DNA of 64,000 nucleotides, from the NCBI GenBank assembly GCA_016180645.1, contig JACPAV010000006.1:82604-146603 (forward strand), read 5' to 3'. Numbering within the stretch: the first letter of the stretch is position 1; each line of letters starts with the position of its first letter. The DNA comes from Nitrospirota bacterium (GTDB taxonomy: Bacteria > JACPQY01). The notes below the pieces were generated by a model that searched no databases, was not told the origin of the DNA, and was given only the letters and a program-made list of their open reading frames with translations. A program made the position numbers and the translations under genes. Positions 1 through 64,000 of the stretch are shown here, in pieces.

Positions 1-99
1 TTCATCAAGCGCATCCACGATCGGTACGCCCGCGAAGGCATCAAAATCCCCTTCCCCGTCCGCACCGTCCACCTTAACCGCGCGGACGAAAAGATCTGA
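1..99 (+). CDS. C-terminal end of an MscS-family mechanosensitive channel (partial)
   Basis: Frame 1 is open from the window edge to TGA at 97-99 and encodes 32 residues. The motif GIKIPFPVRTVHL matches the end of the cytoplasmic domain of MscS-type small-conductance mechanosensitive channels, where a Gly-Ile-x-Ile-Pro-Phe-Pro stretch is characteristic. The rest of the gene lies outside the window. The promoter of sucA overlaps its stop codon. Confidence 0.6.
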   Translation, partial: FIKRIHDRYAREGIKIPFPVRTVHLNRADEKI

Positions 100-105
100 T
101 ATAAT
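97..105 (+). promoter_or_regulatory. Extended -10 promoter element for sucA
   Basis: TGATATAAT is a perfect TATAAT box preceded by the TGn extension. No good -35 hexamer lies 17 bp upstream, as is common for extended -10 promoters. It sits 45 nt before the sucA ATG, within the stop region of the preceding gene. Confidence 0.5.
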
Positions 106-150
106 TCGGTACCTTCTGGAGAGACGAACAGAGGGCGTTGGACGAGTGGC

Positions 151-3030
151 ATGAGCGAAACCGAGCGAGAACCTAGCTTTCTGAGTCTGGCCTTCGTGGA
201 AGGCCTGTACGCAGACTATCTGCGGGACCCCTCCTCCGTTCCTCTCGATTGGCGGCGCTATTTCGAAGAGGTCGGGGGGGGGAACGGCACCGCCATCGAA
301 CCCCGTCTCGGCCCGACGTTCCGCCCATCGAGCCTCTTCAATCCCCCGGGTGTCGGCGCCTCTAACGGCCAGGCCAAACGGCATGATGTTGAGGTTGCCG
401 CCCTCCAGGACCGTGTGGACCAGATGATCCGGGCCTACCGAGTCAGAGGGCACATGATCGCGCGGCTCGATCCCCTGCGTCGACCCCGCCCCCACTTCAG
501 GGAATTGGACCCCGAATTCTACGGCCTGACCGAGGCCGACATGGAGCGGTCGTTCTCCACCCGAACGATCCAGGGTCCCCAGTCGCTGACTCTCAGGCAG
601 ATCTTCGATCGAATGCGCAATACCTACTGCCGCTTCCTCGGCGTCCAGTTCATGCACATCGACGATCCCACGGTAAAATCCTGGCTCCAAGAGCGAATGG
701 AAGGAACCGAGAACCGCCTGGAGCTGAGCCGCAACGAGCAGATGATGATTCTGACCCGGCTCACAGACGCCGTGATCTTCGAGGAATTCATCCAAAAGAA
801 ATTCATCGGCGCCAAGAGTTTTTCCCTTGAAGGGGCGGAAACCCTCATCCCGCTCCTGGAACTCGCCATCGAGAAGGCCGGACAGCAGGGAATCGGCGAC
901 GTGGTTCTTTCCATGGCACACCGCGGTCGGCTGAACGTGCTCGCCAACATCATGGGCAAGCACCCTCGCGAGATTTTCCGCGAATTTGAGGACGCCGCGC
1001 CGGAACTGCACATTGGTCGCGGCGACGCGGGGACCTCATCGCTCCGTTCGTCGTCCCTGGAGCGAAGCGCAGGGGGAGACGTAAAGTACCATCTCGGCCA
1101 CAGTAACGATTGGGTGACCTCGACTGGACAAACCGTCCACCTCACGCTTTGCTTCAACCCCAGCCACCTCGAATTCGTCAATCCGGTCGCCCTCGGCAGA
1201 CTGCGGGCCAAACAGGACCGCGAAGGAGACCGCGCCCGCTCGCACGCCATGGGAATCCTGATCCACGGCGATGCCGCCTTCGCGGGCGAAGGCATCACCC
1301 AGGAAACCTTGAACCTGAGCCAACTTCAGGCCTACTCGACCGGCGGCACACTCCACATCGTCGTCAACAATCAGATCGGTTTTACCACGCCTCCGGAGGA
1401 GGGCCGCTCCAGCACCTACTGCACGGACGTCGCGAAGATGCTGCAAGTTCCGATCTTCCACGTGAACGGGGAGGACCCGGAGTCGGTCGCACAAGCCGTT
1501 CGGCTGGCCATGGATTTTCGGCAGAAATTCCGTCGGGATGTGGTGATCGACATGTATTGTTACCGTCGGCGAGGCCATAATGAGGGCGACGAGCCTTCGT
1601 TCACTCAACCTCTTCTTTACCGGGAAATCGAGAAGCGCCTCTCCATTCGTGATGACTATCTCAAGCGCCTCTTGAAAATGGGTGGCGTACCCCGTGAGGA
1701 AGCCGACCGGATCGGCGTCGAACGCCGGGAGCAATTGGAACGCGAACTGGCCGTGGCCCGCAGCGAGCAGAACGTGCGCGCCGCGGACACGCTCGGAGGA
1801 AGCTGGACGGGCTACTTCGGCGGCTACGAACGCGGATTGTCGGAAGTGGAGACGGCGGTGCCACGGGACCGACTCGCCACCCTGCTCACCAAGCAGACCG
1901 AACTACCGCCCGGGTTCCGCCCGCATCCAAAAACGGCGAAATGGCTGGAGATGCGGAAGGAGGTTTCCCGTGGCAAGCAGCCGGTCGATTGGTCAGCCGC
2001 TGAAGCGCTGGCTTTCGGCTCGTTGGCCACCGAAGGATTCCGGATTCGTCTCACCGGACAGGACACCGCGCGCGGAACCTTCAGCCAACGGCACGCGATG
2101 TTGCACGATGTCGAAGACGGCCACGCCTACATGCCGCTCCAGCACTTGGACCCGAACCAGGCGCCCGTCGAAATCTGCAACAGTCCGCTCTCCGAGACTG
2201 CCGTGCTCGGATTCGAGTACGGCTACAGCCTGGATACCCCGAAGGGTCTCGTTGCCTGGGAGGCGCAATTCGGTGATTTCTGCAACGTGGCACAGGTCAT
2301 CATCGACCAGTTTATCGTAAGCGGCGAGGAAAAATGGCAACGGCTCTCCGGACTGGTCCTCCTTCTCCCCCACGGGTTCGAGGGAATGGGACCGGAGCAC
2401 TCCAGCGCAAGGCTCGAACGATTTCTCGCGCTCTCCGCCGAGGACAATATACAGGTCGTCAATCTCACCACGCCGGCCCAGTACTTCCACTGCCTCCGGC
2501 GACAAGCCCTTTCGATGTGGAAGAAACCGCTCGTCATCATGACGCCCAAGAGCATGCTGCGTCACCCTAAGGCGGTTTCGTCGCTCAAAGAACTCAGCCA
2601 CGGGCGGTTCGAGCGCGTCATGCCGGACTCGCATGAAGGTGGGCCTCATGCAAAACTGATTCTTCTGTGCAGCGGGAAGGTGTACTACGATCTCCTCCAG
2701 AAACGCGATGAGGCTGGGCGCTCCGACGTGGCCATCATCCGACTTGAACAACTCTATCCCTTGGCGGAAGACCGGATGCGCGAGGTCTTCAAGCCGTATG
2801 CCGATGGCACCCCGGTTCGCTGGGTGCAGGAAGAACCCGAGAACATGGGGGCGTGGCGGTACATGGACAACCGGTACTGCGCAACCTTTCTCGATCGCTT
2901 CCCCTTTTCGGGCGTCTGCCGACCGGCCTCGGCGAGTCCTGCAACCGGCTCGGCCAGCAGCCATCGGTTGGAGCAGAGCCAACTCGTCGAACGGGCGTTT
3001 GCCCCGCCGACGGAGACACGGACGTGCTGA
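151..3030 (+). CDS. sucA: 2-oxoglutarate dehydrogenase E1 component
   Basis: 959 aa, close to the usual 930-960 aa. This is the thiamine-diphosphate E1 subunit that decarboxylates 2-oxoglutarate and transfers the succinyl group to the lipoyl arm of E2 in the TCA cycle. The N-terminus (LAFVEGLYADYLRDPSSVPL) matches the E2-binding helix of this family. The core motifs MAHRGRLNVLAN, GHSNDW, NPSHLEFVNP, GEGITQETLNLS, GTFSQRHAMLHD and GMGPEHSSARLERFL are all intact. It is followed by sucB and lpd on the same strand. The 174-nt gap to sucB contains several hairpins, so E1 may be made at a different level from E2/E3. Confidence 0.96.
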   Translation: MSETEREPSFLSLAFVEGLYADYLRDPSSVPLDWRRYFEEVGGGNGTAIEPRLGPTFRPSSLFNPPGVGASNGQAKRHDVEVAALQDRVDQMIRAYRVRGHMIARLDPLRRPRPHFRELDPEFYGLTEADMERSFSTRTIQGPQSLTLRQIFDRMRNTYCRFLGVQFMHIDDPTVKSWLQERMEGTENRLELSRNEQMMILTRLTDAVIFEEFIQKKFIGAKSFSLEGAETLIPLLELAIEKAGQQGIGDVVLSMAHRGRLNVLANIMGKHPREIFREFEDAAPELHIGRGDAGTSSLRSSSLERSAGGDVKYHLGHSNDWVTSTGQTVHLTLCFNPSHLEFVNPVALGRLRAKQDREGDRARSHAMGILIHGDAAFAGEGITQETLNLSQLQAYSTGGTLHIVVNNQIGFTTPPEEGRSSTYCTDVAKMLQVPIFHVNGEDPESVAQAVRLAMDFRQKFRRDVVIDMYCYRRRGHNEGDEPSFTQPLLYREIEKRLSIRDDYLKRLLKMGGVPREEADRIGVERREQLERELAVARSEQNVRAADTLGGSWTGYFGGYERGLSEVETAVPRDRLATLLTKQTELPPGFRPHPKTAKWLEMRKEVSRGKQPVDWSAAEALAFGSLATEGFRIRLTGQDTARGTFSQRHAMLHDVEDGHAYMPLQHLDPNQAPVEICNSPLSETAVLGFEYGYSLDTPKGLVAWEAQFGDFCNVAQVIIDQFIVSGEEKWQRLSGLVLLLPHGFEGMGPEHSSARLERFLALSAEDNIQVVNLTTPAQYFHCLRRQALSMWKKPLVIMTPKSMLRHPKAVSSLKELSHGRFERVMPDSHEGGPHAKLILLCSGKVYYDLLQKRDEAGRSDVAIIRLEQLYPLAEDRMREVFKPYADGTPVRWVQEEPENMGAWRYMDNRYCATFLDRFPFSGVCRPASASPATGSASSHRLEQSQLVERAFAPPTETRTC

Positions 3031-3068
3031 GATCCTCGTGTTAAGAGGCTCTGACTCTCTGACGCGGG

Positions 3069-3196
3069 CTAAAGCCCCATGCCACGGAAGGTATGGGACC
3101 ATGATATGTCGCCGCACCACGGATGGTGCGGCATGGAACATGGCCCGCGGCTACCATGAATCTGAATCTCCGGTAGGCGCAGGCTTTATGCCTGCG
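3069..3196. repeat. Hairpin cluster between sucA and sucB, including a REP-like element
   Basis: Three short palindromes occupy the gap: GGGCTAAAGCCC near 3066; a 9-bp stem GCCGCACCA/TGGTGCGGC at 3111-3119 and 3124-3132; and CGCAGGC/GCCTGCG at 3178-3196. The last matches half of the composite element at 10346-10403 and 61964-62020. Its 3' edge supplies the first base of the GGAG ribosome-binding site of sucB, five nt before the ATG. Confidence 0.6.
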
Positions 3197-3204
3197 GAGA
3201 TCCC

Positions 3205-4524
3205 ATGGCTGTTGAACTGAAAGTCCCTCCCATCGGTGAATCCATCACCGAAGTCCAGATCGGCCAATGGATGAAAGCCGAGGGCGACGTGGTGGGCCGC
3301 GATGAGACCATCGTCATCCTGGAAAGCGAAAAGGCCACGGTGGAATTGCCCTCGCCCGTGTCCGGCATTCTCACCCGCATTCTGAAGAAGACCGGGGAGG
3401 CGGCGGTCATCGGCGAAGTCATAGGCATGATGGAGGAAGCGAAAGGTGGGAAGAACACGGACACGAAAACGATCCGAAAGGAGGAGAGTCCGCCGGCTCC
3501 CACTCTGCCGTCGCGAGGAGCAGAGCAGCGGGTAATGCCTTCGGCGAGACGGGCGTTGGCACAGGAAGGTGTTGACGCCGGGGGCATGAAGGGGACCGGT
3601 CCCGGGGGGCGGGTCCTCAAGACGGATGTTGCCCGGCAAGTCGAAACCCGGAGGAAGGAGCCGCCGCTTCCATCCCCTCCAATACCGCCCACTCCAACTG
3701 TGTCAGCAGACATTCCGGCACTCACAGGCGGGGATGGCGCGGCCGCAAGGTCCGAATGGTCAACTCCCATGCCTGACCCCATTGTCCGCATTGCCCTCAG
3801 TCCCCAGCCCTCTCCCGGCCTGTTCCGCGAGGAGGAAGCTGTGCCGATGACGCTCCTGCGAAAGAAGGTGGCGCAACGCCTGGTGGCCGCGCAGCAGACC
3901 ACCGCTCACTTGACCACATTCAACGAGATCGACATGTCCACGGTGAACGCTCTCCGGCAGGAGCACCGCGAAGCGTTTCAGAAAAAACACGGCATCAAGT
4001 TGGGCCTCATGTCTTTCTTCGTCAAGGCGGCCATCGAGGCACTCAAGCAGATCCCGGCGATCAACGCGGAAATCCGGGCGGACAGCATCGTGTACAAGAA
4101 CTATTACGACATCGGTATCGCGGTGGGAGGCGGGCGCGGATTGGTGGTGCCCATCCTGCGCAACGCCGAACGCATGAGTCTGGCCGGGATTGAAACGGCG
4201 ATCGCCGATTTCGCGAAGCGTGCGCAGGAAAACAGGCTCAAGCTGGAGGAACTTCAGGGCGGGACGTTCACGATCAGCAACGGGGGCGTCTATGGTTCAC
4301 TCCTGTCGACACCTATCCTGAATCCCCCACAGAGTGGCATCCTGGGGCTTCACGCAACCCAGGACCGCCCCGTTGTGCGCGGAGGTCAGATTGTCATTAG
4401 GCCGATGATGTATGTGGCGCTCACCTACGACCACCGGATCGTGGACGGACGCGAAGCGGTGACCTTCCTGAAGCACATCAAGGAGCTGATGGAAGAACCC
4501 GCGCGGATCCTGTTGGAACTCTGA
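3205..4524 (+). CDS. sucB: Dihydrolipoyllysine-residue succinyltransferase (E2 of 2-oxoglutarate dehydrogenase)
   Basis: 439 aa E2 subunit with the expected order of domains. The N-terminal lipoyl domain (about 1-80) carries the lipoylated Lys in the motif ESEKATVELPSP. A linker precedes the peripheral-subunit-binding domain (about 108-145, ending PGGRVLKTD). After a Pro-rich linker comes the catalytic acyltransferase domain (about 205-439) with LTYDHRIVDGREAV near the C-terminus, holding the His and Asp catalytic residues. Succinyl transfer to CoA is inferred from the pairing with sucA. The GGAG ribosome-binding site at 3196-3199 abuts a hairpin. lpd starts 2 nt after the stop. Confidence 0.95.
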   Translation: MAVELKVPPIGESITEVQIGQWMKAEGDVVGRDETIVILESEKATVELPSPVSGILTRILKKTGEAAVIGEVIGMMEEAKGGKNTDTKTIRKEESPPAPTLPSRGAEQRVMPSARRALAQEGVDAGGMKGTGPGGRVLKTDVARQVETRRKEPPLPSPPIPPTPTVSADIPALTGGDGAAARSEWSTPMPDPIVRIALSPQPSPGLFREEEAVPMTLLRKKVAQRLVAAQQTTAHLTTFNEIDMSTVNALRQEHREAFQKKHGIKLGLMSFFVKAAIEALKQIPAINAEIRADSIVYKNYYDIGIAVGGGRGLVVPILRNAERMSLAGIETAIADFAKRAQENRLKLEELQGGTFTISNGGVYGSLLSTPILNPPQSGILGLHATQDRPVVRGGQIVIRPMMYVALTYDHRIVDGREAVTFLKHIKELMEEPARILLEL

Positions 4525-4526
4525 GA

Positions 4527-5939
4527 ATGGAAAAGAAGAGACACGATCTGCTTGTCATCGGCTCCGGTCCCGGCGGCTATGTCGCGGCCATCCGCGCCGC
4601 CCAACTGGGGTGGAACGTGGGGTGCGTCGATTCCGAGAAGGTGTCCGGAGGCACGTGCCTCCGCGTCGGCTGCATTCCAAGCAAGGCGATGCTGGAATCG
4701 AGCGATATCTACTGGGAGGCGAAAGCAGGCCTGAAGGACCACGGCGTTGTGATCTCCGACTTGAAACTCGATCTCGCAGCCATGCTCAAGCGGAAGAATG
4801 ACATCGTGAACATTCTCACCAAGGGCGTGGATGGGCTTTTCGCGAAGAACAAAGTCAAACGCTATGTCGGGCGCGCCCGGATCGAGGCTCCGAGTCGAGT
4901 GGTCGTGGCAGCGACGGCGAACGCCAAGTCCGGAGCTGCCAACGAAATCTCAGTCGAGGCCGAGCACATCCTCATCGCCACCGGAAGCGTGCCGGCCACA
5001 CTTCCCGGAGTCGAAATGGACGGCGGCCGAATCGGCACCAGCACGGACGCGCTGGAGTTTCCGGAAGTGCCCAAACATCTGATCGTAATCGGGGCCGGCT
5101 TCATCGGCTTGGAGCTTGGATCGGTCTGGAGGAGATTGGGCTCGAAGGTCACCGTGCTGGAGTACTTCAAGAGAATTCTGCCCGGCATGGATTCTGAAAT
5201 GGCTGATGAAGCGCTTCGCATTTTCCGGAGGCAAGGTTTGGAATTCCGGCTTGGGACGAAGGTGACTTCCGGCAGAATCGTTGGAAAGGACTGCGTCGTG
5301 GAAATCGAGGGAGAGGAGCCGATGCGGGGTGATCGCGTCCTCGTTTCGGTAGGCCGTTCATCCAACATTGAAGGCTTGGGACTTGAAGGGATCGGGATCA
5401 ACCTCGACGAGAAAGGCCGGATATCCGTGAACGATCAGTTCGAAACATCGGTGAAAGGCATCTTCGCCGTGGGCGACGTCATCCGCGGACCGATGCTGGC
5501 CCACAAGGCTTCCGAAGAGGGCATCGCGTGTGTCGAGCGTCTCATCACGGGTTACGGGCACGTGAACTATGAGGCCATCCCGGGAATCGTTTATACCCAG
5601 CCGGAAATTGCCTCCGTCGGGAAAACGGAAGACGATTTGAAGGAAGCCGGTATCAAATATCGCAAGGGCACTTTTCCTTTTGTGGCGAACGGTCGGGCTC
5701 GCTGCCTCGGCCACCGCGAGGGAAGCGTGAAAGTGCTGGCGAATGCGGAAACCGATCGCGTTCTCGGCGTTCATATCATCGGTCCTCGGGCAGGCGACTT
5801 GATCGCAGAGGCCGCCGTCGCCATCGACTACGCTGCAACCAGCGAAGATCTGGCTCGCTCCTGCCACGCCCACCCCACTCTTTCCGAAGCCCTTCGCGAG
5901 GCCGCCCTCGCGGTGGACAAGCGCGCGATCCACGCGTGA
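4527..5939 (+). CDS. lpd: Dihydrolipoamide dehydrogenase (E3)
   Basis: 470 aa flavoprotein that reoxidises the dihydrolipoyl group of E2 with NAD+. The FAD-binding motif VIGSGPGGYVAAI is at the N-terminus, and the redox-active disulfide is in GGTCLRVGCIPSK. The second dinucleotide fold is VIGAGFIGLELGSVW. The C-terminal His-Glu pair that completes the active site of the partner subunit is in CHAHPTLSEALREA. It follows sucB by 2 nt and its TGA overlaps the GTG of the lipoate ligase, so all four genes form one translationally coupled unit. Confidence 0.96.
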   Translation: MEKKRHDLLVIGSGPGGYVAAIRAAQLGWNVGCVDSEKVSGGTCLRVGCIPSKAMLESSDIYWEAKAGLKDHGVVISDLKLDLAAMLKRKNDIVNILTKGVDGLFAKNKVKRYVGRARIEAPSRVVVAATANAKSGAANEISVEAEHILIATGSVPATLPGVEMDGGRIGTSTDALEFPEVPKHLIVIGAGFIGLELGSVWRRLGSKVTVLEYFKRILPGMDSEMADEALRIFRRQGLEFRLGTKVTSGRIVGKDCVVEIEGEEPMRGDRVLVSVGRSSNIEGLGLEGIGINLDEKGRISVNDQFETSVKGIFAVGDVIRGPMLAHKASEEGIACVERLITGYGHVNYEAIPGIVYTQPEIASVGKTEDDLKEAGIKYRKGTFPFVANGRARCLGHREGSVKVLANAETDRVLGVHIIGPRAGDLIAEAAVAIDYAATSEDLARSCHAHPTLSEALREAALAVDKRAIHA

Positions 5940-6655
5940 CACGAATTCAGGTCCTCAACCGGACCTGTCCCTCACCCAAGGAAGACCTCGAACTCGACGA
6001 CCGCTTGCTTGACGAATGCGACCGCGGCAAGCATGGGCCGGCACTTCGATTCTGGGAGTCTCCAGTGCATTGCGTCGTCCTCGGCACCTCGTCCCAACCG
6101 GAGCGAGACGTCAACGACTCTGAGTGTGAGCGGCTGAACATTTCGATTCTGAGGCGCTCCAGCGGTGGCGGAACCGTACTCATCGGTCCCGGCTGCCTGA
6201 ACTTCTCTCTTGTGCTCCCCATTCCAGAATCCGGCCCCCTCCGGAACATCCAGGACACAACCTGTTTCATCCTCACTCGCCACCGTGCCGCGTTGGAGCC
6301 AATTCTCGGAGCGCCGATCGAATCCCAGGGAACAAGCGATCTCACTCTGGGAGGCCGCAAGTTCTCCGGTAATGCCCAGCGCCGCAAGCGCCGCGCCCTC
6401 CTCTTCCACGGAACGTTCCTGTACGATTTCGATCTCTCCCTCGTTGAGCGGGTCCTCCACGCACCGCTTCGGCAGCCTGCCTATCGATCCGAGCGATCCC
6501 ACAAGGATTTCCTGATAAACCTGCCCCTGCTGCCCGGACGGATCAGAAAGGTCTTGGAAGGCGCTTGGTCCTCTGGTTATTCCGAAAGTCTCCAAGTTTG
6601 CTCTGCTCCCACACGCTCCGATTCCACCCACCCCTCAAATTCGAAAGCCAATTGA
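5936..6655 (+). CDS. lplA: Lipoate-protein ligase A-like protein
   Basis: 239 aa member of the biotin/lipoate ligase fold family, expected to attach lipoate (or octanoate) to the E2 lipoyl domain. Visible motifs are RRSSGGGTVLIGPGCLNFS (lipoate/adenylate binding), SDLTLGGRKFSGNAQRRKR with the conserved Lys, and HGTFLYDFDL. The GTG start overlaps the lpd TGA (GTGA), which places it in the sucB-lpd operon and suggests E2 as the substrate. The last roughly 20 residues are Ser/Thr/Pro-rich and unconserved. It lacks the long accessory C-terminal domain of E. coli LplA, so it could also be an octanoyltransferase of the LipM type. Confidence 0.8.
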   Translation: MTRIQVLNRTCPSPKEDLELDDRLLDECDRGKHGPALRFWESPVHCVVLGTSSQPERDVNDSECERLNISILRRSSGGGTVLIGPGCLNFSLVLPIPESGPLRNIQDTTCFILTRHRAALEPILGAPIESQGTSDLTLGGRKFSGNAQRRKRRALLFHGTFLYDFDLSLVERVLHAPLRQPAYRSERSHKDFLINLPLLPGRIRKVLEGAWSSGYSESLQVCSAPTRSDSTHPSNSKAN

Positions 6656-6985
6656 CGCAGGCCCGAAGCAAGCGACTGGCGTCATCTTGAGCTGGCCGAT
6701 TCATTTGTAGTCGCGCCGAACTGTGAACACCATTGACGGCTTTCCACAAACGGCTCGCAGCCCCGGTTGGTCCCATTGGGGGCGAAGTCGGAAGAAAGTC
6801 GGAATTCGCGGATCTCCCGGCCTGTGGATCGCATTCTCGACCTTTCCGCACTCCTCCGCTCCTCGATTCATCACGCTGCGTGTGGTTCCCGCCGACATTC
6901 CCTCCACCTCCAAGAGCAGGGACAAGAATGCCATGGAACAACCTTGAGAAGAGCCTCCGCGGCAACCCTGTCGAAGGGTGAGGCC
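6656..6985. other. Intergenic region with a dispersed repeat copy
   Basis: No convincing gene is seen. Short open frames exist on both strands but have no homology, start signal or codon bias that I can support. The centre (6775-6886) is copy 1 of a dispersed repeat also present at 35475-35585 and 58421-58530. The right edge abuts a 3' gene remnant. Confidence 0.6.
6775..6886 (+). repeat. Dispersed ~110-bp repeat, copy 1
   Basis: It starts ATTGGGGGCGAAGTCGGAAG and ends near CATCACGCTGCGTGTGG. The first ~35 bp are almost identical to the reverse complement of 35551-35585. The second half (CCTTTCCGCACTCCTC) matches 58421-58530 and, more weakly, 35475-35585. Conceptual translation in one frame is also alike between copies (GLGAKSEESRNSR). 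Confidence 0.7.
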
Positions 6986-7105
6986 TTATTCTGGGAGCAC
7001 CCGATAGCCCGTCCAGTCGTGGATCATGAGGCCGGATATTCCGCCCTCCGCTGGAGTGGCTCCGATCGCGGAAATGAAATCCCCCACCTTCTTTTTGGAG
7101 GTCCC
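6986..7105 (-). pseudogene. 3' remnant of a paralogue of the 7932-9503 gene
   Basis: Reading minus-strand, the frame ending at TAA 6986-6988 encodes about 40 residues ending ISGLMIHDWTGYRVLPE. These align over their length with the last 40 residues of the protein at 7932-9503, which ends LSGVMIHDWTGYRVLPE. No N-terminal part remains. The MNT/HEPN genes lie between this remnant and the intact gene, so the pair forms an imperfect direct repeat bracketing the toxin-antitoxin module. Confidence 0.85.
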
Positions 7106-7115
7106 GGAGAGAGTT

Positions 7116-7538
7116 CTATTTCCTTTTCCTGCGGACGGGATCTCCCGATAGCCCGAGCTTTTTTCGGAGGAAACCCCGCACTCGCTTCATTCGCTGCGCG
7201 GCTGTGCGCGCCTCGGCGGGGGAGGCTTCCTCCCCAGGGTATCGGATCTCGACGGAATAGGGTTTCAGAGCCGCAGTGTCGCGGCGGAGTACTTCCATAA
7301 GGGGATCCTTCTCGACAGCTTCACTCAGGAGATGCTCCAGATCGTGCGTCTTCGGAAACGTGATCCGGTGAAGAACCAGAAAGCCTTTCAGGTATTTCTC
7401 GACACATTGCTGCGCGTGGAAACAAGCCACATCGGGTGCGTGAACCAACCGACCTCTGACCAAGAGATTGGCTACAAGGAAGTCCTGTTCCGCTTACCTC
7501 ACCCACTCGTCGACATCCCGATCCCTAGCTCTTGCCAT
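7116..7538 (-). pseudogene. HEPN-domain protein with an in-frame stop codon
   Basis: Starting at ATG 7536-7538, inside the end of the MNT gene (14-nt overlap), the frame reads 14 codons (MARARDRDVDEWVR). TAA at 7494-7496 follows, then 125 codons to the stop at 7116. HEPN proteins typically have a Lys or Arg exactly here (EWVRKAEQDF-like), so the homology runs through the stop. Downstream the HEPN features are intact: CFHAQQCVEKYLKGFL and THDLEHLL. A restart at TTG 7461-7463 would lose helix 1. This looks like a nonsense allele of the HEPN half of an MNT/HEPN toxin-antitoxin pair. HEPN proteins are often RNases, but no clear RxxxxH pair is visible. Confidence 0.75.
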
Positions 7539-7854
7539 TTCTATCGTAAAGGATCTTGCCCTTGGCCAGCACTTCTTGCCAGAAAGGCCGAAATCCTGTT
7601 CTGAGCCGTTCAATTTCGGAAGGTGTTCGAACCAAGATGTCCATGGAGATGGTCCCAGGGTGGCAAGCCAGAGAAATGTCTGTTGCCCGTGCCGCAGGAC
7701 GTTTGCGACTCCTCATGATGACCAGAAGGTCCACGTCGCTATCCGGGCCAGGCTTGCCGTAGGCATGGGAGCCGAACAGAATGATCTTGTCGGGACGAAA
7801 GTTCTCGACAATCTTCCTTGCTATCTCTTGCAATAGACCGGGAGATACATGCAT
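7525..7854 (-). CDS. MNT-type minimal nucleotidyltransferase
   Basis: 109 aa from the ATG at 7854; a TTG ten codons upstream is possible but weaker. The nucleotidyltransferase signature LFGSHAYGKPGPDSDVDLLV has the Gly-Ser and the two metal-binding Asp residues, followed by a third acidic residue in SMDILV. This family pairs with HEPN proteins as MNT antitoxins that AMPylate the HEPN toxin. The stop overlaps the HEPN start by 14 nt. The partner carries a premature stop, so the pair may no longer be functional. Confidence 0.85.
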   Translation of the reverse strand: MHVSPGLLQEIARKIVENFRPDKIILFGSHAYGKPGPDSDVDLLVIMRSRKRPAARATDISLACHPGTISMDILVRTPSEIERLRTGFRPFWQEVLAKGKILYDRNGKS

Positions 7855-7931
7855 CGTTGAAAGGTTACACCCGTGGGCGGGCAAACGGAAAACCGAGAAG
7901 GCTGGGGTCGACGCCTATGAACGAGTCCGCT

Positions 7932-9503
7932 TCATTCGGGGAGCACCCGATAGCCAGTCCAATCGTGGATCATGACGCCGGAGAGGCCGGATGCGGCGGG
8001 GCTTGAACCGATTTCGGAGATGAATTCCGACACGCGTTTCTTCGATCGGCCGGCGAAAGACAGGCGCTCGGGGCGCACGAGGTATCTCTCACGGATCCGA
8101 AAGCTTGGAATACCATCGGCGGCAGGCGGCGCGAAAATCAGCCGAGAGGTCTGTGCCTCCACGCGCGCTTGGGCCAGGAGGGGATCCGCTTCCCGAACCA
8201 GCACGATATGCTCTTCGAGCGCCAGAGGGCGGGTCTCTATCGCGAGCCAAACCGGGACGCCGGTAAGTCTCGAATAGCGAATCCAATCGCCGGAGATATC
8301 GAAAAGTTCTCCCCGATCGGTCCGATAGCTCATCACCGCCACGTCATCGACGATGTTCATCACCGAAAATCCGACGGGACGACCCTCCACGCGCCGCTGA
8401 TTGAACCAGAACGGCATGACCACGGACAAGCTCGATCGCTCGCCGACCAGCGCCGCCAGACGCGAAATCAGCTCCACGTATTTTCGATCCCCTATTTCGG
8501 GGTCGGCAGCAAACTGCGGAAGTAGGTACGGCTCAATGTCCAGTTGAATACCCGCGGCGGCGTTTCCAGGCAGTGAGAGAGCCTTTTCCACCCTCCCGAC
8601 CAGCGGATCGGGGTTGAGCACCGCTTCGGGATATCCGTCCAAGGCGAGGGACTCGATTCCCTGCTTCTGCGCGGCGCTCAAGAGCTCACCGTAGGCCTTC
8701 CAGACTTCCTCCCCTTCCGCAAGGTCCGGGATCTGGATCGAAAGCCTCGTACATTGAAGCGAGAGGCAAGTCTCGATGGTACGCCTTGGATCCTGCAGGG
8801 CATCCTTGTACTCCCAGAGCCAGAGGCCCGTCCTCAATGGCAAGCTGGAATCCGACGATATCGCCGCCAATCGAGCTTTGTCGATGGTCACGCTTTTTCC
8901 ACCCTTCCCCAGCGTCACGACGAAACCGGCGAGACGGCGCAAATCCACCGAAGGCGCAATCGAGGCCAGCGGAAGGGTAAGGTCCAATTTTCCGTTCGAC
9001 TTTGCCACCTCGGTCCCCGCTCCGATCGATGGACCGATCCGGTCGGCCAGCGAGAACGTGAACGCTGCGATACCTGACACTTTCAGAGCCAGCGAACCGA
9101 ACGAAAGAACATCCAGCAGGTCGTCCTTTCCCCCGAAGGGTATCAGCCACCGACAGCCCGCATGCGCGTTGCCTTTCGGCGTCAGTCGGTAGGACTTCGC
9201 AGACCTGACGACGTCGCTTTCGCATCCGTTCTGCGCGACGGGATCACCCAGACGCGGCAGGAGGTCAACGGCGGGTCCGGAAAGCACTTCGATCCTGGGT
9301 TCCACGGACACAGTCAAAGCGAATCGAAAGGTCACGGACGGTTTTTTGCCTTCGATCAGAACGACTTCGATTTCCTGGACATCCGGACCGGGAATCGTCT
9401 CAAGTGGGATTTCGGTTCCATTGGAGGCTCCCGACATGGCGGCAGGGCAGACCATCAGAAGGAGTGTGCAGCGCGCGACGCGGCACAGCGCGCGAATTCG
9501 CAT
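7932..9503 (-). CDS. Secreted TIM-barrel-like protein of the polysaccharide cluster
   Basis: About 523 aa from the ATG at 9503, chosen because the basic-hydrophobic stretch MRIRALCRVARCTLLLMV then forms a signal peptide. Residues about 120-220 look like a beta-rich carbohydrate-binding or jelly-roll domain. The C-terminal half has a beta/alpha-barrel pattern with GLWLWEY, IQLDIEPYLLP, VVMPFWFN and VAVMSYR, typical of glycoside-hydrolase-like or DUF4434-type barrels. The Glu in DIEPY is a candidate acid/base. It lies directly downstream of the YaiO-like gene in a synthase cluster, so a role in polymer processing or export is inferred. Enzymatic activity is not proven by sequence. Its 3' end is duplicated at 6986-7105. 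Confidence 0.65.
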   Translation of the reverse strand: MRIRALCRVARCTLLLMVCPAAMSGASNGTEIPLETIPGPDVQEIEVVLIEGKKPSVTFRFALTVSVEPRIEVLSGPAVDLLPRLGDPVAQNGCESDVVRSAKSYRLTPKGNAHAGCRWLIPFGGKDDLLDVLSFGSLALKVSGIAAFTFSLADRIGPSIGAGTEVAKSNGKLDLTLPLASIAPSVDLRRLAGFVVTLGKGGKSVTIDKARLAAISSDSSLPLRTGLWLWEYKDALQDPRRTIETCLSLQCTRLSIQIPDLAEGEEVWKAYGELLSAAQKQGIESLALDGYPEAVLNPDPLVGRVEKALSLPGNAAAGIQLDIEPYLLPQFAADPEIGDRKYVELISRLAALVGERSSLSVVMPFWFNQRRVEGRPVGFSVMNIVDDVAVMSYRTDRGELFDISGDWIRYSRLTGVPVWLAIETRPLALEEHIVLVREADPLLAQARVEAQTSRLIFAPPAADGIPSFRIRERYLVRPERLSFAGRSKKRVSEFISEIGSSPAASGLSGVMIHDWTGYRVLPE

Positions 9504-9517
9504 CCCCTTCAATTGGC

Positions 9518-10288
9518 CTACCATCGGCCGAGTACGCCCACGCTCGCACCGACTCCCCAAGGAGTCCGCTCGGCATCATTGAAGGACACGAGCAGCGACA
9601 CCCCTAGATGCCTGGAAAAGTACCGTTGCGCCCTCGCAAGAATGTCAGTGGCGTATCGGAGATCCAGCCGGGGCCCGGGTCCCAGGACGATCACCTGCCG
9701 CCCAAGGGCGCCGCCGATCTCCACGAAATCATCCCCCGATTCGAAGAAGTATCTCGCCGAGCCGGCGCCCCGATATCCGATTTCACCGTGGCTGGGGTTG
9801 GCGAAGGCCCGCCCCCGCAGGTACCAGTTCCCGAGATAGCGGCCGAGGGAAATTCCCGGCATGTTCACTACGCTCTCCTTGAACATCATGTTTCTATAAC
9901 TGGCGGAAACCTCCCAGCCCCCTCCAAAGCCTTGGAACAACTCCGCGTACACATCCGCCGTCGGCATGACGTCGGGATCGAACACCCCCTGGACTCTGAG
10001 ATTGCCATAGGCCCGGCTCCAAAGGCCGAAGTAGGAGTCGAGCGCCACTCCCTCATCCCATTTGCCGAATCGGGAGACTCGAAAACCCTCCAAAATCAGC
10101 GAGGCCGGAGCGAACTTCCGCTCGAGGCTACCGGTGAACACGTGCCAGTCGGCTTGATCCTTTTCGAACCGCTGAAACTCGTACCGAGCGGAGGACTTCC
10201 AGGGAAACTCACTCTCACGGGCCAACGTCGAATCGGCTCCGAAGAGGATCGAAACAGCAAATCCCGCCGCGGCCACCCCACCCTTCAT
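9518..10288 (-). CDS. YaiO-family outer-membrane beta-barrel protein
   Basis: 256 aa from ATG 10288, where the signal peptide MKGGVAAAGFAVSILFGADS begins. The frame stays open for 84 codons upstream, but that part is low-complexity repeat DNA. The mature protein has alternating beta-strands rich in Tyr, Phe and Gly and ends VGASVGVLGRW, a barrel-like C-terminus. The pattern SARYEFQRFEKDQADWH fits YaiO-family barrels, often found beside polysaccharide synthases. It is followed 14 nt later by the TIM-barrel gene. A role as an outer-membrane export or anchoring component is inferred from context. Confidence 0.7.
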   Translation of the reverse strand: MKGGVAAAGFAVSILFGADSTLARESEFPWKSSARYEFQRFEKDQADWHVFTGSLERKFAPASLILEGFRVSRFGKWDEGVALDSYFGLWSRAYGNLRVQGVFDPDVMPTADVYAELFQGFGGGWEVSASYRNMMFKESVVNMPGISLGRYLGNWYLRGRAFANPSHGEIGYRGAGSARYFFESGDDFVEIGGALGRQVIVLGPGPRLDLRYATDILARAQRYFSRHLGVSLLVSFNDAERTPWGVGASVGVLGRW

Positions 10289-10345
10289 CAGGCGCAAGCG
10301 TTCGCACCCACCCCCACCCGAACCCTCCCCCGTCGAGGGGGAGGG

Positions 10346-10403
10346 GGTAGGCGCAGGCTTTATGCCTGCGTCCGAAGACGCACCCGTAAAGGGTGCGGCT
10401 ACC
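10346..10403. repeat. REP-like composite hairpin element, copy 2
   Basis: 58-bp element with terminal GGTAG/CTACC and two internal hairpins: CGCAGGC-TTTAT-GCCTGCG and a GCACCC/GGGTGC stem. It is nearly identical to 61964-62020, and its first hairpin matches 3178-3196. It lies upstream of the YaiO-like gene, followed by another palindromic stretch near 10408-10440. Confidence 0.75.
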
Positions 10404-10514
10404 GTCCCTTCCCCCCTTGCGGGGGAAGGTGAGGATGGGGGGTGCTCATCGCGTGCCATCACGCCATCGCCCCCTCCGTTACTCTTCGGGGACGACGAAA
10501 GGTACACCATCCAA

Positions 10515-11939
10515 TCACGCCGTCGCCCTCTCCGTCTCAAAGCCCTTGCGAGCCAGCGTTCCCCAGGTCTTCACCCCCCGGACGGACGAGAGAAATCCGC
10601 GAACCCGCCAGTAGGTCGAGAATTGGCGGTAGCCGAAGTTCTCGGCGAAGGCGAGAAGGAACAACCGAAACAGGTCGCCGGTCTTCGGATACCTCCTCAT
10701 TGAGAGTTCCTCCAATCCAACCGCCATGATCGAGAGCGAAACACCGAAGACCACGGCCACCATCAGGAAGGCGAAGACATAGGACGGAGGCGTGTTCCCC
10801 AGGGCCACGGTGCCGATGAACGCCAGATAACCTCCCAGTTCGATCACCGGACCCAACATTTCCAGAAAGAAGAAATACGGGAAAGCGATCAGCCCAATTC
10901 GCCCGTAACGCGGGTTGAGCAACATTCGTGAATGCCGAAGCAACGAGTCCATTAAGCCCCGCTGCCAGCGATCCCTCTGGCGGGCGAGCTGTTTGATCGA
11001 TTCGGGACATTCCGTCCACGCCACCGGATCGGGAACGAAGGATATCTTGTATTTCATGCCTTTCTCGCGGCAGTACCGGTGCAGGCGTACCACCAGCTCC
11101 ATGTCTTCCCCCACCGTATCCGTGGCATAACCGCCCACCTCCACCACGGGCCCGCGCTTGAACAGCCCGAAGGCTCCCGAAATGATCAGGGTGGAATCCA
11201 TCGCATCCCAACCCATGCGTCCCGACAAGAAAGCACGGAGATACTCCAGGACCTGTATCCGGGCCAGGAATTTTCGCGGAAGCCCAACGGAGGTGACGCG
11301 GCCCTGCACGACCCTGCACCCGTTCACGACACGAATGATCCCCCCGGCGGCGACGGTCGTCGCATCCTCCATGAAGGGGCGGACGATGCGAAGGAGCCCA
11401 TCGCGTTCCAGAACGCTGTCGGCGTCCATCGCGCAGTAGAGGGGCGTCCGGCAGAAATTGATGCCGGCGTTCAAGGCATCGGCCTTCCCGCCATTGTCCT
11501 TGTCGATCACCCAAAGATTGGGATGCCGCCGGCTGCGATAGGTACCCCTCACCCGTTTGGTGGGAATTTCGGACGTCGGATACCTCGCGGCGGGAGCGAG
11601 ATCGAACGCCTCTTTCATGCGATCCAAGGTGCGATCCCGGGAACCGTCGTTCACCAGCAGGACATCGTAGTCGGAATAGCGGAGCCCGAGAAAGGACCGC
11701 ACCGCATCCACGCAGGTTTTTTCCTCGTTGAACGCGGGCGCGATCAGGGTGATGGGAGGGGGACCCGCCGACGCGATGAGATTTTCGAAATCGAGGGCCC
11801 GCATCCGCTTCGCGTATCGCCGGAGGGCGCCAAAGGCGAATAGGCTGGTGATCAGGTAGGCCGTGTTGAGCAGCACGAAGTACAGGAGGACGATCGCATT
11901 GATCGCGCCGATCGCCTGCCATATCCGGTGGATGATCAC
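10515..11939 (-). CDS. Processive family-2 glycosyltransferase (PgaC/BcsA-like)
   Basis: 474 aa. The GTG start at 11939 overlaps the stop of the upstream HEAT gene (GTGA). An N-terminal membrane helix (AIGAINAIVLLYFVLLNTAYL) is followed by a GT2 domain with APAFNEEKTC, VNDGSRDRT, CAMDADSV, the acceptor-site GEDMELVVRLH and QRDRW, the Q/RxxRW motif of processive synthases. Two or three membrane helices follow (LIAFPYFFFLEMLGPVIELGGYL and later). It probably polymerises a UDP-sugar and threads it across the inner membrane. Substrate cannot be told by eye. No PilZ domain is present, so any cyclic-di-GMP control must come from another protein. Confidence 0.85.
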   Translation of the reverse strand: MIIHRIWQAIGAINAIVLLYFVLLNTAYLITSLFAFGALRRYAKRMRALDFENLIASAGPPPITLIAPAFNEEKTCVDAVRSFLGLRYSDYDVLLVNDGSRDRTLDRMKEAFDLAPAARYPTSEIPTKRVRGTYRSRRHPNLWVIDKDNGGKADALNAGINFCRTPLYCAMDADSVLERDGLLRIVRPFMEDATTVAAGGIIRVVNGCRVVQGRVTSVGLPRKFLARIQVLEYLRAFLSGRMGWDAMDSTLIISGAFGLFKRGPVVEVGGYATDTVGEDMELVVRLHRYCREKGMKYKISFVPDPVAWTECPESIKQLARQRDRWQRGLMDSLLRHSRMLLNPRYGRIGLIAFPYFFFLEMLGPVIELGGYLAFIGTVALGNTPPSYVFAFLMVAVVFGVSLSIMAVGLEELSMRRYPKTGDLFRLFLLAFAENFGYRQFSTYWRVRGFLSSVRGVKTWGTLARKGFETERATA

Positions 11940-13006
11940 GCGGCCGACTCCAGAATCTGCTGGGCCAGGATGTGTCTCGGATGGCTTGGGGCCTCTGCGA
12001 TGGCCTCGAGGATTCCGTCTGCTCCGATCCCCTTCAGCGCGGTGGCCGCCTGGATGGCCACCCAAGGAGACTTGTCCATGAAGGCCCGCCGGAGGACGGC
12101 CACATCCTCCATGTCACCCAGCCTTCCCAAGGCTCCGATGGCTTGGGCCCGAATGGAAAAGTGACTCGATTTCGCCTGGCGCCGGATGAGGTCAAGGTGT
12201 TCGGGGCGTCCGACCGCGCCCAACAACCGCAGGCACGCGGCCACAAGATCCACACTCTGTTCCGTTTCGATGATCGCCGCGGCCCTTTCCGCCGCCGAAA
12301 ATTGATTCAGGCGGAGCAGGGCCTCGGCGGCCACCGAACGAGCGGAGGTTTGCTTTTCGGGGTCTGAGAGAAAGCCTTCGAGTTGCGGGGCCAATTCCGG
12401 CCCCACAGCCGCGAGCATGGCCGCCAGGAAGCCCGGGCTCCAGTCCTCAAAGCGGTGGAGGTGATCCATGATCGCCGTGGCATGACCCACAAACTCTTTC
12501 TGCGCCAAGGCTCGTGCGGCGATCATGGCCACGAGCGGCGAAGGATCGTCAAGGAACTTCAGGACTTCGTCAGCGTACTCGGGAAGTCCGAGGCTGCTGA
12601 GCATCTGAACGGCGCGCGCCCGGTCCTCGGGATCTTTAGACCGGCGCCTACGGGCTATTCGGGCAAGAAACGGATGGGCCAACGAAGATAGGGTGCGTCG
12701 CTCCTCGCCCCGGAATCGGTTCGCGTAGCGCAAGAGGAATTCAAGAAAGTAGTCCCGATCCCAGGGGCGGATCCATTCGGCAAGGAACGCGGTGTGCCGC
12801 CCTCGCCCGACGGCCTCCATCACCCAGGGTTCCCACTCCCGTTCCAGACGAGCCCAGCGTCTGGCCTTGATGTTGTTTCGCAATCGCATCATGACTGTGA
12901 AACCGGCGAACAGGAGGGTCAGTCCAAGGAGGACCAGGACCGATATGCCCAGGTAGAGCAGCACCTTGTCCTGAAGGAAACGGTCCGCCAATACGTCAAG
13001 TCCCAT
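11936..13006 (-). CDS. Membrane-anchored HEAT-repeat protein
   Basis: 356 aa from ATG 13006; a TTG 12 codons upstream is possible. One N-terminal transmembrane helix (VLLYLGISVLVLLGLTLLFAGF) is followed by a basic cytoplasmic segment. Five or so HEAT-like helical pairs span about 110-350 (for example DPSPLVAMIAARALAQ, RSVAAEALLRLNQ and KSPWVAIQAATALKGIG). HEAT repeats are protein-binding scaffolds. Its stop is overlapped by the glycosyltransferase start, so it is likely a synthase-associated scaffold, comparable in position to accessory subunits of other exopolysaccharide machines. No enzymatic motif is seen. Confidence 0.7.
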   Translation of the reverse strand: MGLDVLADRFLQDKVLLYLGISVLVLLGLTLLFAGFTVMMRLRNNIKARRWARLEREWEPWVMEAVGRGRHTAFLAEWIRPWDRDYFLEFLLRYANRFRGEERRTLSSLAHPFLARIARRRRSKDPEDRARAVQMLSSLGLPEYADEVLKFLDDPSPLVAMIAARALAQKEFVGHATAIMDHLHRFEDWSPGFLAAMLAAVGPELAPQLEGFLSDPEKQTSARSVAAEALLRLNQFSAAERAAAIIETEQSVDLVAACLRLLGAVGRPEHLDLIRRQAKSSHFSIRAQAIGALGRLGDMEDVAVLRRAFMDKSPWVAIQAATALKGIGADGILEAIAEAPSHPRHILAQQILESAA

Positions 13007-13068
13007 GGGGGCGATCTTCCCAGCAACGCTGGCCGGGAGCAACCGGTGGATCCAGTGGGGCAGGCGGG

Positions 13069-14613
13069 TCAGCCGCGCGTCATCTGCCGGCGGATTCGCG
13101 CCACCAGTTCCACGGGAGAGAAGGGTTTGGTGATGGCGTCGTTCGCTCCCAATTCCAGGGCGCGCGACACCGTCCCCTCGCTCCCCAACCCCGCCAAAAG
13201 GACGATCGGAACCTTCCGGAGGAACGGATGGCCGCGAAACCGACTCAACAGTTCCAAACCGTCCATTCCGCGAATCTCAACATCGAGGATGATGAGATCG
13301 GGCGCAGCCTTCTTGCAAGAATCCAGAGCGACGATTCCCTCCGTGTATGTGGACACTTCAAATCCTTCCCGCTCCAGACGATGCTGGAGCACGGATGCCA
13401 CGATGGGATCGTCCTCGACCAGCAGCACCTTCTTGACCTGCAGAGCCGTTCCCTCATCGGAAAAAATCACCCGGTCCCGGCCGGCCCCTTTCGCCGCGTT
13501 CATGAGGCGGATCGCCTCACGGACGACATCCTCCACGCGGTCCCCGGCCCGAACGGGCGTGACCCCCGCGGAGAATGTCGCTTTGAATTTCCCGCCATCC
13601 CTTGATTGAAATGTGCCCTTGCGAAGATGCTCCAAGGCCTTTTCGAGGGCCCGTGCCGCCCCCTTGCCATCGGTGTCCGGAAAGAGGACGACGAATCCTT
13701 CCCACCCCCAGCGCGCCAGGAGGTCGGACTTCCGAAGCCCCTGGGAGACGACTGCGCTGAAGCGACGAATCACCCCGTTGCCCACGGAGCGCCCGTAGGA
13801 TTCGTTGATCAATTGAAGATGATCGAGATCGAGCATCGCCACCGAAACCGGCTCGCGGGTCCGAGCGGCATGCGACTGCGCGCGCTGAAAAGCCTCGATA
13901 AAGGCCCCCCGGCTCGGCACGCGCGTCAGGGGATCGTAGAGCGATCCGCGAGAAATCTCATCGGCACGTTGGAGGCGCGCGGATACGACGGTGGCCAAAT
14001 GCTCCAGATCGAGCGGCTTGGTCAGAACGTCCTCCGCGCCGAGGGCCAGGCATTCCAATCGCGTCCGCCGGTGGGCCGAATCCGAAAGGATCAGCACGGG
14101 AATCCCAGACGTGGCCGACTCCTCCTTGAGGCGCACAAGGAGGTCTCTGGCGTCGATGTCGGGCAGGAACATTCCGAGAAGAATCAGTTGGATGTTGGAC
14201 GAGGCCAGGATCTCACCCGCCCTCGCCGCGGAGTCCGCCGTAACGATTCGACGGCCGGAGGAAGTCAGCCGCTCACGCAGGGCCGCGAGAACGTTCGGAT
14301 CCGAATCGACCGCCAGGATGGATTTGCGGCGATCTTCCGGAATACCGTCGACGGTATGGAGCATCGCCAGAATCCGACCGAGGCGATCGGGCATCGCAGC
14401 ATCATCGGCTAAAGCCAGGGCTTGAGCCGCATCGGTAATTTCACAGAAGCCGCATTGTGCGCACAGGGAACGGATGGAATTGGCGATACGCCGGATGGAA
14501 CCGACGGACTCCACCTCTCCCTTGCCAAGGGCGTCCCGCGCCGCCTCCAGCGCCGCGGCGCGGGCCAGAAGGGCTTCGTGACACCAGTTCTTGAGGTCGT
14601 CCGCTTCCGTCAT
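13069..14613 (-). CDS. Degenerate Hpt-REC-GGDEF-REC signalling protein
   Basis: 514 aa with the same architecture as the protein at 41991-43538. An Hpt-like helical domain (about 1-90), receiver 1 (about 97-215), a GGDEF domain (about 225-385) and receiver 2 (about 394-513). Compared with the paralogue, the Hpt histidine is Asn45 (IANSIRS versus MAHALRG), the receiver-1 phosphoacceptor is Gly147 (LILLGMFLPD) and the GGDEF signature is GWEGF (303-307). Only receiver 2 keeps its Asp444 (LIILDVEIRGMDG). It is first in the minus-strand cluster and is likely a non-catalytic phospho-responsive regulator of the synthase. Confidence 0.85.
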   Translation of the reverse strand: MTEADDLKNWCHEALLARAAALEAARDALGKGEVESVGSIRRIANSIRSLCAQCGFCEITDAAQALALADDAAMPDRLGRILAMLHTVDGIPEDRRKSILAVDSDPNVLAALRERLTSSGRRIVTADSAARAGEILASSNIQLILLGMFLPDIDARDLLVRLKEESATSGIPVLILSDSAHRRTRLECLALGAEDVLTKPLDLEHLATVVSARLQRADEISRGSLYDPLTRVPSRGAFIEAFQRAQSHAARTREPVSVAMLDLDHLQLINESYGRSVGNGVIRRFSAVVSQGLRKSDLLARWGWEGFVVLFPDTDGKGAARALEKALEHLRKGTFQSRDGGKFKATFSAGVTPVRAGDRVEDVVREAIRLMNAAKGAGRDRVIFSDEGTALQVKKVLLVEDDPIVASVLQHRLEREGFEVSTYTEGIVALDSCKKAAPDLIILDVEIRGMDGLELLSRFRGHPFLRKVPIVLLAGLGSEGTVSRALELGANDAITKPFSPVELVARIRRQMTRG

Positions 14614-14705
14614 GGTCTTGCCGCCGACAGGGTCGGCCTTTGGAGGTTTGGGACGGGACTCCGCGCGCCTACGCAGCGGAGATCTTGGAAGGCGAGGCGT
14701 TCGGA

Positions 14706-15986
14706 TCAGTCATCTCCGCCGCAATCCTTGGCGTTGTTGGTATCCGAGCATGACCCCCCGTGAACCGTGAGGATCCTGAGCCCACCGAGGCCGGAGGCAA
14801 CGAACAGCACATTTCCCCGATAGGAGACATGGTTCACCGATTCTTGTTTGGCAAATTGAAGCCGGCCCAGCAGGGGAAGGTCGAATGGGGCATCTGCATT
14901 GTCCTTCTCAAGGTTGCCGGTCGCCCGTGCCACGTAGACGCCTGCCTCGCCGTTGGAGATGAAGACCAGATCCCCGTGAACGGAAACCGCATTGGTAACC
15001 ACCACGGAGGCATCCAGCCCGGAAACGGTTGGGACCGCCACGCGGGAAAGAATGCTCCCGCTCTTCAGAGCGATCACCTGCGCGCCCTTCGATCCCGCCG
15101 CAACGAAGGCTTTTCCGCCCTTCACAACGACCGTGGATTTGGATTGGGGAATGTCGGCTCCCTCGAAGGGGAAACTCGAAATCAAACCGGCGGACGAACG
15201 ATCCAGCACGGCGAGCCGCCCGTTGGTGCCCTGAACCACCGCAACCTGATCCCCGGCCACGTCCAGCCACCGGGCATCGCTTAGGACGGCGCTGGACAGG
15301 AGCGAAATGGACTTCGAATCGAAGATGAAAAGCCCGCCCCCATCGCCCGAGGTCGCATAGACACGGCCTCCCTGGACGGCCACGGCCGTTCCGGCGAAGC
15401 TGCTCAGGGCCACCCTCAGATTGTTTTCCAGCCCCAGTTTCCCCTGCGAAGCCGACATGCGCTCCAGCACCGCGGAACTTGTGAACCCGGCATCGCCGGT
15501 GGCCTCCGCGAGGAACACCTCGCCTGACTCGTATGCCACCGCGTTGATGTCGGCGTTCTGGAACACGGCTTGGGAGATCAGCTTGGGTTCTTCGGGCTTG
15601 GTCACGTCAAATACGTTGAGCGCGCCCGCGTACACGTCCCCCTTCACATTGTAGCTCACGAACGCCAGGTGGCCCGAGATGGCCACGGAGGTCGCCTGGA
15701 CAGCCTGTCCACCGACCGTGGGGGGGTGCACTTCCGCCACGAGTTTGAGGTCGATGGGTTGGGGGGACGATGGAGCCCGACGAATCGCGCTGGGGTCCGC
15801 CACGCCCTCCACCGGCACGGTCGTATCGGTCAACTGAACCTGATCGCCCAGGCTGGATTCGTCGTTGGTGATTGAAACCCGGCCCTCGGATTTTTCATCC
15901 GACCCGGAATCCTGGCACCCGGGAGCCAACCCGAACGAAACAATCAGAAGGGCTGCCGAAATTGGGGTGGGCATGAACATCCGCAT
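14706..15986 (-). CDS. Lipoprotein with a beta-propeller (LVIVD-like) repeat domain
   Basis: 426 aa from ATG 15986, with a GAGAGG ribosome-binding site about 6 nt upstream. The signal peptide ends in a lipobox, FGLAPGC, so it should be a lipoprotein. The mature part repeats a pattern of about 45 residues, hydrophobic strand then YVAG/FVAxGxxGxxV then DxxxP (for example VSVHGDLVFISNGEAGVYV and YRGNVLFVASGLGGLRIL). This is typical of LVIVD-type propellers. The C-terminus has two Cys (GGSCSDTNNAKDCGGDD). It precedes an unknown membrane-linked gene and may be part of the same surface-associated group. Function unknown. Confidence 0.7.
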   Translation of the reverse strand: MRMFMPTPISAALLIVSFGLAPGCQDSGSDEKSEGRVSITNDESSLGDQVQLTDTTVPVEGVADPSAIRRAPSSPQPIDLKLVAEVHPPTVGGQAVQATSVAISGHLAFVSYNVKGDVYAGALNVFDVTKPEEPKLISQAVFQNADINAVAYESGEVFLAEATGDAGFTSSAVLERMSASQGKLGLENNLRVALSSFAGTAVAVQGGRVYATSGDGGGLFIFDSKSISLLSSAVLSDARWLDVAGDQVAVVQGTNGRLAVLDRSSAGLISSFPFEGADIPQSKSTVVVKGGKAFVAAGSKGAQVIALKSGSILSRVAVPTVSGLDASVVVTNAVSVHGDLVFISNGEAGVYVARATGNLEKDNADAPFDLPLLGRLQFAKQESVNHVSYRGNVLFVASGLGGLRILTVHGGSCSDTNNAKDCGGDD

Positions 15987-16046
15987 TAATGACCTCTCTT
16001 GTCGTGGAAGGCTACCAAAATGCTTGATGAAATGCAATGTCGGGCC

Positions 16047-17114
16047 TCACTTTCGGTCACTGATCTGGGAAAGAAGATGCTCCATCAAGGGGAGGTAGAC
16101 ATTCCAGAAGAAAACCTCTGGCTTGACCCGTGGGTTCATGGGCAGCAGCCGATAAAAGAACTCAAGGCCCCAGATTTTCCAGGTGAACGGGGCGCCTTGG
16201 ATATCGGCAAAATCTCCGGCGAAATAGAAGACCGGAACCTGTCCCTCCATCTTGCGCATCACGGCAGGGAACGAATCGGGAATGCCGGCCTTCAGGATCT
16301 TCTCCTTCCCCACCTCCGAGACGTTCAACTGATACCGCGCCAGTACAGAGGCGCCAGGCGGGACACGGACGACATCAAACCAATAGAGGTAAGGGAGCCC
16401 GGACTTCGCATCGATTGCGCCGCTGTTCGATTTCTCGATTTCGAACGTCACACCATCACGGGATATGTCGTTCCGCGTCGATAGGACCACCAACCTTCCA
16501 TCGTCGTGCACGAAGAGAAGGCCCGGCCCGCTGAAGTTCCACGGTTCTCCGTATTGCCGCTCGTACCCCTGCACGGCCCAGAGGGGAACCTCCCCACTTC
16601 GATGCAAGTTGTCGAAAATCCGACCAACCCAGCCGGACCATTCCACCCCGAGAGTTTCGGAGAGGATCCTCCGTGCTTCAGCGCCCGTGGGCGTGGCGAA
16701 GGAATTGAACTCCGCGATCAGCGCCGTGCCTTTGCGTACCGCATCCTGAATCTGTCCGGCCTCCTTGACTTCGAGTCCACCATAGAGGAGCGATGAGAAT
16801 TTGCCTCGGGTATCTCCCAAGTAGTATTCACTCGCATACACACCGTAGGTGTCCGCGATGTAGAGCAGATCGACCCCCTCAAGCGAGTCCGGCAGCGATT
16901 GGACACGGAATTTCTTTTCCGGCAAAGGATGGAATCCGGCGTAGTCCCGGTCGTAGGCGAAATCCGAGCCGTCCGGCTTCACGACCTTGAGATGATTCAG
17001 CACCCACATCAGCCCCTTATGCTCGCGATAGCTCGGATCCGGAACCGTTTTGTCGAGGATTACGACGGACAGGGGGCGCGCGTCGGATTGTCTCCAAATC
17101 AGGTGCGGACCCAA
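16047..17114 (-). CDS. Unknown membrane-anchored protein with a DUF4350-like core
   Basis: At least 355 aa. The homogeneous core (VDLLYIADTYGVY, GTALIAEFNSFATPTG, VYLPLMEHLLSQ) resembles glutamine-amidotransferase-like folds used by DUF4350-type and surface-assembly proteins, without a catalytic Cys. In the same frame upstream there is a transmembrane stretch (WSLFLLATVTLLVLGPHLIW), but no ATG or GTG; TTG at 17114 or CTG near 17154 are the only candidates. That leader overlaps a hairpin and the end of the TPR gene. It follows the phosphatase-TPR gene closely and is probably co-transcribed. Start uncertain; function unknown. Confidence 0.55.
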   Translation of the reverse strand: MGPHLIWRQSDARPLSVVILDKTVPDPSYREHKGLMWVLNHLKVVKPDGSDFAYDRDYAGFHPLPEKKFRVQSLPDSLEGVDLLYIADTYGVYASEYYLGDTRGKFSSLLYGGLEVKEAGQIQDAVRKGTALIAEFNSFATPTGAEARRILSETLGVEWSGWVGRIFDNLHRSGEVPLWAVQGYERQYGEPWNFSGPGLLFVHDDGRLVVLSTRNDISRDGVTFEIEKSNSGAIDAKSGLPYLYWFDVVRVPPGASVLARYQLNVSEVGKEKILKAGIPDSFPAVMRKMEGQVPVFYFAGDFADIQGAPFTWKIWGLEFFYRLLPMNPRVKPEVFFWNVYLPLMEHLLSQISDRK

Positions 17115-17178
17115 GACCAGCAGCGTGACTGTGGCGAGAAGGAAGAGAGACCACGTTCCGCCCTTTTTCAGGGCGGTC

Positions 17179-18132
17179 TTATTTTTTCCTGCCAGCTTGA
17201 ACCTTCCCGAGGAGTTCCAGGGCTTCCTGATTCTGGGGATCGAGCTTGAGGACCGTTTCCATCCTGAGCGCCGCTTCTTGCGAATTTCCCTGCCGGAACC
17301 GCACGTGGCCGAGTCCGATCAGGCCCGATACATTCGCCGGATCGCCTTTGAGCACGGAAGAGAACTGAACGTCCGCCGTCGAAAGATCGTTCTGCCGCAG
17401 AGCCGTGTATCCGAGGCCGAGCTGCCCATCCGTACTTTCCGGTAGATCCTTCAGAGCGGACTCGAAGGCGATGCGAGCGCCCCCCATGTCACCCGTGTGA
17501 TAGGCGGCCCAGCCGCGAAGCAGGAACGCAGGCGGCTCCGGGGCGGCTATTCCCGAGAGGGTTTCGATTACCTGCGCATACTTCCGCTCGTCGAATTCCT
17601 GCTGGGCGCGATCCAGGAGTCGGGTGTCTTGCGAACGGTCCCCTTGGCGGATGAGGTAGCTCCCCGACTCCGTACCCCTGGCGTCCAGAAGCGCTTTCAC
17701 CCTGGCCACTCGATGGATTCCCAGATAGCAGTGAACATAAACTTTTCCGTCGATCCCGGCGATGCCGGCTGCCGCTTCAGCGGCACGTTGCTCCGCATCC
17801 GCGCCAAGCGCTTTTCCAAGAATGCTCGCCATGGGGAGATTGATTACCGTTACGCCGTATTTTTCACCCAGCGTTTTCTCGCGTTTCAGCAGCACCGCCT
17901 CATAGGGAACCCTGGGATCGAGAAGGCTGGCGATGGTTTTCACCCCATGGCCTCGAAGGATTTCGAAGTCGCTCTCGACCGGGTACGGCCCGATGATGAC
18001 CTTGCCACCGGTATCGGAAATCTTGCCGCGGAACAGGCTCGTCAATGGATTGTCCGGCGTCAGGAGAATCCAGACCGCCGCGACCCCGAGGAGAACCCCG
18101 GCGCCAATAATTGACCACACCCAACGCTTCAT
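17179..18132 (-). CDS. Membrane-anchored dual-specificity-phosphatase/TPR fusion protein
   Basis: 317 aa. One N-terminal transmembrane helix (WSIIGAGVLLGVAAVWILL) is followed by a cysteine-phosphatase-like domain (about 35-170) with the CX5R loop in VYVHCYLGIHRVARV. The C-terminal half (about 175-310) has four TPR-like helix pairs (for example LLRGWAAYHTGDMGGARIAFE and LIGLGHVRFRQGNSQEAALR). The general-acid Asp is not obvious. The fusion suggests a phosphatase recruited to a protein partner through the TPR. It ends in a run of six A before TAA, and the next ORF starts in the +1 frame there. Confidence 0.7.
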   Translation of the reverse strand: MKRWVWSIIGAGVLLGVAAVWILLTPDNPLTSLFRGKISDTGGKVIIGPYPVESDFEILRGHGVKTIASLLDPRVPYEAVLLKREKTLGEKYGVTVINLPMASILGKALGADAEQRAAEAAAGIAGIDGKVYVHCYLGIHRVARVKALLDARGTESGSYLIRQGDRSQDTRLLDRAQQEFDERKYAQVIETLSGIAAPEPPAFLLRGWAAYHTGDMGGARIAFESALKDLPESTDGQLGLGYTALRQNDLSTADVQFSSVLKGDPANVSGLIGLGHVRFRQGNSQEAALRMETVLKLDPQNQEALELLGKVQAGRKK

Positions 18133-18193
18133 AATTTTTCTCGTTTACCCGGTAGCGCGATGCTTTACAAGAGGAGAAGGTTACGACCGGGTG

Positions 18194-18331
18194 CTTGAGC
18201 CAAGATGGCGATGGCACCGGCTTCCTTGATTGCGGGCAGGATTGCCCGCATGACGAAACCCAGTGCCTGAGCCAGGAAGGCGATGGTATTCGCTTCCTCT
18301 GACGTCGGCAGGATTGCCGACATCAGGAAGC
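18194..18331. repeat. Two tandem 72-bp units, each with a large hairpin
   Basis: Units begin near 18194 and 18266 with TTGAGCC / CTGAGCC and share GGCGATGG..GCTTCCT. Each contains a palindrome with a GGAT loop: TGCGGGCA/TGCCCGCA at 18231-18250 and GTCGGCA/TGCCGAC at 18304-18321. The stem bases differ between units but remain fully paired, which indicates selection on structure. The second hairpin is extended by GCTTCCT/AGGAAGC. The array ends four nt before the tRNA gene. Confidence 0.75.
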
Positions 18332-18334
18332 GAA

Positions 18335-18406
18335 TGCCGGCGGGCCGGATTGAACGGCCAACCTAGGGCTTATGAGACCCTCGCTCTGCCATTGAGCTAC
18401 ACCGGC
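18335..18406 (-). tRNA. tRNA-Met (anticodon CAU)
   Basis: The minus-strand cloverleaf folds completely. The acceptor stem GCCGGTG pairs with CGCCGGC with one T-G pair, the D-arm contains AGCTCAATGGCAGAGC, the anticodon loop is CTCATAA within AGGGT/GCCCT, and the T-arm is GCCGTTCAATCCGGC. CCA is not encoded. G1-C72 pairing argues against initiator tRNA; elongator Met or a CAU tRNA-Ile2 both remain possible. The 5' half is the island attachment sequence. Confidence 0.93.
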
Positions 18407-18408
18407 GA
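18370..18408. repeat. Left attachment repeat (attL) inside tRNA-Met
   Basis: 39 bp beginning TTATGAGACCCTCGCTCTGC, identical to 35196-35234 except for A versus G at position 18400. The repeat covers the anticodon loop and everything 5' of it in the tRNA, so the 5' half of the working tRNA gene was supplied by the element. Confidence 0.88.
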
Positions 18409-18436
18409 CTTAGTTGTTTCGCAAGGTTAGCCGACC

Positions 18437-19603
18437 TCACCGCCTTTTGCCATCCCCCTCGGTGGCTGTCTTGATGGCTGTTGGGTCCCCTACCTTCACG
18501 TCCGAAAGCTTCTCAACAGCCGACTTCATGTGGTCGGGTGAAAAATGTGCATAACGAAGGACCAAACTGAGCGACTTGGGGGAATGACCCAGGAGCTTCC
18601 CGATTTCAGCAAGTGGCACGCCAGCCATGGCCAGGCGACTCGCGAAATCGTGGCGCAGATCGTGAAAATGTACGTCGTCTACTCCCGCCCGCTTCGCAAG
18701 ACGTCTGAAAAAATTCGACAAGTAGTGGACGGCCCTGCCGAACCACGCGGGGAAAATGGGGAGCTCCTTGATTTGCCCCGATGGGAGCGTAGTCACATTG
18801 CCCGCATCCCTTACCTGGACTCTCCGGATCACTCGGAGCCGAAGCCCCCATAGAATTTCGTACACTTCGCTGTTCATCGGTACCTCGTACGTCTTACCGC
18901 CCTTATTCTCCCGGACCGTGATAGTGCGCTTGTGAAAATCAGCATCGCCCCACCGGAGCGATGTGAGTCCCGTCAGGCGAATCCCCGTGTTCCACGCGAT
19001 CCTGATCAGCGGGATGTTCTCCGTGTCACATGCCGATAGCAACTTCGCGCGCTCATCTTCGCTCAGATACCTGACCCGGTCATTGTCCTCCGTGAGGAAA
19101 AGCCCCCGCTTCTTGGGGAATGCGGCGGGGTTCGTCTTGACCCTCGTCTTAGGGTCGATCATCGAACGATAGTAGATAGCCCGGAGAGTCCCGATGTATC
19201 GATTCACAGTTCCCGGTTCATGTCCCTCTATGAGACGTTGTTTCACGCTCTCAATGTCGTCGGGCGTAATCGTATCGGCGGGCCGATCCCCAAGAACCTT
19301 CGTCCAAAACTTTACGTGACGTTCAATCGACGGCATGTACTTCCCATTTTTCACCGCGTACTCAACATAAGCCGACGCAATTTTTCGGAATTGAATTGTT
19401 CCTGCTCGCCCGACCGACTCCGGGAAGAATTTTGCTTCCCGCACTTCCGTTTTGCGCTTCCGATAGACCTCAACGGCCAGCCCCCTCGGGCCAACTTTTT
19501 CTCGGTGACGTTTCCCGATCTGGTCATAGAACACTACCCACCACACTCCCGATGCCTTGGGGTACTCGTACACACCCCGCTGTTTCTTCGCCTGCCTTCC
19601 CAT
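18437..19603 (-). CDS. Tyrosine recombinase/phage-type integrase
   Basis: 388 aa from ATG 19603; the frame is open further upstream but without homology. The N-terminal arm-binding and core-binding domains (about 1-180) are followed by the catalytic domain. Its residues are Arg in WNTGIRLTGLTSLRW, a Lys in ENKGGKTYEVP, the HxxR box in HDLRHDFASRLAMAG, His in KLLGHSPKS and the nucleophile Tyr in VLRYAHFSPDH. It lies directly beside tRNA-Met and transcribes toward it, as expected for the integrase of a tRNA-integrated island. Confidence 0.93.
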   Translation of the reverse strand: MGRQAKKQRGVYEYPKASGVWWVVFYDQIGKRHREKVGPRGLAVEVYRKRKTEVREAKFFPESVGRAGTIQFRKIASAYVEYAVKNGKYMPSIERHVKFWTKVLGDRPADTITPDDIESVKQRLIEGHEPGTVNRYIGTLRAIYYRSMIDPKTRVKTNPAAFPKKRGLFLTEDNDRVRYLSEDERAKLLSACDTENIPLIRIAWNTGIRLTGLTSLRWGDADFHKRTITVRENKGGKTYEVPMNSEVYEILWGLRLRVIRRVQVRDAGNVTTLPSGQIKELPIFPAWFGRAVHYLSNFFRRLAKRAGVDDVHFHDLRHDFASRLAMAGVPLAEIGKLLGHSPKSLSLVLRYAHFSPDHMKSAVEKLSDVKVGDPTAIKTATEGDGKRR

Positions 19604-19617
19604 CTTCAAACCTCCAA

Positions 19618-19809
19618 TTATTCCTTTCCGCCGATCCGCAAGGCTCCGTCCATGATCTTTTGAATCACCTCCTCCCTGAAGCGAAGAGCACGCCCTAATT
19701 TCACCACCGCTCCCACCGGGAACTTTTTCAGATAGACCCATTTGTAGACCGTACTAACCTTCAGCCCGAGCTTTTCAGCCAGGTCAGGGGGTCTGATGAG
19801 TTTCTGCAT
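19618..19809 (-). CDS. AlpA/MerR-like DNA-binding protein, probable excisionase
   Basis: 63 aa from ATG 19809. It has a winged-helix pattern: LIRPPDLAEKLGLKVSTVYK, then WVYLKKFP and VVKLGRALRFREEVI, as in AlpA-type and helix-turn-helix-17 excision factors. It lies 14 nt upstream of the integrase start on the same strand. This is the usual place for a recombination-directionality factor that controls excision of the island. Confidence 0.75.
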   Translation of the reverse strand: MQKLIRPPDLAEKLGLKVSTVYKWVYLKKFPVGAVVKLGRALRFREEVIQKIMDGALRIGGKE

Positions 19810-19814
19810 CGCGC

Positions 19815-20141
19815 CTACCTCCTCCCCTTGTCCTGGGGTGAAACAATCGTGCCATAGAGTCGTGCCGCCAAAACGCCCGCCGCGAGGATCAATCCTCCGA
19901 CGGCCGCAGCTTTGGCGATCTCCTTCCCGAAATGCCGCTGGTCCGCCGCCCTTCGGAGCTTGAGGCACTCGCTCTGAAGAATTCCCAGGACCTGCCTCGC
20001 CAGCGGGTCTAGCCGAACTTCCTTGCCTCCCGCAGCTTCCCACCTGAAAATGCTACTCGGGTGAACACCAGCAGCCTTCGCCAGCTGTATCGGCGACAGC
20101 CCGAGACACTCTCGAAGGTCTTCGATCTCCTGTCCGGTCAT
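19815..20141 (-). CDS. XRE-family HTH protein with a C-terminal membrane helix
   Basis: 108 aa from ATG 20141. The N-terminal helix-turn-helix is DLRECLGLSPIQLAKAAGVH plus SSIFRWE. The C-terminus carries a hydrophobic stretch (AAAVGGLILAAGVLAARLYG) that could anchor it. It is separated by 5 nt from the AlpA-like gene and likely starts the int operon. Upstream are AT-rich repeats (TATATAGAGTCTTATATA) that could be its own operator, between this gene and the divergent hsdR. Confidence 0.65.
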   Translation of the reverse strand: MTGQEIEDLRECLGLSPIQLAKAAGVHPSSIFRWEAAGGKEVRLDPLARQVLGILQSECLKLRRAADQRHFGKEIAKAAAVGGLILAAGVLAARLYGTIVSPQDKGRR

Positions 20142-20228
20142 ATTTATATAGAGTCTTATATACAATCCTATACAAGTCAAGCGATTTTTCTCCCTCAGGA
20201 GGTGTGCCAATGAGGGTGCTCCGAGAGG

Positions 20229-20257
20229 TGGACTGCTCAACAGCGGAGTCGTACAAT
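20229..20257 (+). promoter_or_regulatory. hsdR: Putative promoter of the hsdRMS operon
   Basis: TGGACT at 20229-20234 and TACAAT at 20252-20257 are separated by 17 bp. The hsdR ATG is 13 nt after the -10 box, so the leader would be only about 7 nt and no ribosome-binding site is visible. Confidence 0.4.
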
Positions 20258-20270
20258 TACCGGAATTGAC

Positions 20271-22964
20271 ATGGTGCAGGGGCTGGGCGACGAACTAGAG
20301 TGGAAGACCCGGAAAAAGCGAATCGATCCGAGGCTGGATGCCTGCGACTGGAGATTACCCACGAAAGGGCAAGTGCCCCTTCGGACGCCGTACCGGACCG
20401 AGGAATACCCTACAGATAACGGGCCGGCAGATTACGCCCTGCATCTTGACGGGAAAGTTCTTGGGATCGTCGAGGCGAAGAAGGTAACACTCGGTCCGCA
20501 GAACGTTCTGACTCAAGCAGAGCGGTATGCACGCGGGGCCACCAATAACGGGTTCGATTTCAATGGACTGCGTGTACCGTTCCTCTATTCGACCAACGGT
20601 GAAGTGATCTGGTTCCATGATATCCGACATCCCCTAAACCGGTCCCGTCGCATCGCCGGATTCCACACGCCCGAAGCCCTAAAAGAGCAACTTGGCCGCG
20701 ATTTCGACGCCTCCTGCCGATGGTTTACGGAGAATGCGAATGCCCACCCAAGATTGCGCCCCTACCAAGTAGAGGCAAACACCGCCACGGAGCAGGCCAT
20801 CGCGAACCGGAAACGCGAAATGCTCGTGGCGATGGCCACGGGCTCCGGCAAGACGTTCACCATGGCGAATCAGATGTATCGATTCATGAAGTCCGGTGTA
20901 TCCAAGCGCATTCTTTTCCTGGTGGATCGGCGGGCGCTCGCCGCCCAAGCCGTTCGCACGCTCGCCTCATTCGAACCGGAACCCGGACAGAAGTTCGACA
21001 AGCTCTACGAGGTTTACAGCCAACGTTTCCACCGCGACGATCTCGACGAAGAGGAGAAATTCGATCCGGAAGTCCTTCCGTCAGACTACCTGCTGAAGCC
21101 CAGCCCCGATCACTCGTTCGTTTACGTCTGCACCATCCAGCGAATGGCGATAAATCTTTTTGGACGGAACGCGATTTTCGGCTCGGGCGACGAGGAAATC
21201 GACGAGGATGCCGATCACCTCGATATCCCTATCCACGCCTTCGATGTCGTCATCGCCGACGAGTGCCACCGAGGCTACACATCTCAAGAACTTTCGGTCT
21301 GGCGGAACACGCTCGACCACTTCGATGCGATCAAAATCGGCCTCACCGCCACACCCGCCGCGCACACGACGAGCTATTTCAAGGAAGTCGTCTTCCGATA
21401 TGAGTACGAACGAGCCGTCCGGGAGGGCTATCTCGTGGATTACGATCCCGTTGCCGTTCACTCCGATGTGCGGCTGCGCGGCGTGTTCGTCAAAGAAGGG
21501 GAGAAAGTTGAGAGGGTGGATACGGAGACCGGAAACGAGCAACTCGATCTCATGGAGGACGAGAGGCATTTCGACGTGCCGGAGGTGGAACAGCACGTCA
21601 CGTCTCCGGATTCCAATCGCAAGATCATTGAAGAACTCAAGAAACACGCCTTGGAGCATGAACAGAAATACGGGCGCTTTCCCAAGACGTTGATCTTCGC
21701 CGCAAACGACCTGCCGCACACCTCCCATGCCAATCAGCTCGTCGACATCTGCCGCCGGGCATTCGAACGGGGCGATGCCTTCGTTCAAAAGATCACGGGA
21801 TCGAAGGACGTCGACCGACCTCTCCAGCGCATCCGGGAATTCCGCAACCGTCCCCTTCCGGGTATCGTCGTCTCGGTCGACATGATGTCCACCGGGGTCG
21901 ACATCCCCGATCTGGAATTCATCGTTCTCCTTCGGCCCATCAAGTCCCGCATCCTTTTTGAGCAGATGCTGGGCCGGGGCACCCGGAAGGGCGAAAAACA
22001 TCCGGACAAATCCCATTTCACGGTATTCGACTGCTTCGGCGGTTCTCTTTTGGAATACTTCCGGAAGGCCACGGCAATTTCGGCCATCGCGCCGGAACGG
22101 GTGGCCCGGACCATCGAAGAGGTCATCAATGATGTCTGGAGCAACCGGGACCGCGAGTACAACATCTGTTGCCTGGTGAAGCGGCTTCAACGTATCAACA
22201 AGGAGATCGCGCCCGAGGGACGTGACAATCTGAAAGTTTTCTTGCCTGATGGCGATCTGGGCCGATACGCTCAAGGACTCCCCCACGCGCTCAATCAGGA
22301 TTTCGTTGCCACGATGAAGCTCTTACGCGATCCCGACTTTCAGAAACTCCTGACCGATTTCCCCCGACCGAAACGCGTCTTTTACGTGGCCATCGAGAGC
22401 CAGGACACCGTCAGCTCGGAAGTCCTCATCCGGGATGCGGTTGGAAACGAATGGACGCCGGGGGACTACATCAAGGCCTTCCACGCTTTTGTTCGGGAGA
22501 ATCCGGATCAGATCCAGGCGATTGGAATCCTCCTCAACCGACCCCAGGATTGGGGGATGGAGGCGCTCGTCGATCTTCAGAGCAAGCTGGCGGTCACCAA
22601 ACTGCGGTTCACTGTGAAGAACTTGCAGACGGCCTACGGCGCACGCTACAAGAAAGCCCTGGTGGACATCATCTCGATGATCAAGCATGCGGCACGCGAG
22701 GGGGAACCTCTCCTGACCGCCGAGGAGAGGGTTGAGAAGGTGTTCAACATCATCAGGTCGCGCTACGAATTCAGCTACGAACAACAGAATTGGCTCGCCA
22801 GAATCCGCGAGCATCTCGTGGCCAATTTGTCCATCGACCCGAAGGACTTCGACGAGATTCCTGTTCTCTCGCGCGAGGGAGGATGGCAGAAAGCCAGAGG
22901 TGTTTTCGAGAAGGGCCGGCTTCGCCAAATCCTCCAGGATTTCAACCAATCCATCGCCGCATGA
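20271..22964 (+). CDS. hsdR: Type I restriction enzyme, R (restriction/translocase) subunit
   Basis: 897 aa. The N-terminal nuclease has the PD-(D/E)XK residues Asp54 (GPADYAL) and Glu68-x-Lys70 (IVEAKK). The SF2 translocase follows: ATGSGKT at 189-195, DECHR at 330-334, GLTATPA, VSVDMMSTGVDIPDLE and EQMLGRGTR (motifs V-VI). The C-terminal ~250 aa is the family's HsdM-binding helical region. All catalytic motifs are intact. It cleaves unmodified DNA after ATP-driven translocation when bound to HsdM/HsdS. The stop overlaps the hsdM start (ATGA). Confidence 0.94.
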   Translation: MVQGLGDELEWKTRKKRIDPRLDACDWRLPTKGQVPLRTPYRTEEYPTDNGPADYALHLDGKVLGIVEAKKVTLGPQNVLTQAERYARGATNNGFDFNGLRVPFLYSTNGEVIWFHDIRHPLNRSRRIAGFHTPEALKEQLGRDFDASCRWFTENANAHPRLRPYQVEANTATEQAIANRKREMLVAMATGSGKTFTMANQMYRFMKSGVSKRILFLVDRRALAAQAVRTLASFEPEPGQKFDKLYEVYSQRFHRDDLDEEEKFDPEVLPSDYLLKPSPDHSFVYVCTIQRMAINLFGRNAIFGSGDEEIDEDADHLDIPIHAFDVVIADECHRGYTSQELSVWRNTLDHFDAIKIGLTATPAAHTTSYFKEVVFRYEYERAVREGYLVDYDPVAVHSDVRLRGVFVKEGEKVERVDTETGNEQLDLMEDERHFDVPEVEQHVTSPDSNRKIIEELKKHALEHEQKYGRFPKTLIFAANDLPHTSHANQLVDICRRAFERGDAFVQKITGSKDVDRPLQRIREFRNRPLPGIVVSVDMMSTGVDIPDLEFIVLLRPIKSRILFEQMLGRGTRKGEKHPDKSHFTVFDCFGGSLLEYFRKATAISAIAPERVARTIEEVINDVWSNRDREYNICCLVKRLQRINKEIAPEGRDNLKVFLPDGDLGRYAQGLPHALNQDFVATMKLLRDPDFQKLLTDFPRPKRVFYVAIESQDTVSSEVLIRDAVGNEWTPGDYIKAFHAFVRENPDQIQAIGILLNRPQDWGMEALVDLQSKLAVTKLRFTVKNLQTAYGARYKKALVDIISMIKHAAREGEPLLTAEERVEKVFNIIRSRYEFSYEQQNWLARIREHLVANLSIDPKDFDEIPVLSREGGWQKARGVFEKGRLRQILQDFNQSIAA

Positions 22965-24400
22965 GTGACGTCGTCCAAAAACTTTGGGGCTTTTGCCACA
23001 CCCTCCGTCACGACGGCATCAGCTACGGCGACTACATCGAACAAATCACCTATCTGCTCTTTCTGAAAATGGCCGACGAGAAGGACGTGAGAATTCCCAA
23101 AGCGTGCGCGTGGCCCGAACTTCGTGCCCAATCGGGCAGCGACCTTCTCGACGGCTACGTGGATATTCTCCGAAAGCTTGGGAAGGAGAAAGGCATCCTC
23201 GGTGATATCTACTCCTCCGCGCAGTCGCGGTTCCGGAATCCCGTCAATCTCAAGAAATTGATCAGTTTGATCGATGAGACGGAATGGACGGCGCTCGGCG
23301 TGGACGTGAAGGCCGAAGCCTACGAGGGCCTCCTGGAAAAAGCGGCCAGCGAGGGCAAGAAAGGAGCGGGGCAATACTTCACCCCGCGCATTCTGATCCA
23401 GTCGATTGTCCGTTGCATGAAACCCGATCCGAGGAAACACGCCGAGTTCACTATTTGCGATCCCGGCTGCGGAACGGGTGGATTTCTCGTGGCGGCGTAT
23501 GAATGGCTTGTCGGTCGAACAAAGGGCGGCGCGCTGGATCGCGAGATCGCAAAGCGAATTAGGGCGAAAACCTATTTCGGCCAGGACCTCGATCCCCAGC
23601 CGCGCCGTCTTGCCCTGATGAATCTCTATCTCCACGGTTTGGAGGCGGTCATCGCGCTGGGCGACTCAATCTACGAGCCACCGGGAAGTGAGAAGTTCGA
23701 TGTTGTCCTGACGAATCCACCTTTCGGGACGCGAGGCGCGAACCAAGCGCCGGACCGGGAAGATTTCACCGTGGCCACGTCGAATAAACAGCTCAATTTC
23801 GTCCAGCACGTCCTCACCATTCTGAAGCCCGGCGGTCGGGCGGCGATTGTGTTGCCGGACAATTGCTTGTTCGAGGATCAGGCCGGAGAGGTGATGAAAA
23901 TACTCACCGAGGATTGCGATCTCCATACGGTATTACGCTTGCCGCGTGGGACCTTCACCCCCTACAGCCAGGGCGTGAAGGCAAATGTTGTGTTTTTCAC
24001 CAAGGGATACGCGACGGAGACGGTATGGATTTACGACGCCCGAACGAACGTGCCGGGGATCACCAAGAAAGATCGCCCGCTCGCGCCGAAGCACTTCGAG
24101 GGATTCGAGAAGTGCTATGGCTCCGATCCGAATGGCCGTGGAAAACGGAATCCGACGGACTCGAAGGAGGATCGTTGGCGGAGCTTCCATATTTCAGATG
24201 TCAAAACCCACGATTTCAAGCTGGACAGCTTCAAATGGCTCAAGGAAGACTCCCTTGAGGACGCCGATGACCTCCCGGACCCAGAGGAACTCGTAGCCGA
24301 CGCCGTTTCCGAACTCAATGCCGCCATGAAGGATTTGAACAAGATCATGGCGTATCTTGAGAATGGAGAAGCGGTACCAAACAAACCGAAGGGGACATGA
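22961..24400 (+). CDS. hsdM: Type I restriction-modification DNA methyltransferase subunit
   Basis: 479 aa from the ATG that overlaps the hsdR stop. The N-terminal helical domain (LWGFCHTLRHDGISYGDYIE, LLFLKMADEKD) precedes the SAM-binding fold with GAGQYFTPR and DPGCGTGGFLVAAYEW. The catalytic motif is VVLTNPPFGTRG, NPPF being the adenine-N6 signature. It methylates the recognition sequence read by HsdS and completes the HsdR2M2S complex. The stop overlaps the hsdS start by 4 nt. Confidence 0.95.
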   Translation: MSDVVQKLWGFCHTLRHDGISYGDYIEQITYLLFLKMADEKDVRIPKACAWPELRAQSGSDLLDGYVDILRKLGKEKGILGDIYSSAQSRFRNPVNLKKLISLIDETEWTALGVDVKAEAYEGLLEKAASEGKKGAGQYFTPRILIQSIVRCMKPDPRKHAEFTICDPGCGTGGFLVAAYEWLVGRTKGGALDREIAKRIRAKTYFGQDLDPQPRRLALMNLYLHGLEAVIALGDSIYEPPGSEKFDVVLTNPPFGTRGANQAPDREDFTVATSNKQLNFVQHVLTILKPGGRAAIVLPDNCLFEDQAGEVMKILTEDCDLHTVLRLPRGTFTPYSQGVKANVVFFTKGYATETVWIYDARTNVPGITKKDRPLAPKHFEGFEKCYGSDPNGRGKRNPTDSKEDRWRSFHISDVKTHDFKLDSFKWLKEDSLEDADDLPDPEELVADAVSELNAAMKDLNKIMAYLENGEAVPNKPKGT

Positions 24401-25773
24401 TAGTTACAGCACCCAACTCGGCGACCGGCACTCCTTCGGCTCCGAGTCACTCTGAACTCCCCGAACGGTGGACAATTGCCAAGCTTCTGGAGGTTTGCGA
24501 GCTGAATCCGAAGAAGCCGGCGAGGAACGCCCTGCCGAAAACCGCTCCAGTATCATTCGTGCCAATGGCGGCGGTAGACGAGAAGGAGGGCGCGATTCGT
24601 ATAGTCCATGAGCGGGCATTCGCAAGCGTAAGGAATGGGTACACTGCCTTTCGTGAAGGCGACGTATTGATGGCAAAAATCACCCCGTGTATGGAGAATG
24701 GCAAAGCGGCTGTTGCCCGAGGCTTGAAGAATGGGATCGGTTTCGGATCAAGCGAATTCCATGTTCTCCGTCCGTCCCCGCAGGTGTTGCCTGAGTTCAT
24801 CTTTCACTTCATTCGGCAAGAATCGTTCAGAAGGCGCGCCGAAAATGAAATGACGGGTTCAGTGGGGCAAGAAAGGGTACCAACGGAATTCTTCGACGAT
24901 GTCGAGATTCCGTTTGCGCGCATATCAGACCAGAAGCGGCTTGTGGCGGTCGTTGAAACCCTGCTCGCCCAAGCCCATTCCGCCCGCGAACGTTTGGCGC
25001 GGGTGCGTGGAATAATGAAGCGCTTCCGTCAGTCCGTCCTCGCCGCCGCCTGCTCCGGCCGCCTCACCGCCGACTGGCGGGAGGAGGAGGCCGTGGCTTC
25101 AGAGATCGCTGACGAGCCTTGGCAATTCGAAAGCATCGCTTCTGTGTGCTCAGAGGTTGTCGACTGCCCACACTCAACTCCAAAGTGGGCCGACAGGGGC
25201 GAGATCTGTCTAAGAACCACAAATTTCACCATTGATGGGTTGGATCTTTCGACCGTACGGTACGTTTCGCGTGAGACCTACAGTCAGCGGGTGATCCGGC
25301 TAGAGCCGAGGCAGGACGACATTGTGTATAGCCGAGAAGGAGGAATCCTCGGAATAGCATGTATCATTCCAGCGGGCCTTCGCGCGTGCCTGGGTCAGCG
25401 GATGATGCTTATGCGTTGCAACCAGAAGACAATTCGGGCCAATTTTCTTTGCCATGTACTGAACTCCCCTCAGATGATGCATCGCGTAGTAGAACTCACC
25501 GGCGGGAGCGCTTCTCCGCATCTCAATGTAGGGGTCATTAAGAGGTTTCCAGTTCCATCTCCTCGACTAGAAGAGCAGGATGAAATTCTCCGTCGCGTCG
25601 AGTCCCTTTTCAGGCTCGCGGACAAAATCGAGGAGCGCGTTTCCACCGCCGCCGCCCGCGCCGACAAACTCACCCAATCCATCCTCGCCAAAGCCTTCCG
25701 CGGCGAACTTTTCCTCACGCATGCTGATTCAACCCATTGCGAACCGACCTCCGGACATGCAATTAAACGATGA
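24397..25773 (+). CDS. hsdS: Type I restriction-modification specificity subunit
   Basis: 458 aa with two target-recognition domains (about 20-195 and 235-415), each followed by a coiled-coil spacer (SDQKRLVAVVETLLAQAHSA and LEEQDEILRRVESLFRLADK). The tail LTQSILAKAFRGELF is the conserved end of HsdS. Two intact domains imply a bipartite recognition site, which cannot be predicted from sequence. It converges on the SIR2-like gene with only 6 nt between stops. Confidence 0.94.
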   Translation: MIVTAPNSATGTPSAPSHSELPERWTIAKLLEVCELNPKKPARNALPKTAPVSFVPMAAVDEKEGAIRIVHERAFASVRNGYTAFREGDVLMAKITPCMENGKAAVARGLKNGIGFGSSEFHVLRPSPQVLPEFIFHFIRQESFRRRAENEMTGSVGQERVPTEFFDDVEIPFARISDQKRLVAVVETLLAQAHSARERLARVRGIMKRFRQSVLAAACSGRLTADWREEEAVASEIADEPWQFESIASVCSEVVDCPHSTPKWADRGEICLRTTNFTIDGLDLSTVRYVSRETYSQRVIRLEPRQDDIVYSREGGILGIACIIPAGLRACLGQRMMLMRCNQKTIRANFLCHVLNSPQMMHRVVELTGGSASPHLNVGVIKRFPVPSPRLEEQDEILRRVESLFRLADKIEERVSTAAARADKLTQSILAKAFRGELFLTHADSTHCEPTSGHAIKR

Positions 25774-25779
25774 GGCAGA

Positions 25780-26871
25780 TCACGCAGCCGAATTGGTGCT
25801 TTGGGAAAGGACCTGGCGACAAAGATCGGAAAATGTCTTATAGATTGTCACTCCGTTCGCGGATCGGCCGCGGAAGAACTTCTTCATCTTTTTCTGGACG
25901 CAATCGGAAGGATCCACCACCACGATTCTACGGTACTTTGTATTCTTATCATTCATCGCCTTTGAGAGAATTGCCCGAAGATGGAAATCGGTTGAGATGA
26001 GGGAACATCCGATGATTACAATCTGATCTGCGTCCTTTGCGGCTCCGTATGTAGCTATCCATAGCTTCCGCCAGAATTGGTTCCTAAAGAATTTCGAATA
26101 GAGCGGCGGAACAAAGAGGCGTACCAATCGTTGCGCCTTCCTTTCATTTACCATTGGGAGTGCAGTCATTCGGATCTCAGAAACAGGGCGACGTTCAAGC
26201 ACTTCTTCGAGATTCTTGGAGTTCCCTTTAGCGAACCAGTTAAGTGACCCGTGGGGCTTGAGAAGCCGCACACTTATGAGATGCACTTGCTGGCCATACT
26301 GGGGGACTGAGATTTCACTGCTTAGTCTTGCGGAAAAGCCGTACCCTTTTCGAGGATTCCAGCCCGCCGTAAATAACGCGTTGTCTACAAGCGTGTCATA
26401 GTTGAGGGAGACGATCACATCATGCGGTTGTAGCGAACGTGCGAGAAGATCGTGATGTTGAATGCCATCCCGAGGACGACAAGTCTTTTGAACAAAACGG
26501 AACAAGTGGATCAACAGATTGAGAAAATCTCTAATTTCGGGCCTGTACCCTACCGATGTTTTTCTGCCTCTCCCCTTATGAAAGATTTCCGGCAGATCTT
26601 TGGAGATAAAGAGGATGCTAAAGACTTCCTCCATGGTCGGTTGGCGGAAGCCTTTCGGTCCGACCTCGTGGTTCACGAAATCAGCAAGCCGGTCGTAGGC
26701 GGCTCTATGCGTTTGGCCGTCATTCGTCCGAATGTATTTTCTGAGCACTTCAAAGAAATCGCCATTAAGGGGGGCAGTTACCCGAGGGGAATGCGTCCCT
26801 CTAAGTGCACCTTTCGTCGCGCCGGCGCCAAGGACGATCAACGTCTTTGAGTTGCGACCATTGATGATCAC
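25780..26871 (-). CDS. SIR2-like (putative NADase) protein
   Basis: 363 aa from GTG 26871, chosen because a GAGGGAG ribosome-binding site lies 6 nt upstream. SIR2-family features are the Gly-rich NAD loop LIVLGAGATKGAL, the motif SLNYDTLVDNALF, KPHGSLNWF and the late VIIGCSLISTDFHLRAIL. This is the layout of the standalone SIR2-like proteins found in several anti-phage systems, where they deplete NAD+. It is preceded by three tiny HTH genes on the same strand. It converges with hsdS. Function in defence is inferred from family and island context. Confidence 0.78.
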   Translation of the reverse strand: MIINGRNSKTLIVLGAGATKGALRGTHSPRVTAPLNGDFFEVLRKYIRTNDGQTHRAAYDRLADFVNHEVGPKGFRQPTMEEVFSILFISKDLPEIFHKGRGRKTSVGYRPEIRDFLNLLIHLFRFVQKTCRPRDGIQHHDLLARSLQPHDVIVSLNYDTLVDNALFTAGWNPRKGYGFSARLSSEISVPQYGQQVHLISVRLLKPHGSLNWFAKGNSKNLEEVLERRPVSEIRMTALPMVNERKAQRLVRLFVPPLYSKFFRNQFWRKLWIATYGAAKDADQIVIIGCSLISTDFHLRAILSKAMNDKNTKYRRIVVVDPSDCVQKKMKKFFRGRSANGVTIYKTFSDLCRQVLSQSTNSAA

Positions 26872-26940
26872 TGCAACTCCCTCACCCGTCCGAAACCACA
26901 AGACGGCGTAAGCGCAACCGCATCATGAACAGCCAGCGGC

Positions 26941-27138
26941 TTACCTTCTGCGCCCAACCTTAGTGCGCCGCCCAGCGTATTTCCTAGGATTGAGAATCTG
27001 CGAGAGACGTCCTTGCGAAATCCCCATAGCGCTGGAAATCTCCGGATTGGGAATCTCGGCCTTCCTCAGAAGTAAGACCAGAAGCCGGGACATCGTCCGA
27101 AGTTCCTTCAGGATGAGTTGAGCTATTTCGTCATTCAT
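26941..27138 (-). CDS. Small HTH protein 3 of the triple-HTH/SIR2 operon
   Basis: 65 aa. An N-terminal amphipathic helix (MNDEIAQLILKELRTMSRLLVLLL) is followed by a helix-turn-helix, PEISSAMGISQGRLSQIL, and a basic tail (GRRTKVGRRR). The first helix resembles those of the two genes upstream. It ends 69 nt before the SIR2-like start. Unknown family; a DNA-binding regulator is the simplest reading. Confidence 0.65.
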   Translation of the reverse strand: MNDEIAQLILKELRTMSRLLVLLLRKAEIPNPEISSAMGISQGRLSQILNPRKYAGRRTKVGRRR

Positions 27139-27152
27139 TCTTCCCCCCGTTG

Positions 27153-27389
27153 TTAGGAATTCCTTCGGGGAAGCTTGGCGATCCCCCTCTTGCGTAGATT
27201 CGCCAAGGCCACATTGACGGTATTAGAAGTCGTGTTGAGGGCTTTGGCGATCTCTGTGGGCCGCATGCCAGCAAGGCTTAGAAGCCGGATTTGTTCAGAC
27301 TGAGTTTTCCCCTCCGTCATCCGTAGAACCATCAACGTAAGAATCCCATTCAGCTTTGATACGATCGATTGGGCTAATTGCTGTTCCAT
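27153..27389 (-). CDS. Small HTH protein 2 of the triple-HTH/SIR2 operon
   Basis: 78 aa. An N-terminal helix (MEQQLAQSIVSKLNGILTLM) is followed by a sigma-70 region-4-like helix-turn-helix: EQIRLLSLAGMRPTEIAKAL then NTTSNTVNVALANLRKR. Its stop is 14 nt before the next gene. Similar short proteins occur near restriction loci, but I do not recognise a named family. Confidence 0.7.
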   Translation of the reverse strand: MEQQLAQSIVSKLNGILTLMVLRMTEGKTQSEQIRLLSLAGMRPTEIAKALNTTSNTVNVALANLRKRGIAKLPRRNS

Positions 27390-27392
27390 TAG

Positions 27393-27620
27393 CTAGATCC
27401 TCCTCTTCGATTTCGCTTGTGCTATGGTTGCCGTAACGAAGTTAATTGGCTTCCCTACAATTCGAGCAATCTCTGAAGGGCTTGCTCCCATTGCAAGCAG
27501 TCTTCGGATCTTCTGCGCTGCGCTGGCGATTTCATCAAAATCGACCTGGTCAAGCAGAAGAGCCGTGATGAGGTCGAGCCGTCTTGCAATTCCCTCAAGA
27601 ATGTCATCTTTTCGTTTCAT
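27393..27620 (-). CDS. Small HTH protein 1 of the triple-HTH/SIR2 operon
   Basis: 75 aa, first gene of the operon, with a strong ribosome-binding site (AAGGAGG, about 5 nt from ATG). An N-terminal helix (DDILEGIARRLDLITALLL) is followed by the helix-turn-helix IRRLLAMGASPSEIARIVGK and PINFVTATIAQAKSKRR. It shares the helix-plus-HTH layout of proteins 2 and 3, suggesting successive duplications. Three nt separate it from protein 2. Confidence 0.7.
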   Translation of the reverse strand: MKRKDDILEGIARRLDLITALLLDQVDFDEIASAAQKIRRLLAMGASPSEIARIVGKPINFVTATIAQAKSKRRI

Positions 27621-27624
27621 AGCT

Positions 27625-27670
27625 ACCTCCTTGTGTTACTAAGCATAATATCTAGCTAAGAGGCTGTCAA
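27625..27670 (-). promoter_or_regulatory. Strong promoter and RBS of the HTH/SIR2 operon
   Basis: On the minus strand TTGACA (27665-27670) is separated by 17 bp from TATGCT (27642-27647). AAGGAGG (27626-27632) precedes the ATG at 27620. The surrounding AT-rich DNA holds near-palindromic TAGCTA and TAGTTAGGCTA motifs that could be operators for the small HTH proteins. Confidence 0.7.
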
Positions 27671-27743
27671 TAGGCAATACTCCAGTCATTAGTTAGGCTA
27701 TGAATGTTCGGAGGCGTTACACTTTATTACGGTCAATCAAGGG

Positions 27744-27866
27744 TTACCGGCGAAGGTCATCCATCCGGTCCCGCAGGCAGGTGAGGAGCCGGATCAGGGC
27801 CTCCGGGCTCATGTCTCCCCCATCCCCGAACGGAAGTCTCCGATTGGCGCTCCGCCGCCGGCTCAC
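27744..27866 (-). CDS. 40-aa basic helical protein, third paralogue of the small-protein family
   Basis: The GTG start at 27866 overlaps the stop of the upstream gene (GTGA) and the frame ends at TAA 27744-27746. The protein (VSRRRSANRR... then MSPEALIRLLTCLRDRMDDLRR) has a basic N-terminus and one amphipathic helix. That helix aligns with AEDLIQILTIVRDRVNGMER of the 81-aa protein at 29645-29890. The overlapping start and the paralogy support it being real despite its size. Confidence 0.5.
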   Translation of the reverse strand: MSRRRSANRRLPFGDGGDMSPEALIRLLTCLRDRMDDLRR

Positions 27867-28294
27867 GGGAACCCTGCGGCAGAAGACCTTCGGAGAGGGC
27901 CGATCCCGGCGCTTTGAGGCGGTTTCCGGTCGACGACACCCATTTCCGTTTCAGCGCTCAGGACGATAGGATCCTTTCTCCATTCCTCTTCATCCTTGAG
28001 CTTCTCAAGCCCCCACCGCCGTCCCCGGTCGATAGGCTTCCTCCCGTCGTCGCTCAGGCCGCTGAACAGCCGCCAAGCCGTCTCCTGAACCAAGTCCTGC
28101 GCACGGACCACGTAATCCCGCGCCCAGTACCAAGGAACATCGCGGTGCTTGAGGAGATCGATCCATTTCCCAAGGGAAGTAGGCTGCCGGCGCAGGGTTT
28201 GAAGGCTCTCCATCTCGGACCAAGGATCGAAGGATGGGGCCGATGGCTTCGACCGCCTCCCTCCGATCCGGCCTTTCGTTGCACGTCTACCCAC
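27863..28294 (-). CDS. Small basic protein, paralogue of the 81-aa protein
   Basis: 143 aa from GTG 28294. This start lies within the last codons of the EVE fragment, exactly as the 81-aa gene starts inside the end of the nuclease-EVE gene; both junctions read GTGGGTA. The N-terminus (VGRRATKGRIGGRRSKPSAP) aligns with VGKRTNQGRGSGRRPKRSAP of the other copy. The middle is helical and hydrophilic (GKWIDLLKHRDVPWYWARDY). Function unknown; retention of the overlap suggests a partner of the EVE protein. Confidence 0.55.
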   Translation of the reverse strand: MGRRATKGRIGGRRSKPSAPSFDPWSEMESLQTLRRQPTSLGKWIDLLKHRDVPWYWARDYVVRAQDLVQETAWRLFSGLSDDGRKPIDRGRRWGLEKLKDEEEWRKDPIVLSAETEMGVVDRKPPQSAGIGPLRRSSAAGFP

Positions 28295-28616
28295 GGCGGG
28301 TGAGCACCTCGAAATCATGCGCGGTGATCCGGTGCGTCGGCTGGACGAACCAGGCCCATGGACGCTCCGGATCGTGGTCGCGGAAAACATCGAGCCTCGC
28401 GCGGAGGCGCACATCGAGGGCGACCGGACTGTCGATGTAAAGGGCGACGTCCGCGAGCCTGACGAGCCAGGGGTACTTCTCAGGCACCTCCACGGGAGCC
28501 TTGAGTCCTTTTTCCACCGCCGACGCAAGCCGCGCATGGCCGACAGTGCCCTTGGAGGCGGCGTAGAAGCAGATAGAGTCCCCAGCCTTGGCCGACTTCC
28601 GGGCCGCACTCTAGTC
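28287..28616 (-). pseudogene. 5'-truncated second copy of the EVE-like domain
   Basis: The frame ending TAG 28287-28289 encodes about 109 residues (AKAGDSICFYAASKGTVGHA to TAHDFEVLTRRG). They align with residues 272-380 of the nuclease-EVE protein, including EKYPW, the LY/P strand and the DFExLT tail. TAG at 28617-28619 and TGA at 28626-28628 precede it in the same frame, and no start codon occurs before an internal GTG at 28517. The alignment to the paralogue appears to continue through the TAG. It is therefore a decayed or truncated copy of the modified-base-reader domain. Confidence 0.65.
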
Positions 28617-28625
28617 CCACGAACC

Positions 28626-28901
28626 TCAAAGAGTTGTACCCACCGCCCAATACGTGACCGTGAGGCCGCACTTGAAGAAAGTCGCCTTCATCTCCGCCGC
28701 TGCGTCGCTCGGCCAGTAGCCGCCGACTTCTACCGTGAACTCGGCTTCAGCGCCACCTACCCCGTCCTTTGCCTCCGAGACGGCGAGAGGACCTTGGAAC
28801 GCGTACCGCAATGTTGTGTGGGAGGATTCCGCCAGGCGGCGCTGAATGTCCGCAACTTTCTCCGGCGTTGGATACGGTTTGAACTGGACGAGGAGTTTCA
28901 T
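28626..28901 (-). CDS. Hypothetical 91-aa protein
   Basis: The ATG at 28901 overlaps the stop of the phosphoesterase gene (ATGA), so the two are probably translationally coupled. The protein starts MKLLVQFKPYPTPEKVADIQ and contains alternating strands and helices (AEFTVEVGGYW, AEMKATFFKCG), like a small ferredoxin-like alpha/beta fold. No family is recognised. Confidence 0.55.
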   Translation of the reverse strand: MKLLVQFKPYPTPEKVADIQRRLAESSHTTLRYAFQGPLAVSEAKDGVGGAEAEFTVEVGGYWPSDAAAEMKATFFKCGLTVTYWAVGTTL

Positions 28902-29620
28902 CGGCTTGGTATCGATAGCTCGATCACCATCCCGTCCGGCCCCGGATTCACGATCCGGGTGGAGCCGATGGAATCCTCCCGCCCGAAACACTCATGGAAG
29001 TGACCGCAGATGACGATGCGGGGCTTCAAGGATTCGACGATCCTACGCACCGCCTTGCTGCCGATGCGCTTGCCGTCTTTGGGCACCGTCCAAAGCGAGC
29101 CGGTCCAGATCGGCTCCAGACCACAACAGGCCGTGTCGGACGGCGGGAAGTGCGTGAGAAAAATCACCGGAAGGGCCGGGTCGACCTGCGCTTTCAGGGT
29201 GGGCAGGTAGCTCCCGTAGCACTCCTGGTCTTCTCCGAAGAGCGGGGATAGGTCGGTCGTGCCGTCTAGACCGGCAATCAGGACTCTCGTGCCCTCCGCC
29301 GCGCCGAACACGTCAACCTTGAGATCGACATACCGCAGGACCGGGAACGCCTTGGAGACCGCAGAGCAAATGGTTCCGTACTCGTGGTTCCCGGCGATGA
29401 AGTAGATCGGGATTCCAGCCTCGCTGAGCATCTTGAAGGATGGATGGAGACCTTCCGATTCGATGGTGAAGTCCCCCGCGCACACGATGAACGACGCCCG
29501 GCTCTCTCGTGTGAGGCGGAGGACCTTCTGGATCGACTCGACTGAGGCGTGGTGGTCCGTGAACGCTACGAAGCGAACCGGCGGGGAGGACGTCCGCTCC
29601 TGTTGTTCCTTCACGGGCAT
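28898..29620 (-). CDS. Calcineurin-like metallophosphoesterase
   Basis: 240 aa with the five metallophosphoesterase motifs in order: FTDHHAS (D-x-H), VCAGDFT (GD), AGNHEY (GNHE), FLTHFPPSD (H) and ICGHFHECFG (GHxH). A two-metal phosphodiesterase or nuclease active site should be complete. It lies 24 nt after the 81-aa gene and overlaps the 91-aa gene, so it belongs to the EVE-nuclease cassette. Possible roles are DNA/RNA end processing or hydrolysis of a nucleotide signal; sequence alone does not decide. Confidence 0.8.
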   Translation of the reverse strand: MPVKEQQERTSSPPVRFVAFTDHHASVESIQKVLRLTRESRASFIVCAGDFTIESEGLHPSFKMLSEAGIPIYFIAGNHEYGTICSAVSKAFPVLRYVDLKVDVFGAAEGTRVLIAGLDGTTDLSPLFGEDQECYGSYLPTLKAQVDPALPVIFLTHFPPSDTACCGLEPIWTGSLWTVPKDGKRIGSKAVRRIVESLKPRIVICGHFHECFGREDSIGSTRIVNPGPDGMVIELSIPSR

Positions 29621-29644
29621 GACCTACCCGCAGCTTCCCGCAAC

Positions 29645-29890
29645 TCAATGCTTGGAGGAACCCGCATCGACCCGACGCTGGAGGGACATCGCCATCTCCA
29701 GCGCGTACTGGACACGATCCCGGAGTTGGACCCACTGGCGATGCACTCTCTCCATCCCGTTCACTCGGTCGCGAACAATGGTCAAGATCTGGATCAGATC
29801 CTCCGCGTCGAACTCCTCATCCAAGGGAGGAGGGGCCGACCGTTTCGGCCGCCTCCCACTACCCCGCCCTTGGTTCGTTCTCTTACCCAC
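29645..29890 (-). CDS. Small basic/helical protein of the EVE-nuclease cassette
   Basis: 81 aa. The GTG start at 29890 overlaps the end of the nuclease-EVE gene by 8 nt (GTGGGTAA). The N-terminus is basic (RTNQGRGSGRRPKRSAPPP), followed by two amphipathic helices (DAEDLIQILTIVRDRVNGME, LRDRVQYALEMAMSLQRRV), suggesting a nucleic-acid-contacting tail plus a coiled coil. It has paralogues at 27863-28294 (N-terminus) and 27744-27866 (helix). Function unknown, probably an accessory subunit. Confidence 0.65.
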   Translation of the reverse strand: MGKRTNQGRGSGRRPKRSAPPPLDEEFDAEDLIQILTIVRDRVNGMERVHRQWVQLRDRVQYALEMAMSLQRRVDAGSSKH

Positions 29891-31025
29891 GGCTGGTGAG
29901 GATCTCGAAGTCCTTGGGGGAGATCCGCCGTGTCATCTTGAGGAACCACCCCCAGGACCCTTCCGGGTTCCGACCCTCGAACGCATCGAGCTCGGCACGC
30001 ACCTTCGCGTTGAGCACCTTGGGTTGCTCGACGTACAGGTGGACATCACCCAGCCGGATGCCCCAAGGATACTTCTCCGGGATAGGCACCTCGGCGTGGA
30101 GCCCCTTTTCCGGCCTGGAGGCGATTCGGGCATGGGCAACCGCCCCCACGCCGCAGGCGTAGAAACAGATCTGATCGTTCTCCTTCATCTGCCTCCGGGC
30201 GGGGGACCGGTCCCCAAGGGCGAACACGCGCCCGACACCCACGAGGGAGCGGATGATCTCGGTGGCCTTCGATCCATTCGATCCGACCGGGGCCAGCCAG
30301 CAGGTAGGCTCATCGGCGGTGACCACCTTTTCAGTGGAGGGAGCCAATGCCGGCTTGGGGAGGGTGTCCGGCTCCCGGCGGGCCATCAGGCGGGCGAGGA
30401 GGTCCACCACGGGGTCGACGTCCGGCGTGGAAGGCCGGAGGATGGCCAGTACATCCTCATGGGTGGCCTCCTGCTCGTCCACCATCTCCGCGAGGGAGAG
30501 GAGGGATTCGACGGAGGCCACTCGGAGTTGATGGGTCCTCTTTTCTGCGATGATGGCGTTCTCAAGCTGTCGCACCTGGGGATCGGGCCGTCCGACGACA
30601 TACAGCCCCAGGGCGTGGTCCCAGCCGGGTATGACCCCTTGGGAGATGAGTTCATCCACGTACCCCACCAAGGCGGAGGTCTTGATGGCATAGGTTTCGG
30701 AGGTCTTCACCTCGATGACGAGGGAGAACCCTCCGGGAGATTTCCAGAGGCCGTCGAAGCCGACCTCTCCCCGGCCCCCGTTGTACCGGCCATAGGCGAC
30801 ATCGAACCCGAGGAGTTCCCCCAAACGGACCACCATATCCTGGAGCGCCCGGCTGGGCTGTTCGCCGGTCTCGCCGAGGCATTCCTCGATGTAGTCCCGG
30901 AGCTGGCCTACCTCCATGACGTTGCTCCGCAGATAGGACCGGAACCGCTCGCGCGGGGTGTTTTCGCCGGGGCTGTCGTCCAGCCTCCCGGCGAGGTCGA
31001 GTATCCGTTTCAAGCTGATCATCAT
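29883..31025 (-). CDS. PD-(D/E)XK nuclease fused to an EVE-like modified-base-binding domain
   Basis: 380 aa, with a strong ribosome-binding site (AAAGGAGG) before ATG 31025. Residues about 60-170 look like a restriction-endonuclease fold: Asp91 (GEVGFDGLW) and Glu105-x-Lys107 (SLVIEVKTSE), followed by beta-strands HALGLYVVGR. Residues about 240-380 resemble an EVE/PUA-like domain: TCWLAPVG at its start, KENDQICFYACG, HARIAS, EKYPWGIRL and the final SPKDFEILT. EVE domains read modified DNA bases, so a modification-dependent (type IV-like) restriction enzyme is inferred. It heads the minus-strand cassette. The EVE call is by eye and needs a profile search. Confidence 0.7.
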   Translation of the reverse strand: MMISLKRILDLAGRLDDSPGENTPRERFRSYLRSNVMEVGQLRDYIEECLGETGEQPSRALQDMVVRLGELLGFDVAYGRYNGGRGEVGFDGLWKSPGGFSLVIEVKTSETYAIKTSALVGYVDELISQGVIPGWDHALGLYVVGRPDPQVRQLENAIIAEKRTHQLRVASVESLLSLAEMVDEQEATHEDVLAILRPSTPDVDPVVDLLARLMARREPDTLPKPALAPSTEKVVTADEPTCWLAPVGSNGSKATEIIRSLVGVGRVFALGDRSPARRQMKENDQICFYACGVGAVAHARIASRPEKGLHAEVPIPEKYPWGIRLGDVHLYVEQPKVLNAKVRAELDAFEGRNPEGSWGWFLKMTRRISPKDFEILTSRG

Positions 31026-31127
31026 TTTCTACCTCCTTTACGTCTCTTTCCGTTCTCTCGGCCTCACTCAGCCAAGATGACTATTTGTCAACACCAACGC
31101 TCTTGGGCCGCGACAAGTCAAGTACTT

Positions 31128-31604
31128 TCAAACAGATCGGGGCTTCATGGCCTGCTCGATTTCGGCCTTCCGAAGATGGGCAATGTAGGCAGGATTTGAG
31201 ACGAGGTTGAAGGCGTAGGCGAGGGCCGGATTCAATTCGGAAGGGATCGGCGTGCCTGCTGGACCCAGGTGCCACAAGCGATCCGCGAAATCGTGATCGC
31301 AGGAAACGACGCCGATGGGGTCAGGGAGGTCCGCGGTGACCTTGTCCAGTGTCCTTCCCGATAGGAAATGGGCGTAGAGGCCGTAAGCGGGGGGATCAGT
31401 GGAGCAACGGTGGATGACAACGCCCCGGTCGGAAGCCGTGTGCGATTTGAAGACGACGAGCCAATCGGGGGCGGGGAAAGAGTGTTGGCCCACCGCTGTC
31501 CGGGCCGTCGGCTGGATCGCCGCGCCGGCCGCCATATCGGCGGCCATCCGGAGGAACTCCCGCCGTTCGAGGTGTTTTGCACTGCTCGGTCTCTTGGCGT
31601 CCAT
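31128..31604 (-). CDS. Hypothetical protein with a twin-arginine signal
   Basis: 158 aa. The N-terminus LERREFLRMAADMAAGAAI has the Arg-Arg-x-Phe-Leu pattern of Tat signal peptides, so the protein may be exported folded. The mature part (about 130 aa, with CDHDFADRLWHLGPAG and a C-terminal helix) matches no family I recognise. It is island cargo between the EVE cassette and the Cys-rich lipoproteins. Confidence 0.5.
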   Translation of the reverse strand: MDAKRPSSAKHLERREFLRMAADMAAGAAIQPTARTAVGQHSFPAPDWLVVFKSHTASDRGVVIHRCSTDPPAYGLYAHFLSGRTLDKVTADLPDPIGVVSCDHDFADRLWHLGPAGTPIPSELNPALAYAFNLVSNPAYIAHLRKAEIEQAMKPRSV

Positions 31605-31731
31605 TGGTCGCCATGGACGCTTCGTTCCCGCGAACAGTCAAGTCGATTCGGACGATTTCAGACTATGGGTTGCTATTCAGAACTCTTGGCCGAAGTTCGG
31701 GGAAGAGCAGCGAAGTAAGGGGATGGGGGGA

Positions 31732-32169
31732 TTACAGACAGCCGGTGGTGGTCTTGGAGCAGGTGCAGTCGCAGGAGTTCGCGCCAAGCGTACAAGGGTC
31801 CTTGGTGCCCATGCAGGTGGACTCGGCGGTGAATGCGACGGAACTCGATGAGGCCGATGAACTTTCGCATGAGGTGACGTTCACGCTGGCGTTCGCGGTC
31901 GTACAAACCGCCGTACAGCGGCAGTTCCAGTTGACCTTGGTCGTGGTGACGGTGGTTGTCGTCGCTGTGTCCGTTTGGCCGGTCTTGGAATCCTTCGTGG
32001 TGGTCGTTGTGCTTTTCGTAGAGCCTGAGCTGCTCGTGGTAGTGGCGGTCTCCTCGTCATCCCCGTCCAGGAGATCTTCCAACTCACCGCAGGCGACGAG
32101 CGGTGCCATTAGGCAGAGGAGAATTGCAAATGTCTTCAACCCTGAAGAACGAACTTTTGCTTGCATCAT
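31732..32169 (-). CDS. Cys-rich, Thr/Ser-rich lipoprotein
   Basis: 145 aa. The lipobox LMAPLVACGE follows a typical signal peptide. A Ser/Thr-rich linker (TTTSSSGSTKSTTTTTKDSK) precedes a C-terminal Cys domain with CRCTAVC and CDCTCSK and about nine Cys in total, likely disulfide-linked outside the cell. The ATG overlaps the stop of the next upstream lipoprotein gene. Both share the CxCxxxC pattern and probably function together. Function unknown. Confidence 0.65.
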   Translation of the reverse strand: MMQAKVRSSGLKTFAILLCLMAPLVACGELEDLLDGDDEETATTTSSSGSTKSTTTTTKDSKTGQTDTATTTTVTTTKVNWNCRCTAVCTTANASVNVTSCESSSASSSSVAFTAESTCMGTKDPCTLGANSCDCTCSKTTTGCL

Positions 32170-32987
32170 TTACAAAGATTTCGGGCGCAGGTCTTGGCAG
32201 TCGCAGAACACCCACAAGTCCCGCACGAGAGTTTTGCCGTCCCGGTTGGACATTGGTAGGAAACGACATCTTGGGAGCAATTTCCTGCGGCCGTTGTCGC
32301 GACCGTGGCCTTATCAGTATTGTCCAAGGCGCATTCGACGCCTGATGCATTGCCTATGATGATGGCCCCGCCTCTTGGTATTGTAATCGTCCTACTCGGA
32401 ATCTGATTGGTACCCTGGCAAGTTACGTCGCAATTGCAGCTCCATTCTGCGCATGCGACAGGCTTCGTGTCGTCGTTGTCTGTTCCTCCGGAGACCTTGT
32501 CAACGTAGGAATCACAGTCCACATCGGGGCCACAAACATGATTCTTGGGATCGATGACTTTGGGAGAGTACTGGAAATTGATAGGGGCGGGTGGGGAGGG
32601 AGGGTCGATCACAATGACTGAACCAACTTGCGCTGCCTTCTGTTCGGGCTTTTCAAAACAATCCACGGTGAACAACTTGTAAGACCCAGCTGAAACTTGG
32701 GAAAAAGTGAATGTGCCATCCGAGTCCGTTAAGGTAGCTGCATTGGACGCTGATTTTTCAGTGGCGGAATCGACCAGAGCCAGTGGGAACTTCGAAATCG
32801 GAGAACCATCGCAAGTTCGTTTGACCGTACCAGAGATCGACACGGTAGGAGGTGGAGGCGCCGCCGCCGTGGTCAGATCTGTGTCTCCTTGCTCCGGGTC
32901 GCCGCTACACGACATAGCGAGGGCGAGGAAAGTAGCAAGAAAATATGTGCGTGCGCCAGCCCGGCCTCTCTGGACATTGCCTCGCAT
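32166..32987 (-). CDS. Cys-rich lipoprotein with a carboxypeptidase-regulatory-like domain
   Basis: 273 aa from ATG 32987. The signal peptide ends in a lipobox (FLALAMSCSG). Residues about 45-130 form a beta-sandwich domain like carboxypeptidase regulatory or Cna-B repeats (VSISGTVKRTCDGSPIS, DGTFTFSQVSAGSYKLFTVD). The C-terminal ~110 aa has paired Cys (CNCDVTCQG, CGTCGCSATAKTC). It is translationally coupled with the following Cys-rich gene (ATGA). No enzymatic motif is seen. Confidence 0.65.
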   Translation of the reverse strand: MRGNVQRGRAGARTYFLATFLALAMSCSGDPEQGDTDLTTAAAPPPPTVSISGTVKRTCDGSPISKFPLALVDSATEKSASNAATLTDSDGTFTFSQVSAGSYKLFTVDCFEKPEQKAAQVGSVIVIDPPSPPAPINFQYSPKVIDPKNHVCGPDVDCDSYVDKVSGGTDNDDTKPVACAEWSCNCDVTCQGTNQIPSRTITIPRGGAIIIGNASGVECALDNTDKATVATTAAGNCSQDVVSYQCPTGTAKLSCGTCGCSATAKTCARNLCK

Positions 32988-33046
32988 CTTGGCTTGGCAT
33001 CGATAAGACCCCCAGTATTCCATGTGTAGGGCGGAGAATACGTCCT

Positions 33047-33463
33047 ATGGATAGAATAAGTCAAGTCCTCTCTGTGTATTGGGATGTTCCGGGCCGGAGT
33101 CTGGCGGCCAATAATCGGGCCACGGTGGACCAGAAGGACAAGATCAAGGCCCTCGTGGGTGACCGGATGCAATCGCTTCGAAAGGCGAAGGGTCTGACTC
33201 AGGGAGAGTTGTCCGAGAGGGTGGGCATCTCCGACAAGTACCTCTCGAACGTCGAGTGCGGACGGGAAAACCCGACGCTGGACACTCTCCTCGGCGTAGC
33301 CGCGGCCCTAGGCGTTCCGATCTGGGAATTCTTTGCAATCCAGGAAGCAAGCCTTTCTGACGTGGACAAGGTGAAGACGGCCCAATCGCTCTTGAAGAAG
33401 GCTGCCCCGAAAGACGTCGATATCGTTCTCCGCCTCCTCCGCGAGATCGGAATCAAGCCTTAG
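33047..33463 (+). CDS. XRE-family transcriptional regulator
   Basis: 138 aa from ATG 33047. A Cro/CI-type helix-turn-helix (about 38-95: MQSLRKAKGLTQGELSERVG then SDKYLSNVECGRENPTLDTL) is followed by a C-terminal helix pair. Divergent from the Cys-rich lipoprotein operon, so it may control that operon. The protein at 55919-56266 has the same layout and a similar C-terminal helix. Confidence 0.8.
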   Translation: MDRISQVLSVYWDVPGRSLAANNRATVDQKDKIKALVGDRMQSLRKAKGLTQGELSERVGISDKYLSNVECGRENPTLDTLLGVAAALGVPIWEFFAIQEASLSDVDKVKTAQSLLKKAAPKDVDIVLRLLREIGIKP

Positions 33464-33716
33464 CTGGGGGACGCCGGGGTGAGATCCGGCGGCCACGTTA
33501 TCGCCGCGAGCGTCGCAGCCCAAGGACGAGTTCGTAGGCGTCTTGCGCGTGGTCGCGGAGGTCGGCGCATTCCCGCTTCGTTCCAAGGGCAAGTCAAATC
33601 GTTTCGGATTCGACATAGGTCTGGACAAGCGTGGTTCGCGGGTGGCGAATGGGCGGTCGATTCACCTTCGATTCCCGCGCGGTGTACACGACCTCTCAAA
33701 TTAGCGAAAATCAGGG

Positions 33717-33722
33717 TATAGT
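33717..33722 (+). promoter_or_regulatory. -10 box positioned for a leaderless DUF433 transcript
   Basis: TATAGT lies 6 nt before the ATG at 33729, so transcription would begin at the start codon itself. No ribosome-binding site is present. The same spacing occurs before the antitoxin genes at 58356 and 62947. Confidence 0.5.
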
Positions 33723-33728
33723 TGGGTC

Positions 33729-33962
33729 ATGAGTTTGCCAGGCCGAATTGCCGTTGATCCCAATTACTGTGGCGGGCGGCCCCATTTCCGGGGCACGCGA
33801 GTACCGGTCTATGTGGTGTTGGAGATGCTCGCGAATCGCGAGGACACGAATGAAATTCTATCCGAATATCCCAATCTTACCGCCGAGGATCTCCGGGACG
33901 CGCTTGTGTACGCCAAGCAACTGGCTGAGATTCCGGGAGCGCCGTTAGCCGTCGGCTCCTGA
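33729..33962 (+). CDS. DUF433 antitoxin
   Basis: 77 aa. The winged-helix DUF433 signature is complete: IAVDPNYCGGRPHFRGTRVP at the start, then VVLEMLANREDTNEILSEYP and NLTAEDLRDALVYAKQ. DUF433 proteins pair with PIN-like DUF5615 toxins, and such a gene follows 34 nt downstream. It probably binds its own promoter. Confidence 0.85.
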   Translation: MSLPGRIAVDPNYCGGRPHFRGTRVPVYVVLEMLANREDTNEILSEYPNLTAEDLRDALVYAKQLAEIPGAPLAVGS

Positions 33963-33996
33963 TCGCCGATCTCTGCATACGGCCCGAGCGGTCGCC

Positions 33997-34341
33997 GTGA
34001 AGATCATCGTCGACAACAACCTGCCAGCCAGTCTCGCTCACCTAATCCGTTCGGCCGGCTTCGACGCATCGCATGTTGTTGAGATCGGAATGGGATCTGC
34101 GAGTGACGCCGAGATACGCCGGAAATACGATCAGGAGAATATCATCTTCGTTTCTCGCGATTCCGATTTCTGGTTTCAGCGGCCGAAAGGTTGGTCAGTA
34201 GCTTGGATATCCGTTCACAACCCCACGCTTGCCCAATTGCGGGGACCCATCGCCCAGCGACTGAAGGAAGCATTGCCGAGAATGACGCCGGGGTCGAGGA
34301 TGATGGTGACGGAGCAGGCGGTGGTCTTCTACAGCGGCTAG
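33997..34341 (+). CDS. DUF5615 PIN-like toxin
   Basis: 114 aa from GTG 33997. It begins MKIIVDNNLPASLAHLIRSA with the PIN-like Asp and Asn, and continues with EIGMGSASDAEI and FVSRDSDFWF, where the second acidic cluster sits. The family (Mut7-C/PIN-like) acts as the toxin partner of DUF433 proteins; RNase activity is assumed from the fold. It forms a two-gene module with 33729-33962. Confidence 0.85.
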   Translation: MKIIVDNNLPASLAHLIRSAGFDASHVVEIGMGSASDAEIRRKYDQENIIFVSRDSDFWFQRPKGWSVAWISVHNPTLAQLRGPIAQRLKEALPRMTPGSRMMVTEQAVVFYSG

Positions 34342-34421
34342 GGAGTAGATTCCTCCGCGGCACCTAGATTCATTGGCGATGCGTTGGGTTTGGCCTTCAC
34401 GTGCCGGCGGCGAGAGGCTGG

Positions 34422-34997
34422 CTATAACCCTATTCCCTTGAGCGCCTTGTTGACCACGCGGTCCGACAGTTTGCCGACAACTTTCCGACCAATTCCGTCG
34501 ATCACGCGCCCGGCCTCATCGGTCGCTTGCTCTTTGCCTACCACACTCGCCCGACCGGCCACGTAGCCGCCCAAGGCGGCTAAGCAAATACCACCACCTA
34601 TAACCCAAGGACTGGCCCACCAAGGCCGGGAGACCGAAGCCGGCACCTGTCGGCTTCGATCGTCTCGTTGAAACCGCAAGCCCGTGATCATTCTCGTCAC
34701 CCCGTCCATCTTGGCGTTGAGAGAGGCGATTTGGTCGGCGGAGTAATCATGGGAAACAGCCGAGGGCTCAGGGGTGGGTGGGTTCAAGATTTCCGGCATG
34801 GGTGCCTCCCATTGAGGGTTACCCCCAGGGGTAGGGGTAGGGCTCCCGAACCGTTGCATCGGCGCCGCCGGCGGCCTCGGCCGGAATTCGCACCGGCCCA
34901 TGTGCCCGTTCGCCTGGTCGGATTCGTCATACGCCCTATCGCAGTACGGGCACGGGAACTTTCCTTCGGTGTTCCTCACGGGTTTCAATCTGCTCAT
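34422..34997 (-). CDS. Zinc-ribbon/C2H2-like, coiled, single-pass membrane protein
   Basis: 191 aa. An N-terminal Cys2-His-Cys finger (PCPYCDRAYDESDQANGHMG then RC) is followed by a Pro-rich linker and a short helix (DQIASLNAKMDGVTRMI). A transmembrane segment (WVIGGGICLAALGGYVAGRA) and an amphipathic C-terminus complete it. It is the last gene before the right end of the island. No family is recognised; a membrane-tethered regulator or effector is possible. Confidence 0.55.
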   Translation of the reverse strand: MSRLKPVRNTEGKFPCPYCDRAYDESDQANGHMGRCEFRPRPPAAPMQRFGSPTPTPGGNPQWEAPMPEILNPPTPEPSAVSHDYSADQIASLNAKMDGVTRMITGLRFQRDDRSRQVPASVSRPWWASPWVIGGGICLAALGGYVAGRASVVGKEQATDEAGRVIDGIGRKVVGKLSDRVVNKALKGIGL

Positions 34998-35195
34998 TGC
35001 GTGTCCTCCTTTCGCAGAGGTTGGTGGCTGTGGTGGTGGCTGTCGGCTCGTAAGGCCGGGCCATGGTGGTCCGACGCCGTCAATGACGGCGGTGGCGCGA
35101 CATGGGTGAATAACTTCGAACTTTCGCAGACAAATCCGATTCCGTCGGGGATCGTCAAACAGTAGGAAAGACGTGAGGATCGAGGGCTGGAAGTG

Positions 35196-35234
35196 TTATG
35201 AGACCCTCGCTCTGCCATTGAGCTACGCCGGCGA
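35196..35234. repeat. Right attachment repeat (attR)
   Basis: 39 bp matching 18370-18408 with one change. Here the tRNA 5' end reads GCCGGCG, which would pair perfectly with the 3' acceptor strand CGCCGGC still present at 18335-18341. This suggests that 35196-35234 is the displaced original 5' half of the chromosomal tRNA. Confidence 0.85.
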
Positions 35235-35242
35235 GCATTCGT

Positions 35243-35271
35243 AAAATGGACTCGGCACGTCCCCCTGTCAA
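35243..35271 (-). promoter_or_regulatory. Displaced promoter of the original tRNA-Met
   Basis: On the minus strand TTGACA (35266-35271) is followed after 17 bp by CATTTT (35243-35248), and the tRNA-like sequence starts about 9 nt later. A matching pair (TTGACA-17-CATCTT) recurs in the decayed copy at 35339-35400. No equally good -35/-10 is seen upstream of the working tRNA at 18407-18450. Confidence 0.55.
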
Positions 35272-35338
35272 TGAGCGAAACGCGTGATCCACGTTCACCG
35301 CTCAATGGCGACGAACTGAACGCCATGAAAACCTATCG

Positions 35339-35400
35339 CGGCCATTGAGCTACGCCAACAATCGCTCGTAAGATGCACTCGGCGCGCGCGACTGTCAACA
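35339..35400 (-). repeat. Decayed second copy of the tRNA 5' end and its promoter
   Basis: GGCCATTGAGCTACGCC matches the D-arm and 5' acceptor of the tRNA. After a gap, TCGTAAGATGCACTCGGC and TGTCAA parallel the flank of attR. It is truncated in the D-arm and the acceptor is mutated, so it cannot be a tRNA. It suggests an earlier insertion or duplication at the same site. Confidence 0.55.
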
Positions 35401-35474
35401 AATGGAAACTTAGTTGTGATTGCATTCAGGGTCATCACGAGGTCGCTCGGAACTGGTCCAGCATCGATCGCGAG

Positions 35475-35585
35475 ACACACTCAGCGTGATAGGACGACTT
35501 CCCGAGAATTGCGGAATAGCCGCCGACGGGGTCTACAAGCCTGGAGAACCGCGAATTCCTACTTTCTTCCGACTTCGCCCCCAAT
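35475..35585 (-). repeat. Dispersed ~110-bp repeat, copy 2 (inverted)
   Basis: Reverse complement of this segment starts ATTGGGGGCGAAGTCGGAAG and ends CACGCTGAGTGTG, matching 6775-6886 with only scattered changes in the first 50 bp. The third copy is 58421-58530. Confidence 0.7.
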
Positions 35586-35837
35586 CCATCATCGGCCATG
35601 ACCCGTAAAACGAGTTGAACATTGAGGATAGTGGAGGTAGAGTGTTCCCTCATGGGGAGCAGCAAGCATCCTGGTCTCCGTTCCGGCGGAGTTTCTCTTA
35701 CGTCCAGAATCATGCCTACGTCGAAAATGCCAGCTCATCCTCAACAACTCGCGGTCCAGCGTTCCCAGGCTACAAGATCATTCTCATGGTTCGCGTGTGG
35801 GCAGCAGTCCATTACAACTGACCCTAATCCTATCCGC

Positions 35838-37667
35838 ATGGGCAGCACCCAACGAGCGGTTTTCCGGGTCCTAGCGCTCATCACGTTCTGTGCCTTGCCA
35901 TCCTGCGGTTCATCGCCGGGCGACGCAACGACTCCCATGGTCGATCTCGCGGCTCCTGCGGGACTTGCTGCATCGGCGGGGAACGGCGGAGTGACGCTTT
36001 CGTGGAACGCGGCGACCGGGGCAACGGGTTACAAGGTCTACTACGGCACGTCTTCCACCAGCTTGAACCCGTCGGTCATTTCAACCGGGACGAAGGCTAC
36101 AATTGGAAGCCTGACGAACGGGACGACCTACTATTTCGCCGTGTCGAGTACGGCGGGCCCGTTCGAGGGCCTGAAGAGCAGCACCGTGAGCGCGACGCCA
36201 ACCGGCACGTCACAGGAAGTGATCCTCTCCGCTCCCACGGGTCTGGCCGCCGCGGTCGGCGACAAGCAGATCAGCCTAGCGTGGAATGCGGTGACCGGCG
36301 CATTGAGCTACAAGGCGTACTATGGGACAGCCCAGGACCAGTTGACCACGACGCTCGCCGTGACGACGACGACCGTGACCGTCACGGGACTCACGAACGG
36401 AACCACGTACTACTTTGGGGTTGCTGCCATTTCGGGCTCGACCGAGAGCGCGAAAAGCGTCGTCGTATCGGCCAAACCGACGGACGTGGCGGACACGACC
36501 GCGCCGACGTTCGCGGGACTATCCGCGGCAACGGCCACGTCCGCGAGTCAGATCGATCTTGCCTGGACGGCCGCTGCGGACAACGTAAGCATGGCGTCGG
36601 CGATCGTGTACAAGATCTGCCAATCCACAACGTCGGGGACCTGCGGTGCGAGTTTCACGGCCACGTACACCACGAGCGTCGGCGTTACGTCCTATTCGGC
36701 AACGGGTCTCTCAGCGGGCACAGCATACTACTTTGTCGCGCACGCGGTGGATGAGGCGGGAAATGCGGATTCAAATACTCTTCAGAAGAGCGCAACGACG
36801 AAGGCGCCTTCTTTCGGTGCGTGCAACAGCCAAGCCTTCGAGTGCTGCGTGACGGAGGCGTACGACTGCATGATCGCCATCCCCGCGGGCACGTTCGTCC
36901 AGGGGTCGAAGTCCGGAGAAGGCGATACCGACGAAAAGCCCCGCCGACTCGTGACGCTTTCGAACTACTACATCGACAAGTACGAAGTGACGAACGCGAA
37001 CTTCAAGGCGTGTGTCACCGCCGGGGAATGCACGGCGCCGTCAGGGGCGAATTCGTACACACGCACCACGTACTATGGCAACGCCACGTATGACAACTAC
37101 CCGGTGATCAAAGTGAACCACCTGCAGGGCGTGGACTACTGCAGGTGGAAAGGGCGGCGGCTTCCGACGGAGGCGGAGTGGGAAAAGGCGGCGCGGGGTC
37201 CGGCGGATGGTAGCCTCGTGGGCCTCACGAGCGGCCAGTGCACCTCCGCGGACGCGGCGGGCACGGGCCGCAACGTCAATTGCAATCTCCGGCCCTATCC
37301 CTGGGGCGGGACGATCACCTCGAGCGAGCCCTATGCCACGGGTGCGGACTGCACGAACGGGAACGTCTCATCGGATTGTGTCGGCGATACGAGTCTGGTC
37401 GGGAGCTACCCCACCGGCGCCTCGCCGTATGGCGTGCTCGACATGGCCGGGAACGTGTTTGAATGGGTGAAGGATGGGTACGATTCAGCCTATTACGCCT
37501 CGGCACCCTCGACTGACCCACCGGGGCCGACGAGTGGGACCACTCCGGTGTGGCGCGGCGGCTCGTGGGCCTGGGACTCAGGCAGCGTGCGCTCTGCGGA
37601 CCGCAACAGCGCCTCTTTGCAGTTTACGAAAGGCGAGTTCGGGTTTCGTTGTTCCAGGACGCCATGA
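35838..37667 (+). CDS. Lipoprotein with FnIII repeats and a C-terminal FGE-sulfatase domain
   Basis: 609 aa from ATG 35838. A signal peptide ends in a lipobox-like CALPSCGSS. Three fibronectin-III-like repeats follow (about 35-120, 122-215, 225-325), each with the AWN and GLTNGTTYYF core. The C-terminal domain (about 335-609) is of the formylglycine-generating/SUMF1 type: MIAIPAGTFVQGSKSGEGDT, YYIDKYEVTNANFKACV, RRLPTEAEWEKAARG and NVFEWVKDGYD, ending FRCSRTP. In most secreted bacterial members this fold is non-catalytic. Probably a surface-exposed binding protein. Confidence 0.85.
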   Translation: MGSTQRAVFRVLALITFCALPSCGSSPGDATTPMVDLAAPAGLAASAGNGGVTLSWNAATGATGYKVYYGTSSTSLNPSVISTGTKATIGSLTNGTTYYFAVSSTAGPFEGLKSSTVSATPTGTSQEVILSAPTGLAAAVGDKQISLAWNAVTGALSYKAYYGTAQDQLTTTLAVTTTTVTVTGLTNGTTYYFGVAAISGSTESAKSVVVSAKPTDVADTTAPTFAGLSAATATSASQIDLAWTAAADNVSMASAIVYKICQSTTSGTCGASFTATYTTSVGVTSYSATGLSAGTAYYFVAHAVDEAGNADSNTLQKSATTKAPSFGACNSQAFECCVTEAYDCMIAIPAGTFVQGSKSGEGDTDEKPRRLVTLSNYYIDKYEVTNANFKACVTAGECTAPSGANSYTRTTYYGNATYDNYPVIKVNHLQGVDYCRWKGRRLPTEAEWEKAARGPADGSLVGLTSGQCTSADAAGTGRNVNCNLRPYPWGGTITSSEPYATGADCTNGNVSSDCVGDTSLVGSYPTGASPYGVLDMAGNVFEWVKDGYDSAYYASAPSTDPPGPTSGTTPVWRGGSWAWDSGSVRSADRNSASLQFTKGEFGFRCSRTP

Positions 37668-37734
37668 CCAAGCATTACTTACCATGCAACCGAGCCCTGA
37701 TTCCCATGATACTTTTCCCATCCTCTACCCTACG

Positions 37735-37995
37735 CTGTGCTGGCGGGGCATCGAGATCATCTATGCCTACGTTGGAGGACCCCTGTGTAACGGCATGGCC
37801 GAGCACTTCATGCGGGTCCTCAAGGAGCAGTGCATTTGGGTTCACCGGTTTCAAAACCTCGAGGAGGCCCGACGAATCATCGGCGAGTTCATTGAGCGAT
37901 ACAATCGAGAATGGATCCTGGAGCGGTGGGTCTATCGGACCCCCGCCCAAGTGCGGAATGACTTCCAATCCCATCCGGAGGCCCAGGCCGCATAA
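37735..37995 (+). pseudogene. IS3-type transposase remnant (C-terminal integrase part)
   Basis: The frame encodes GGPLCNGMAEHFMRVLKEQC, then WVHRFQNLEEARRIIGEFIE, RYNREW and YRTPAQV. This is the end of the rve/DDE integrase domain of IS3-family OrfB proteins, with the last catalytic Glu in the NGMAEHF-like region. The first two catalytic Asp and all of OrfA are missing, and no terminal inverted repeats are seen. A dead insertion-sequence fragment directly after the FnIII-FGE gene. Confidence 0.75.
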
Positions 37996-38019
37996 TCCGG
38001 AATTAAGCGCTGGCGCAGG

Positions 38020-38042
38020 TCGCCCCGCCTTCGGCGGGGCGA
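38020..38042. terminator. Strong hairpin downstream of the transposase remnant
   Basis: A perfect 10-bp stem TCGCCCCGCC / GGCGGGGCGA with a TTC loop. There is no T-run on either side, so it is a weak candidate for intrinsic termination and may be a REP-type hairpin. Confidence 0.3.
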
Positions 38043-38094
38043 AATCCCGGCCAAAATAAGCTGTCATTCTGTCCAAGAAACCCAGTGCGATTCA

Positions 38095-38177
38095 GCACTA
38101 ACAACGCGTTCAAGACAGACGCCCAAAAGCGGCGCTTCTCGCCCGTTTTGCTCGCGACTCAACGCGAACCTTAGGCG
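38095..38177 (+). repeat. attC-like recombination site
   Basis: It starts GCACTAAC (R'' fits RYYYAAC) followed by AACGCGTTCAAG, and ends ACTCAACGCGAACCTTAGGC (R' is CTTAGGC instead of GTTAGGC). The arms form an imperfect inverted repeat, with an inner stem CAAAA..GGCG/CGCC..TTTTG. This is the architecture of integron cassette attC sites. The next gene starts 16 nt later, as in cassettes. Confidence 0.5.
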
Positions 38178-38192
38178 GATTATCGAAGAGCT

Positions 38193-38951
38193 ATGCGGAT
38201 CGGGATTCTCATCGTCGGTTCTCTGTATTGGGACGGTTCGCCTGTTCGATGCCAGTGGCGTCGTGACCGGCTTGGCTGCACCGGGCAGTTCAAAGTCCGT
38301 GTGCCCATACGTTACGGCCGGAAGTCTTTGTCGCGAGGGAATACGTTTACCATGGTTTTCGCTAGGTCATGCTCAGCGCCAGAGAGGTTGGGGACAGGGC
38401 TTGTGGTCCCCGCTCGTGCAGAGTGTTGCGATCCCGAGCATCTTCTCGAGGAAGCGGAGTGCCTATGGGCCGCCGAGAAAAACTCCCGTGACCGAGATGG
38501 CATTGCACGCGAATGGGGCAGGGTGTGCCTCGTGTGCCAGCCAGACCGACCACTTCCAAGTCAGTTCGCTTCCGTGTGGAAGGCAGCAGTTGGAAAGGCT
38601 GGATGGTGCTATCGGGCCGTCCCTGGAGCCGAGGGGGAAGAACAGCTCATAGATCCTGTCTTGGGCCTTGCTCAGTTCGAATGGCCTGTTGACGCCGAGA
38701 GCCTGCAACCGCTGACGGAGTTCGATTTGCTTCTCATGACCGCCACCGAGCCGACTTTGAGGAATTCGCACTATCCAAGCGCCACAGAAATCGCCGAAGC
38801 ATGGAGAGCAGACCCGAACGACCACGTGTCGTACTTCTACAGCAATCGGCGACACGGAATCAGGACCTACGAAGACGATGAGATATTGAGGGTGGTCAAG
38901 GGAGAATCGTCTAACATCGCGATGGAGCCAACGGCGCCGGAAACGTTGTGA
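38193..38951 (+). CDS. Hypothetical protein, cassette-like
   Basis: 252 aa, beginning MRIGILIVGSLYWDG. The middle contains a beta-rich region (FTMVFARSC, RLGTGLVVPARAECC) and a Trp-rich helix (QFASVWKAAVGKAGWCYRAV), and the last third has SNRRHGIRTYEDDE. No family is recognised. It starts 16 nt downstream of an attC-like site, and its tail NIAMEPTAPETL is a peptide often seen at the ends of genes captured next to attC-like repeats. Its neighbours suggest horizontal acquisition. Confidence 0.6.
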   Translation: MRIGILIVGSLYWDGSPVRCQWRRDRLGCTGQFKVRVPIRYGRKSLSRGNTFTMVFARSCSAPERLGTGLVVPARAECCDPEHLLEEAECLWAAEKNSRDRDGIAREWGRVCLVCQPDRPLPSQFASVWKAAVGKAGWCYRAVPGAEGEEQLIDPVLGLAQFEWPVDAESLQPLTEFDLLLMTATEPTLRNSHYPSATEIAEAWRADPNDHVSYFYSNRRHGIRTYEDDEILRVVKGESSNIAMEPTAPETL

Positions 38952-39165
38952 GCGCCACGGCTCATCGCGCGACGTTCTGCCATCATGAGCGGAGAGGGGG
39001 GACCTTGCTCACTTTGTCAACTTGCGCGGGAACGTGAGAGCTTTCGGGCTGGCTTCCGGCGATCCCCGCCGGGAGGCGGACGGGACGGGACGACCACGTG
39101 AAACGTGGCGTGCGGTGAACGACCTCCCCCGTTGCCATAACGTGGCTGCGTTGAACTGAGCCGGA

Positions 39166-39636
39166 ATGAAAGAATTCATCGTCTACGTGGATGCCTCTGT
39201 CGTCGGTGGCTGCGAGGATGCAGAATTCTCTACGGACAGCCGTGCACTCTGGACTTTCTTCACGGATGGACGGTACAAGCTTGTTCTTTCAACGCACACG
39301 CTGCGCGAACTCGAAGGGGCTCCCGCGTCCGTGCAAAGTTGGCTGGACCGCGTCCCTCCCGAACACCAGATCGTTCTCCCGGACTCGGAGGAGTCAGCCG
39401 AGCTTGCACGGGCGTATCTGACGAAGAAAGTCGTAGGTCCCGGCTCGAAGGAGGATGCCCGGCATGTGGCGCTGGCTACGGTAGGACGGGTGGACGTATT
39501 GGTGAGTTGGAATTTCAAGCATATCGTGAACTTGGGGCGTATCCGACTTTTCAACTCCGTGAATGTGGAGCGGGGCTATGGTATGCTGGAGATTAGAACC
39601 CCGAAGGAGGTGGTCCGGAATGAAGAAGGGATTTGA
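39166..39636 (+). CDS. PIN-domain protein, probable toxin
   Basis: 156 aa. It has PIN-domain signposts: VYVDASVVGG (first Asp), THTLRELEGAP (Glu), ARAYLTKKVVGPGSKEDARHVA (third acidic) and VDVLVSWNFKHIVNL. The four acidic residues needed for Mg-dependent RNA cleavage appear present. The downstream small gene overlaps its end by 17 nt, giving a toxin-first module. Confidence 0.75.
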   Translation: MKEFIVYVDASVVGGCEDAEFSTDSRALWTFFTDGRYKLVLSTHTLRELEGAPASVQSWLDRVPPEHQIVLPDSEESAELARAYLTKKVVGPGSKEDARHVALATVGRVDVLVSWNFKHIVNLGRIRLFNSVNVERGYGMLEIRTPKEVVRNEEGI

Positions 39637-39826
39637 TGCCGTAGCTTGGATGAGAAAACGGCGCGAGGAAATCGAGCGGGAGGACGCGGGGCTGACTTGG
39701 CAGGAGAAAAGCCTCAAAACCCTCGGTCTTTTGAAGGACAATCCTTTCTGGCAGAGGCTGAAGAACCGCGTCGTGGCGCCGGACTCCCAAGCTTCAGGTG
39801 TTGCCCAAGCGGCGGGCAAGCGCTGA
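39620..39826 (+). CDS. Probable antitoxin of the PIN protein
   Basis: 68 aa from ATG 39620, inside the end of the PIN gene, with a GGAGG-type ribosome-binding site 8 nt upstream. The protein is charged and helical (MRKRREEIEREDAGLTWQEK), with a tail NPFWQRLKNRV. Small charged proteins in this position are usually antitoxins, but no known antitoxin family is recognised. Confidence 0.55.
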   Translation: MKKGFDAVAWMRKRREEIEREDAGLTWQEKSLKTLGLLKDNPFWQRLKNRVVAPDSQASGVAQAAGKR

Positions 39827-40023
39827 TGAAGCGTTCTCGCTCCCGGAAGATACTCTCCCCAAACTCCTGATCCAGAGCCGAAGGCTTTTCCCCTTCGGAG
39901 TAAGGGGCCATTCCGAAGAACGTCAACGCAAACGGCGTTGGCACACTGGGAGTGATGTGCACGTCGCCAGGAGAGAATCACGCGCGAGAAGCCGTTGTCG
40001 GTTCCCCGGTGGTGCGGGCGCTT

Positions 40024-41232
40024 TCATCCGCCGGTAATGGAATCGATGATCGGCGTGAGGAATTCCGTGTCCTTCCATTCGTCCGGGGGAACCGTGCCGA
40101 GATTGGGAATCAGGCCGCCGGCGGGGTACCGCGCGAATAGAGACGGATCCGCCACGGGCCTTCCGCTGTACTTGACGTAGCGGCCATTACGGACCACCAC
40201 GAGTTCCAGCGAGGGAATCACGTAAACGTACTGCCCGTCGTAGCCCACGGCGGCGAATGTATCCGCCGGCAGCCGTCGGTTGGTGCGGCCGCTGAGCCAC
40301 CATTGGTAGCCATAGCCCCGGAAGCTCCTGGAGGGCGAAGTGGAATCCGCCACCCACCCAGCGGGAACGACTTGCTTGTTTCTCCAATAACCCTGACGCT
40401 GATAGAGCAAACCAAACCGCGCAAAGTCCTGGCTCGTCATGTCCACACAGCAGTAGGTGAGAGTGTGCCCGCTCGCGTCGGTCCACCAGTCCACGCTATT
40501 TATTCCGAGGGGTGAGAAGAGCGCCTGAACTGCAAAATCGCCGGCCTTCATGCCGGTTGCCGCTTCGAGCACGCCCGACAACAGCAGGGTGTCGCCACTT
40601 GAATAGTGAAAGCGACTGCCGGGCTGCCTGGCCATTTCACGATTCGCGGCGTATGCAAGCTGGTCCCTTTCCGCCAAGCCCAGCCGGATGATATCCGAGC
40701 TGCCGAACGCCGCGGGATTGTAGTCCTCGACCCAGGCGAGTCCGGAGGCCATCGTGAGCACGTCACGAAGGGTGATACCCGCCTTATCCGTGCCCCTCCA
40801 TTGTGGAAAATACTTGGCGAGGCTGACCTCTACGCCCGGGATGATTCCTTGACCGATGGCGATTCCGATGAGGGCGCTCGCGAAGCTCTTGCCGACGGAC
40901 CAGCTTGCAGCCCACGAGCCGGCGTCGGCGCCCCCGCCGTACCACTCAGCCACGAGGACTCCGCGCCGCACCACGACCACCCCCTGCGTATTCTTGCCGG
41001 GTTGGAAGGCATAGTCTTTCGCGCGCGATAGGACGGATTCGTCCATTCCTTGTTCCACTGGGTTTTGCACGATCCAATCCGTCGTCGGCCATGAGGCATC
41101 GCCCGCTGGCGTCGGCCATGGGGCAACCTCCCGGTCGTCGCCGGAGCAGCCCGCGACCAGCATGAAGATCGCCACCCCCCACATTGGAATAAGCCGCTTT
41201 CCCGCCGTCTTGAGGAGTGACCGGCACCGCAT
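40024..41232 (-). CDS. Serine hydrolase of the beta-lactamase/DD-peptidase fold (lipoprotein)
   Basis: 402 aa from ATG 41232. A lipobox AIFMLVAGCSG gives a lipoprotein. The SxxK nucleophile is in SWSVGKSFAS and the YxS motif is RFHYSSGDTLL. The third motif, normally HxG/KTG, reads AAVGYDGQYVYVI. This is the class C-like serine hydrolase family (Pfam beta-lactamase), whose members include esterases and peptidases; a true antibiotic resistance role is not implied. It is upstream of the ICMT-like gene. Confidence 0.85.
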   Translation of the reverse strand: MRCRSLLKTAGKRLIPMWGVAIFMLVAGCSGDDREVAPWPTPAGDASWPTTDWIVQNPVEQGMDESVLSRAKDYAFQPGKNTQGVVVVRRGVLVAEWYGGGADAGSWAASWSVGKSFASALIGIAIGQGIIPGVEVSLAKYFPQWRGTDKAGITLRDVLTMASGLAWVEDYNPAAFGSSDIIRLGLAERDQLAYAANREMARQPGSRFHYSSGDTLLLSGVLEAATGMKAGDFAVQALFSPLGINSVDWWTDASGHTLTYCCVDMTSQDFARFGLLYQRQGYWRNKQVVPAGWVADSTSPSRSFRGYGYQWWLSGRTNRRLPADTFAAVGYDGQYVYVIPSLELVVVRNGRYVKYSGRPVADPSLFARYPAGGLIPNLGTVPPDEWKDTEFLTPIIDSITGG

Positions 41233-41327
41233 ATCAATCGGAACGTGGGGGTTCAGATCCTTGGGAACTCTTCGCTCAGGAATGCAAACGGAACGCGGGG
41301 CTCCCGCCTTGGCGACTCGCAACTGAT

Positions 41328-41921
41328 CTATAGCCAGCGGCGAACTCGGCGGCGGTAGGCGAGGTAGGATTCGCCGTGGAGCTTCTCAAGATGTTCCTCT
41401 TCGAGGCGAACTTGGATTTGGATGAGGACATGACCGAGAATGAGAACAACAAGGGAAACCATGTTCGGCGCGGCCAGAAAGAATCCCAGGAGCGTCACCG
41501 TCATTCCGAGGAAGATCGGATTCCTTGAGATGCGGAACAGGCCGTGAGCCACCATCTCCGTGCGGTGCTCCTGATCCACCCCCACTCGGAACGACGCCCC
41601 CATCTGCGCCTGCGCCACGGCGATCCACACGAAAGAGACGGTGAGGAGGATCAGTCCCGCCATCTTTAGGGAACGGTGTTCCAACCAGGGGATCGGTTCG
41701 AGCCAAGGGTAGGCCGAGGGGAAAAATCCGTACACCACGAGGAAAGCGGCGATGACGAGGAAAACCCACACCATGCACTGCCCCACGTAGTCATGCGCGC
41801 GGTCTCCGCGCTTGATTACGATGGGATTCACACCGGTCTGTTTCCACACACGGTAGGACCGCCACCCCATCAGCACGAGGAAGAAGGCGACGGCGTAGGC
41901 GGGAAGGATCCAGCGGGGCAT
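41328..41921 (-). CDS. Isoprenylcysteine-methyltransferase-like membrane protein
   Basis: 197 aa with five or so hydrophobic segments. The C-terminal motif HGLFRISRNPIFLGMTVTLLG followed by EEEHLEKLHGESYLAYRRRV is the signature of bacterial ICMT/PEMT-type methyltransferases. These bind S-adenosylmethionine at the RNPxY-like segment; here it is RNPIF. Substrate unknown, likely a membrane lipid or small molecule. Confidence 0.85.
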   Translation of the reverse strand: MPRWILPAYAVAFFLVLMGWRSYRVWKQTGVNPIVIKRGDRAHDYVGQCMVWVFLVIAAFLVVYGFFPSAYPWLEPIPWLEHRSLKMAGLILLTVSFVWIAVAQAQMGASFRVGVDQEHRTEMVAHGLFRISRNPIFLGMTVTLLGFFLAAPNMVSLVVLILGHVLIQIQVRLEEEHLEKLHGESYLAYRRRVRRWL

Positions 41922-41990
41922 GTGTCAGGATATTCCACGAATCGGGGGGTGGAATCAAGGCCGGACGGAGAGGAAACCCTCACCCCCGCT

Positions 41991-43538
41991 TCATCCTCTT
42001 TGCTTCAGGAGCCTCCTGACGCGGGCGGCCAGTTCCACCGGAGAGAAAGGCTTGGTGACATAGTCGTCCGCGCCCAATTCGAGACCCCGTACCACGTCGG
42101 CTTCATTCCCCAACGAGGTGAGCATCATGACCGGCTTCTTGGCGAGGGACGGCTTCTTCCGAAGCCGTTCGAGCAGTTGGAAACCATCCATGTTCGGCAT
42201 CTGAACATCCAAGAGGAAAAGTTCCACTGAAGGATCATCCGATCCAGCCAGTGCGGCCTCCCCGTCCGGATAGTGAATCACTTCGAATCCATCGTTTCCC
42301 AATCTTTGGGTCACCACCGTGGTGACGAGAGGATCGTCGTCCGCGATCAGAATCTTCCGCGTGGCAACCGCGACCTCATCATCCACCGCTGTTACCCGAT
42401 TCCTTCCGGCCGCCTTGGCCTTGTAGAGCAGACGGTCCGCCGACTCCAGAGCTTCCTCCAGTTCGGCCCCCGGCCGCACGTCGGCCACTCCCGCGGAGAA
42501 CCGGACTTGGAATGAGCGGCCATCTCCCGCTTGGAGCACCAAATCCCGGACCTCTCCGAGCGCCTTTTCAAGCGCCGCCCTGGCTCCCTGTCGATCCGCA
42601 TCAGCAAATACAGCCACGAACTCCTCGCCCCCCACCCGGGCGAAGATGTCGGCCTGACGGAGGCTTTTGCTGATGACACCCGCCGCCGAACGGAGCGCTT
42701 CATCCCCGGCGGCATGTCCGTAGGTGTCGTTGATGGATTTGAAGTGATCCATGTCGATGATGCCGATGGACACCGGCTCTTTTGCGCGTTGCGCGCGGGC
42801 CTGGGCGAGGCCGAACGCCACCCTGAGGGAGGCCCGGTTGAGCAGGCCGGTGAGTGGATCGCGGCCGGACTCCTGCAATGAAGCTCCCGCCCGCTGAAGC
42901 CGGGCGGATACCAGGGAAGCGAGGAGATCGATTTGAAACGGTTTGTCGACGTACTCGTCGGCCCCGAGCGCCAGACATTCCGTTCTCGATTGGCGGTTTC
43001 TTAGGGCGGAAAGAACAATGATCGGAACCGAGGCCATCTCCGTTTGCTCGCGCAGTTTGAGAAGGAGATTCCGGCCGTCCATGTCCGGAAGCACGATATC
43101 CAGGATGATCAGGCTGACCGGGGTCCTCGTCAGGATCTCCTGCGCCGAGGAGCCGCTGTAAGCCACCAGGATCCGGCGCGCCTCGGACGTCAATTCTTGC
43201 TTCAGCAGGCGGCCAATCGCCGGATCGTCATCCACCACCAGCACATTCGTCTTGGGAACGTCCCCGCCGGCCACGACCTCCCGCAGCGTCACGAGAAGCC
43301 TCTCCAGGCAGGCCGCCACCCGGTCGTCCGGGGCATCCTCCACTTTGCCCGCGGATTCCGTGATCTCCGGAAATCCGTACGTGGCCCCGGATCCCCGAAG
43401 GGCGTGTGCCATCCGTCGGATGGAGTCCGCGGATTTCGCTTCGTGATGGACAAAGGCCGATCTCGCCGCCTCCAACGCCTGGATTTGGGAGGACATCTGT
43501 TCCCGGTACCAGCTCTTGAGGCTCTCCAAACTATCCAC
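41991..43538 (-). CDS. Hpt-REC-GGDEF-REC diguanylate cyclase
   Basis: 515 aa, paralogue of 13069-14613 but with every key residue intact. The Hpt histidine (RRMAHALRGSGATYG), receiver-1 Asp (SLIILDIVLPDMDG), GGDEF signature (RVGGEEFVAVFAD) and receiver-2 Asp (LFLLDVQMPNMDG) are all present. It should make cyclic-di-GMP from GTP and be controlled by phosphorylation. It is the last gene of the hybrid-kinase operon, 27 nt after the single-domain receiver. Confidence 0.92.
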   Translation of the reverse strand: MDSLESLKSWYREQMSSQIQALEAARSAFVHHEAKSADSIRRMAHALRGSGATYGFPEITESAGKVEDAPDDRVAACLERLLVTLREVVAGGDVPKTNVLVVDDDPAIGRLLKQELTSEARRILVAYSGSSAQEILTRTPVSLIILDIVLPDMDGRNLLLKLREQTEMASVPIIVLSALRNRQSRTECLALGADEYVDKPFQIDLLASLVSARLQRAGASLQESGRDPLTGLLNRASLRVAFGLAQARAQRAKEPVSIGIIDMDHFKSINDTYGHAAGDEALRSAAGVISKSLRQADIFARVGGEEFVAVFADADRQGARAALEKALGEVRDLVLQAGDGRSFQVRFSAGVADVRPGAELEEALESADRLLYKAKAAGRNRVTAVDDEVAVATRKILIADDDPLVTTVVTQRLGNDGFEVIHYPDGEAALAGSDDPSVELFLLDVQMPNMDGFQLLERLRKKPSLAKKPVMMLTSLGNEADVVRGLELGADDYVTKPFSPVELAARVRRLLKQRG

Positions 43539-43565
43539 GGTTCATGCAGGCCGAAGACGGCCCGT

Positions 43566-43970
43566 TCAAGGAGTGGCGCCGGAGGCCGCGCGGCCCCAGA
43601 TTTCCCGCACCCGGCCCGGCAGACTCATCGGATCGAAAGGTTTGGTGATGATGTCTATGGCGCCGAGGCTCCTGAAGTGCGCCACCTCCTGCGGCTGCGC
43701 TTTGGCCGTGATGAAAACGACCGGAATACCGGCGAGATCGCGCGACCCGCGCATGGCCCTCAAGGTTGTCGGCCCATCCATCTCCGGCATCATGACATCC
43801 ATCAGAACGAGATCAGGCTTGAACGGCCCGACCTCGCGAAGCGCTTCCGCTCCGGAGGAACAGACTTTCACCGTGAAGCCGCCGACCGATTCGAGTGAGA
43901 CTTTCGCCACCATCTGAATGCTGAGGTCGTCCTCCACCAGCATGATCCGTTTCAACTCGGCTCCACCCAT
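43566..43970 (-). CDS. Single-domain response regulator
   Basis: 134 aa CheY-like receiver: the acidic pair in LVEDD, phosphoacceptor in DLVLMDVMMPEMDG, Thr in VVFITAKA and Lys in ITKPFDP. There is no output domain. It lies 3 nt after the hybrid kinase and 27 nt before the cyclase, so it can shuttle phosphate between them. Confidence 0.92.
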   Translation of the reverse strand: MGGAELKRIMLVEDDLSIQMVAKVSLESVGGFTVKVCSSGAEALREVGPFKPDLVLMDVMMPEMDGPTTLRAMRGSRDLAGIPVVFITAKAQPQEVAHFRSLGAIDIITKPFDPMSLPGRVREIWGRAASGATP

Positions 43971-43973
43971 GGC

Positions 43974-46376
43974 TCAACTCCGGGGATGGCCCCCTCCCAG
44001 GACCGACTGGATGGTCGCCAGGAGCTGCTCATTGGAGGTTCGAGCCTTCACCAGCGAAGCCGCGGCCTCTTGCGCCTCCTGACCGGTAATCTCATTCGCT
44101 GAAAAAATCACGACCGGGACAGAGGGTCCCAACCGGGATTTGATGAGCGGAACGAGATCCCAACCGGAGCCGTCCGGAAGCCCGAGATCCAGGATGACCA
44201 GATCGAATACCCGATCCTTCAGACTTTCGCGGGCCGTTGCGAGGTTCGCCGCCCAAGATACCTCGGCCGTGCTTCCCAAGATGGATTGGACGACCCGGAA
44301 ATTGTCCGGATCGTCCTCCACGTGGAGGATGGACAGGTGCCCCCCTTTTTCTTTTCGAGTAGCGCGCGCAAGGGCGTTCTGGAGCCGGCCTGGGTCGATG
44401 GGTTTGGAAATCCAATCGATCACGCCGAGGGCGTCCCCGTTGATCTCCCGCTTTCCGTCCTGCGCCTTTACGGAGACGACCACAATCGGGAGTTCGGCGG
44501 TATCCTCCCGGCTCCGCAACTCTCGTATCAGCGAGATCCCATCCTGCCCTGGGAGCATCAGATCGAGCGTCATGGCCTCGTACCGGCCTTGCGCGAGAAA
44601 CTCCTTGGCCTCGGCGGCGGAGTGGGCCACGTCCGTCTCGCAGCCGGACTGCGCCAGCATGAGCTGGAGGAGTCGGCCGATGTCCACATCATCTTCGCAG
44701 ATCAACACTCTTCGTTTCCCGGTGTCGACCCCCACCGGAACTTCGGGGGTCTTCGCGACCGCGGGGAGATCCACATGGAACGTCGTCCCCTTACCGAGTT
44801 CGGTCTCAAAACCGATCTCCCCCTGGAGCCGGTCCACGATGGCCTTGCAAATACTCAGGCCCAGCCCGGTCCCTTCCTTTTGGCGGGTGTCCGAAGAATC
44901 GGCCTGCGCAAACTTCTGGAAGATTCGCGCGCGAAAGGCCTCTGGGATTCCCGGCCCGTGGTCCGTTACGGAAATCCGCACACCCTTGGGGTGAGACCGC
45001 ACCGCGACCCGGACCGATCCGCCCGCCGCCGAGAATTTGACCGCGTTCGAGAGCAGATTGGTCAGAACCTGAGCGAGCCGATCGGGATCCACACTCACCC
45101 TTGCCCCTGGAAGGCGATCGGTCAGTTCGAGACGGACCTTGTAATTATCCCCGAAGCCCCTCGTGGACTCCAGGGTCTGATCGATCAGGGCCATCAGGTC
45201 CACCGGCTTGACCTGGAACGGCATTTTGCCCGCTTCGATCTTTTCGATGTCGAGAATGTCGTTGATCAACCTGACCAGGCGATCGGTATTGTTCACCGCG
45301 ATGTCGATCATTTGTTTCACGCCATCGGGCAGGGATCCGACCACCCCGCCCGCGATCAGCCCGAGCGATCCCCGGATCGAGGTCAGGGGTGTTCGAAGTT
45401 CGTGGCTCACGATGGAAATGAATTCGTTTTTCATACGCTCGATCTGCTTGCGCTCCGAGATATCTTCGACCGTGCCTTCGTAATAGGACAACGCCCCACG
45501 TTCGTCGTACACCGCCCGCGCGTTCTCGGAGATCCAGATGACGCTGGAGTCCTTGCGCCTGACTTGGGATTCGAAGTTTCGGACCTGCCCCTCGCGGGCA
45601 AGCAGTTCGCGGAATTCCTCGCGGCGGCCGGGCAGGACATAGAGCTGCCGGGCGATGTCGGAAAAGCCGCGGATCAACTCGGCGGGAGAATCGTACCCAT
45701 AGATGCGAGCCAGGGCGGGGTTGGCGCTGATATATTGCCCGTCCGGGGTCGTCTGGAAGATTCCTTCCAACGTGTGCTCGAAAATACTGCGGTACTTCCT
45801 CTCGGCGCGACGGAGACCATCGATAAAGGGGCGCGATGCCCAGACGACCAGCAGAATGGCAAGCATCGACTCGACGAGGACAAGGGCCACAATGGCCCTT
45901 CGAACGGGGCGCACGCGGGACTCGATGGAATCGCGGTCCAAGCCGATATGGAGGGTGAAGCCGCGTCTCAATTCCACCGGAACATCGATGTAGGCGGCCC
46001 GGCCTCCCTCCTTCACCCGCTTGGCCACAAAGCCCGGTGGAGGTCCTCCTCGCTCTTCCCAACCGGCGCCCGCGAAGGCCCGCGCCGTTACGGCCCCCGC
46101 CGAATCGACCACCTCCACGTAGGCGAGGCCGGGCATGCGCACCAGTTTGTTCAGCACGCCGCTCCCCACTTCCTGATTGGATTCAATCGAATCGTTGAGG
46201 GAAGTGACGAGCGAAGAAGCGATGGAGCGACCCCATGCGACGGCTTCTTCGCGAAGGGCCTCGGCCACCTGCCTGACGCCGTAGGTCGCGATTCCCAAAC
46301 CGGCGGCCAGCAGGAGGAGGCTCAGCAGCCCCACCCTTAGGGCGAGGGAGATGCGTGAACGTTCACTCCCTTCCAT
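43974..46376 (-). CDS. Hybrid sensor histidine kinase with two C-terminal receivers
   Basis: 800 aa from ATG 46376. Two transmembrane helices (VGLLSLLLLAAGLGIATYG and AIVALVLVESMLAILLVVW) flank a periplasmic sensor of about 120 aa. Then come a PAS domain (YRSIFEHTLEGIFQT, YISANPALARIYGY), HisKA (FISIVSHELRTPLTS), HATPase (LTNLLSNAVKFS, TDHGPGIP, GTGLGLSICKA) and receivers with Asp in AMTLDLMLPGQDG and LVILDLGLPDGSG. All phospho-residues are present. It heads an operon with the receiver and cyclase genes and may switch lifestyle through cyclic-di-GMP. Confidence 0.92.
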   Translation of the reverse strand: MEGSERSRISLALRVGLLSLLLLAAGLGIATYGVRQVAEALREEAVAWGRSIASSLVTSLNDSIESNQEVGSGVLNKLVRMPGLAYVEVVDSAGAVTARAFAGAGWEERGGPPPGFVAKRVKEGGRAAYIDVPVELRRGFTLHIGLDRDSIESRVRPVRRAIVALVLVESMLAILLVVWASRPFIDGLRRAERKYRSIFEHTLEGIFQTTPDGQYISANPALARIYGYDSPAELIRGFSDIARQLYVLPGRREEFRELLAREGQVRNFESQVRRKDSSVIWISENARAVYDERGALSYYEGTVEDISERKQIERMKNEFISIVSHELRTPLTSIRGSLGLIAGGVVGSLPDGVKQMIDIAVNNTDRLVRLINDILDIEKIEAGKMPFQVKPVDLMALIDQTLESTRGFGDNYKVRLELTDRLPGARVSVDPDRLAQVLTNLLSNAVKFSAAGGSVRVAVRSHPKGVRISVTDHGPGIPEAFRARIFQKFAQADSSDTRQKEGTGLGLSICKAIVDRLQGEIGFETELGKGTTFHVDLPAVAKTPEVPVGVDTGKRRVLICEDDVDIGRLLQLMLAQSGCETDVAHSAAEAKEFLAQGRYEAMTLDLMLPGQDGISLIRELRSREDTAELPIVVVSVKAQDGKREINGDALGVIDWISKPIDPGRLQNALARATRKEKGGHLSILHVEDDPDNFRVVQSILGSTAEVSWAANLATARESLKDRVFDLVILDLGLPDGSGWDLVPLIKSRLGPSVPVVIFSANEITGQEAQEAAASLVKARTSNEQLLATIQSVLGGGHPRS

Positions 46377-46579
46377 GATCGGTGCTCCCCGGTGGTGTAA
46401 TGGTGATCCCGTCGGTCCACTTATGACCCGCAAAAAAACCCACGTCTCGCATGGCTTGTTTCCCCGTGGTCTTCAGGCTCAGGATGACGGCTCTCCGGCC
46501 CGAAAGACTTCGGACTGGAGGCAAGGATAGGTGATATGGCCTGCAAAGTCCAGCCGGGAAAGGTCGTGCCGGCGGAAGG

Positions 46580-47599
46580 TCAAATCGTCTCGAGAACGCG
46601 GTTGCGTCGGAGGAACATGCGCCAGGCGACCAGAGCCACCACGATTCCCCCGCCCAGAATCGCGGCATGAGGAAGGAGGAGCGAGGCGTCAAAGACCAGC
46701 GGCGCAGGATGGACCGCGGGAACGACGATCAGGTACTTTTCGATCGCCCCGCCCACCAGCACCAGAATCGCCACGAAAGACAGCGCGCCCACCGAGTGAC
46801 GCACCTGAGTGTTGATCAGCATGAAGAACGGAAGGAACAGCTTCACGATCATCATCGCCCAGAAGAGCCGGGGCGCCCAGTTCCAGATGCGGAGATTCAC
46901 CGGCTCGATTTCGTGAGGAATGTTTCCGTACCAGTAGACCATGTAGAGCGAGAATCCGGTGTAGATCCACACGAAGGTGAATCCGAGCAGGAGCTGTCCC
47001 ATGAAATCGAACTGCTGGAGGTTGATCTTGGGTCCCATCGGGGAGCGTCTGAGGAAGGCGAAGGTCAGGATGGCGGCCGCGACACCCACTTGGAGGCTGC
47101 CGACAATGAACCAAGGCGCAAAGACCGAGGGATACCAGTGGCCGATCAGGTTCGAGCCGAAGTCCCAACTCAGAATCGTCTGCGCCGTGAAGAACATCAT
47201 GATGGTGAACGTGCTGAGAACGATCAACGACAACGGCTTCAGGGTCCTGCCCTTGAAGAAGAGGGCCATGCCCAGGAGGTAGAAAATGAGATTGACCATG
47301 ATGTTCCGGAATGCCAGTTGGGGAATATTCAGCCAGTAGGCGTCTTCGTGACGGCCGAGCCAGGAGAAGATGTGGTGCCGGCCGACCAGCAGCGCGATCA
47401 GGAGGGCAACCGCCAGCGGAGCGAACATGACCATGGATTCGAGGACGGGCTGGAGCGGCCGCGGCCAGGTGGATCGGGCGACTCGGAATACGGCCGAGAG
47501 AGCAATCCACGCCTGGGAAATCCCGATGAGGTACAAGGTGGTGGCGACCAGCATTCCCCACTGAGGTGAACCCATCCACGCCGCGCCGGTCTCGTGCAT
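46580..47599 (-). CDS. actF: Alternative complex III membrane subunit ActF (NrfD-like)
   Basis: 339 aa from ATG 47599, which overlaps the actD stop by one base (TGATG). About nine or ten membrane helices are visible (for example MLVATTLYLIGISQAWIALS and FWAMMIVKLFLPFFMLI). In ACIII this NrfD-type subunit is a quinone-site partner of ActC. It is the last gene of the act cluster, followed by unrelated signalling genes. ActE, normally between ActD and ActF, is absent here. Confidence 0.8.
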   Translation of the reverse strand: MHETGAAWMGSPQWGMLVATTLYLIGISQAWIALSAVFRVARSTWPRPLQPVLESMVMFAPLAVALLIALLVGRHHIFSWLGRHEDAYWLNIPQLAFRNIMVNLIFYLLGMALFFKGRTLKPLSLIVLSTFTIMMFFTAQTILSWDFGSNLIGHWYPSVFAPWFIVGSLQVGVAAAILTFAFLRRSPMGPKINLQQFDFMGQLLLGFTFVWIYTGFSLYMVYWYGNIPHEIEPVNLRIWNWAPRLFWAMMIVKLFLPFFMLINTQVRHSVGALSFVAILVLVGGAIEKYLIVVPAVHPAPLVFDASLLLPHAAILGGGIVVALVAWRMFLRRNRVLETI

Positions 47600-48105
47600 C
47601 ACACCCCCCCTGCTTCGAGCATTCGGATGTCGCCGCCGGCCTTCTTGAGGTGGTTCTGGACTTGAGTCAGGTGACCGTCCGGACACTCGACGAAGAGAAC
47701 CAGCTTGTCCTCACTCGCCCTTTCTTCATAGAACGACACCTTCCGTCTCCATCGGCGCGTGAGAAGGACCAGGCCCGTGAACGTCCCGATGAAACCAAAA
47801 AGATTGGCGCACTCATACGCGATGACCAGCGCCGGAGGGATCGACATGATCGGTTTGCCCCCCGTCATGATGTTCGCCAGAAAGAACGTTCCCAGTACCA
47901 GCGTCAATCCGAACAGGATGCCGAAGGCGGCCCCCAGGCCGGAGAAGAACCATACCCGAGCGCTCTTGGGCTTCAATTCCATCTGGATATCTTCATAGGG
48001 AATCGGTGATTGGCAGAGCATTTCCCTGTAGCCGGCCTTCTTCAACTCCCGGATGGCGTGCAGGGCGGTTTCCGGATCGGGAAAGATACCGCAGGCGTTT
48101 ACCAT
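47599..48105 (-). CDS. actD: Alternative complex III subunit ActD (DUF3341)
   Basis: 168 aa. The DUF3341 signature ACGIFPDPETALHAIRELKKAG starts the protein. Two transmembrane helices follow (FFSGLGAAFGILFGLTLVLG and ALVIAYECANLFGFIGTFTG). A C-terminal domain ends LFVECPDGHLTQVQNHLKKA. It is a structural membrane subunit, lies 39 nt after actC and overlaps actF by one base. Confidence 0.9.
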   Translation of the reverse strand: MVNACGIFPDPETALHAIRELKKAGYREMLCQSPIPYEDIQMELKPKSARVWFFSGLGAAFGILFGLTLVLGTFFLANIMTGGKPIMSIPPALVIAYECANLFGFIGTFTGLVLLTRRWRRKVSFYEERASEDKLVLFVECPDGHLTQVQNHLKKAGGDIRMLEAGGV

Positions 48106-48144
48106 TGCGGCGTGATCCCGTGACCCCGTGACCCCGTGAGCCGG

Positions 48145-49455
48145 CTAGTGGCCATGGAGTTCCTCTTTGACTTCGTACATCGAGACGGCCGGGCAGACTT
48201 TGGCGAATATCAGGAGCAGAAACGCGAACATCGAAAACGTTCCGATCACGATGGACGAATCCACCCACGTCGGCTGGATGTCGCCCCACGAGGCCGGGAT
48301 GTAGCTCCGGGTCGTGGAGATGACGATCATCACGCGCTCCAGCCACATGCCGAGATTGATCAGGATCGACGTGACCAGAAGGAACGGCGCCGAGCGGCGG
48401 AACCGGCGGGAAATCAGGAACAGCGGGAGCACGCCGGCCGTGGCCACCATCGTCCAAAAGTGAACGCTGGAGGGCCCGCTGAACCGCGACAGCACCACGT
48501 TCTTGTGGAACACGTCGCCGCCGAACCACTCGGGCAGGATTTCCATGAGGGAGAGGTAGAACCAGATCAGGTAAATGGCGAAAATGAGCTGCGCCAGTTT
48601 GTCAAGGTGATCGTCCGTGATGATGTCTTTCAACCGGTAGAACTTGCGCATGATGATCAGCAGCGTGGCCACCATGGCGACGCCGGAAAAGATGGCTCCG
48701 GCCACGAAGTATGGGGCGAACACGGTGCTGTGCCAGCCGGGTTGGATGGACATGGCGAAGTCCCACGACACGATGCCGTGCACGGTGGGTACGATGGCGG
48801 TGAGGAAGGCCGCATAGATCGAGTACGCTTTCCCGAAGACCCACCATTCCCGGTTCGTTCCTTTCCATCCCAGCGCGAGCGCGCCGTAGATCGACCGTTT
48901 GATCCCCTTGCTGTTGTCCCGCACGATGGCGAAATCGGGGATCATGCCGAAATAGAGGAAGATGCTCGAACCGACAAGATAGGAGGTGACCGCGATGGTG
49001 TCCCACGCGAGCGGCGAGCGGTAGTTTGGCCACAATCCGCGCTGGTTGGGATACGGCAGGAGCCAGTAGAACTTCCACACGCGGCCAAGGTGAATGAGCG
49101 GGAACAGGGCCGCGCACAGGAGGGAGACGGTCGTCATCGCCTCGGCGATCCTGTACAGCGGCTTTCGCCATTGAACTTTGAGCAGGTGGAGGATGGCCGA
49201 CAGCAGCGTTCCCGCGTGGCTGACGCCGATCCAGAACACAAAGGTACCGATATACAGGAACCACATCGAGGGGTGACGCTTGCCCGAGACTCCCATGCCC
49301 TCATCGATCTGCACGTACCAGGCGTAACCCATCCAAACCACCAGGCCGCCCGTGACCATCACGGCGAGGACGTAGAGCGGACTGAGACGAAACATCGTGC
49401 GGAGGACGTCTCGATTGACATCCGAGAAACTGATGCGCGGGCGATGGGATTCCAT
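48145..49455 (-). CDS. actC: Alternative complex III quinol-oxidising subunit ActC (NrfD-like)
   Basis: 436 aa with ten membrane helices (for example LYVLAVMVTGGLVVWMGYAW and VLPLFLISRRFRRSAPFLLV). It belongs to the NrfD/PsrC family and holds a quinol-binding site facing the periplasm. The start is adjacent to the actB stop. Within the complex, electrons pass from this site to the iron-sulfur clusters of ActB and the hemes of ActA. Confidence 0.92.
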   Translation of the reverse strand: MESHRPRISFSDVNRDVLRTMFRLSPLYVLAVMVTGGLVVWMGYAWYVQIDEGMGVSGKRHPSMWFLYIGTFVFWIGVSHAGTLLSAILHLLKVQWRKPLYRIAEAMTTVSLLCAALFPLIHLGRVWKFYWLLPYPNQRGLWPNYRSPLAWDTIAVTSYLVGSSIFLYFGMIPDFAIVRDNSKGIKRSIYGALALGWKGTNREWWVFGKAYSIYAAFLTAIVPTVHGIVSWDFAMSIQPGWHSTVFAPYFVAGAIFSGVAMVATLLIIMRKFYRLKDIITDDHLDKLAQLIFAIYLIWFYLSLMEILPEWFGGDVFHKNVVLSRFSGPSSVHFWTMVATAGVLPLFLISRRFRRSAPFLLVTSILINLGMWLERVMIVISTTRSYIPASWGDIQPTWVDSSIVIGTFSMFAFLLLIFAKVCPAVSMYEVKEELHGH

Positions 49456-49456
49456 G

Positions 49457-52400
49457 TCAAACCGTTACTTTCTTCAGGTATGTTACCGATGGGGCGACAT
49501 TCAACTCTTCCAGGACTCCGTAGCCCCGCGGGTCCTGCGCCCGTTGGGTCACCTGCGCCGCCGGATCCATCAGATTCCCGAAGACGATCGCGTCCGCCGG
49601 ACACGTTTGCTGGCAAGCCGTTACCACTTCGCCGTCGCGGACCGGCCGGCGCCCTTCATCTTTCGCCCGATCGCTCGCCACCCGGATGCGCTGGATGCAG
49701 AAGGTGCATTTTTCCATGACGCCGTCCACCCGGATGCGGACATCGGGGTTATGCTGGAGCTCCAGCGGCGATTCCCACATCTTGTAGTGCTCGTACCAGT
49801 TGAAGTAGCGAACTTTGTAAGGACAGTTGTTCGAGCAGTACCGGGTGCCCACGCACCGGTCGTACACCATGACATTCAGTCCCTGCTGATTGTGGTTCGT
49901 CGCGTAGACGGGACACACCGGCTCGCACGGGGCGTTTTCGCAGTGTTGGCACATCATCACCAGGAACAGCGCGCCCGGGCCCTGTCCGGTCAACCGATCC
50001 TGCTCATCCGGCCAGTATCGCTCCACGCGGATCCAGGAGAAGTTTCTTCGCTTGGCGCAGCTCTCCTCCCCCACCACCGGGATGTTGTTTTCGGAGCTGC
50101 AGGCCACCATGCAGGCGCCGCAGCCCGTGCACTTGTCGAGATCGACGGTCATGCCCCATTTGACGGCTTCGCCGTGAAGCGGCTTTGGCGCAGCGTGATG
50201 ATGGCTGATCGCCTGGAGTTTTTCAGCGGAAATGGTCTGGAGGACCTCCGTGCCCATGAGTTGGGGGCTCCCTTGGGAACGAACGATCCGACCGCGGCGA
50301 CCCGTCGGCGAGATTTTCACGGCGGTTGCGGCCAGCGCCAGCGCGCCCGACTCCGCATCCGCCTTCAGTGAAAGGATCTGGATGGGATTGGCTCCGCGCC
50401 CGCGCGCATATCGGCCCAACGCCTGGTGGCCCTGCCCAATCGGGAAGGCCACCGTATCCCGGCGAATTCCCGGATACGCAAGCACCGGTCCCTCGATGGC
50501 GCCTTCAACCGATTCGACGCGAACGATATCTCCCTCCCGGAGGCCCAGCTTGGCGACCGTATCGGGATGGAGTTCCACCCAAGAGCCCCACACGACCGTC
50601 GTCAGCGGATCGGCGAGCTCCTGGAGCCAAGGCAGGTTGGCGTGGCGGCCATCGTAAAACTTCGTGGAGGCGTACGGATAAAATGCAAATGGAAATTCGG
50701 GGGACGATCCCTCGGTCCTGATTGCGGCAACGCCGATGTCCTTCGCGGCTTGGAGCCATTTGGACTCGGAAGGAGCCGCTTTCTTGTCGCTCGAAGACGC
50801 CTGCCACCATCCGCCTTGAGCGACGGCCTCCGTCCATGCTGCATCCACATCCCCTTTCTTGTTCATTCCCTTGTAGAGCTTCTTCCATGCGTCTCGGATG
50901 AAGGCCTCCGAGGAGTCCGCCGGTTTCTTGAAGCCGAGTTCGCCCATCAGTCCGAGAAGAACATCTTCGGGCTGGCGCAGTTCCGGCGACGGCTGGATGA
51001 CAGGCCGGGCCAGGTTCATGACCGTGGAGCCCACCGGTGCGGCCGGAACGGAATCCCACCAGCTCTCGAGATGAGTCGTCATCGGAAGGACCACATGGCA
51101 AAGCTCGGCGGTTTCGGACATGAAGTGGCCGAAAAACACTCTCAGGTCCGCCTTTTCCAACGCTTTCGCGAATCCCAGCCGCTCGGGCAGCGTGAAAACA
51201 GGGTTGGTGTCGATGAAGAGCACCACGCGGGCTTGCCCGCTCTCGAGGGAATCTTTCAGGCGTGAGAGGGAGGCCAGATCGGTGAGCGTTGGCAGAAGCT
51301 CCGAGGGAAGAGGCGCGTCGCCCTTTCCACTTCGCTCCAAGGACGATGAGTCGAAGGCCCATGGATTCTTGGCATCGAATCGGACGCTCTCGCCCAAGTT
51401 CCCGGTCAGCCAATTGAGAAGTTGCGCCGCCATGGCAAGCGCGGTTGAATTCGTGGATGCATTTGAGCCGGCGATGACGCAGGCCGGTTTCACCCGCGCC
51501 AAGTCGCGGGCGGTGGTCACGATCAGCTCTTGGGAGACGCCGCTCATTTCGGCCACGCGCTCCGGCGAGAATCCGGACAGCACGGCCTTCCACGCCTCGG
51601 AGTCCACGCTTGTCTGATTCAGGCCCTCTCCGACGATGACGTGGGCCATTGCAAGGGCCACGGCCACCTCGGTGCCCGGTTTCGGCGCAATCCACGTGTC
51701 GGCATTGGCGGCGGTGAGCGACATGCGCGGCTCAACGTGGACCAGGCGCCCGCGGGCGTCACGCCCCGTTTTCCCCTGACGGAATTCACCGTAGGCATGG
51801 GTGTAGTGCACCGGGGAGAGCCACGTGCCCAGGAGATCCGCGCCGAAGGAGAGAACAAAATTGGACTCGGCCAGGTTGTAGACCGGGAGATCCGACCGAT
51901 CGAACAGCATCTGATTTGCCTTGCGGAGCGGTTCAGCCGAGAGAAGCTCATGTACAACGAGGTGATCTGCGCCGGCGCCGAACTCCTTCAGGAACGCCTG
52001 AAGCAGCGTCTTTCGCGCACCCGACACGTGGGAAGTAACAATGTAGATCCGCTCGGACTCGCCCCTCTCTTTGAGGGTCTTCAGATGCCCGGCGACGGTT
52101 TTCAAGGCCTCGTCCCACGTGATCTTTTCGAGGTTGCCGGTCCCGTTCTTCTGGAGCGGTGCACGCAGGCGGTCCGGATTGTAGACGAGCTGAAGCCCGG
52201 CCTGACCCCGGGCGCAGACTCTGCCGTGGCTGACCGGATGGAGAGGATTGCCCTCGATTTTCTTGGCGTTCCCTTCAAAAACCCTCACCTGGATGCCGCA
52301 GCCCGCGGAGCACATATGGCAAGTCGTGTTGATCCACCGGCTCTGGTCTGGGAGGTAGTCGGCCGGATAAGCGATGGGCGAGACGAACTTCTTTTCGGTT

Positions 52401-52642
52401 TTGACGCAGGCGGTGACGGCGGCCGCGGTGGCGGCAACTTTCAGGAAATCGCGGCGATCCATCCCGGCTTCGGCGGCGTGAGTCGGCCGCGCCGGACTCC
52501 TGTCCTCTTGCGGCACTTCCTCCCTCCTGGAGCTCGTGAGGCGTGAGTCGTGAGTAGGATCGCTTGGGTTGGCACACGAAGCCTTCCCACCCCCGCACGC
52601 GCAGGTGGATTCTGATGGGATTTTCACCTCAGGACTCATCAC
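49457..52642 (-). CDS. actB: Alternative complex III iron-sulfur/molybdopterin-like subunit ActB
   Basis: 1061 aa fusion. A Tat-type N-terminus (MDRRDFLKVAATAAAV) begins about residue 60. The molybdopterin-oxidoreductase-like domain (about 90-760) has the Cys motif CHMCSAGC but is considered inactive in this family. The C-terminal ferredoxin domain carries four cluster motifs: DKCTGCGACMVAC, MCQHCENAPCEPVC, YDRCVGTRYCSNNCPY and KCTFCIQR...CQQTCPADAI. It conducts electrons from ActC to ActA. It follows actA by 3 nt. Confidence 0.93.
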   Translation of the reverse strand: MMSPEVKIPSESTCACGGGKASCANPSDPTHDSRLTSSRREEVPQEDRSPARPTHAAEAGMDRRDFLKVAATAAAVTACVKTEKKFVSPIAYPADYLPDQSRWINTTCHMCSAGCGIQVRVFEGNAKKIEGNPLHPVSHGRVCARGQAGLQLVYNPDRLRAPLQKNGTGNLEKITWDEALKTVAGHLKTLKERGESERIYIVTSHVSGARKTLLQAFLKEFGAGADHLVVHELLSAEPLRKANQMLFDRSDLPVYNLAESNFVLSFGADLLGTWLSPVHYTHAYGEFRQGKTGRDARGRLVHVEPRMSLTAANADTWIAPKPGTEVAVALAMAHVIVGEGLNQTSVDSEAWKAVLSGFSPERVAEMSGVSQELIVTTARDLARVKPACVIAGSNASTNSTALAMAAQLLNWLTGNLGESVRFDAKNPWAFDSSSLERSGKGDAPLPSELLPTLTDLASLSRLKDSLESGQARVVLFIDTNPVFTLPERLGFAKALEKADLRVFFGHFMSETAELCHVVLPMTTHLESWWDSVPAAPVGSTVMNLARPVIQPSPELRQPEDVLLGLMGELGFKKPADSSEAFIRDAWKKLYKGMNKKGDVDAAWTEAVAQGGWWQASSSDKKAAPSESKWLQAAKDIGVAAIRTEGSSPEFPFAFYPYASTKFYDGRHANLPWLQELADPLTTVVWGSWVELHPDTVAKLGLREGDIVRVESVEGAIEGPVLAYPGIRRDTVAFPIGQGHQALGRYARGRGANPIQILSLKADAESGALALAATAVKISPTGRRGRIVRSQGSPQLMGTEVLQTISAEKLQAISHHHAAPKPLHGEAVKWGMTVDLDKCTGCGACMVACSSENNIPVVGEESCAKRRNFSWIRVERYWPDEQDRLTGQGPGALFLVMMCQHCENAPCEPVCPVYATNHNQQGLNVMVYDRCVGTRYCSNNCPYKVRYFNWYEHYKMWESPLELQHNPDVRIRVDGVMEKCTFCIQRIRVASDRAKDEGRRPVRDGEVVTACQQTCPADAIVFGNLMDPAAQVTQRAQDPRGYGVLEELNVAPSVTYLKKVTV

Positions 52643-52645
52643 TTC

Positions 52646-53197
52646 CTACTTGTGGCACGTCCAGCAATCTTGCGAGCCGCCCTTGTCCTCGTGCAGCTTG
52701 TGGCAGTTGAAACACCAGCCCATCTGGAGCGGGGCCTCGCGCGTGAGAACCGCCATTTTCTCGACCGCCCCGTGGCATTCCTGACATTGGAAACCGGCCT
52801 TGACGTGCCGCTTGTGCGAGAATCGGATGAAATAGGGAAGCGTATGGACGCGCGCCCACTCCACCGACTCTCCCTTGTCATAGTACTCACGCAGCTTCTG
52901 AATGCCGGGCTTGTCCAACCCGATCCCAAGATGGCAGCCCATGCAGAATTGGAGCGGCGGCGCCCCGGCCTGTTCTGATCGCTCCGCGAAGATATGACAG
53001 GCCGTGCAGGGCAGCCCGAGTTGGCCGTTCGCCACATCGGTTCCGGCGTGGCGGTCATGTGGGAAATTGATCGGTTGAACCGGCGCGGGATTTCCAAACT
53101 TTGGTGTCATGTAAGGTCCATAAACGAGAAGAAAAAAAGCAACCACACACCCTCCGGCGAGGATGCCCAGACCTGCAACGACTTTGAAGAACTTCAC
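52646..53197 (-). CDS. actA: Alternative complex III pentaheme cytochrome c subunit ActA
   Basis: 183 aa. One N-terminal membrane anchor (VVAGLGILAGGCVVAFFLLV) precedes five CxxCH heme-binding motifs: CTACH, CMGCH, CQECH, CFNCH and CWTCH. It passes electrons to cytochrome c or a terminal oxidase. First gene of the minus-strand act operon. Confidence 0.95.
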   Translation of the reverse strand: MKFFKVVAGLGILAGGCVVAFFLLVYGPYMTPKFGNPAPVQPINFPHDRHAGTDVANGQLGLPCTACHIFAERSEQAGAPPLQFCMGCHLGIGLDKPGIQKLREYYDKGESVEWARVHTLPYFIRFSHKRHVKAGFQCQECHGAVEKMAVLTREAPLQMGWCFNCHKLHEDKGGSQDCWTCHK

Positions 53198-53395
53198 GAC
53201 GTAACCCGAACTCGCGCGTCAAGTAGCATTTCAGACCGTGGGTGTCAAGAAGATTTTGGCGGCGCTCCGAGAGAGCCTGCGACGGGCATTCGGCCCGCTC
53301 AGGATGACGGCGCTGGGGCCGGATGGCCGATCCGCTCGCCGTCCCTGAAGCACAGCGAATGGGACGATTCGGCGGGAGCTGCGCTCCCCGAACCG

Positions 53396-53641
53396 TCACT
53401 TCTTCGCTTGGCCTGCCGCGGGTTGCTGTTTGGCACCAGGTCGCAGAATCGTCTTGAAGATTTTTCGCGGATGGGGTTTGCCGAGCATCGCCCGCAGTCG
53501 CCGTTGAGCCCGCTTCAGTTTCTTCGTCAGGCCCCGGCCCGCTTTGGCGGCATCGGCTTTCTTCCCATCGGCGATTTTCTTCAGACGGTCCTTGTAGACG
53601 CTGATCCGCTTTTCGATGGTTTCTTTCGTTTGGTTCGCCAT
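53396..53641 (-). CDS. Hypothetical basic coiled-coil protein
   Basis: 81 aa, rich in Lys and Arg. A predicted helix (ETIEKRISVYKDRLKKIADG) leads into LTKKLKRAQRRLRAML. It starts 2 nt after the stop of the DUF2889 gene and may be in its operon. No family is recognised; binding nucleic acid is possible from charge alone. Confidence 0.6.
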   Translation of the reverse strand: MANQTKETIEKRISVYKDRLKKIADGKKADAAKAGRGLTKKLKRAQRRLRAMLGKPHPRKIFKTILRPGAKQQPAAGQAKK

Positions 53642-53643
53642 GT

Positions 53644-54213
53644 TTAGTACACGGGTTGTGAATCGTCTTTGATCGACAGTTTTTTCGCGGCGGCGTCGAA
53701 CACCTGTTGATCGGCGCCGCGTTCATTGAAAACGTGACATGAATTTCGAAGGACGGGGTTCTGTATTCCGAGCTGACGGCGTTCCTCCAGATCGAGCTCG
53801 ATGCCCCGCACGTTTTTCTCTCCATAGATGGACGAAACGGCGGCAAAGAGCGAACGCAGCGTCGTCTCGACCAGCTCATACAAGTGCGTACACCCTTCGC
53901 TTTTCGGAATGGTTTCCTTCACGTGGCGGAGGATCCCCTTCTCGAAGATGAAGAGGCCGACAAGCCCTTGGAGTCTCAACACCGCGGCCTGACAGAGGGG
54001 ATAGGGATGGCGGTCCATCTTCGCGGCGATCTTTCGGATGGTCAGGGCCTTCTTTTCCACGAGGATGGCGAGCTGCATGTCGTGGTAGCTATCGTGCATC
54101 CGCGTGATCGCCACGAGCCCTTCCTTCGGCTTGTAAACGTCGGTGGTATAGGTCCGGCCGAAGGTTTGCTTTTGATACTTCGCCAGGTCCATGAGTTCGT
54201 CCAATGCAGTCAT
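53644..54213 (-). CDS. DUF2889-family protein
   Basis: 189 aa from ATG 54213, with an alternative start ten codons upstream. The pattern ITRMHDSYHDMQLAILVEKK, then IAAKMDRHPYPLCQAAVLRL, matches DUF2889 with its conserved His and Cys, and a CTHLYELVETTL helix follows. Its biochemical role is not known. It lies between the aldehyde dehydrogenase and a basic small protein on the same strand, so co-transcription is likely. Confidence 0.7.
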   Translation of the reverse strand: MTALDELMDLAKYQKQTFGRTYTTDVYKPKEGLVAITRMHDSYHDMQLAILVEKKALTIRKIAAKMDRHPYPLCQAAVLRLQGLVGLFIFEKGILRHVKETIPKSEGCTHLYELVETTLRSLFAAVSSIYGEKNVRGIELDLEERRQLGIQNPVLRNSCHVFNERGADQQVFDAAAKKLSIKDDSQPVY

Positions 54214-54252
54214 AGGCGATGAGACGGACGCGGGAACAGCCACGAAAGGGAG

Positions 54253-55833
54253 TCAGTTGCCGCCGAACAGAGCGCGAAGGATGCCGCCGAGGTGGCGGAG
54301 TTTGTTGCCGGCGCCTCTGCGGAAAATGAGCTGCATGCCTTCCTTGAAAATGTGGAACTTTTTCTGATCGTATGGATACCAATACGGACGCGTCTTGATC
54401 CAATTCGGGAGGTGATCCAGGTGAAGATGCTTCGGATAAACAAATTCCATCAGGCCGATCCGCGAGTGCGAGGCGCCGATGCCGCTCTCCTTCATCCCCT
54501 GCCAGGGCGTGTCGGTGAGTCCGTACGTATAGGCGTGATCGTTCACGCACACCGTGCCCGCGTCGATCCGTGCGGCGACGGCTTCGGCTTTCTTCCGGTC
54601 CTTTCCCCACACGCTGGCGGTGAGGCCGTAGTTGGAGTCGTTCGCGAGGGAAACCGCTTCATCGTCGCTTTCATAGGTAGCTATGGGAAGAAGCGGGCCG
54701 AAGGTTTCCTCGCTCATGCATTTCATCTGATGATTCACGTTCACGAGCACCGTGGGTTCGTAAAAGAATCCTTTGGGGCCGGGCTTCTTGCCGCCGACGA
54801 GAACCTGAGCGCCCTTCCCCACCGCATCGCGCACGTGATCTTCCGCGGTTTGAAGCTGGCCCTCGTTGACCATCGGGCCAACGTCGACCGCATCCGACGT
54901 GTACGGCCCGATACGGAGCTTCTTCGCCTCCTCCACCACTTTCTCGATGAACTTCGGCGCGATGGACTTGTGGACGTACACGCGCTCGACCGACGCGCAG
55001 ACCTGCCCGCAGTTCGTGAATGCACCCCACACGGCGCCTTTTGCCGCCAGATCGAGATTGGCATCCGGCATGACCACCATCGGATCCTTCCCGCCGAGTT
55101 CGAGGACCACCGGGATTAGATGGCGGCCGCACGCTTCCATAATTTTCTTTCCCACGGAGGTGCTGCCGGTAAAGACGACTTTGCGCACGGGCGGGCGACA
55201 CAGAACTTTCTGAGCGGTCGCGCCTGAGGTGACCACCATATTGAAAACGCCCTGTGGGAGCTTCGCGCCCAGTTCGAAAATCTCCTTGATCCTGCGCCCC
55301 ACGAGGGGCACGTCCGACGCGGGTTTGAAAACCACGGTGTTACCGGCCAGGAGCGAGAAGACGAGACCGGACATGGGCAACGCGAAGGGGAAGTTCCAAG
55401 GCGAGATGACGGCGACCACTCCAAGCGGCTCGTATACGATCCGGCTCTTCTTGATGGGGATGGGCATCATGTGGAGCTTGATGTCCTGCGGCGCCAGGAC
55501 CTCTTCGGCCTTTTTCGACCAGTGGGAGATCAGATCGGCCACGGTGAAAACGTCGGCCACGAGGGCCTCGATCCGAGGCTTGCCCATTTCCTTGGAAATC
55601 GTGTCCACGAGGTCGTCCACATGGTCAAGCATGTAGTCGCATCCCTTGCGGAGGTATTCCCCGCGTTCGCGAACGGTGAGCTTGCCCCACGTCTGAAAGG
55701 CTTTGTGCGCGCTGAAGACGGCGCTCTCGACCTCCTGCTCGCCTGCCAGCGGGATTCGCTCGATTTCCTCCAGCGTGGCGGGGTTGATGGTGGGAATCAC
55801 CGCGGAATTGGAGGCGTCTCTTACGAATGCCAT
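54253..55833 (-). CDS. Aldehyde dehydrogenase family protein
   Basis: 526 aa. NAD(P)+-dependent oxidation of an aldehyde to an acid is expected. Motifs: VISPWNFPFALPMSGL, VVFTGSTSVGKKIMEA, the catalytic Glu in VLELGGKDPMVV, the nucleophile Cys in NCGQVCASVERVYVH, EETFGPLLPI and NDHAYTYGLTDTPWQGMK. The C-terminal extension of about 45 aa (YPKHLHLDHLPNWIKT) is seen in related acyl-aldehyde enzymes. The specific substrate cannot be told. DUF2889 follows 39 nt downstream. Confidence 0.93.
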   Translation of the reverse strand: MAFVRDASNSAVIPTINPATLEEIERIPLAGEQEVESAVFSAHKAFQTWGKLTVRERGEYLRKGCDYMLDHVDDLVDTISKEMGKPRIEALVADVFTVADLISHWSKKAEEVLAPQDIKLHMMPIPIKKSRIVYEPLGVVAVISPWNFPFALPMSGLVFSLLAGNTVVFKPASDVPLVGRRIKEIFELGAKLPQGVFNMVVTSGATAQKVLCRPPVRKVVFTGSTSVGKKIMEACGRHLIPVVLELGGKDPMVVMPDANLDLAAKGAVWGAFTNCGQVCASVERVYVHKSIAPKFIEKVVEEAKKLRIGPYTSDAVDVGPMVNEGQLQTAEDHVRDAVGKGAQVLVGGKKPGPKGFFYEPTVLVNVNHQMKCMSEETFGPLLPIATYESDDEAVSLANDSNYGLTASVWGKDRKKAEAVAARIDAGTVCVNDHAYTYGLTDTPWQGMKESGIGASHSRIGLMEFVYPKHLHLDHLPNWIKTRPYWYPYDQKKFHIFKEGMQLIFRRGAGNKLRHLGGILRALFGGN

Positions 55834-55918
55834 ATCGCGGCTATATAGCCCGAAGACTGGCGTTTGTAAACAGGAGTGAGCAGGAGCGGATCATGATCTC
55901 GATCGGAACGGGACTGAT

Positions 55919-56266
55919 TTAGTCCTTGAACGCGGCCTTCAGGATGCCGTAGGCGCGCCGCTTTTCGGCGGTTTCCAAGCGACGGAGGAGATCGGTGAGT
56001 CTGGGCTCAATCTGGTACGACTTGGATGGTTTACCCGCCGCTTCCGATGCCGAGAGTTCGTCCAACGTTTTCCCCAACGCGTGAGAGAGTCGATGCGCCA
56101 CCGCCAATCGGACGCTACGCTTCCCGTTTTCTATTTCAGATAGGTACTTGTTCGTAATCCCGGCTCGCTCGGCAATTTCCTCCTGGCTGAGATCCAACTC
56201 CAGCCGCACCCGGCGGAGGTTCCGCCCAAAGCGCCTCACGAAATCGCGATCCCTGCTTTCCACCAT
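55919..56266 (-). CDS. XRE-family transcriptional regulator
   Basis: 115 aa from ATG 56266, with GGAG 8-10 nt upstream; earlier starts exist. A Cro/CI helix-turn-helix is in VRLELDLSQEEIAERAG and NKYLSEIENGKRSVRLAVAH. The C-terminal helix resembles the XRE protein at 33047-33463. It is divergent from the next gene and may control it. Confidence 0.82.
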   Translation of the reverse strand: MVESRDRDFVRRFGRNLRRVRLELDLSQEEIAERAGITNKYLSEIENGKRSVRLAVAHRLSHALGKTLDELSASEAAGKPSKSYQIEPRLTDLLRRLETAEKRRAYGILKAAFKD

Positions 56267-56349
56267 GACAGGATCTCCACCTCCCATCAACAACGTAATC
56301 CATGATCAGTAGATTGACATATTTACCGTACAATGGAATGATCTCGCGC

Positions 56350-56592
56350 ATGGAAGGGGGAGACCCCGATCGCAACCCGGTGCCTACCAGGAGGAGCACT
56401 TCGACCAGACCCAACTCGTCGACCCGCGAAGCCGGCCGGGAGATCGCCGAATTGATCGGGATCGCTTTGGAAGGAATCAGTCAGCTTCTGGATTCACATG
56501 GCTGGAACAGCACGGAGGCGATGGCGCTCCGGACGTTGACAAAAATTCTGGAGAACGCGAAGAGACGGGCGGAGGAGTTGGGAACGAGCTAG
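56350..56592 (+). CDS. Hypothetical 80-aa protein
   Basis: From ATG 56350 the protein is MEGGDPDRNPVPTRRSTSTR followed by a helix (AGREIAELIGIALEGISQLL). TTGACA at 56314-56319 and AATGAT at 56337-56342 (17-bp spacer) place the transcription start at the start codon, so translation may be leaderless. Divergent from the XRE regulator. No family recognised. Confidence 0.5.
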   Translation: MEGGDPDRNPVPTRRSTSTRPNSSTREAGREIAELIGIALEGISQLLDSHGWNSTEAMALRTLTKILENAKRRAEELGTS

Positions 56593-57077
56593 TGCTTTCG
56601 GCCGCGGCGTGAGCGGGCGCCGTTGCCGCCAAGATGACCGTTCGTCAGGACTCGCCTCAAGAATACATTGTTGGTCTTCAGCAGCTCGGTCTGCCTCTCC
56701 TGATTTCTGAGAATCGTCACTCCCACTTTGCCAATAGCCTCAAGAATCCGGGCAATTTCCTTCCGATCTTCCGCCGCTTGCCTGCGATCGCTCTCCCAAT
56801 TCTCTTCCCATCGCTCGCGATCCTCCTCCCAGCGCTGCCGCCACTCCTTGCGATCCTCGGCAGCCTGTCTGCGATCCTCGGCAGCCTGTCTGCGATCCTC
56901 GGCAGCCTGTCTGCGATCCTCGGCAGCCTGTCTACGATCCTCGGCAGCCTGAAGCCGGTCCTTTTCGGCCTGAACTCGGAACACGCGGCCCTCTTCAGCG
57001 AAGCTTTGGGTGGTCTTCTCGATTCGGCTGAGGATGGCCCTAATGGAATCCTGATGACCCCGTTCCTCAATGTTCAT
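56589..57077 (-). CDS. Coiled-coil protein with perfect heptad repeats
   Basis: 162 aa from ATG 57077. A long helix contains five near-identical heptads (RRQAAED), encoded by 21-bp tandem repeats, then WRQRWEEDRERWEENWESDR. The C-terminus has another helix (ARILEAIGKVGVTILRNQE). Probably a rod-like oligomer. Repeat number may vary by slippage. No function assignable. Confidence 0.65.
   Translation of the reverse strand: MNIEERGHQDSIRAILSRIEKTTQSFAEEGRVFRVQAEKDRLQAAEDRRQAAEDRRQAAEDRRQAAEDRRQAAEDRKEWRQRWEEDRERWEENWESDRRQAAEDRKEIARILEAIGKVGVTILRNQERQTELLKTNNVFLRRVLTNGHLGGNGARSRRGRKH
56849..56952. repeat. Five tandem 21-bp repeats inside a coiled-coil gene
   Basis: Unit TGCGATCCTCGGCAGCCTGT repeats with a 21-bp period starting at 56849, 56870, 56891, 56912 and 56933; the last unit has one base change. 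The period is a multiple of three and encodes a heptad, so it expands the coiled coil. Confidence 0.9.
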
Positions 57078-57172
57078 GGCTTCACGGTACCACCGCCACG
57101 CTGGAGCTGTCAAGAAACGAGGCTGACGCCTCCAGATGATCCATGATACGATGGCCGAAATGGGAGGTGTGT

Positions 57173-57856
57173 GTGGCGCACTGGGAAAACAGGCCGGAAG
57201 AGAATTGGAAGAAATTCAAATTCAACCAGCCGTATGAGAAGGGTCTGAAGCGGCTGAAGGAGGAAGTTCTCGCCAAAACCGATTTCGATCCGGCCACGCT
57301 CTGGCAGTGGGGCACGATGCAGGCCATGGCGGTGATCCGCATTCTCAAGGACGTAGAAGCGGCGTTTGGCGCGAAGGGACAGGAAATCGTCGGCGAGGCA
57401 ATCCGCAAGATCGGGCTCGATGTCGGCCGCCAGATTGTGATGGGCTTCACGCGACCGGCCGGGGTCACGGATGAAGAGCTGCTCAGTTTCTACGCCACCG
57501 TCATCAATCGAATCGCCTACGCCTCCCTCGAGGATCCCAAGATCGACGGCAAGGGCAAAGTCAGTTTCCATATCGTCTGGTGTCCCCACCAAGACCACTA
57601 CAAGGCGTTCGACTGCCGCGTGCAGCGGTACTTCGTTCAGGGAATGATGGACGCCCTGCGGGAGTTGGGCGAGGACCAAGGCTGGCAGGTGAAGTTCACT
57701 CAGACGATCCCCGCCGGCGCGGAAACCTGCCATTTCGAAATCTGGAAAGCCACGGAGCAGGAGAGGACCGACTGGGCGATGTACACCGAGGCTCTCGAAA
57801 AACGCGCGCTGGAGGTTGCCGCCGAGAAAAAAGCGGCCGGAGCTTCCCGCGATTGA
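57173..57856 (+). CDS. ATC-hydrolase-like (L-2-amino-thiazoline-4-carboxylate hydrolase family) protein
   Basis: 227 aa from GTG 57173, preceded by GGGAGG at 5 nt; an ATG ten codons earlier is also open. The pattern FEVxWCPHQDHYKAFDC-like (FHIVWCPHQDHYKAFDCRV) and the final AETCHFEIWKA resemble the ATC hydrolase family. Substrate unknown; members also occur as accessory genes in uncharacterised contexts. It overlaps no neighbour and faces the RelE module. Confidence 0.65.
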   Translation: MAHWENRPEENWKKFKFNQPYEKGLKRLKEEVLAKTDFDPATLWQWGTMQAMAVIRILKDVEAAFGAKGQEIVGEAIRKIGLDVGRQIVMGFTRPAGVTDEELLSFYATVINRIAYASLEDPKIDGKGKVSFHIVWCPHQDHYKAFDCRVQRYFVQGMMDALRELGEDQGWQVKFTQTIPAGAETCHFEIWKATEQERTDWAMYTEALEKRALEVAAEKKAAGASRD

Positions 57857-57897
57857 CCGAGTAACGTATTTCTTGGGGACGTTCTTGACATTAGACA

Positions 57898-58164
57898 TTA
57901 CAGGTTGCGATACGCTTCTTTTCGGTGACGGATTCGCGTAAGGATAATTGTCTTCGACGCGTCGTCGATTTCATAGATGACTCGGTAGTCTCCCGACCGC
58001 AACCGATACACCTTATCAGATCCCTGGAGCTTCTGTACGCCGGCCGGGCGCGGACTCACGGCAAGGGTTCCGATCCTTCCATCCACCTGCTTTTGAATCT
58101 GCTTGGGGAGAGACGAGAACTCCGCCATCGCTGAGCCGCGAAATCCAATGGCGTGCAATCGCAC
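57898..58164 (-). CDS. RelE/ParE-family toxin
   Basis: 88 aa from GTG 58164. The pattern AIGFRGSAMAEFSSLPKQIQ, then VQKLQGSDKVYRLRSGDYRV and IYEIDDASKTIILTRIRHRKEAY is typical of RelE mRNA interferases, with the C-terminal Arg-His-Arg-Lys cluster. It follows a small antitoxin gene by 6 nt on the same strand. Confidence 0.9.
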   Translation of the reverse strand: MRLHAIGFRGSAMAEFSSLPKQIQKQVDGRIGTLAVSPRPAGVQKLQGSDKVYRLRSGDYRVIYEIDDASKTIILTRIRHRKEAYRNL

Positions 58165-58170
58165 GCCTCG

Positions 58171-58356
58171 TCACGCTAGACCGAGTCGACGTCGAACCTC
58201 AGTGTATGGAATAACCGACTCTCTGGAACGGCGACGAACCACGGCCAAGTCCGCACGGTCTTCGAGCAACCGGAGCAGACGTTCGTACCGGCCAAGAGGC
58301 ATGACCACGTGTTTGCGTCCCCTTCGATCCGTAACAACCCTGACCCCAACTGACAT
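58171..58356 (-). CDS. Antitoxin partner of RelE-like toxin
   Basis: 61 aa. It starts MSVGVRVVTDRRGRKHVVMP and continues LGRYERLLRLLEDRADLAVV, like the N-terminal dimerisation part of Phd/YefM-type antitoxins. It precedes the toxin by 6 nt. Its TATAAT box ends 6 nt before the ATG, implying a leaderless mRNA. Confidence 0.8.
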   Translation of the reverse strand: MSVGVRVVTDRRGRKHVVMPLGRYERLLRLLEDRADLAVVRRRSRESVIPYTEVRRRLGLA

Positions 58357-58362
58357 GATTGC

Positions 58363-58368
58363 ATTATA
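58363..58368 (-). promoter_or_regulatory. -10 box for a leaderless antitoxin transcript
   Basis: Minus-strand TATAAT at 58363-58368 is separated by 6 nt from the ATG at 58356. A weak -35 (TTTGCG) is 17 bp upstream. The first transcribed base is expected at the A of ATG. Confidence 0.6.
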
Positions 58369-58420
58369 GCCTCCTCCCGAATGGGCGCAAACACCCGTCC
58401 CCGGCGAATATGGCTTTCGG

Positions 58421-58530
58421 ATTGGGGGCGTAACCCTGGGGACCGCACGAGTTCGAGGGTCTCCGGCTCAATAACCGTCGTTTTCGGCCTTTCCGCACTC
58501 CTCGGCTCATCGATCCCACACGGACAGTAT
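58421..58530 (+). repeat. Dispersed ~110-bp repeat, copy 3 (diverged)
   Basis: Starts ATTGGGGGCG and contains GGTCTCCGG and CCTTTCCGCACTCCTC in the same order as copy 1 at 6775-6886. The middle has diverged by substitutions and small indels. It lies in the gap between two divergent toxin-antitoxin modules. Confidence 0.55.
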
Positions 58531-58622
58531 GTCTCTCGACTGATTCCGTGCCGGCTCCGACCGACCTCGCGACTTCTGATCACCTCAAGTTCACCACAGA
58601 AAACCAAGGTACCGACTGGATG

Positions 58623-58631
58623 TGCTATAAT
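58623..58631 (+). promoter_or_regulatory. Extended -10 promoter of the Phd/PIN module
   Basis: TGCTATAAT has the TGn extension plus TATAAT, matching the geometry of the sucA promoter. The ATG follows 13 nt later, leaving a leader of about 7 nt with no ribosome-binding site. Confidence 0.6.
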
Positions 58632-58644
58632 TCGATTTACGAAG

Positions 58645-58929
58645 ATGGAACTGAAAATATCAGCAGCGAAGGCGAAGCAAGGTTTTGAGAATGTTCTCAA
58701 TCGTGTAGCGTCTGGCGGCGACGAGTATGTGATCGAGCGAGGGGGGAGGGCGGTTGCCGCCCTTGTGCCCGTTGAGAGGCTGAAGCAGGTGAGGAAAGCG
58801 GCCCGCCTGCGTCTCCTCGAGATCCTCAAGAGGAATCAAGAGGCCAACCGGTTCGCGGCCCCGACTGAGACTGAGCGCCTTGTGAATGAAGCCGTGGCCC
58901 ATGCCCGAGCGAGTCGGCGGGACAGCTAG
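58645..58929 (+). CDS. Phd/YefM-family antitoxin
   Basis: 94 aa from ATG 58645. MELKISAAKAKQGFENVLNR and GGDEYVIERGGRAVAALVPV form the Phd fold, followed by a C-terminal helix (LRLLEILKRNQEANRF) that wraps the toxin. The PIN toxin starts 21 nt downstream. Likely autoregulated through the short promoter upstream. Confidence 0.88.
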   Translation: MELKISAAKAKQGFENVLNRVASGGDEYVIERGGRAVAALVPVERLKQVRKAARLRLLEILKRNQEANRFAAPTETERLVNEAVAHARASRRDS

Positions 58930-58950
58930 ACTCGGCATCATCCACGACCA

Positions 58951-59379
58951 TTGCCAGTCGTACTCGACGCAAACGTGTACGTAAGCTCGCTCCTCCAGCC
59001 CATGGGCCCCTCTGCCGAGATCTTTCGTTTGCTTCTTATGGAAAACGCTTTCGAACTCGTGGTTTCGCCTGGCATCTTGGACGAGATCAGGCGTGCCCCG
59101 GGCTACCCTCGTGTCAAGAAGAGGCTGAAGTCCGGCCAGAAGGAAATCGAAGAATACCTCCTATCTCTTGAAATACTCTCCTCGGTTGTGAGGCCGAGCG
59201 CGATCCCGGAGGTGCTGGATACGGATCCGGACGACAACCAGTATTTGGCCTGCGCGAAGGAAGGGGGCGCGGAATTCATCGTCTCCGGCGATTCACACTT
59301 GCTGGAGCTGAAGGAATTCGAGGGTGTAAAGATCGTGACCCCGCGAGATTTCATCACGCTCCTGAATTCGGCAAGGTAA
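58951..59379 (+). CDS. PIN-domain toxin
   Basis: 142 aa from TTG 58951. PIN-domain residues are visible in PVVLDANVYVSSLLQP (Asp), VSPGILDEIRRAP (Glu), LDTDPDDNQYLACA (Asp pair) and FIVSGDSHLLELKEF. This matches the PIN group annotated as toxin component with Phd-type partners. Expected to be a Mg-dependent endoribonuclease. Confidence 0.9.
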   Translation: MPVVLDANVYVSSLLQPMGPSAEIFRLLLMENAFELVVSPGILDEIRRAPGYPRVKKRLKSGQKEIEEYLLSLEILSSVVRPSAIPEVLDTDPDDNQYLACAKEGGAEFIVSGDSHLLELKEFEGVKIVTPRDFITLLNSAR

Positions 59380-59526
59380 ATCTTGGCCGTGCGGAGAGGC
59401 GGCGTTTTTCTCACGGAGAAAGTCCCCGCTGGAGAGTGTTGAAATGACACGAGACAAGAACGGGCCCCGGACTCCCTCGTTCCCCCACTTACTTGCGCCG
59501 AGCGCGATCCGTTACTAACAGACCCC

Positions 59527-59724
59527 ATGTCGTTTACATGCAATCAAAAGAGTTCGTCCATTGTTTCAACGGTGACCCAAGATAATACGCACGCACTCGA
59601 TTTCATCGGAGTGGACGCGTATTTCCCACTCACGAATTCGCGCGAGGCCGCCTATGAGCAGATCTTCGCCGGCTGGGGAAAGCATGCCGCGGAGGTCCTC
59701 AAGACTTTTTTCACCGCGCCATGA
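59527..59724 (+). CDS. Hypothetical 65-aa protein
   Basis: The TGA overlaps the ATG of the next gene (ATGA), which supports translation. The protein has THALDFIGVDAYFPLTNSRE and a C-terminal helix (GWGKHAAEVLKTFFTAP). No family is recognised. It may be a small component of the Tat-protein/GMC-oxidoreductase group. Confidence 0.4.
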   Translation: MSFTCNQKSSSIVSTVTQDNTHALDFIGVDAYFPLTNSREAAYEQIFAGWGKHAAEVLKTFFTAP

Positions 59725-60410
59725 AACCCGGACCCTCGACCACCGACGCCGAAGCCGAACGCCATGTGGGCCAAATCGCCGGCGAGCTTTCCCGCCGTTC
59801 CTTCCTCTTCGGCGTCGCAGCATCCGCCTGCGGTTTCGCCTGCATGGCCGGGACCGGCTGTGCCCGAATCGATCCAAGACTTCCCGGAATCGACAGAGAC
59901 GCCGCGGGAAAACTCGGCAAGGCCACCTATGCCCGGCTTCACGCGCTCGCCGACACGGTGCTGCCTTCTCGCGAGGAGGCCCCCTTCGATGCCGCTTCCT
60001 TGGGCGTGGCGGAGCGCCTGTCCGCCATGTTTGTCTCACAGGGACGGCGAATGCCGATGGTCATCCGTGGCGCGATGTTCATACTGGAGTATCTGCCGCT
60101 CGTGACCGATCGCAGCGGTGCGGCCTTCTCTCGTTGTTCGCGTGAGAAACGACAAACGATCCTCCGGGCGTGGCTGGATTCGCGGTCCCGCCTCAGAAGG
60201 CTCATCGCGTCCTCGATGCGAAAAGCCGTCATGTTCTCCGCCTATTCGCATCCTGACACGTGGTCCATGATCGGATACGGTGGCCCTTGGGTATCAGCCG
60301 ACCGTCCCCCCACATCGGTCCACCCTCTCGGCATGGGCGTCTCGCCCGATTCCATCTCTGCGCGTTCCAATGATCCGGGGCGGCTCGAATGGGGGTCCTT
60401 GCTTCGATGA
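59721..60410 (+). CDS. Tat-exported protein, gluconate-2-dehydrogenase-subunit-3-like
   Basis: 229 aa. The Tat signal ELSRRSFLFGVAASACGFAC is clear. Downstream, TYARLHALADTVLPSREEAP and LEYLPLVTDRSGAAFSRCSR match the small subunit family of flavin-linked dehydrogenases (gluconate 2-dehydrogenase subunit 3). It overlaps the GMC gene (ATGA), and such subunits help export the GMC flavoprotein partner. Exact substrate not known. Confidence 0.7.
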   Translation: MKPGPSTTDAEAERHVGQIAGELSRRSFLFGVAASACGFACMAGTGCARIDPRLPGIDRDAAGKLGKATYARLHALADTVLPSREEAPFDAASLGVAERLSAMFVSQGRRMPMVIRGAMFILEYLPLVTDRSGAAFSRCSREKRQTILRAWLDSRSRLRRLIASSMRKAVMFSAYSHPDTWSMIGYGGPWVSADRPPTSVHPLGMGVSPDSISARSNDPGRLEWGSLLR

Positions 60411-61912
60411 ATCGGATTATCGATGGCCGGTCCACCGACTTCGAGCGGGAAATCCGATGCGAGTTCGCCGTGATCGGCACCGGTGCGGCCGGCAGCGTTG
60501 CGGCTCGAATTCTCGCCGCAGCGGGAAAAAACGTTCTCATGATCGAGGCCGGGCCGTTTGTAACTGAGAAGGGGTTCAATCAGCGGGAGGATGAGATGTA
60601 CGGCCTTCTCTACGTGAACCATGGGACGCAGGCCACGGTGGACGGTCTGATCGGCGTTGCGCAGGGGAGATGTGTCGGCGGATCGACGGTCATCAACGGG
60701 GGAGATCTGGAACCGACCGCCCAGCCCGTGTTCGAGTATTGGAGAAGGCATCACGACCTCGAACCGTGGAACTATGCCGAGTGGCACGCGGCGGAGCAGA
60801 GGGTGATGGCCGCGATCGGAGCCAACAGGATTCCGGATGCGCTCGTGACGCCGGATGCGCGCGTGCTCTTGCATGGTGCCTCATCGCTCGGATGGAAGGG
60901 CGGCATTTTCATGAACAATCGGGTGGGCTGTGTGGGAGCCGGCGCCTGCCTGATCGGTTGCTCGTACAACGCGAAGCGGAGCGCGCTCATCACCTATGTT
61001 CCTCAAGCCTTGTCGGATGGAGCACGGCTGCTTCACCACGCCCCGGTCGAGTCGATCCGCCCCGATCAGGCCGGCTTCGAAATTCAGATCGGCACTCCAC
61101 TTCCCGTCAGGGTCCATGCCGACCAGATCGTGTGCGCCGCCGGCGCGATCCAAACGCCCATCCTGCTCGAAAAGAGCGGGCTGGGTGACCGATCCGGATA
61201 CGCCGGCAAACACCTCAGTCTCCAACCGCAGGTTCCCGTTCTCGCGCGTTTTCGCGAGCCCGTGGGATCGTTCTACGGCATTCCGCAGATCGCCTATGTA
61301 GACGAGTTTGAAACGGCCACGGAGGACGCCGGCTACGGCGGCTTTCGATTGGAGTCCGCCTCGCCCGGACCGGGCGCGGCGGCGGCGCTACTACCCGGCA
61401 TAGGAATCGGCCACCTGCGCGATCTCTCACAGTTCGACCACTACGCAGCCTGCATGGTGCTTGTGCCGGACAAGCCCGCGGGCTCGGTTCAGCCCGGCAT
61501 CGGGAGCCGGGCGGCCATCCGGTACCCGCTATCGGAGGATGTTGTCAGCCGAATGCGGATGGGCATGAAGGCTGCCGCGCGGGCGTATTTCGAGGCGGGT
61601 GCCGTGGAGATCCTCCTCCCATGGGAGGATCGCCCCCGCCGCGCGGCTGATCTCTGGGCCGCGGAGGCAATGATCGCATCGGTTAAGTTCGAAGGTGGAC
61701 GTGTCCACCTAATCAGCGCCCACCCGCAAGGCACAACGCGGGCAGCGAGGCGCCCCGACCGCGGCGTGGTCAATGAATGGGGCGAGCACCATCAGGTGAA
61801 AGGCCTCCACGTTCTCGATGCCGGGATTTTCCCAACAACGTCGAGCAGCCACACGATGGTTCCCATCATGGCCGCCGCCGACATGTTGGCGAGGCGGATG
61901 GTTGGGACTTGA
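60407..61912 (+). CDS. GMC-family oxidoreductase (FAD-dependent)
   Basis: 501 aa from ATG 60407. The FAD loop is FAVIGTGAAGSVAARILAAA with the acidic residue in VLMIEAGPFV. The GMC signature region is GRCVGGSTVINGG. The C-terminal domain holds VLDAGIFPTTSSSHTMVPIM, ending AADMLARRM. An active-site His is near SSSHTMVP. It oxidises an alcohol or sugar in partnership with the Tat subunit; the substrate is unknown. Cysteines in CLIGCSYNAKRS occur in the middle. Confidence 0.88.
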   Translation: MNRIIDGRSTDFEREIRCEFAVIGTGAAGSVAARILAAAGKNVLMIEAGPFVTEKGFNQREDEMYGLLYVNHGTQATVDGLIGVAQGRCVGGSTVINGGDLEPTAQPVFEYWRRHHDLEPWNYAEWHAAEQRVMAAIGANRIPDALVTPDARVLLHGASSLGWKGGIFMNNRVGCVGAGACLIGCSYNAKRSALITYVPQALSDGARLLHHAPVESIRPDQAGFEIQIGTPLPVRVHADQIVCAAGAIQTPILLEKSGLGDRSGYAGKHLSLQPQVPVLARFREPVGSFYGIPQIAYVDEFETATEDAGYGGFRLESASPGPGAAAALLPGIGIGHLRDLSQFDHYAACMVLVPDKPAGSVQPGIGSRAAIRYPLSEDVVSRMRMGMKAAARAYFEAGAVEILLPWEDRPRRAADLWAAEAMIASVKFEGGRVHLISAHPQGTTRAARRPDRGVVNEWGEHHQVKGLHVLDAGIFPTTSSSHTMVPIMAAADMLARRMVGT

Positions 61913-61963
61913 GTTCGATCGCCGCCGGGTACTACCGGGCTTTTTTCGAAAACGTATTTCTCC

Positions 61964-62020
61964 GGTAGCCGCAGGCTTTAGCCTGCGTCCGAAGACGCAC
62001 CCTCAAAGGGTGCGACTACC
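61964..62020. repeat. REP-like composite hairpin element, copy 3
   Basis: 57 bp, GGTAG..CTACC ends, two internal hairpins (GCAGGC-TTTA-GCCTGC and GCACCC-TCAAA-GGGTGC). Nearly identical to 10346-10403. It lies between convergent genes together with another stem (GAAAACC/GGGTTTTC near 62033-62050), so it may serve as a bidirectional transcription end. Confidence 0.75.
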
Positions 62021-62059
62021 AAGAAATCGCTCGAAAACCACAGGGTTTTCAAACAAATC

Positions 62060-62890
62060 CTAGCCGGGAGAAGTCATCGCGGTGCCCGTTCTTGGAGATC
62101 CCTTCCCTCCTGCGTTGTCGAGCACCCGAAGAAATTCCCGGGCGAATCGATTCGCATCACCCGGCCAGCGGGCCGAAACGTAGTTCCCATCCACCACGGC
62201 GAAACCGCGCTCGGGCCTTGAGGCTGAATCCCGCCGGAGGCTCATCGGGCCGCGGATAAAATCGTCGCGACTCTTCAGCACGGATCGAACTTCGTCCTCC
62301 ACCGGCGTCGGGTATGTCCTTATGTAATTTCCGAGCCACGCCGCTGTGATGGCCCACCCGGACAGCTCCATGCTCTTGAGCAGGGCCGTCGTTTTCCGGC
62401 CGTAGAGCACCGAGCGCCCCGTCTTCGGTGAGACCACGCGCGCAGGAATGAGAACGCCGTGACAGATGGCTCCCGCGGGTTTGTCGGCTTCGAAAAAATG
62501 CGCCACTCGCTTCTGGAGTTCGGGGGATTCCAGATACGGCTTCATTCCCGGCGCGTGTCCACCGGGAAGGATCAGCCCGTCGAAGGCGTCCGGAGCGATT
62601 TGCTCGTAAGAAATGGGACTCCCGAATGCGGGGTCTTTTTCCAGCCGACCGTACAGCTCCCGCCCTTCTTCGCGCGCCGCGAGGAACGGCTTGAAGGGCC
62701 CGAATCCCTTTCCAGTCAGAACGCGCGGATCGGCGTGTCCGCGCTTCCCCGAAGGCGTGGCGAACTTCACCTCATACCCGGCCGCCGTGAGCACACTCCA
62801 CGGCACGGATACTTCTGTCGGATCAAAGTCCGACTCGGGCAACGCCATCAAAACCACGGTGTCAGAGATAGCACGGCGGAAGATTCTCAC
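62060..62890 (-). CDS. DJ-1/PfpI-family protein
   Basis: 276 aa. The class I glutamine-amidotransferase-like fold has the nucleophile Cys in AGAICHGVLIPARV, the Gly-rich turn DGLILPGGHAPG and a Glu in DFDPTEVSVPWSVL. The family includes chaperones, glyoxalases and proteases; length here is longer than minimal PfpI. No catalytic choice is possible by eye. It is convergent with the GMC gene. Confidence 0.88.
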   Translation of the reverse strand: MRIFRRAISDTVVLMALPESDFDPTEVSVPWSVLTAAGYEVKFATPSGKRGHADPRVLTGKGFGPFKPFLAAREEGRELYGRLEKDPAFGSPISYEQIAPDAFDGLILPGGHAPGMKPYLESPELQKRVAHFFEADKPAGAICHGVLIPARVVSPKTGRSVLYGRKTTALLKSMELSGWAITAAWLGNYIRTYPTPVEDEVRSVLKSRDDFIRGPMSLRRDSASRPERGFAVVDGNYVSARWPGDANRFAREFLRVLDNAGGKGSPRTGTAMTSPG

Positions 62891-62911
62891 GCAAACAGCC
62901 TCGGACAGCCA

Positions 62912-62948
62912 TTGACATCATGATGCATAGTATGTAGCATCATGATGT
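62912..62948 (+). promoter_or_regulatory. Promoter with a perfect 12-bp inverted-repeat operator
   Basis: TTGACA (62912-62917) and TAGCAT (62935-62940), 17 bp apart. Half-sites ACATCATGATGC (62915-62926) and GCATCATGATGT (62937-62948) are perfect inverted repeats with a 10-bp spacer, overlapping both hexamers and the start codon. Likely binding site of the ribbon-helix-helix antitoxin. Confidence 0.75.
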
Positions 62949-63192
62949 GCGAACGACGCTGACCCTCGATCAGGACGTGGCGGCCAAGCTGAAGTCCCGC
63001 GCCCGTCGCCTCGGGAAACCCTTCAAGGAGGTGGTGAACGAGGTCCTGCGGACGGGCTTCGCCTCTGAGAAACCCCCGGGTCCCCTCCCGCCCTTCGAGG
63101 TGAAGACCCGGTCTATGGGGCTGCGCTCCGGAATCAGCCTGGACAACATTTCGGAACTCCTCGAACAGATCGAGGGGCCGTCGCACAAGTGA
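62947..63192 (+). CDS. vapB: VapB-like ribbon-helix-helix antitoxin
   Basis: 81 aa from GTG 62947. The N-terminal beta-strand and helices MRTTLTLDQDVAAKLKSRAR and LGKPFKEVVNEVLRTGF fit CopG/VapB-type RHH proteins. The C-terminus likely clamps the toxin. The GTG is 6 nt after the -10 box (leaderless). The stop overlaps the vapC start (ATGA/GTGA type). Confidence 0.85.
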   Translation: MRTTLTLDQDVAAKLKSRARRLGKPFKEVVNEVLRTGFASEKPPGPLPPFEVKTRSMGLRSGISLDNISELLEQIEGPSHK

Positions 63193-63635
63193 TCCTCGTA
63201 GACGCGAACCTCCTCCTGTACGCCTATGACGCGGGCTCGGAACACCACGAACGAGCACGGGCGTGGTGGGAGGAAGTCCTTTCGTCGCCGTCCCCGATCC
63301 GTGTGGCCTGGATCACGCTTGTGGCTTTCATCCGAATCGGCACGCATCCCCGTGTCTTCATCCAACCCCTCAGCATCGAGGAGGCAATTGGCCACGTGTC
63401 AGCGTGGATGGCGCGGCCCATGTTCGGCGCTCTGGAGCCGGGAGACGGTCACTGGGAAATCTACGCGCGCCTCCTGAAGGAATCGCAGTCCGGCGCCAAT
63501 CTCGCCCCCGACGCCCACGTCGCCGCGCTGGCGCTCGAACACGGGGCGGCTCTGGCTACCACCGACCGGGATTTCCAACGCTTCCCCGGTCTCAAGACCC
63601 TCAATCCGCTCAATCCCACCCGTCCACTTCCGTAA
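63189..63635 (+). CDS. vapC: VapC-like PIN toxin
   Basis: 148 aa. MILVDANLLLYAYDAGSEHH gives the first Asp, then LVAFIRIGTHPRVFIQPLSI, then LAPDAHVAALALEHGAALAT and TTDRDFQRFPGL. This is the PIN VapC arrangement with four acidic residues. Start overlaps the antitoxin stop. It is predicted to cleave RNA, in many family members tRNA or rRNA. Confidence 0.92.
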   Translation: MILVDANLLLYAYDAGSEHHERARAWWEEVLSSPSPIRVAWITLVAFIRIGTHPRVFIQPLSIEEAIGHVSAWMARPMFGALEPGDGHWEIYARLLKESQSGANLAPDAHVAALALEHGAALATTDRDFQRFPGLKTLNPLNPTRPLP

Positions 63636-63658
63636 GTTGAGGGAAGGGACTCGACTGC

Positions 63659-63901
63659 TCAAGCGGCAGCGGCGGGGACTCGGGCATGAACGGAGTGGAC
63701 GAACCCGTCCTGCGGTAGGGGCTTCCCTCGCCTCATAAGAGTCCGCAAATAGAGTTCAACGGCCTCCTGTGCATTGGCGAGTGCTTCTTCAAATGTGCCG
63801 CCCTCGGTAACGCACCCCTCCAAGGCGGGGAAGACTACCGTGTAGCCGCCCTCCGGCTGGGAAAGGAAGTGGGCCACGTATTGCATGACGGTCGCCGTCA
63901 T
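63659..63901 (-). CDS. hicB: HicB-family antitoxin-like protein
   Basis: 80 aa from ATG 63901; a start five codons later or upstream is possible. YVAHFLSQPEGGYTVVFPAL and EGCVTEGGTFEEALANAQEA are the HicB fold, with a C-terminal helix (VELYLRTLMRRGKPLPQDGF). No HicA toxin is adjacent inside the window; it could lie beyond 64000 or be lost. It has its own promoter at 63940-63967. Confidence 0.85.
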   Translation of the reverse strand: MTATVMQYVAHFLSQPEGGYTVVFPALEGCVTEGGTFEEALANAQEAVELYLRTLMRRGKPLPQDGFVHSVHARVPAAAA

Positions 63902-63939
63902 TCGGAGCTTACCCCCATCGTTTGGACAGATTTCAGCCA

Positions 63940-63967
63940 AAGTTAAGCTATAGGAATTCTTTGTCAA
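63940..63967 (-). promoter_or_regulatory. Promoter of the HicB-like gene
   Basis: Minus-strand TTGACA (63962-63967), then TAACTT (63940-63945) after 16 bp. The gene start at 63901 follows with a 32-nt leader. Confidence 0.5.
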
Positions 63968-64000
63968 GTTCTTGATTTCTTGGTCCCCCGCCTTCCTGGG

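Follow-up and report, generated by a model that had tools for sequence, protein, structure and literature searches.

A PD-(D/E)XK nuclease-EVE fusion protein of a Nitrospirota bacterium, probably a modification-dependent restriction enzyme of an unannotated family

The window (the whole 64,000-nucleotide stretch of Nitrospirota DNA that was analysed) carries a real gene encoding a 380-residue protein that combines a nuclease half and an EVE half in one chain, as the original prediction, made from the sequence alone, had noted (Table 1). We propose, with a probability of roughly 0.7, that this protein cleaves DNA on its own, as an NTP-independent, modification-dependent (type IV-like) endonuclease acting against modified phages or plasmids. 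The C-terminal EVE domain would flip out and bind a modified base; the N-terminal FokI/BspD6I-like PD-(D/E)XK domain would then cut the DNA nearby, probably as a dimer; and the cell would be guarded against phages or plasmids that evade ordinary restriction by modification of their DNA. The proposal is directly supported by the modelled nuclease fold, the intact active-site residues, the identity of the EVE domain, the fusion itself, the conservation of both halves in relatives and the location of some of these relatives in restriction operons. From there, we infer the use of DNA as substrate, the base flipping, the dimerisation, the kind of base that would be read and the anti-phage role.

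Table 1. Positions of the features discussed in the text (window coordinates unless a locus name is given).
Feature	Position	Strand	Evidence or remark
PD-(D/E)XK nuclease-EVE fusion protein, 380 aa	29883..31025	-	ORF with ATG and ribosome-binding site; full-length homologues at 49-54% identity
Nuclease domain, residues 1-205, FokI/BspD6I/HindIII-like fold	30411..31025	-	model pLDDT about 70-90 over most; VIA Z 11.6-13.4
D91, predicted metal ligand	30753..30755	-	invariant in all 11 non-degenerate homologues
E105-V-K107, predicted catalytic E-x-K	30705..30713	-	invariant in all 11 non-degenerate homologues
EVE domain of the PUA superfamily, residues 240-378	29892..30308	-	profile-profile comparison, sub-threshold PF01878 in homologues, fold comparison
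YPW motif, residues 319-321, candidate base-pocket aromatics	30063..30071	-	conservation; pocket role inferred
Small basic, probably helical protein, 81 aa	29645..29890	-	GTG start overlaps nuclease-EVE stop codon
Calcineurin-like metallophosphoesterase, 240 aa	28898..29620	-	PF00149 E 1e-15; motifs intact by eye
91-aa ORF	28626..28901	-	overlaps phosphoesterase stop by ATGA; no significant Pfam match
Second nuclease-EVE gene, reduced to its last 107 EVE residues	28287..28610	-	begins right after in-frame TAG
ORF 3' of remnant, same overlapping start	27863..28294	-	start resembles that of the 81-aa protein
Three tandem small HTH ORFs, 65-78 aa	26941-27620	-	adjoin SIR2-like gene
SIR2-like defence-type protein	25780-26901	-	weak SIR2_2 and PADLOC SIR2/Aga_SIR2; converges on hsdS and abuts it
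Type I restriction-modification operon hsdRMS, outside cassette	20271..25773	+	PADLOC/Pfam
Degenerate-clade loci	L012:4-2634, L018:95-2664, L059:200-2141		

The gene lies on the minus strand, which the original prediction had left unspecified, and its ATG start is closely preceded by the ribosome-binding site AAAGGAGGT. Its full-length homologues (49-54% identity) occur in a Bryobacteraceae metagenome-assembled genome (L003), in a Planctomycetota one (L004) and in a further genome from the phylum of L003 (L011/L024). Together with its distant members, the family was found in 9 of the 396 genomes sampled around the phylum of L003 and in 2 of the 392 sampled around that of L004. The host phylum is a sparsely sampled lineage, for which only two genomes could be searched; the one that has the gene is the host itself. 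As to mobile elements, two contigs matched in the viral-contig scans, by the nuclease domain only, with another C-terminus; neither the alignment-based viral scan nor the phages scanned gave a match to the family; and the sole match in the plasmid scan was a 109-residue archaeal ORF. Searched alone, the window protein matched nothing in Pfam or NCBIfam, its sole PADLOC match was to a weak, sub-significant model, and PDB sequences searched with phmmer and with profiles yielded nothing relevant to it.

The N-terminal half adopts a PD-(D/E)XK fold with intact active-site residues, according to the structural model and the following lines of evidence. First, the AlphaFold model of residues 1-200 mostly has a pLDDT of about 70-92, the loop 82-88 excepted, and its helix 55-71, its strands 75-78, 92-95 and 101-107 and its helix 116-128 follow the PD-(D/E)XK order. 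Second, the D91, E105 and K107 residues, which are present exactly where the original prediction had placed them (D91 begins DGLW and E105 begins EVKT), lie in this model on the strands where the fold expects them, and they are invariant in 11 of the 14 homologues of the family alignment. Third, the absence of a nuclease fold had been set beforehand as a possible refutation, and VIA-align of residues 1-217 gave instead Z-scores of 13.4 to both N.BspD6I and HindIII, 11.7 to FokI and 11.6 to R.BspD6I2, whereas the rows that follow drop to a Z of about 8. The Foldseek E-values obtained with the nuclease model are merely suggestive, the best being 3.4e-3.

The C-terminal half (about 240-378) is an EVE domain by several lines of evidence, among which are profile-profile comparison and fold ranking, in agreement with the EVE/PUA-like pattern originally noticed. 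A profile of six EVE-half sequences aligned by hhalign to a profile of 20 canonical EVE domains from the phylum of L003 with a probability of 94.9% over 121 columns (E 4.6e-8 for one comparison), as against at most 1.1% for column shuffles and 0.1% for the nuclease half compared with the EVE profile. The equivalent region of three homologues has sub-threshold PF01878 matches (E 0.052, 0.017 and 0.022), and neither the window protein nor the homologues reached the Pfam gathering score for EVE. The separate model of the domain is of low confidence (pLDDT 57) and, used alone in Foldseek, it gave no significant match; in VIA-align, its top rows are the EVE domains 2p5d, 1wmm, 2g2x and VcaM4I 6yex (Z 4.9), along with YTH domains, at Z 4-5.6 over about 110-117 of the 143 residues, a ranking that we take as supporting evidence only because the Z-scores are low. 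The canonical EVE motif W-x-GVRN is absent from the window EVE half, so that the base pocket may be altered, and this absence, together with the low confidence of the EVE model (best Z 5.6), counts against our proposal. Candidate pocket aromatics may be provided by the YPW motif, which occurs in the window protein, in L003, in L011, in the re-framed L004 sequence and in the second EVE copy of the window, and is lost in the degenerate clade described below. The loop carrying YPW is presumably, by 2eve numbering, the loop that bears the pocket aromatic Y82/W82. This aromatic has been named for known EVE domains (PMC7897488). Taken as a whole, the original prediction of a modification-dependent restriction enzyme is sustained by the domain calls and by the existence of an EVE-PD-(D/E)XK class (PMC7641849), and is no more than a conjecture as regards a specificity for modified cytosine, given the missing W-x-GVRN motif and the m6A-reading YTH domains among the closest folds.

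The nuclease core is a module common to the EVE branch and to a sister clade (L010, L013, L014, L015, L016 and L006), which has the same nuclease domain followed by a different conserved C-terminal domain, and the latter, on profile-profile comparison, proved not to be EVE. Members of both branches occur inside or beside restriction-modification-like operons. In the EVE branch, L004 is part of an Hma-like operon with an HmaC-like gene (307 bits), an HmaA/DpdE-like helicase and an HmaB-like fragment, with the EVE stop codon (frameshift allowed for) lying 1 nt upstream of the HmaC ATG. We also observed a frameshift or sequencing error within the EVE region of this Planctomycetota homologue (L004:8924-8942). 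In the sister clade, the nuclease L028 directly follows HmaC (1004 bits), L027 lies after a type III restriction system and before a GajA/OLD-like gene, and L006, which is on a viral contig, is flanked by terminase and portal-like genes, as judged by eye from the translations. The Hma-adjacent EVE homologue and the HmaC- and type III-adjacent nuclease relatives count in favor of our proposal. No recognised defence genes were found near the L003 and L011/L024 loci. Of the 3 close homologues that are full-length and keep their active site, 2 (L003 and L011) are thus devoid of recognised defence neighbours, and this counts against it.

Three homologues have taken another course. L012, L018 and L059, which come from three genomes within a single Acidobacteriota order, group together with support of 98/99 and have a degenerate active site (K107 is replaced by R or Q, D91 and E105 are lost in L018, and D91 is changed to E in L059), despite which the EVE region is kept. 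EVE-region matches occur in 3 of the 149 genomes of that order, and all three are these degenerate members. Each of them has a homologous gene upstream, about -4 to 20 nt away; these upstream genes share 37-45% mutual identity over their alignable part, and that of L012 matches RskA_C (E 5e-10; anti-sigma-like). We hypothesise that this clade has a regulatory role. It is conceivable, if doubtful, that in this lineage a dead nuclease became a sensor of modified nucleic acids operating with an RskA-type protein and, more broadly, that the core is a swappable-sensor module recruited by several restriction-modification-like systems. If true, a former restriction enzyme would now serve in signalling or gene control, and the dead-site clade, with its anti-sigma-like neighbour, is a concrete case in which this can be tested.

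The proximity of relatives to methylation-based systems also bears on an alternative that we regard as unlikely, i.e., that the protein is an accessory effector, whose EVE domain would read the methylation (for example N6-methyladenine) deposited by the methyltransferases of a neighbouring type I, type III or Hma system, and whose nuclease would be released upon attack on that system. Relatives embedded in Hma or adjoining type III restriction, and the presence of m6A-reading YTH domains among the closest folds, are in line with this alternative; nevertheless, 2 of the 3 close homologues have no recognised methyltransferase alongside, and the window copy, equipped with a ribosome-binding site of its own, is about 4 kb away from the hsdRMS operon, in the opposite orientation and with a different GC content. 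The same arrangement leaves as a conjecture the original suggestion that the enzyme complements the neighbouring type I system, since the SIR2-like gene and the three HTH genes lie between them and the operon has the lower GC content (0.56-0.57, as compared with about 0.65 for the nuclease-EVE gene and about 0.50 for the SIR2-like gene). From these GC differences, the nuclease-EVE gene, hsdRMS and the SIR2-like gene look like separate acquisitions. We considered, and rejected, the type I operon and the nuclease-EVE cassette as one acquired unit, in view of the separating genes, the opposite strands and the GC difference. Our preferred reading, a stand-alone type IV-like endonuclease, is favored by the fact that the cassette has no methyltransferase. 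Modification-dependent enzymes usually have no methyltransferase alongside. Farther away, at 33729-34341 on the plus strand, there is a small pair that resembles by eye a DUF433/DUF5615 toxin-antitoxin-like module.

The downstream genes have a bearing on a second alternative, to which we give a rather slim chance, namely an abortive-infection toxin whose EVE domain would sense a modified nucleotide or an RNA signal and whose nuclease would damage the nucleic acid of the host; the small overlapping protein would be its partner or inhibitor. The remnant of a second nuclease-EVE gene, which shares about 53% protein identity with the window gene (65-73% at the DNA level in alignable stretches), is an old or separately acquired copy in view of that identity; being truncated and starting just past a TAG, it was discarded as a functional gene. 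The ORF that follows it shares 30% identity over 86 residues (E 0.003) with the 81-residue protein, so that the translational overlap with a small protein recurs after the truncated copy, as the toxin alternative would have it, and EVE domains are also found in toxin-antitoxin contexts (PMC7641849). However, the small protein, the phosphoesterase and the 91-residue ORF had no match at the loci of the relatives. The small protein therefore cannot be a family-wide antitoxin, and both it and the phosphoesterase are local neighbours outside any conserved arrangement. That the gene is a defence remnant in the course of local decay, by now functionless, is very improbable, for, in spite of the truncated, stop-bearing second copy in the same cluster and the frameshifted or mis-assembled EVE region of L004, the window ORF is intact, and neither its ribosome-binding site nor any catalytic or EVE-conserved residue has been lost.

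As a putative stand-alone endonuclease with an EVE sensor, the protein can be compared with several known systems. FokI, N.BspD6I and HindIII have in common with residues 1-217 the fold of their nuclease domains (Z 11.6-13.4), but they are only 9-20% identical to the window nuclease, their recognition is sequence-specific and they have no EVE domain. Shedu (SduA) gives a weaker fold match than BspD6I (Z 7.8 versus 13.4), and the window protein has no Pfam or PADLOC Shedu (DUF4263) match. No McrB-type GTPase partner, as in McrBC or CoCoNuT, was found among the scanned window proteins. As for Hma and the DUF499-centred BREX-related systems (PMC12839542), the resemblance is through relatives only, which lie directly beside HmaC (L004 and L028), whereas none of the ten window proteins scanned around the nuclease-EVE gene is HmaA, HmaB or HmaC; standalone EVE proteins have been reported with a COG1743-DUF499-SNF2 operon (PMC7641849). 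BrxU, which lies beside BREX, is comparable as a type IV enzyme that adjoins a methylation-based defence system, the two giving complementary protection (PMC8565348), but it is a GmrSD-family protein with other domains. VcaM4I, in which EVE flips 5mC/5hmC and directs the fused nuclease (PMC7897488), likewise joins an EVE modification sensor to a nuclease, but its EVE domain is N-terminal and its nuclease is HNH, whereas the window nuclease is PD-(D/E)XK. The closest counterparts are the EVE-PD(D/E)XK fusions, already on record as putative type IV restriction enzymes, with the same two domains in one chain and EVE in either position (Bell 2020, PMC7641849); the window family, which passes no Pfam, NCBIfam or PADLOC cut-off, may itself be within that set. 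These fusions, VcaM4I and BrxU are precedents in favor of our proposal, which is drawn by analogy with them. Hence, the type of fusion is already described and the window gene most likely represents an unannotated family of that type, thereby adding a nuclease-EVE family to the modification-dependent restriction enzymes.
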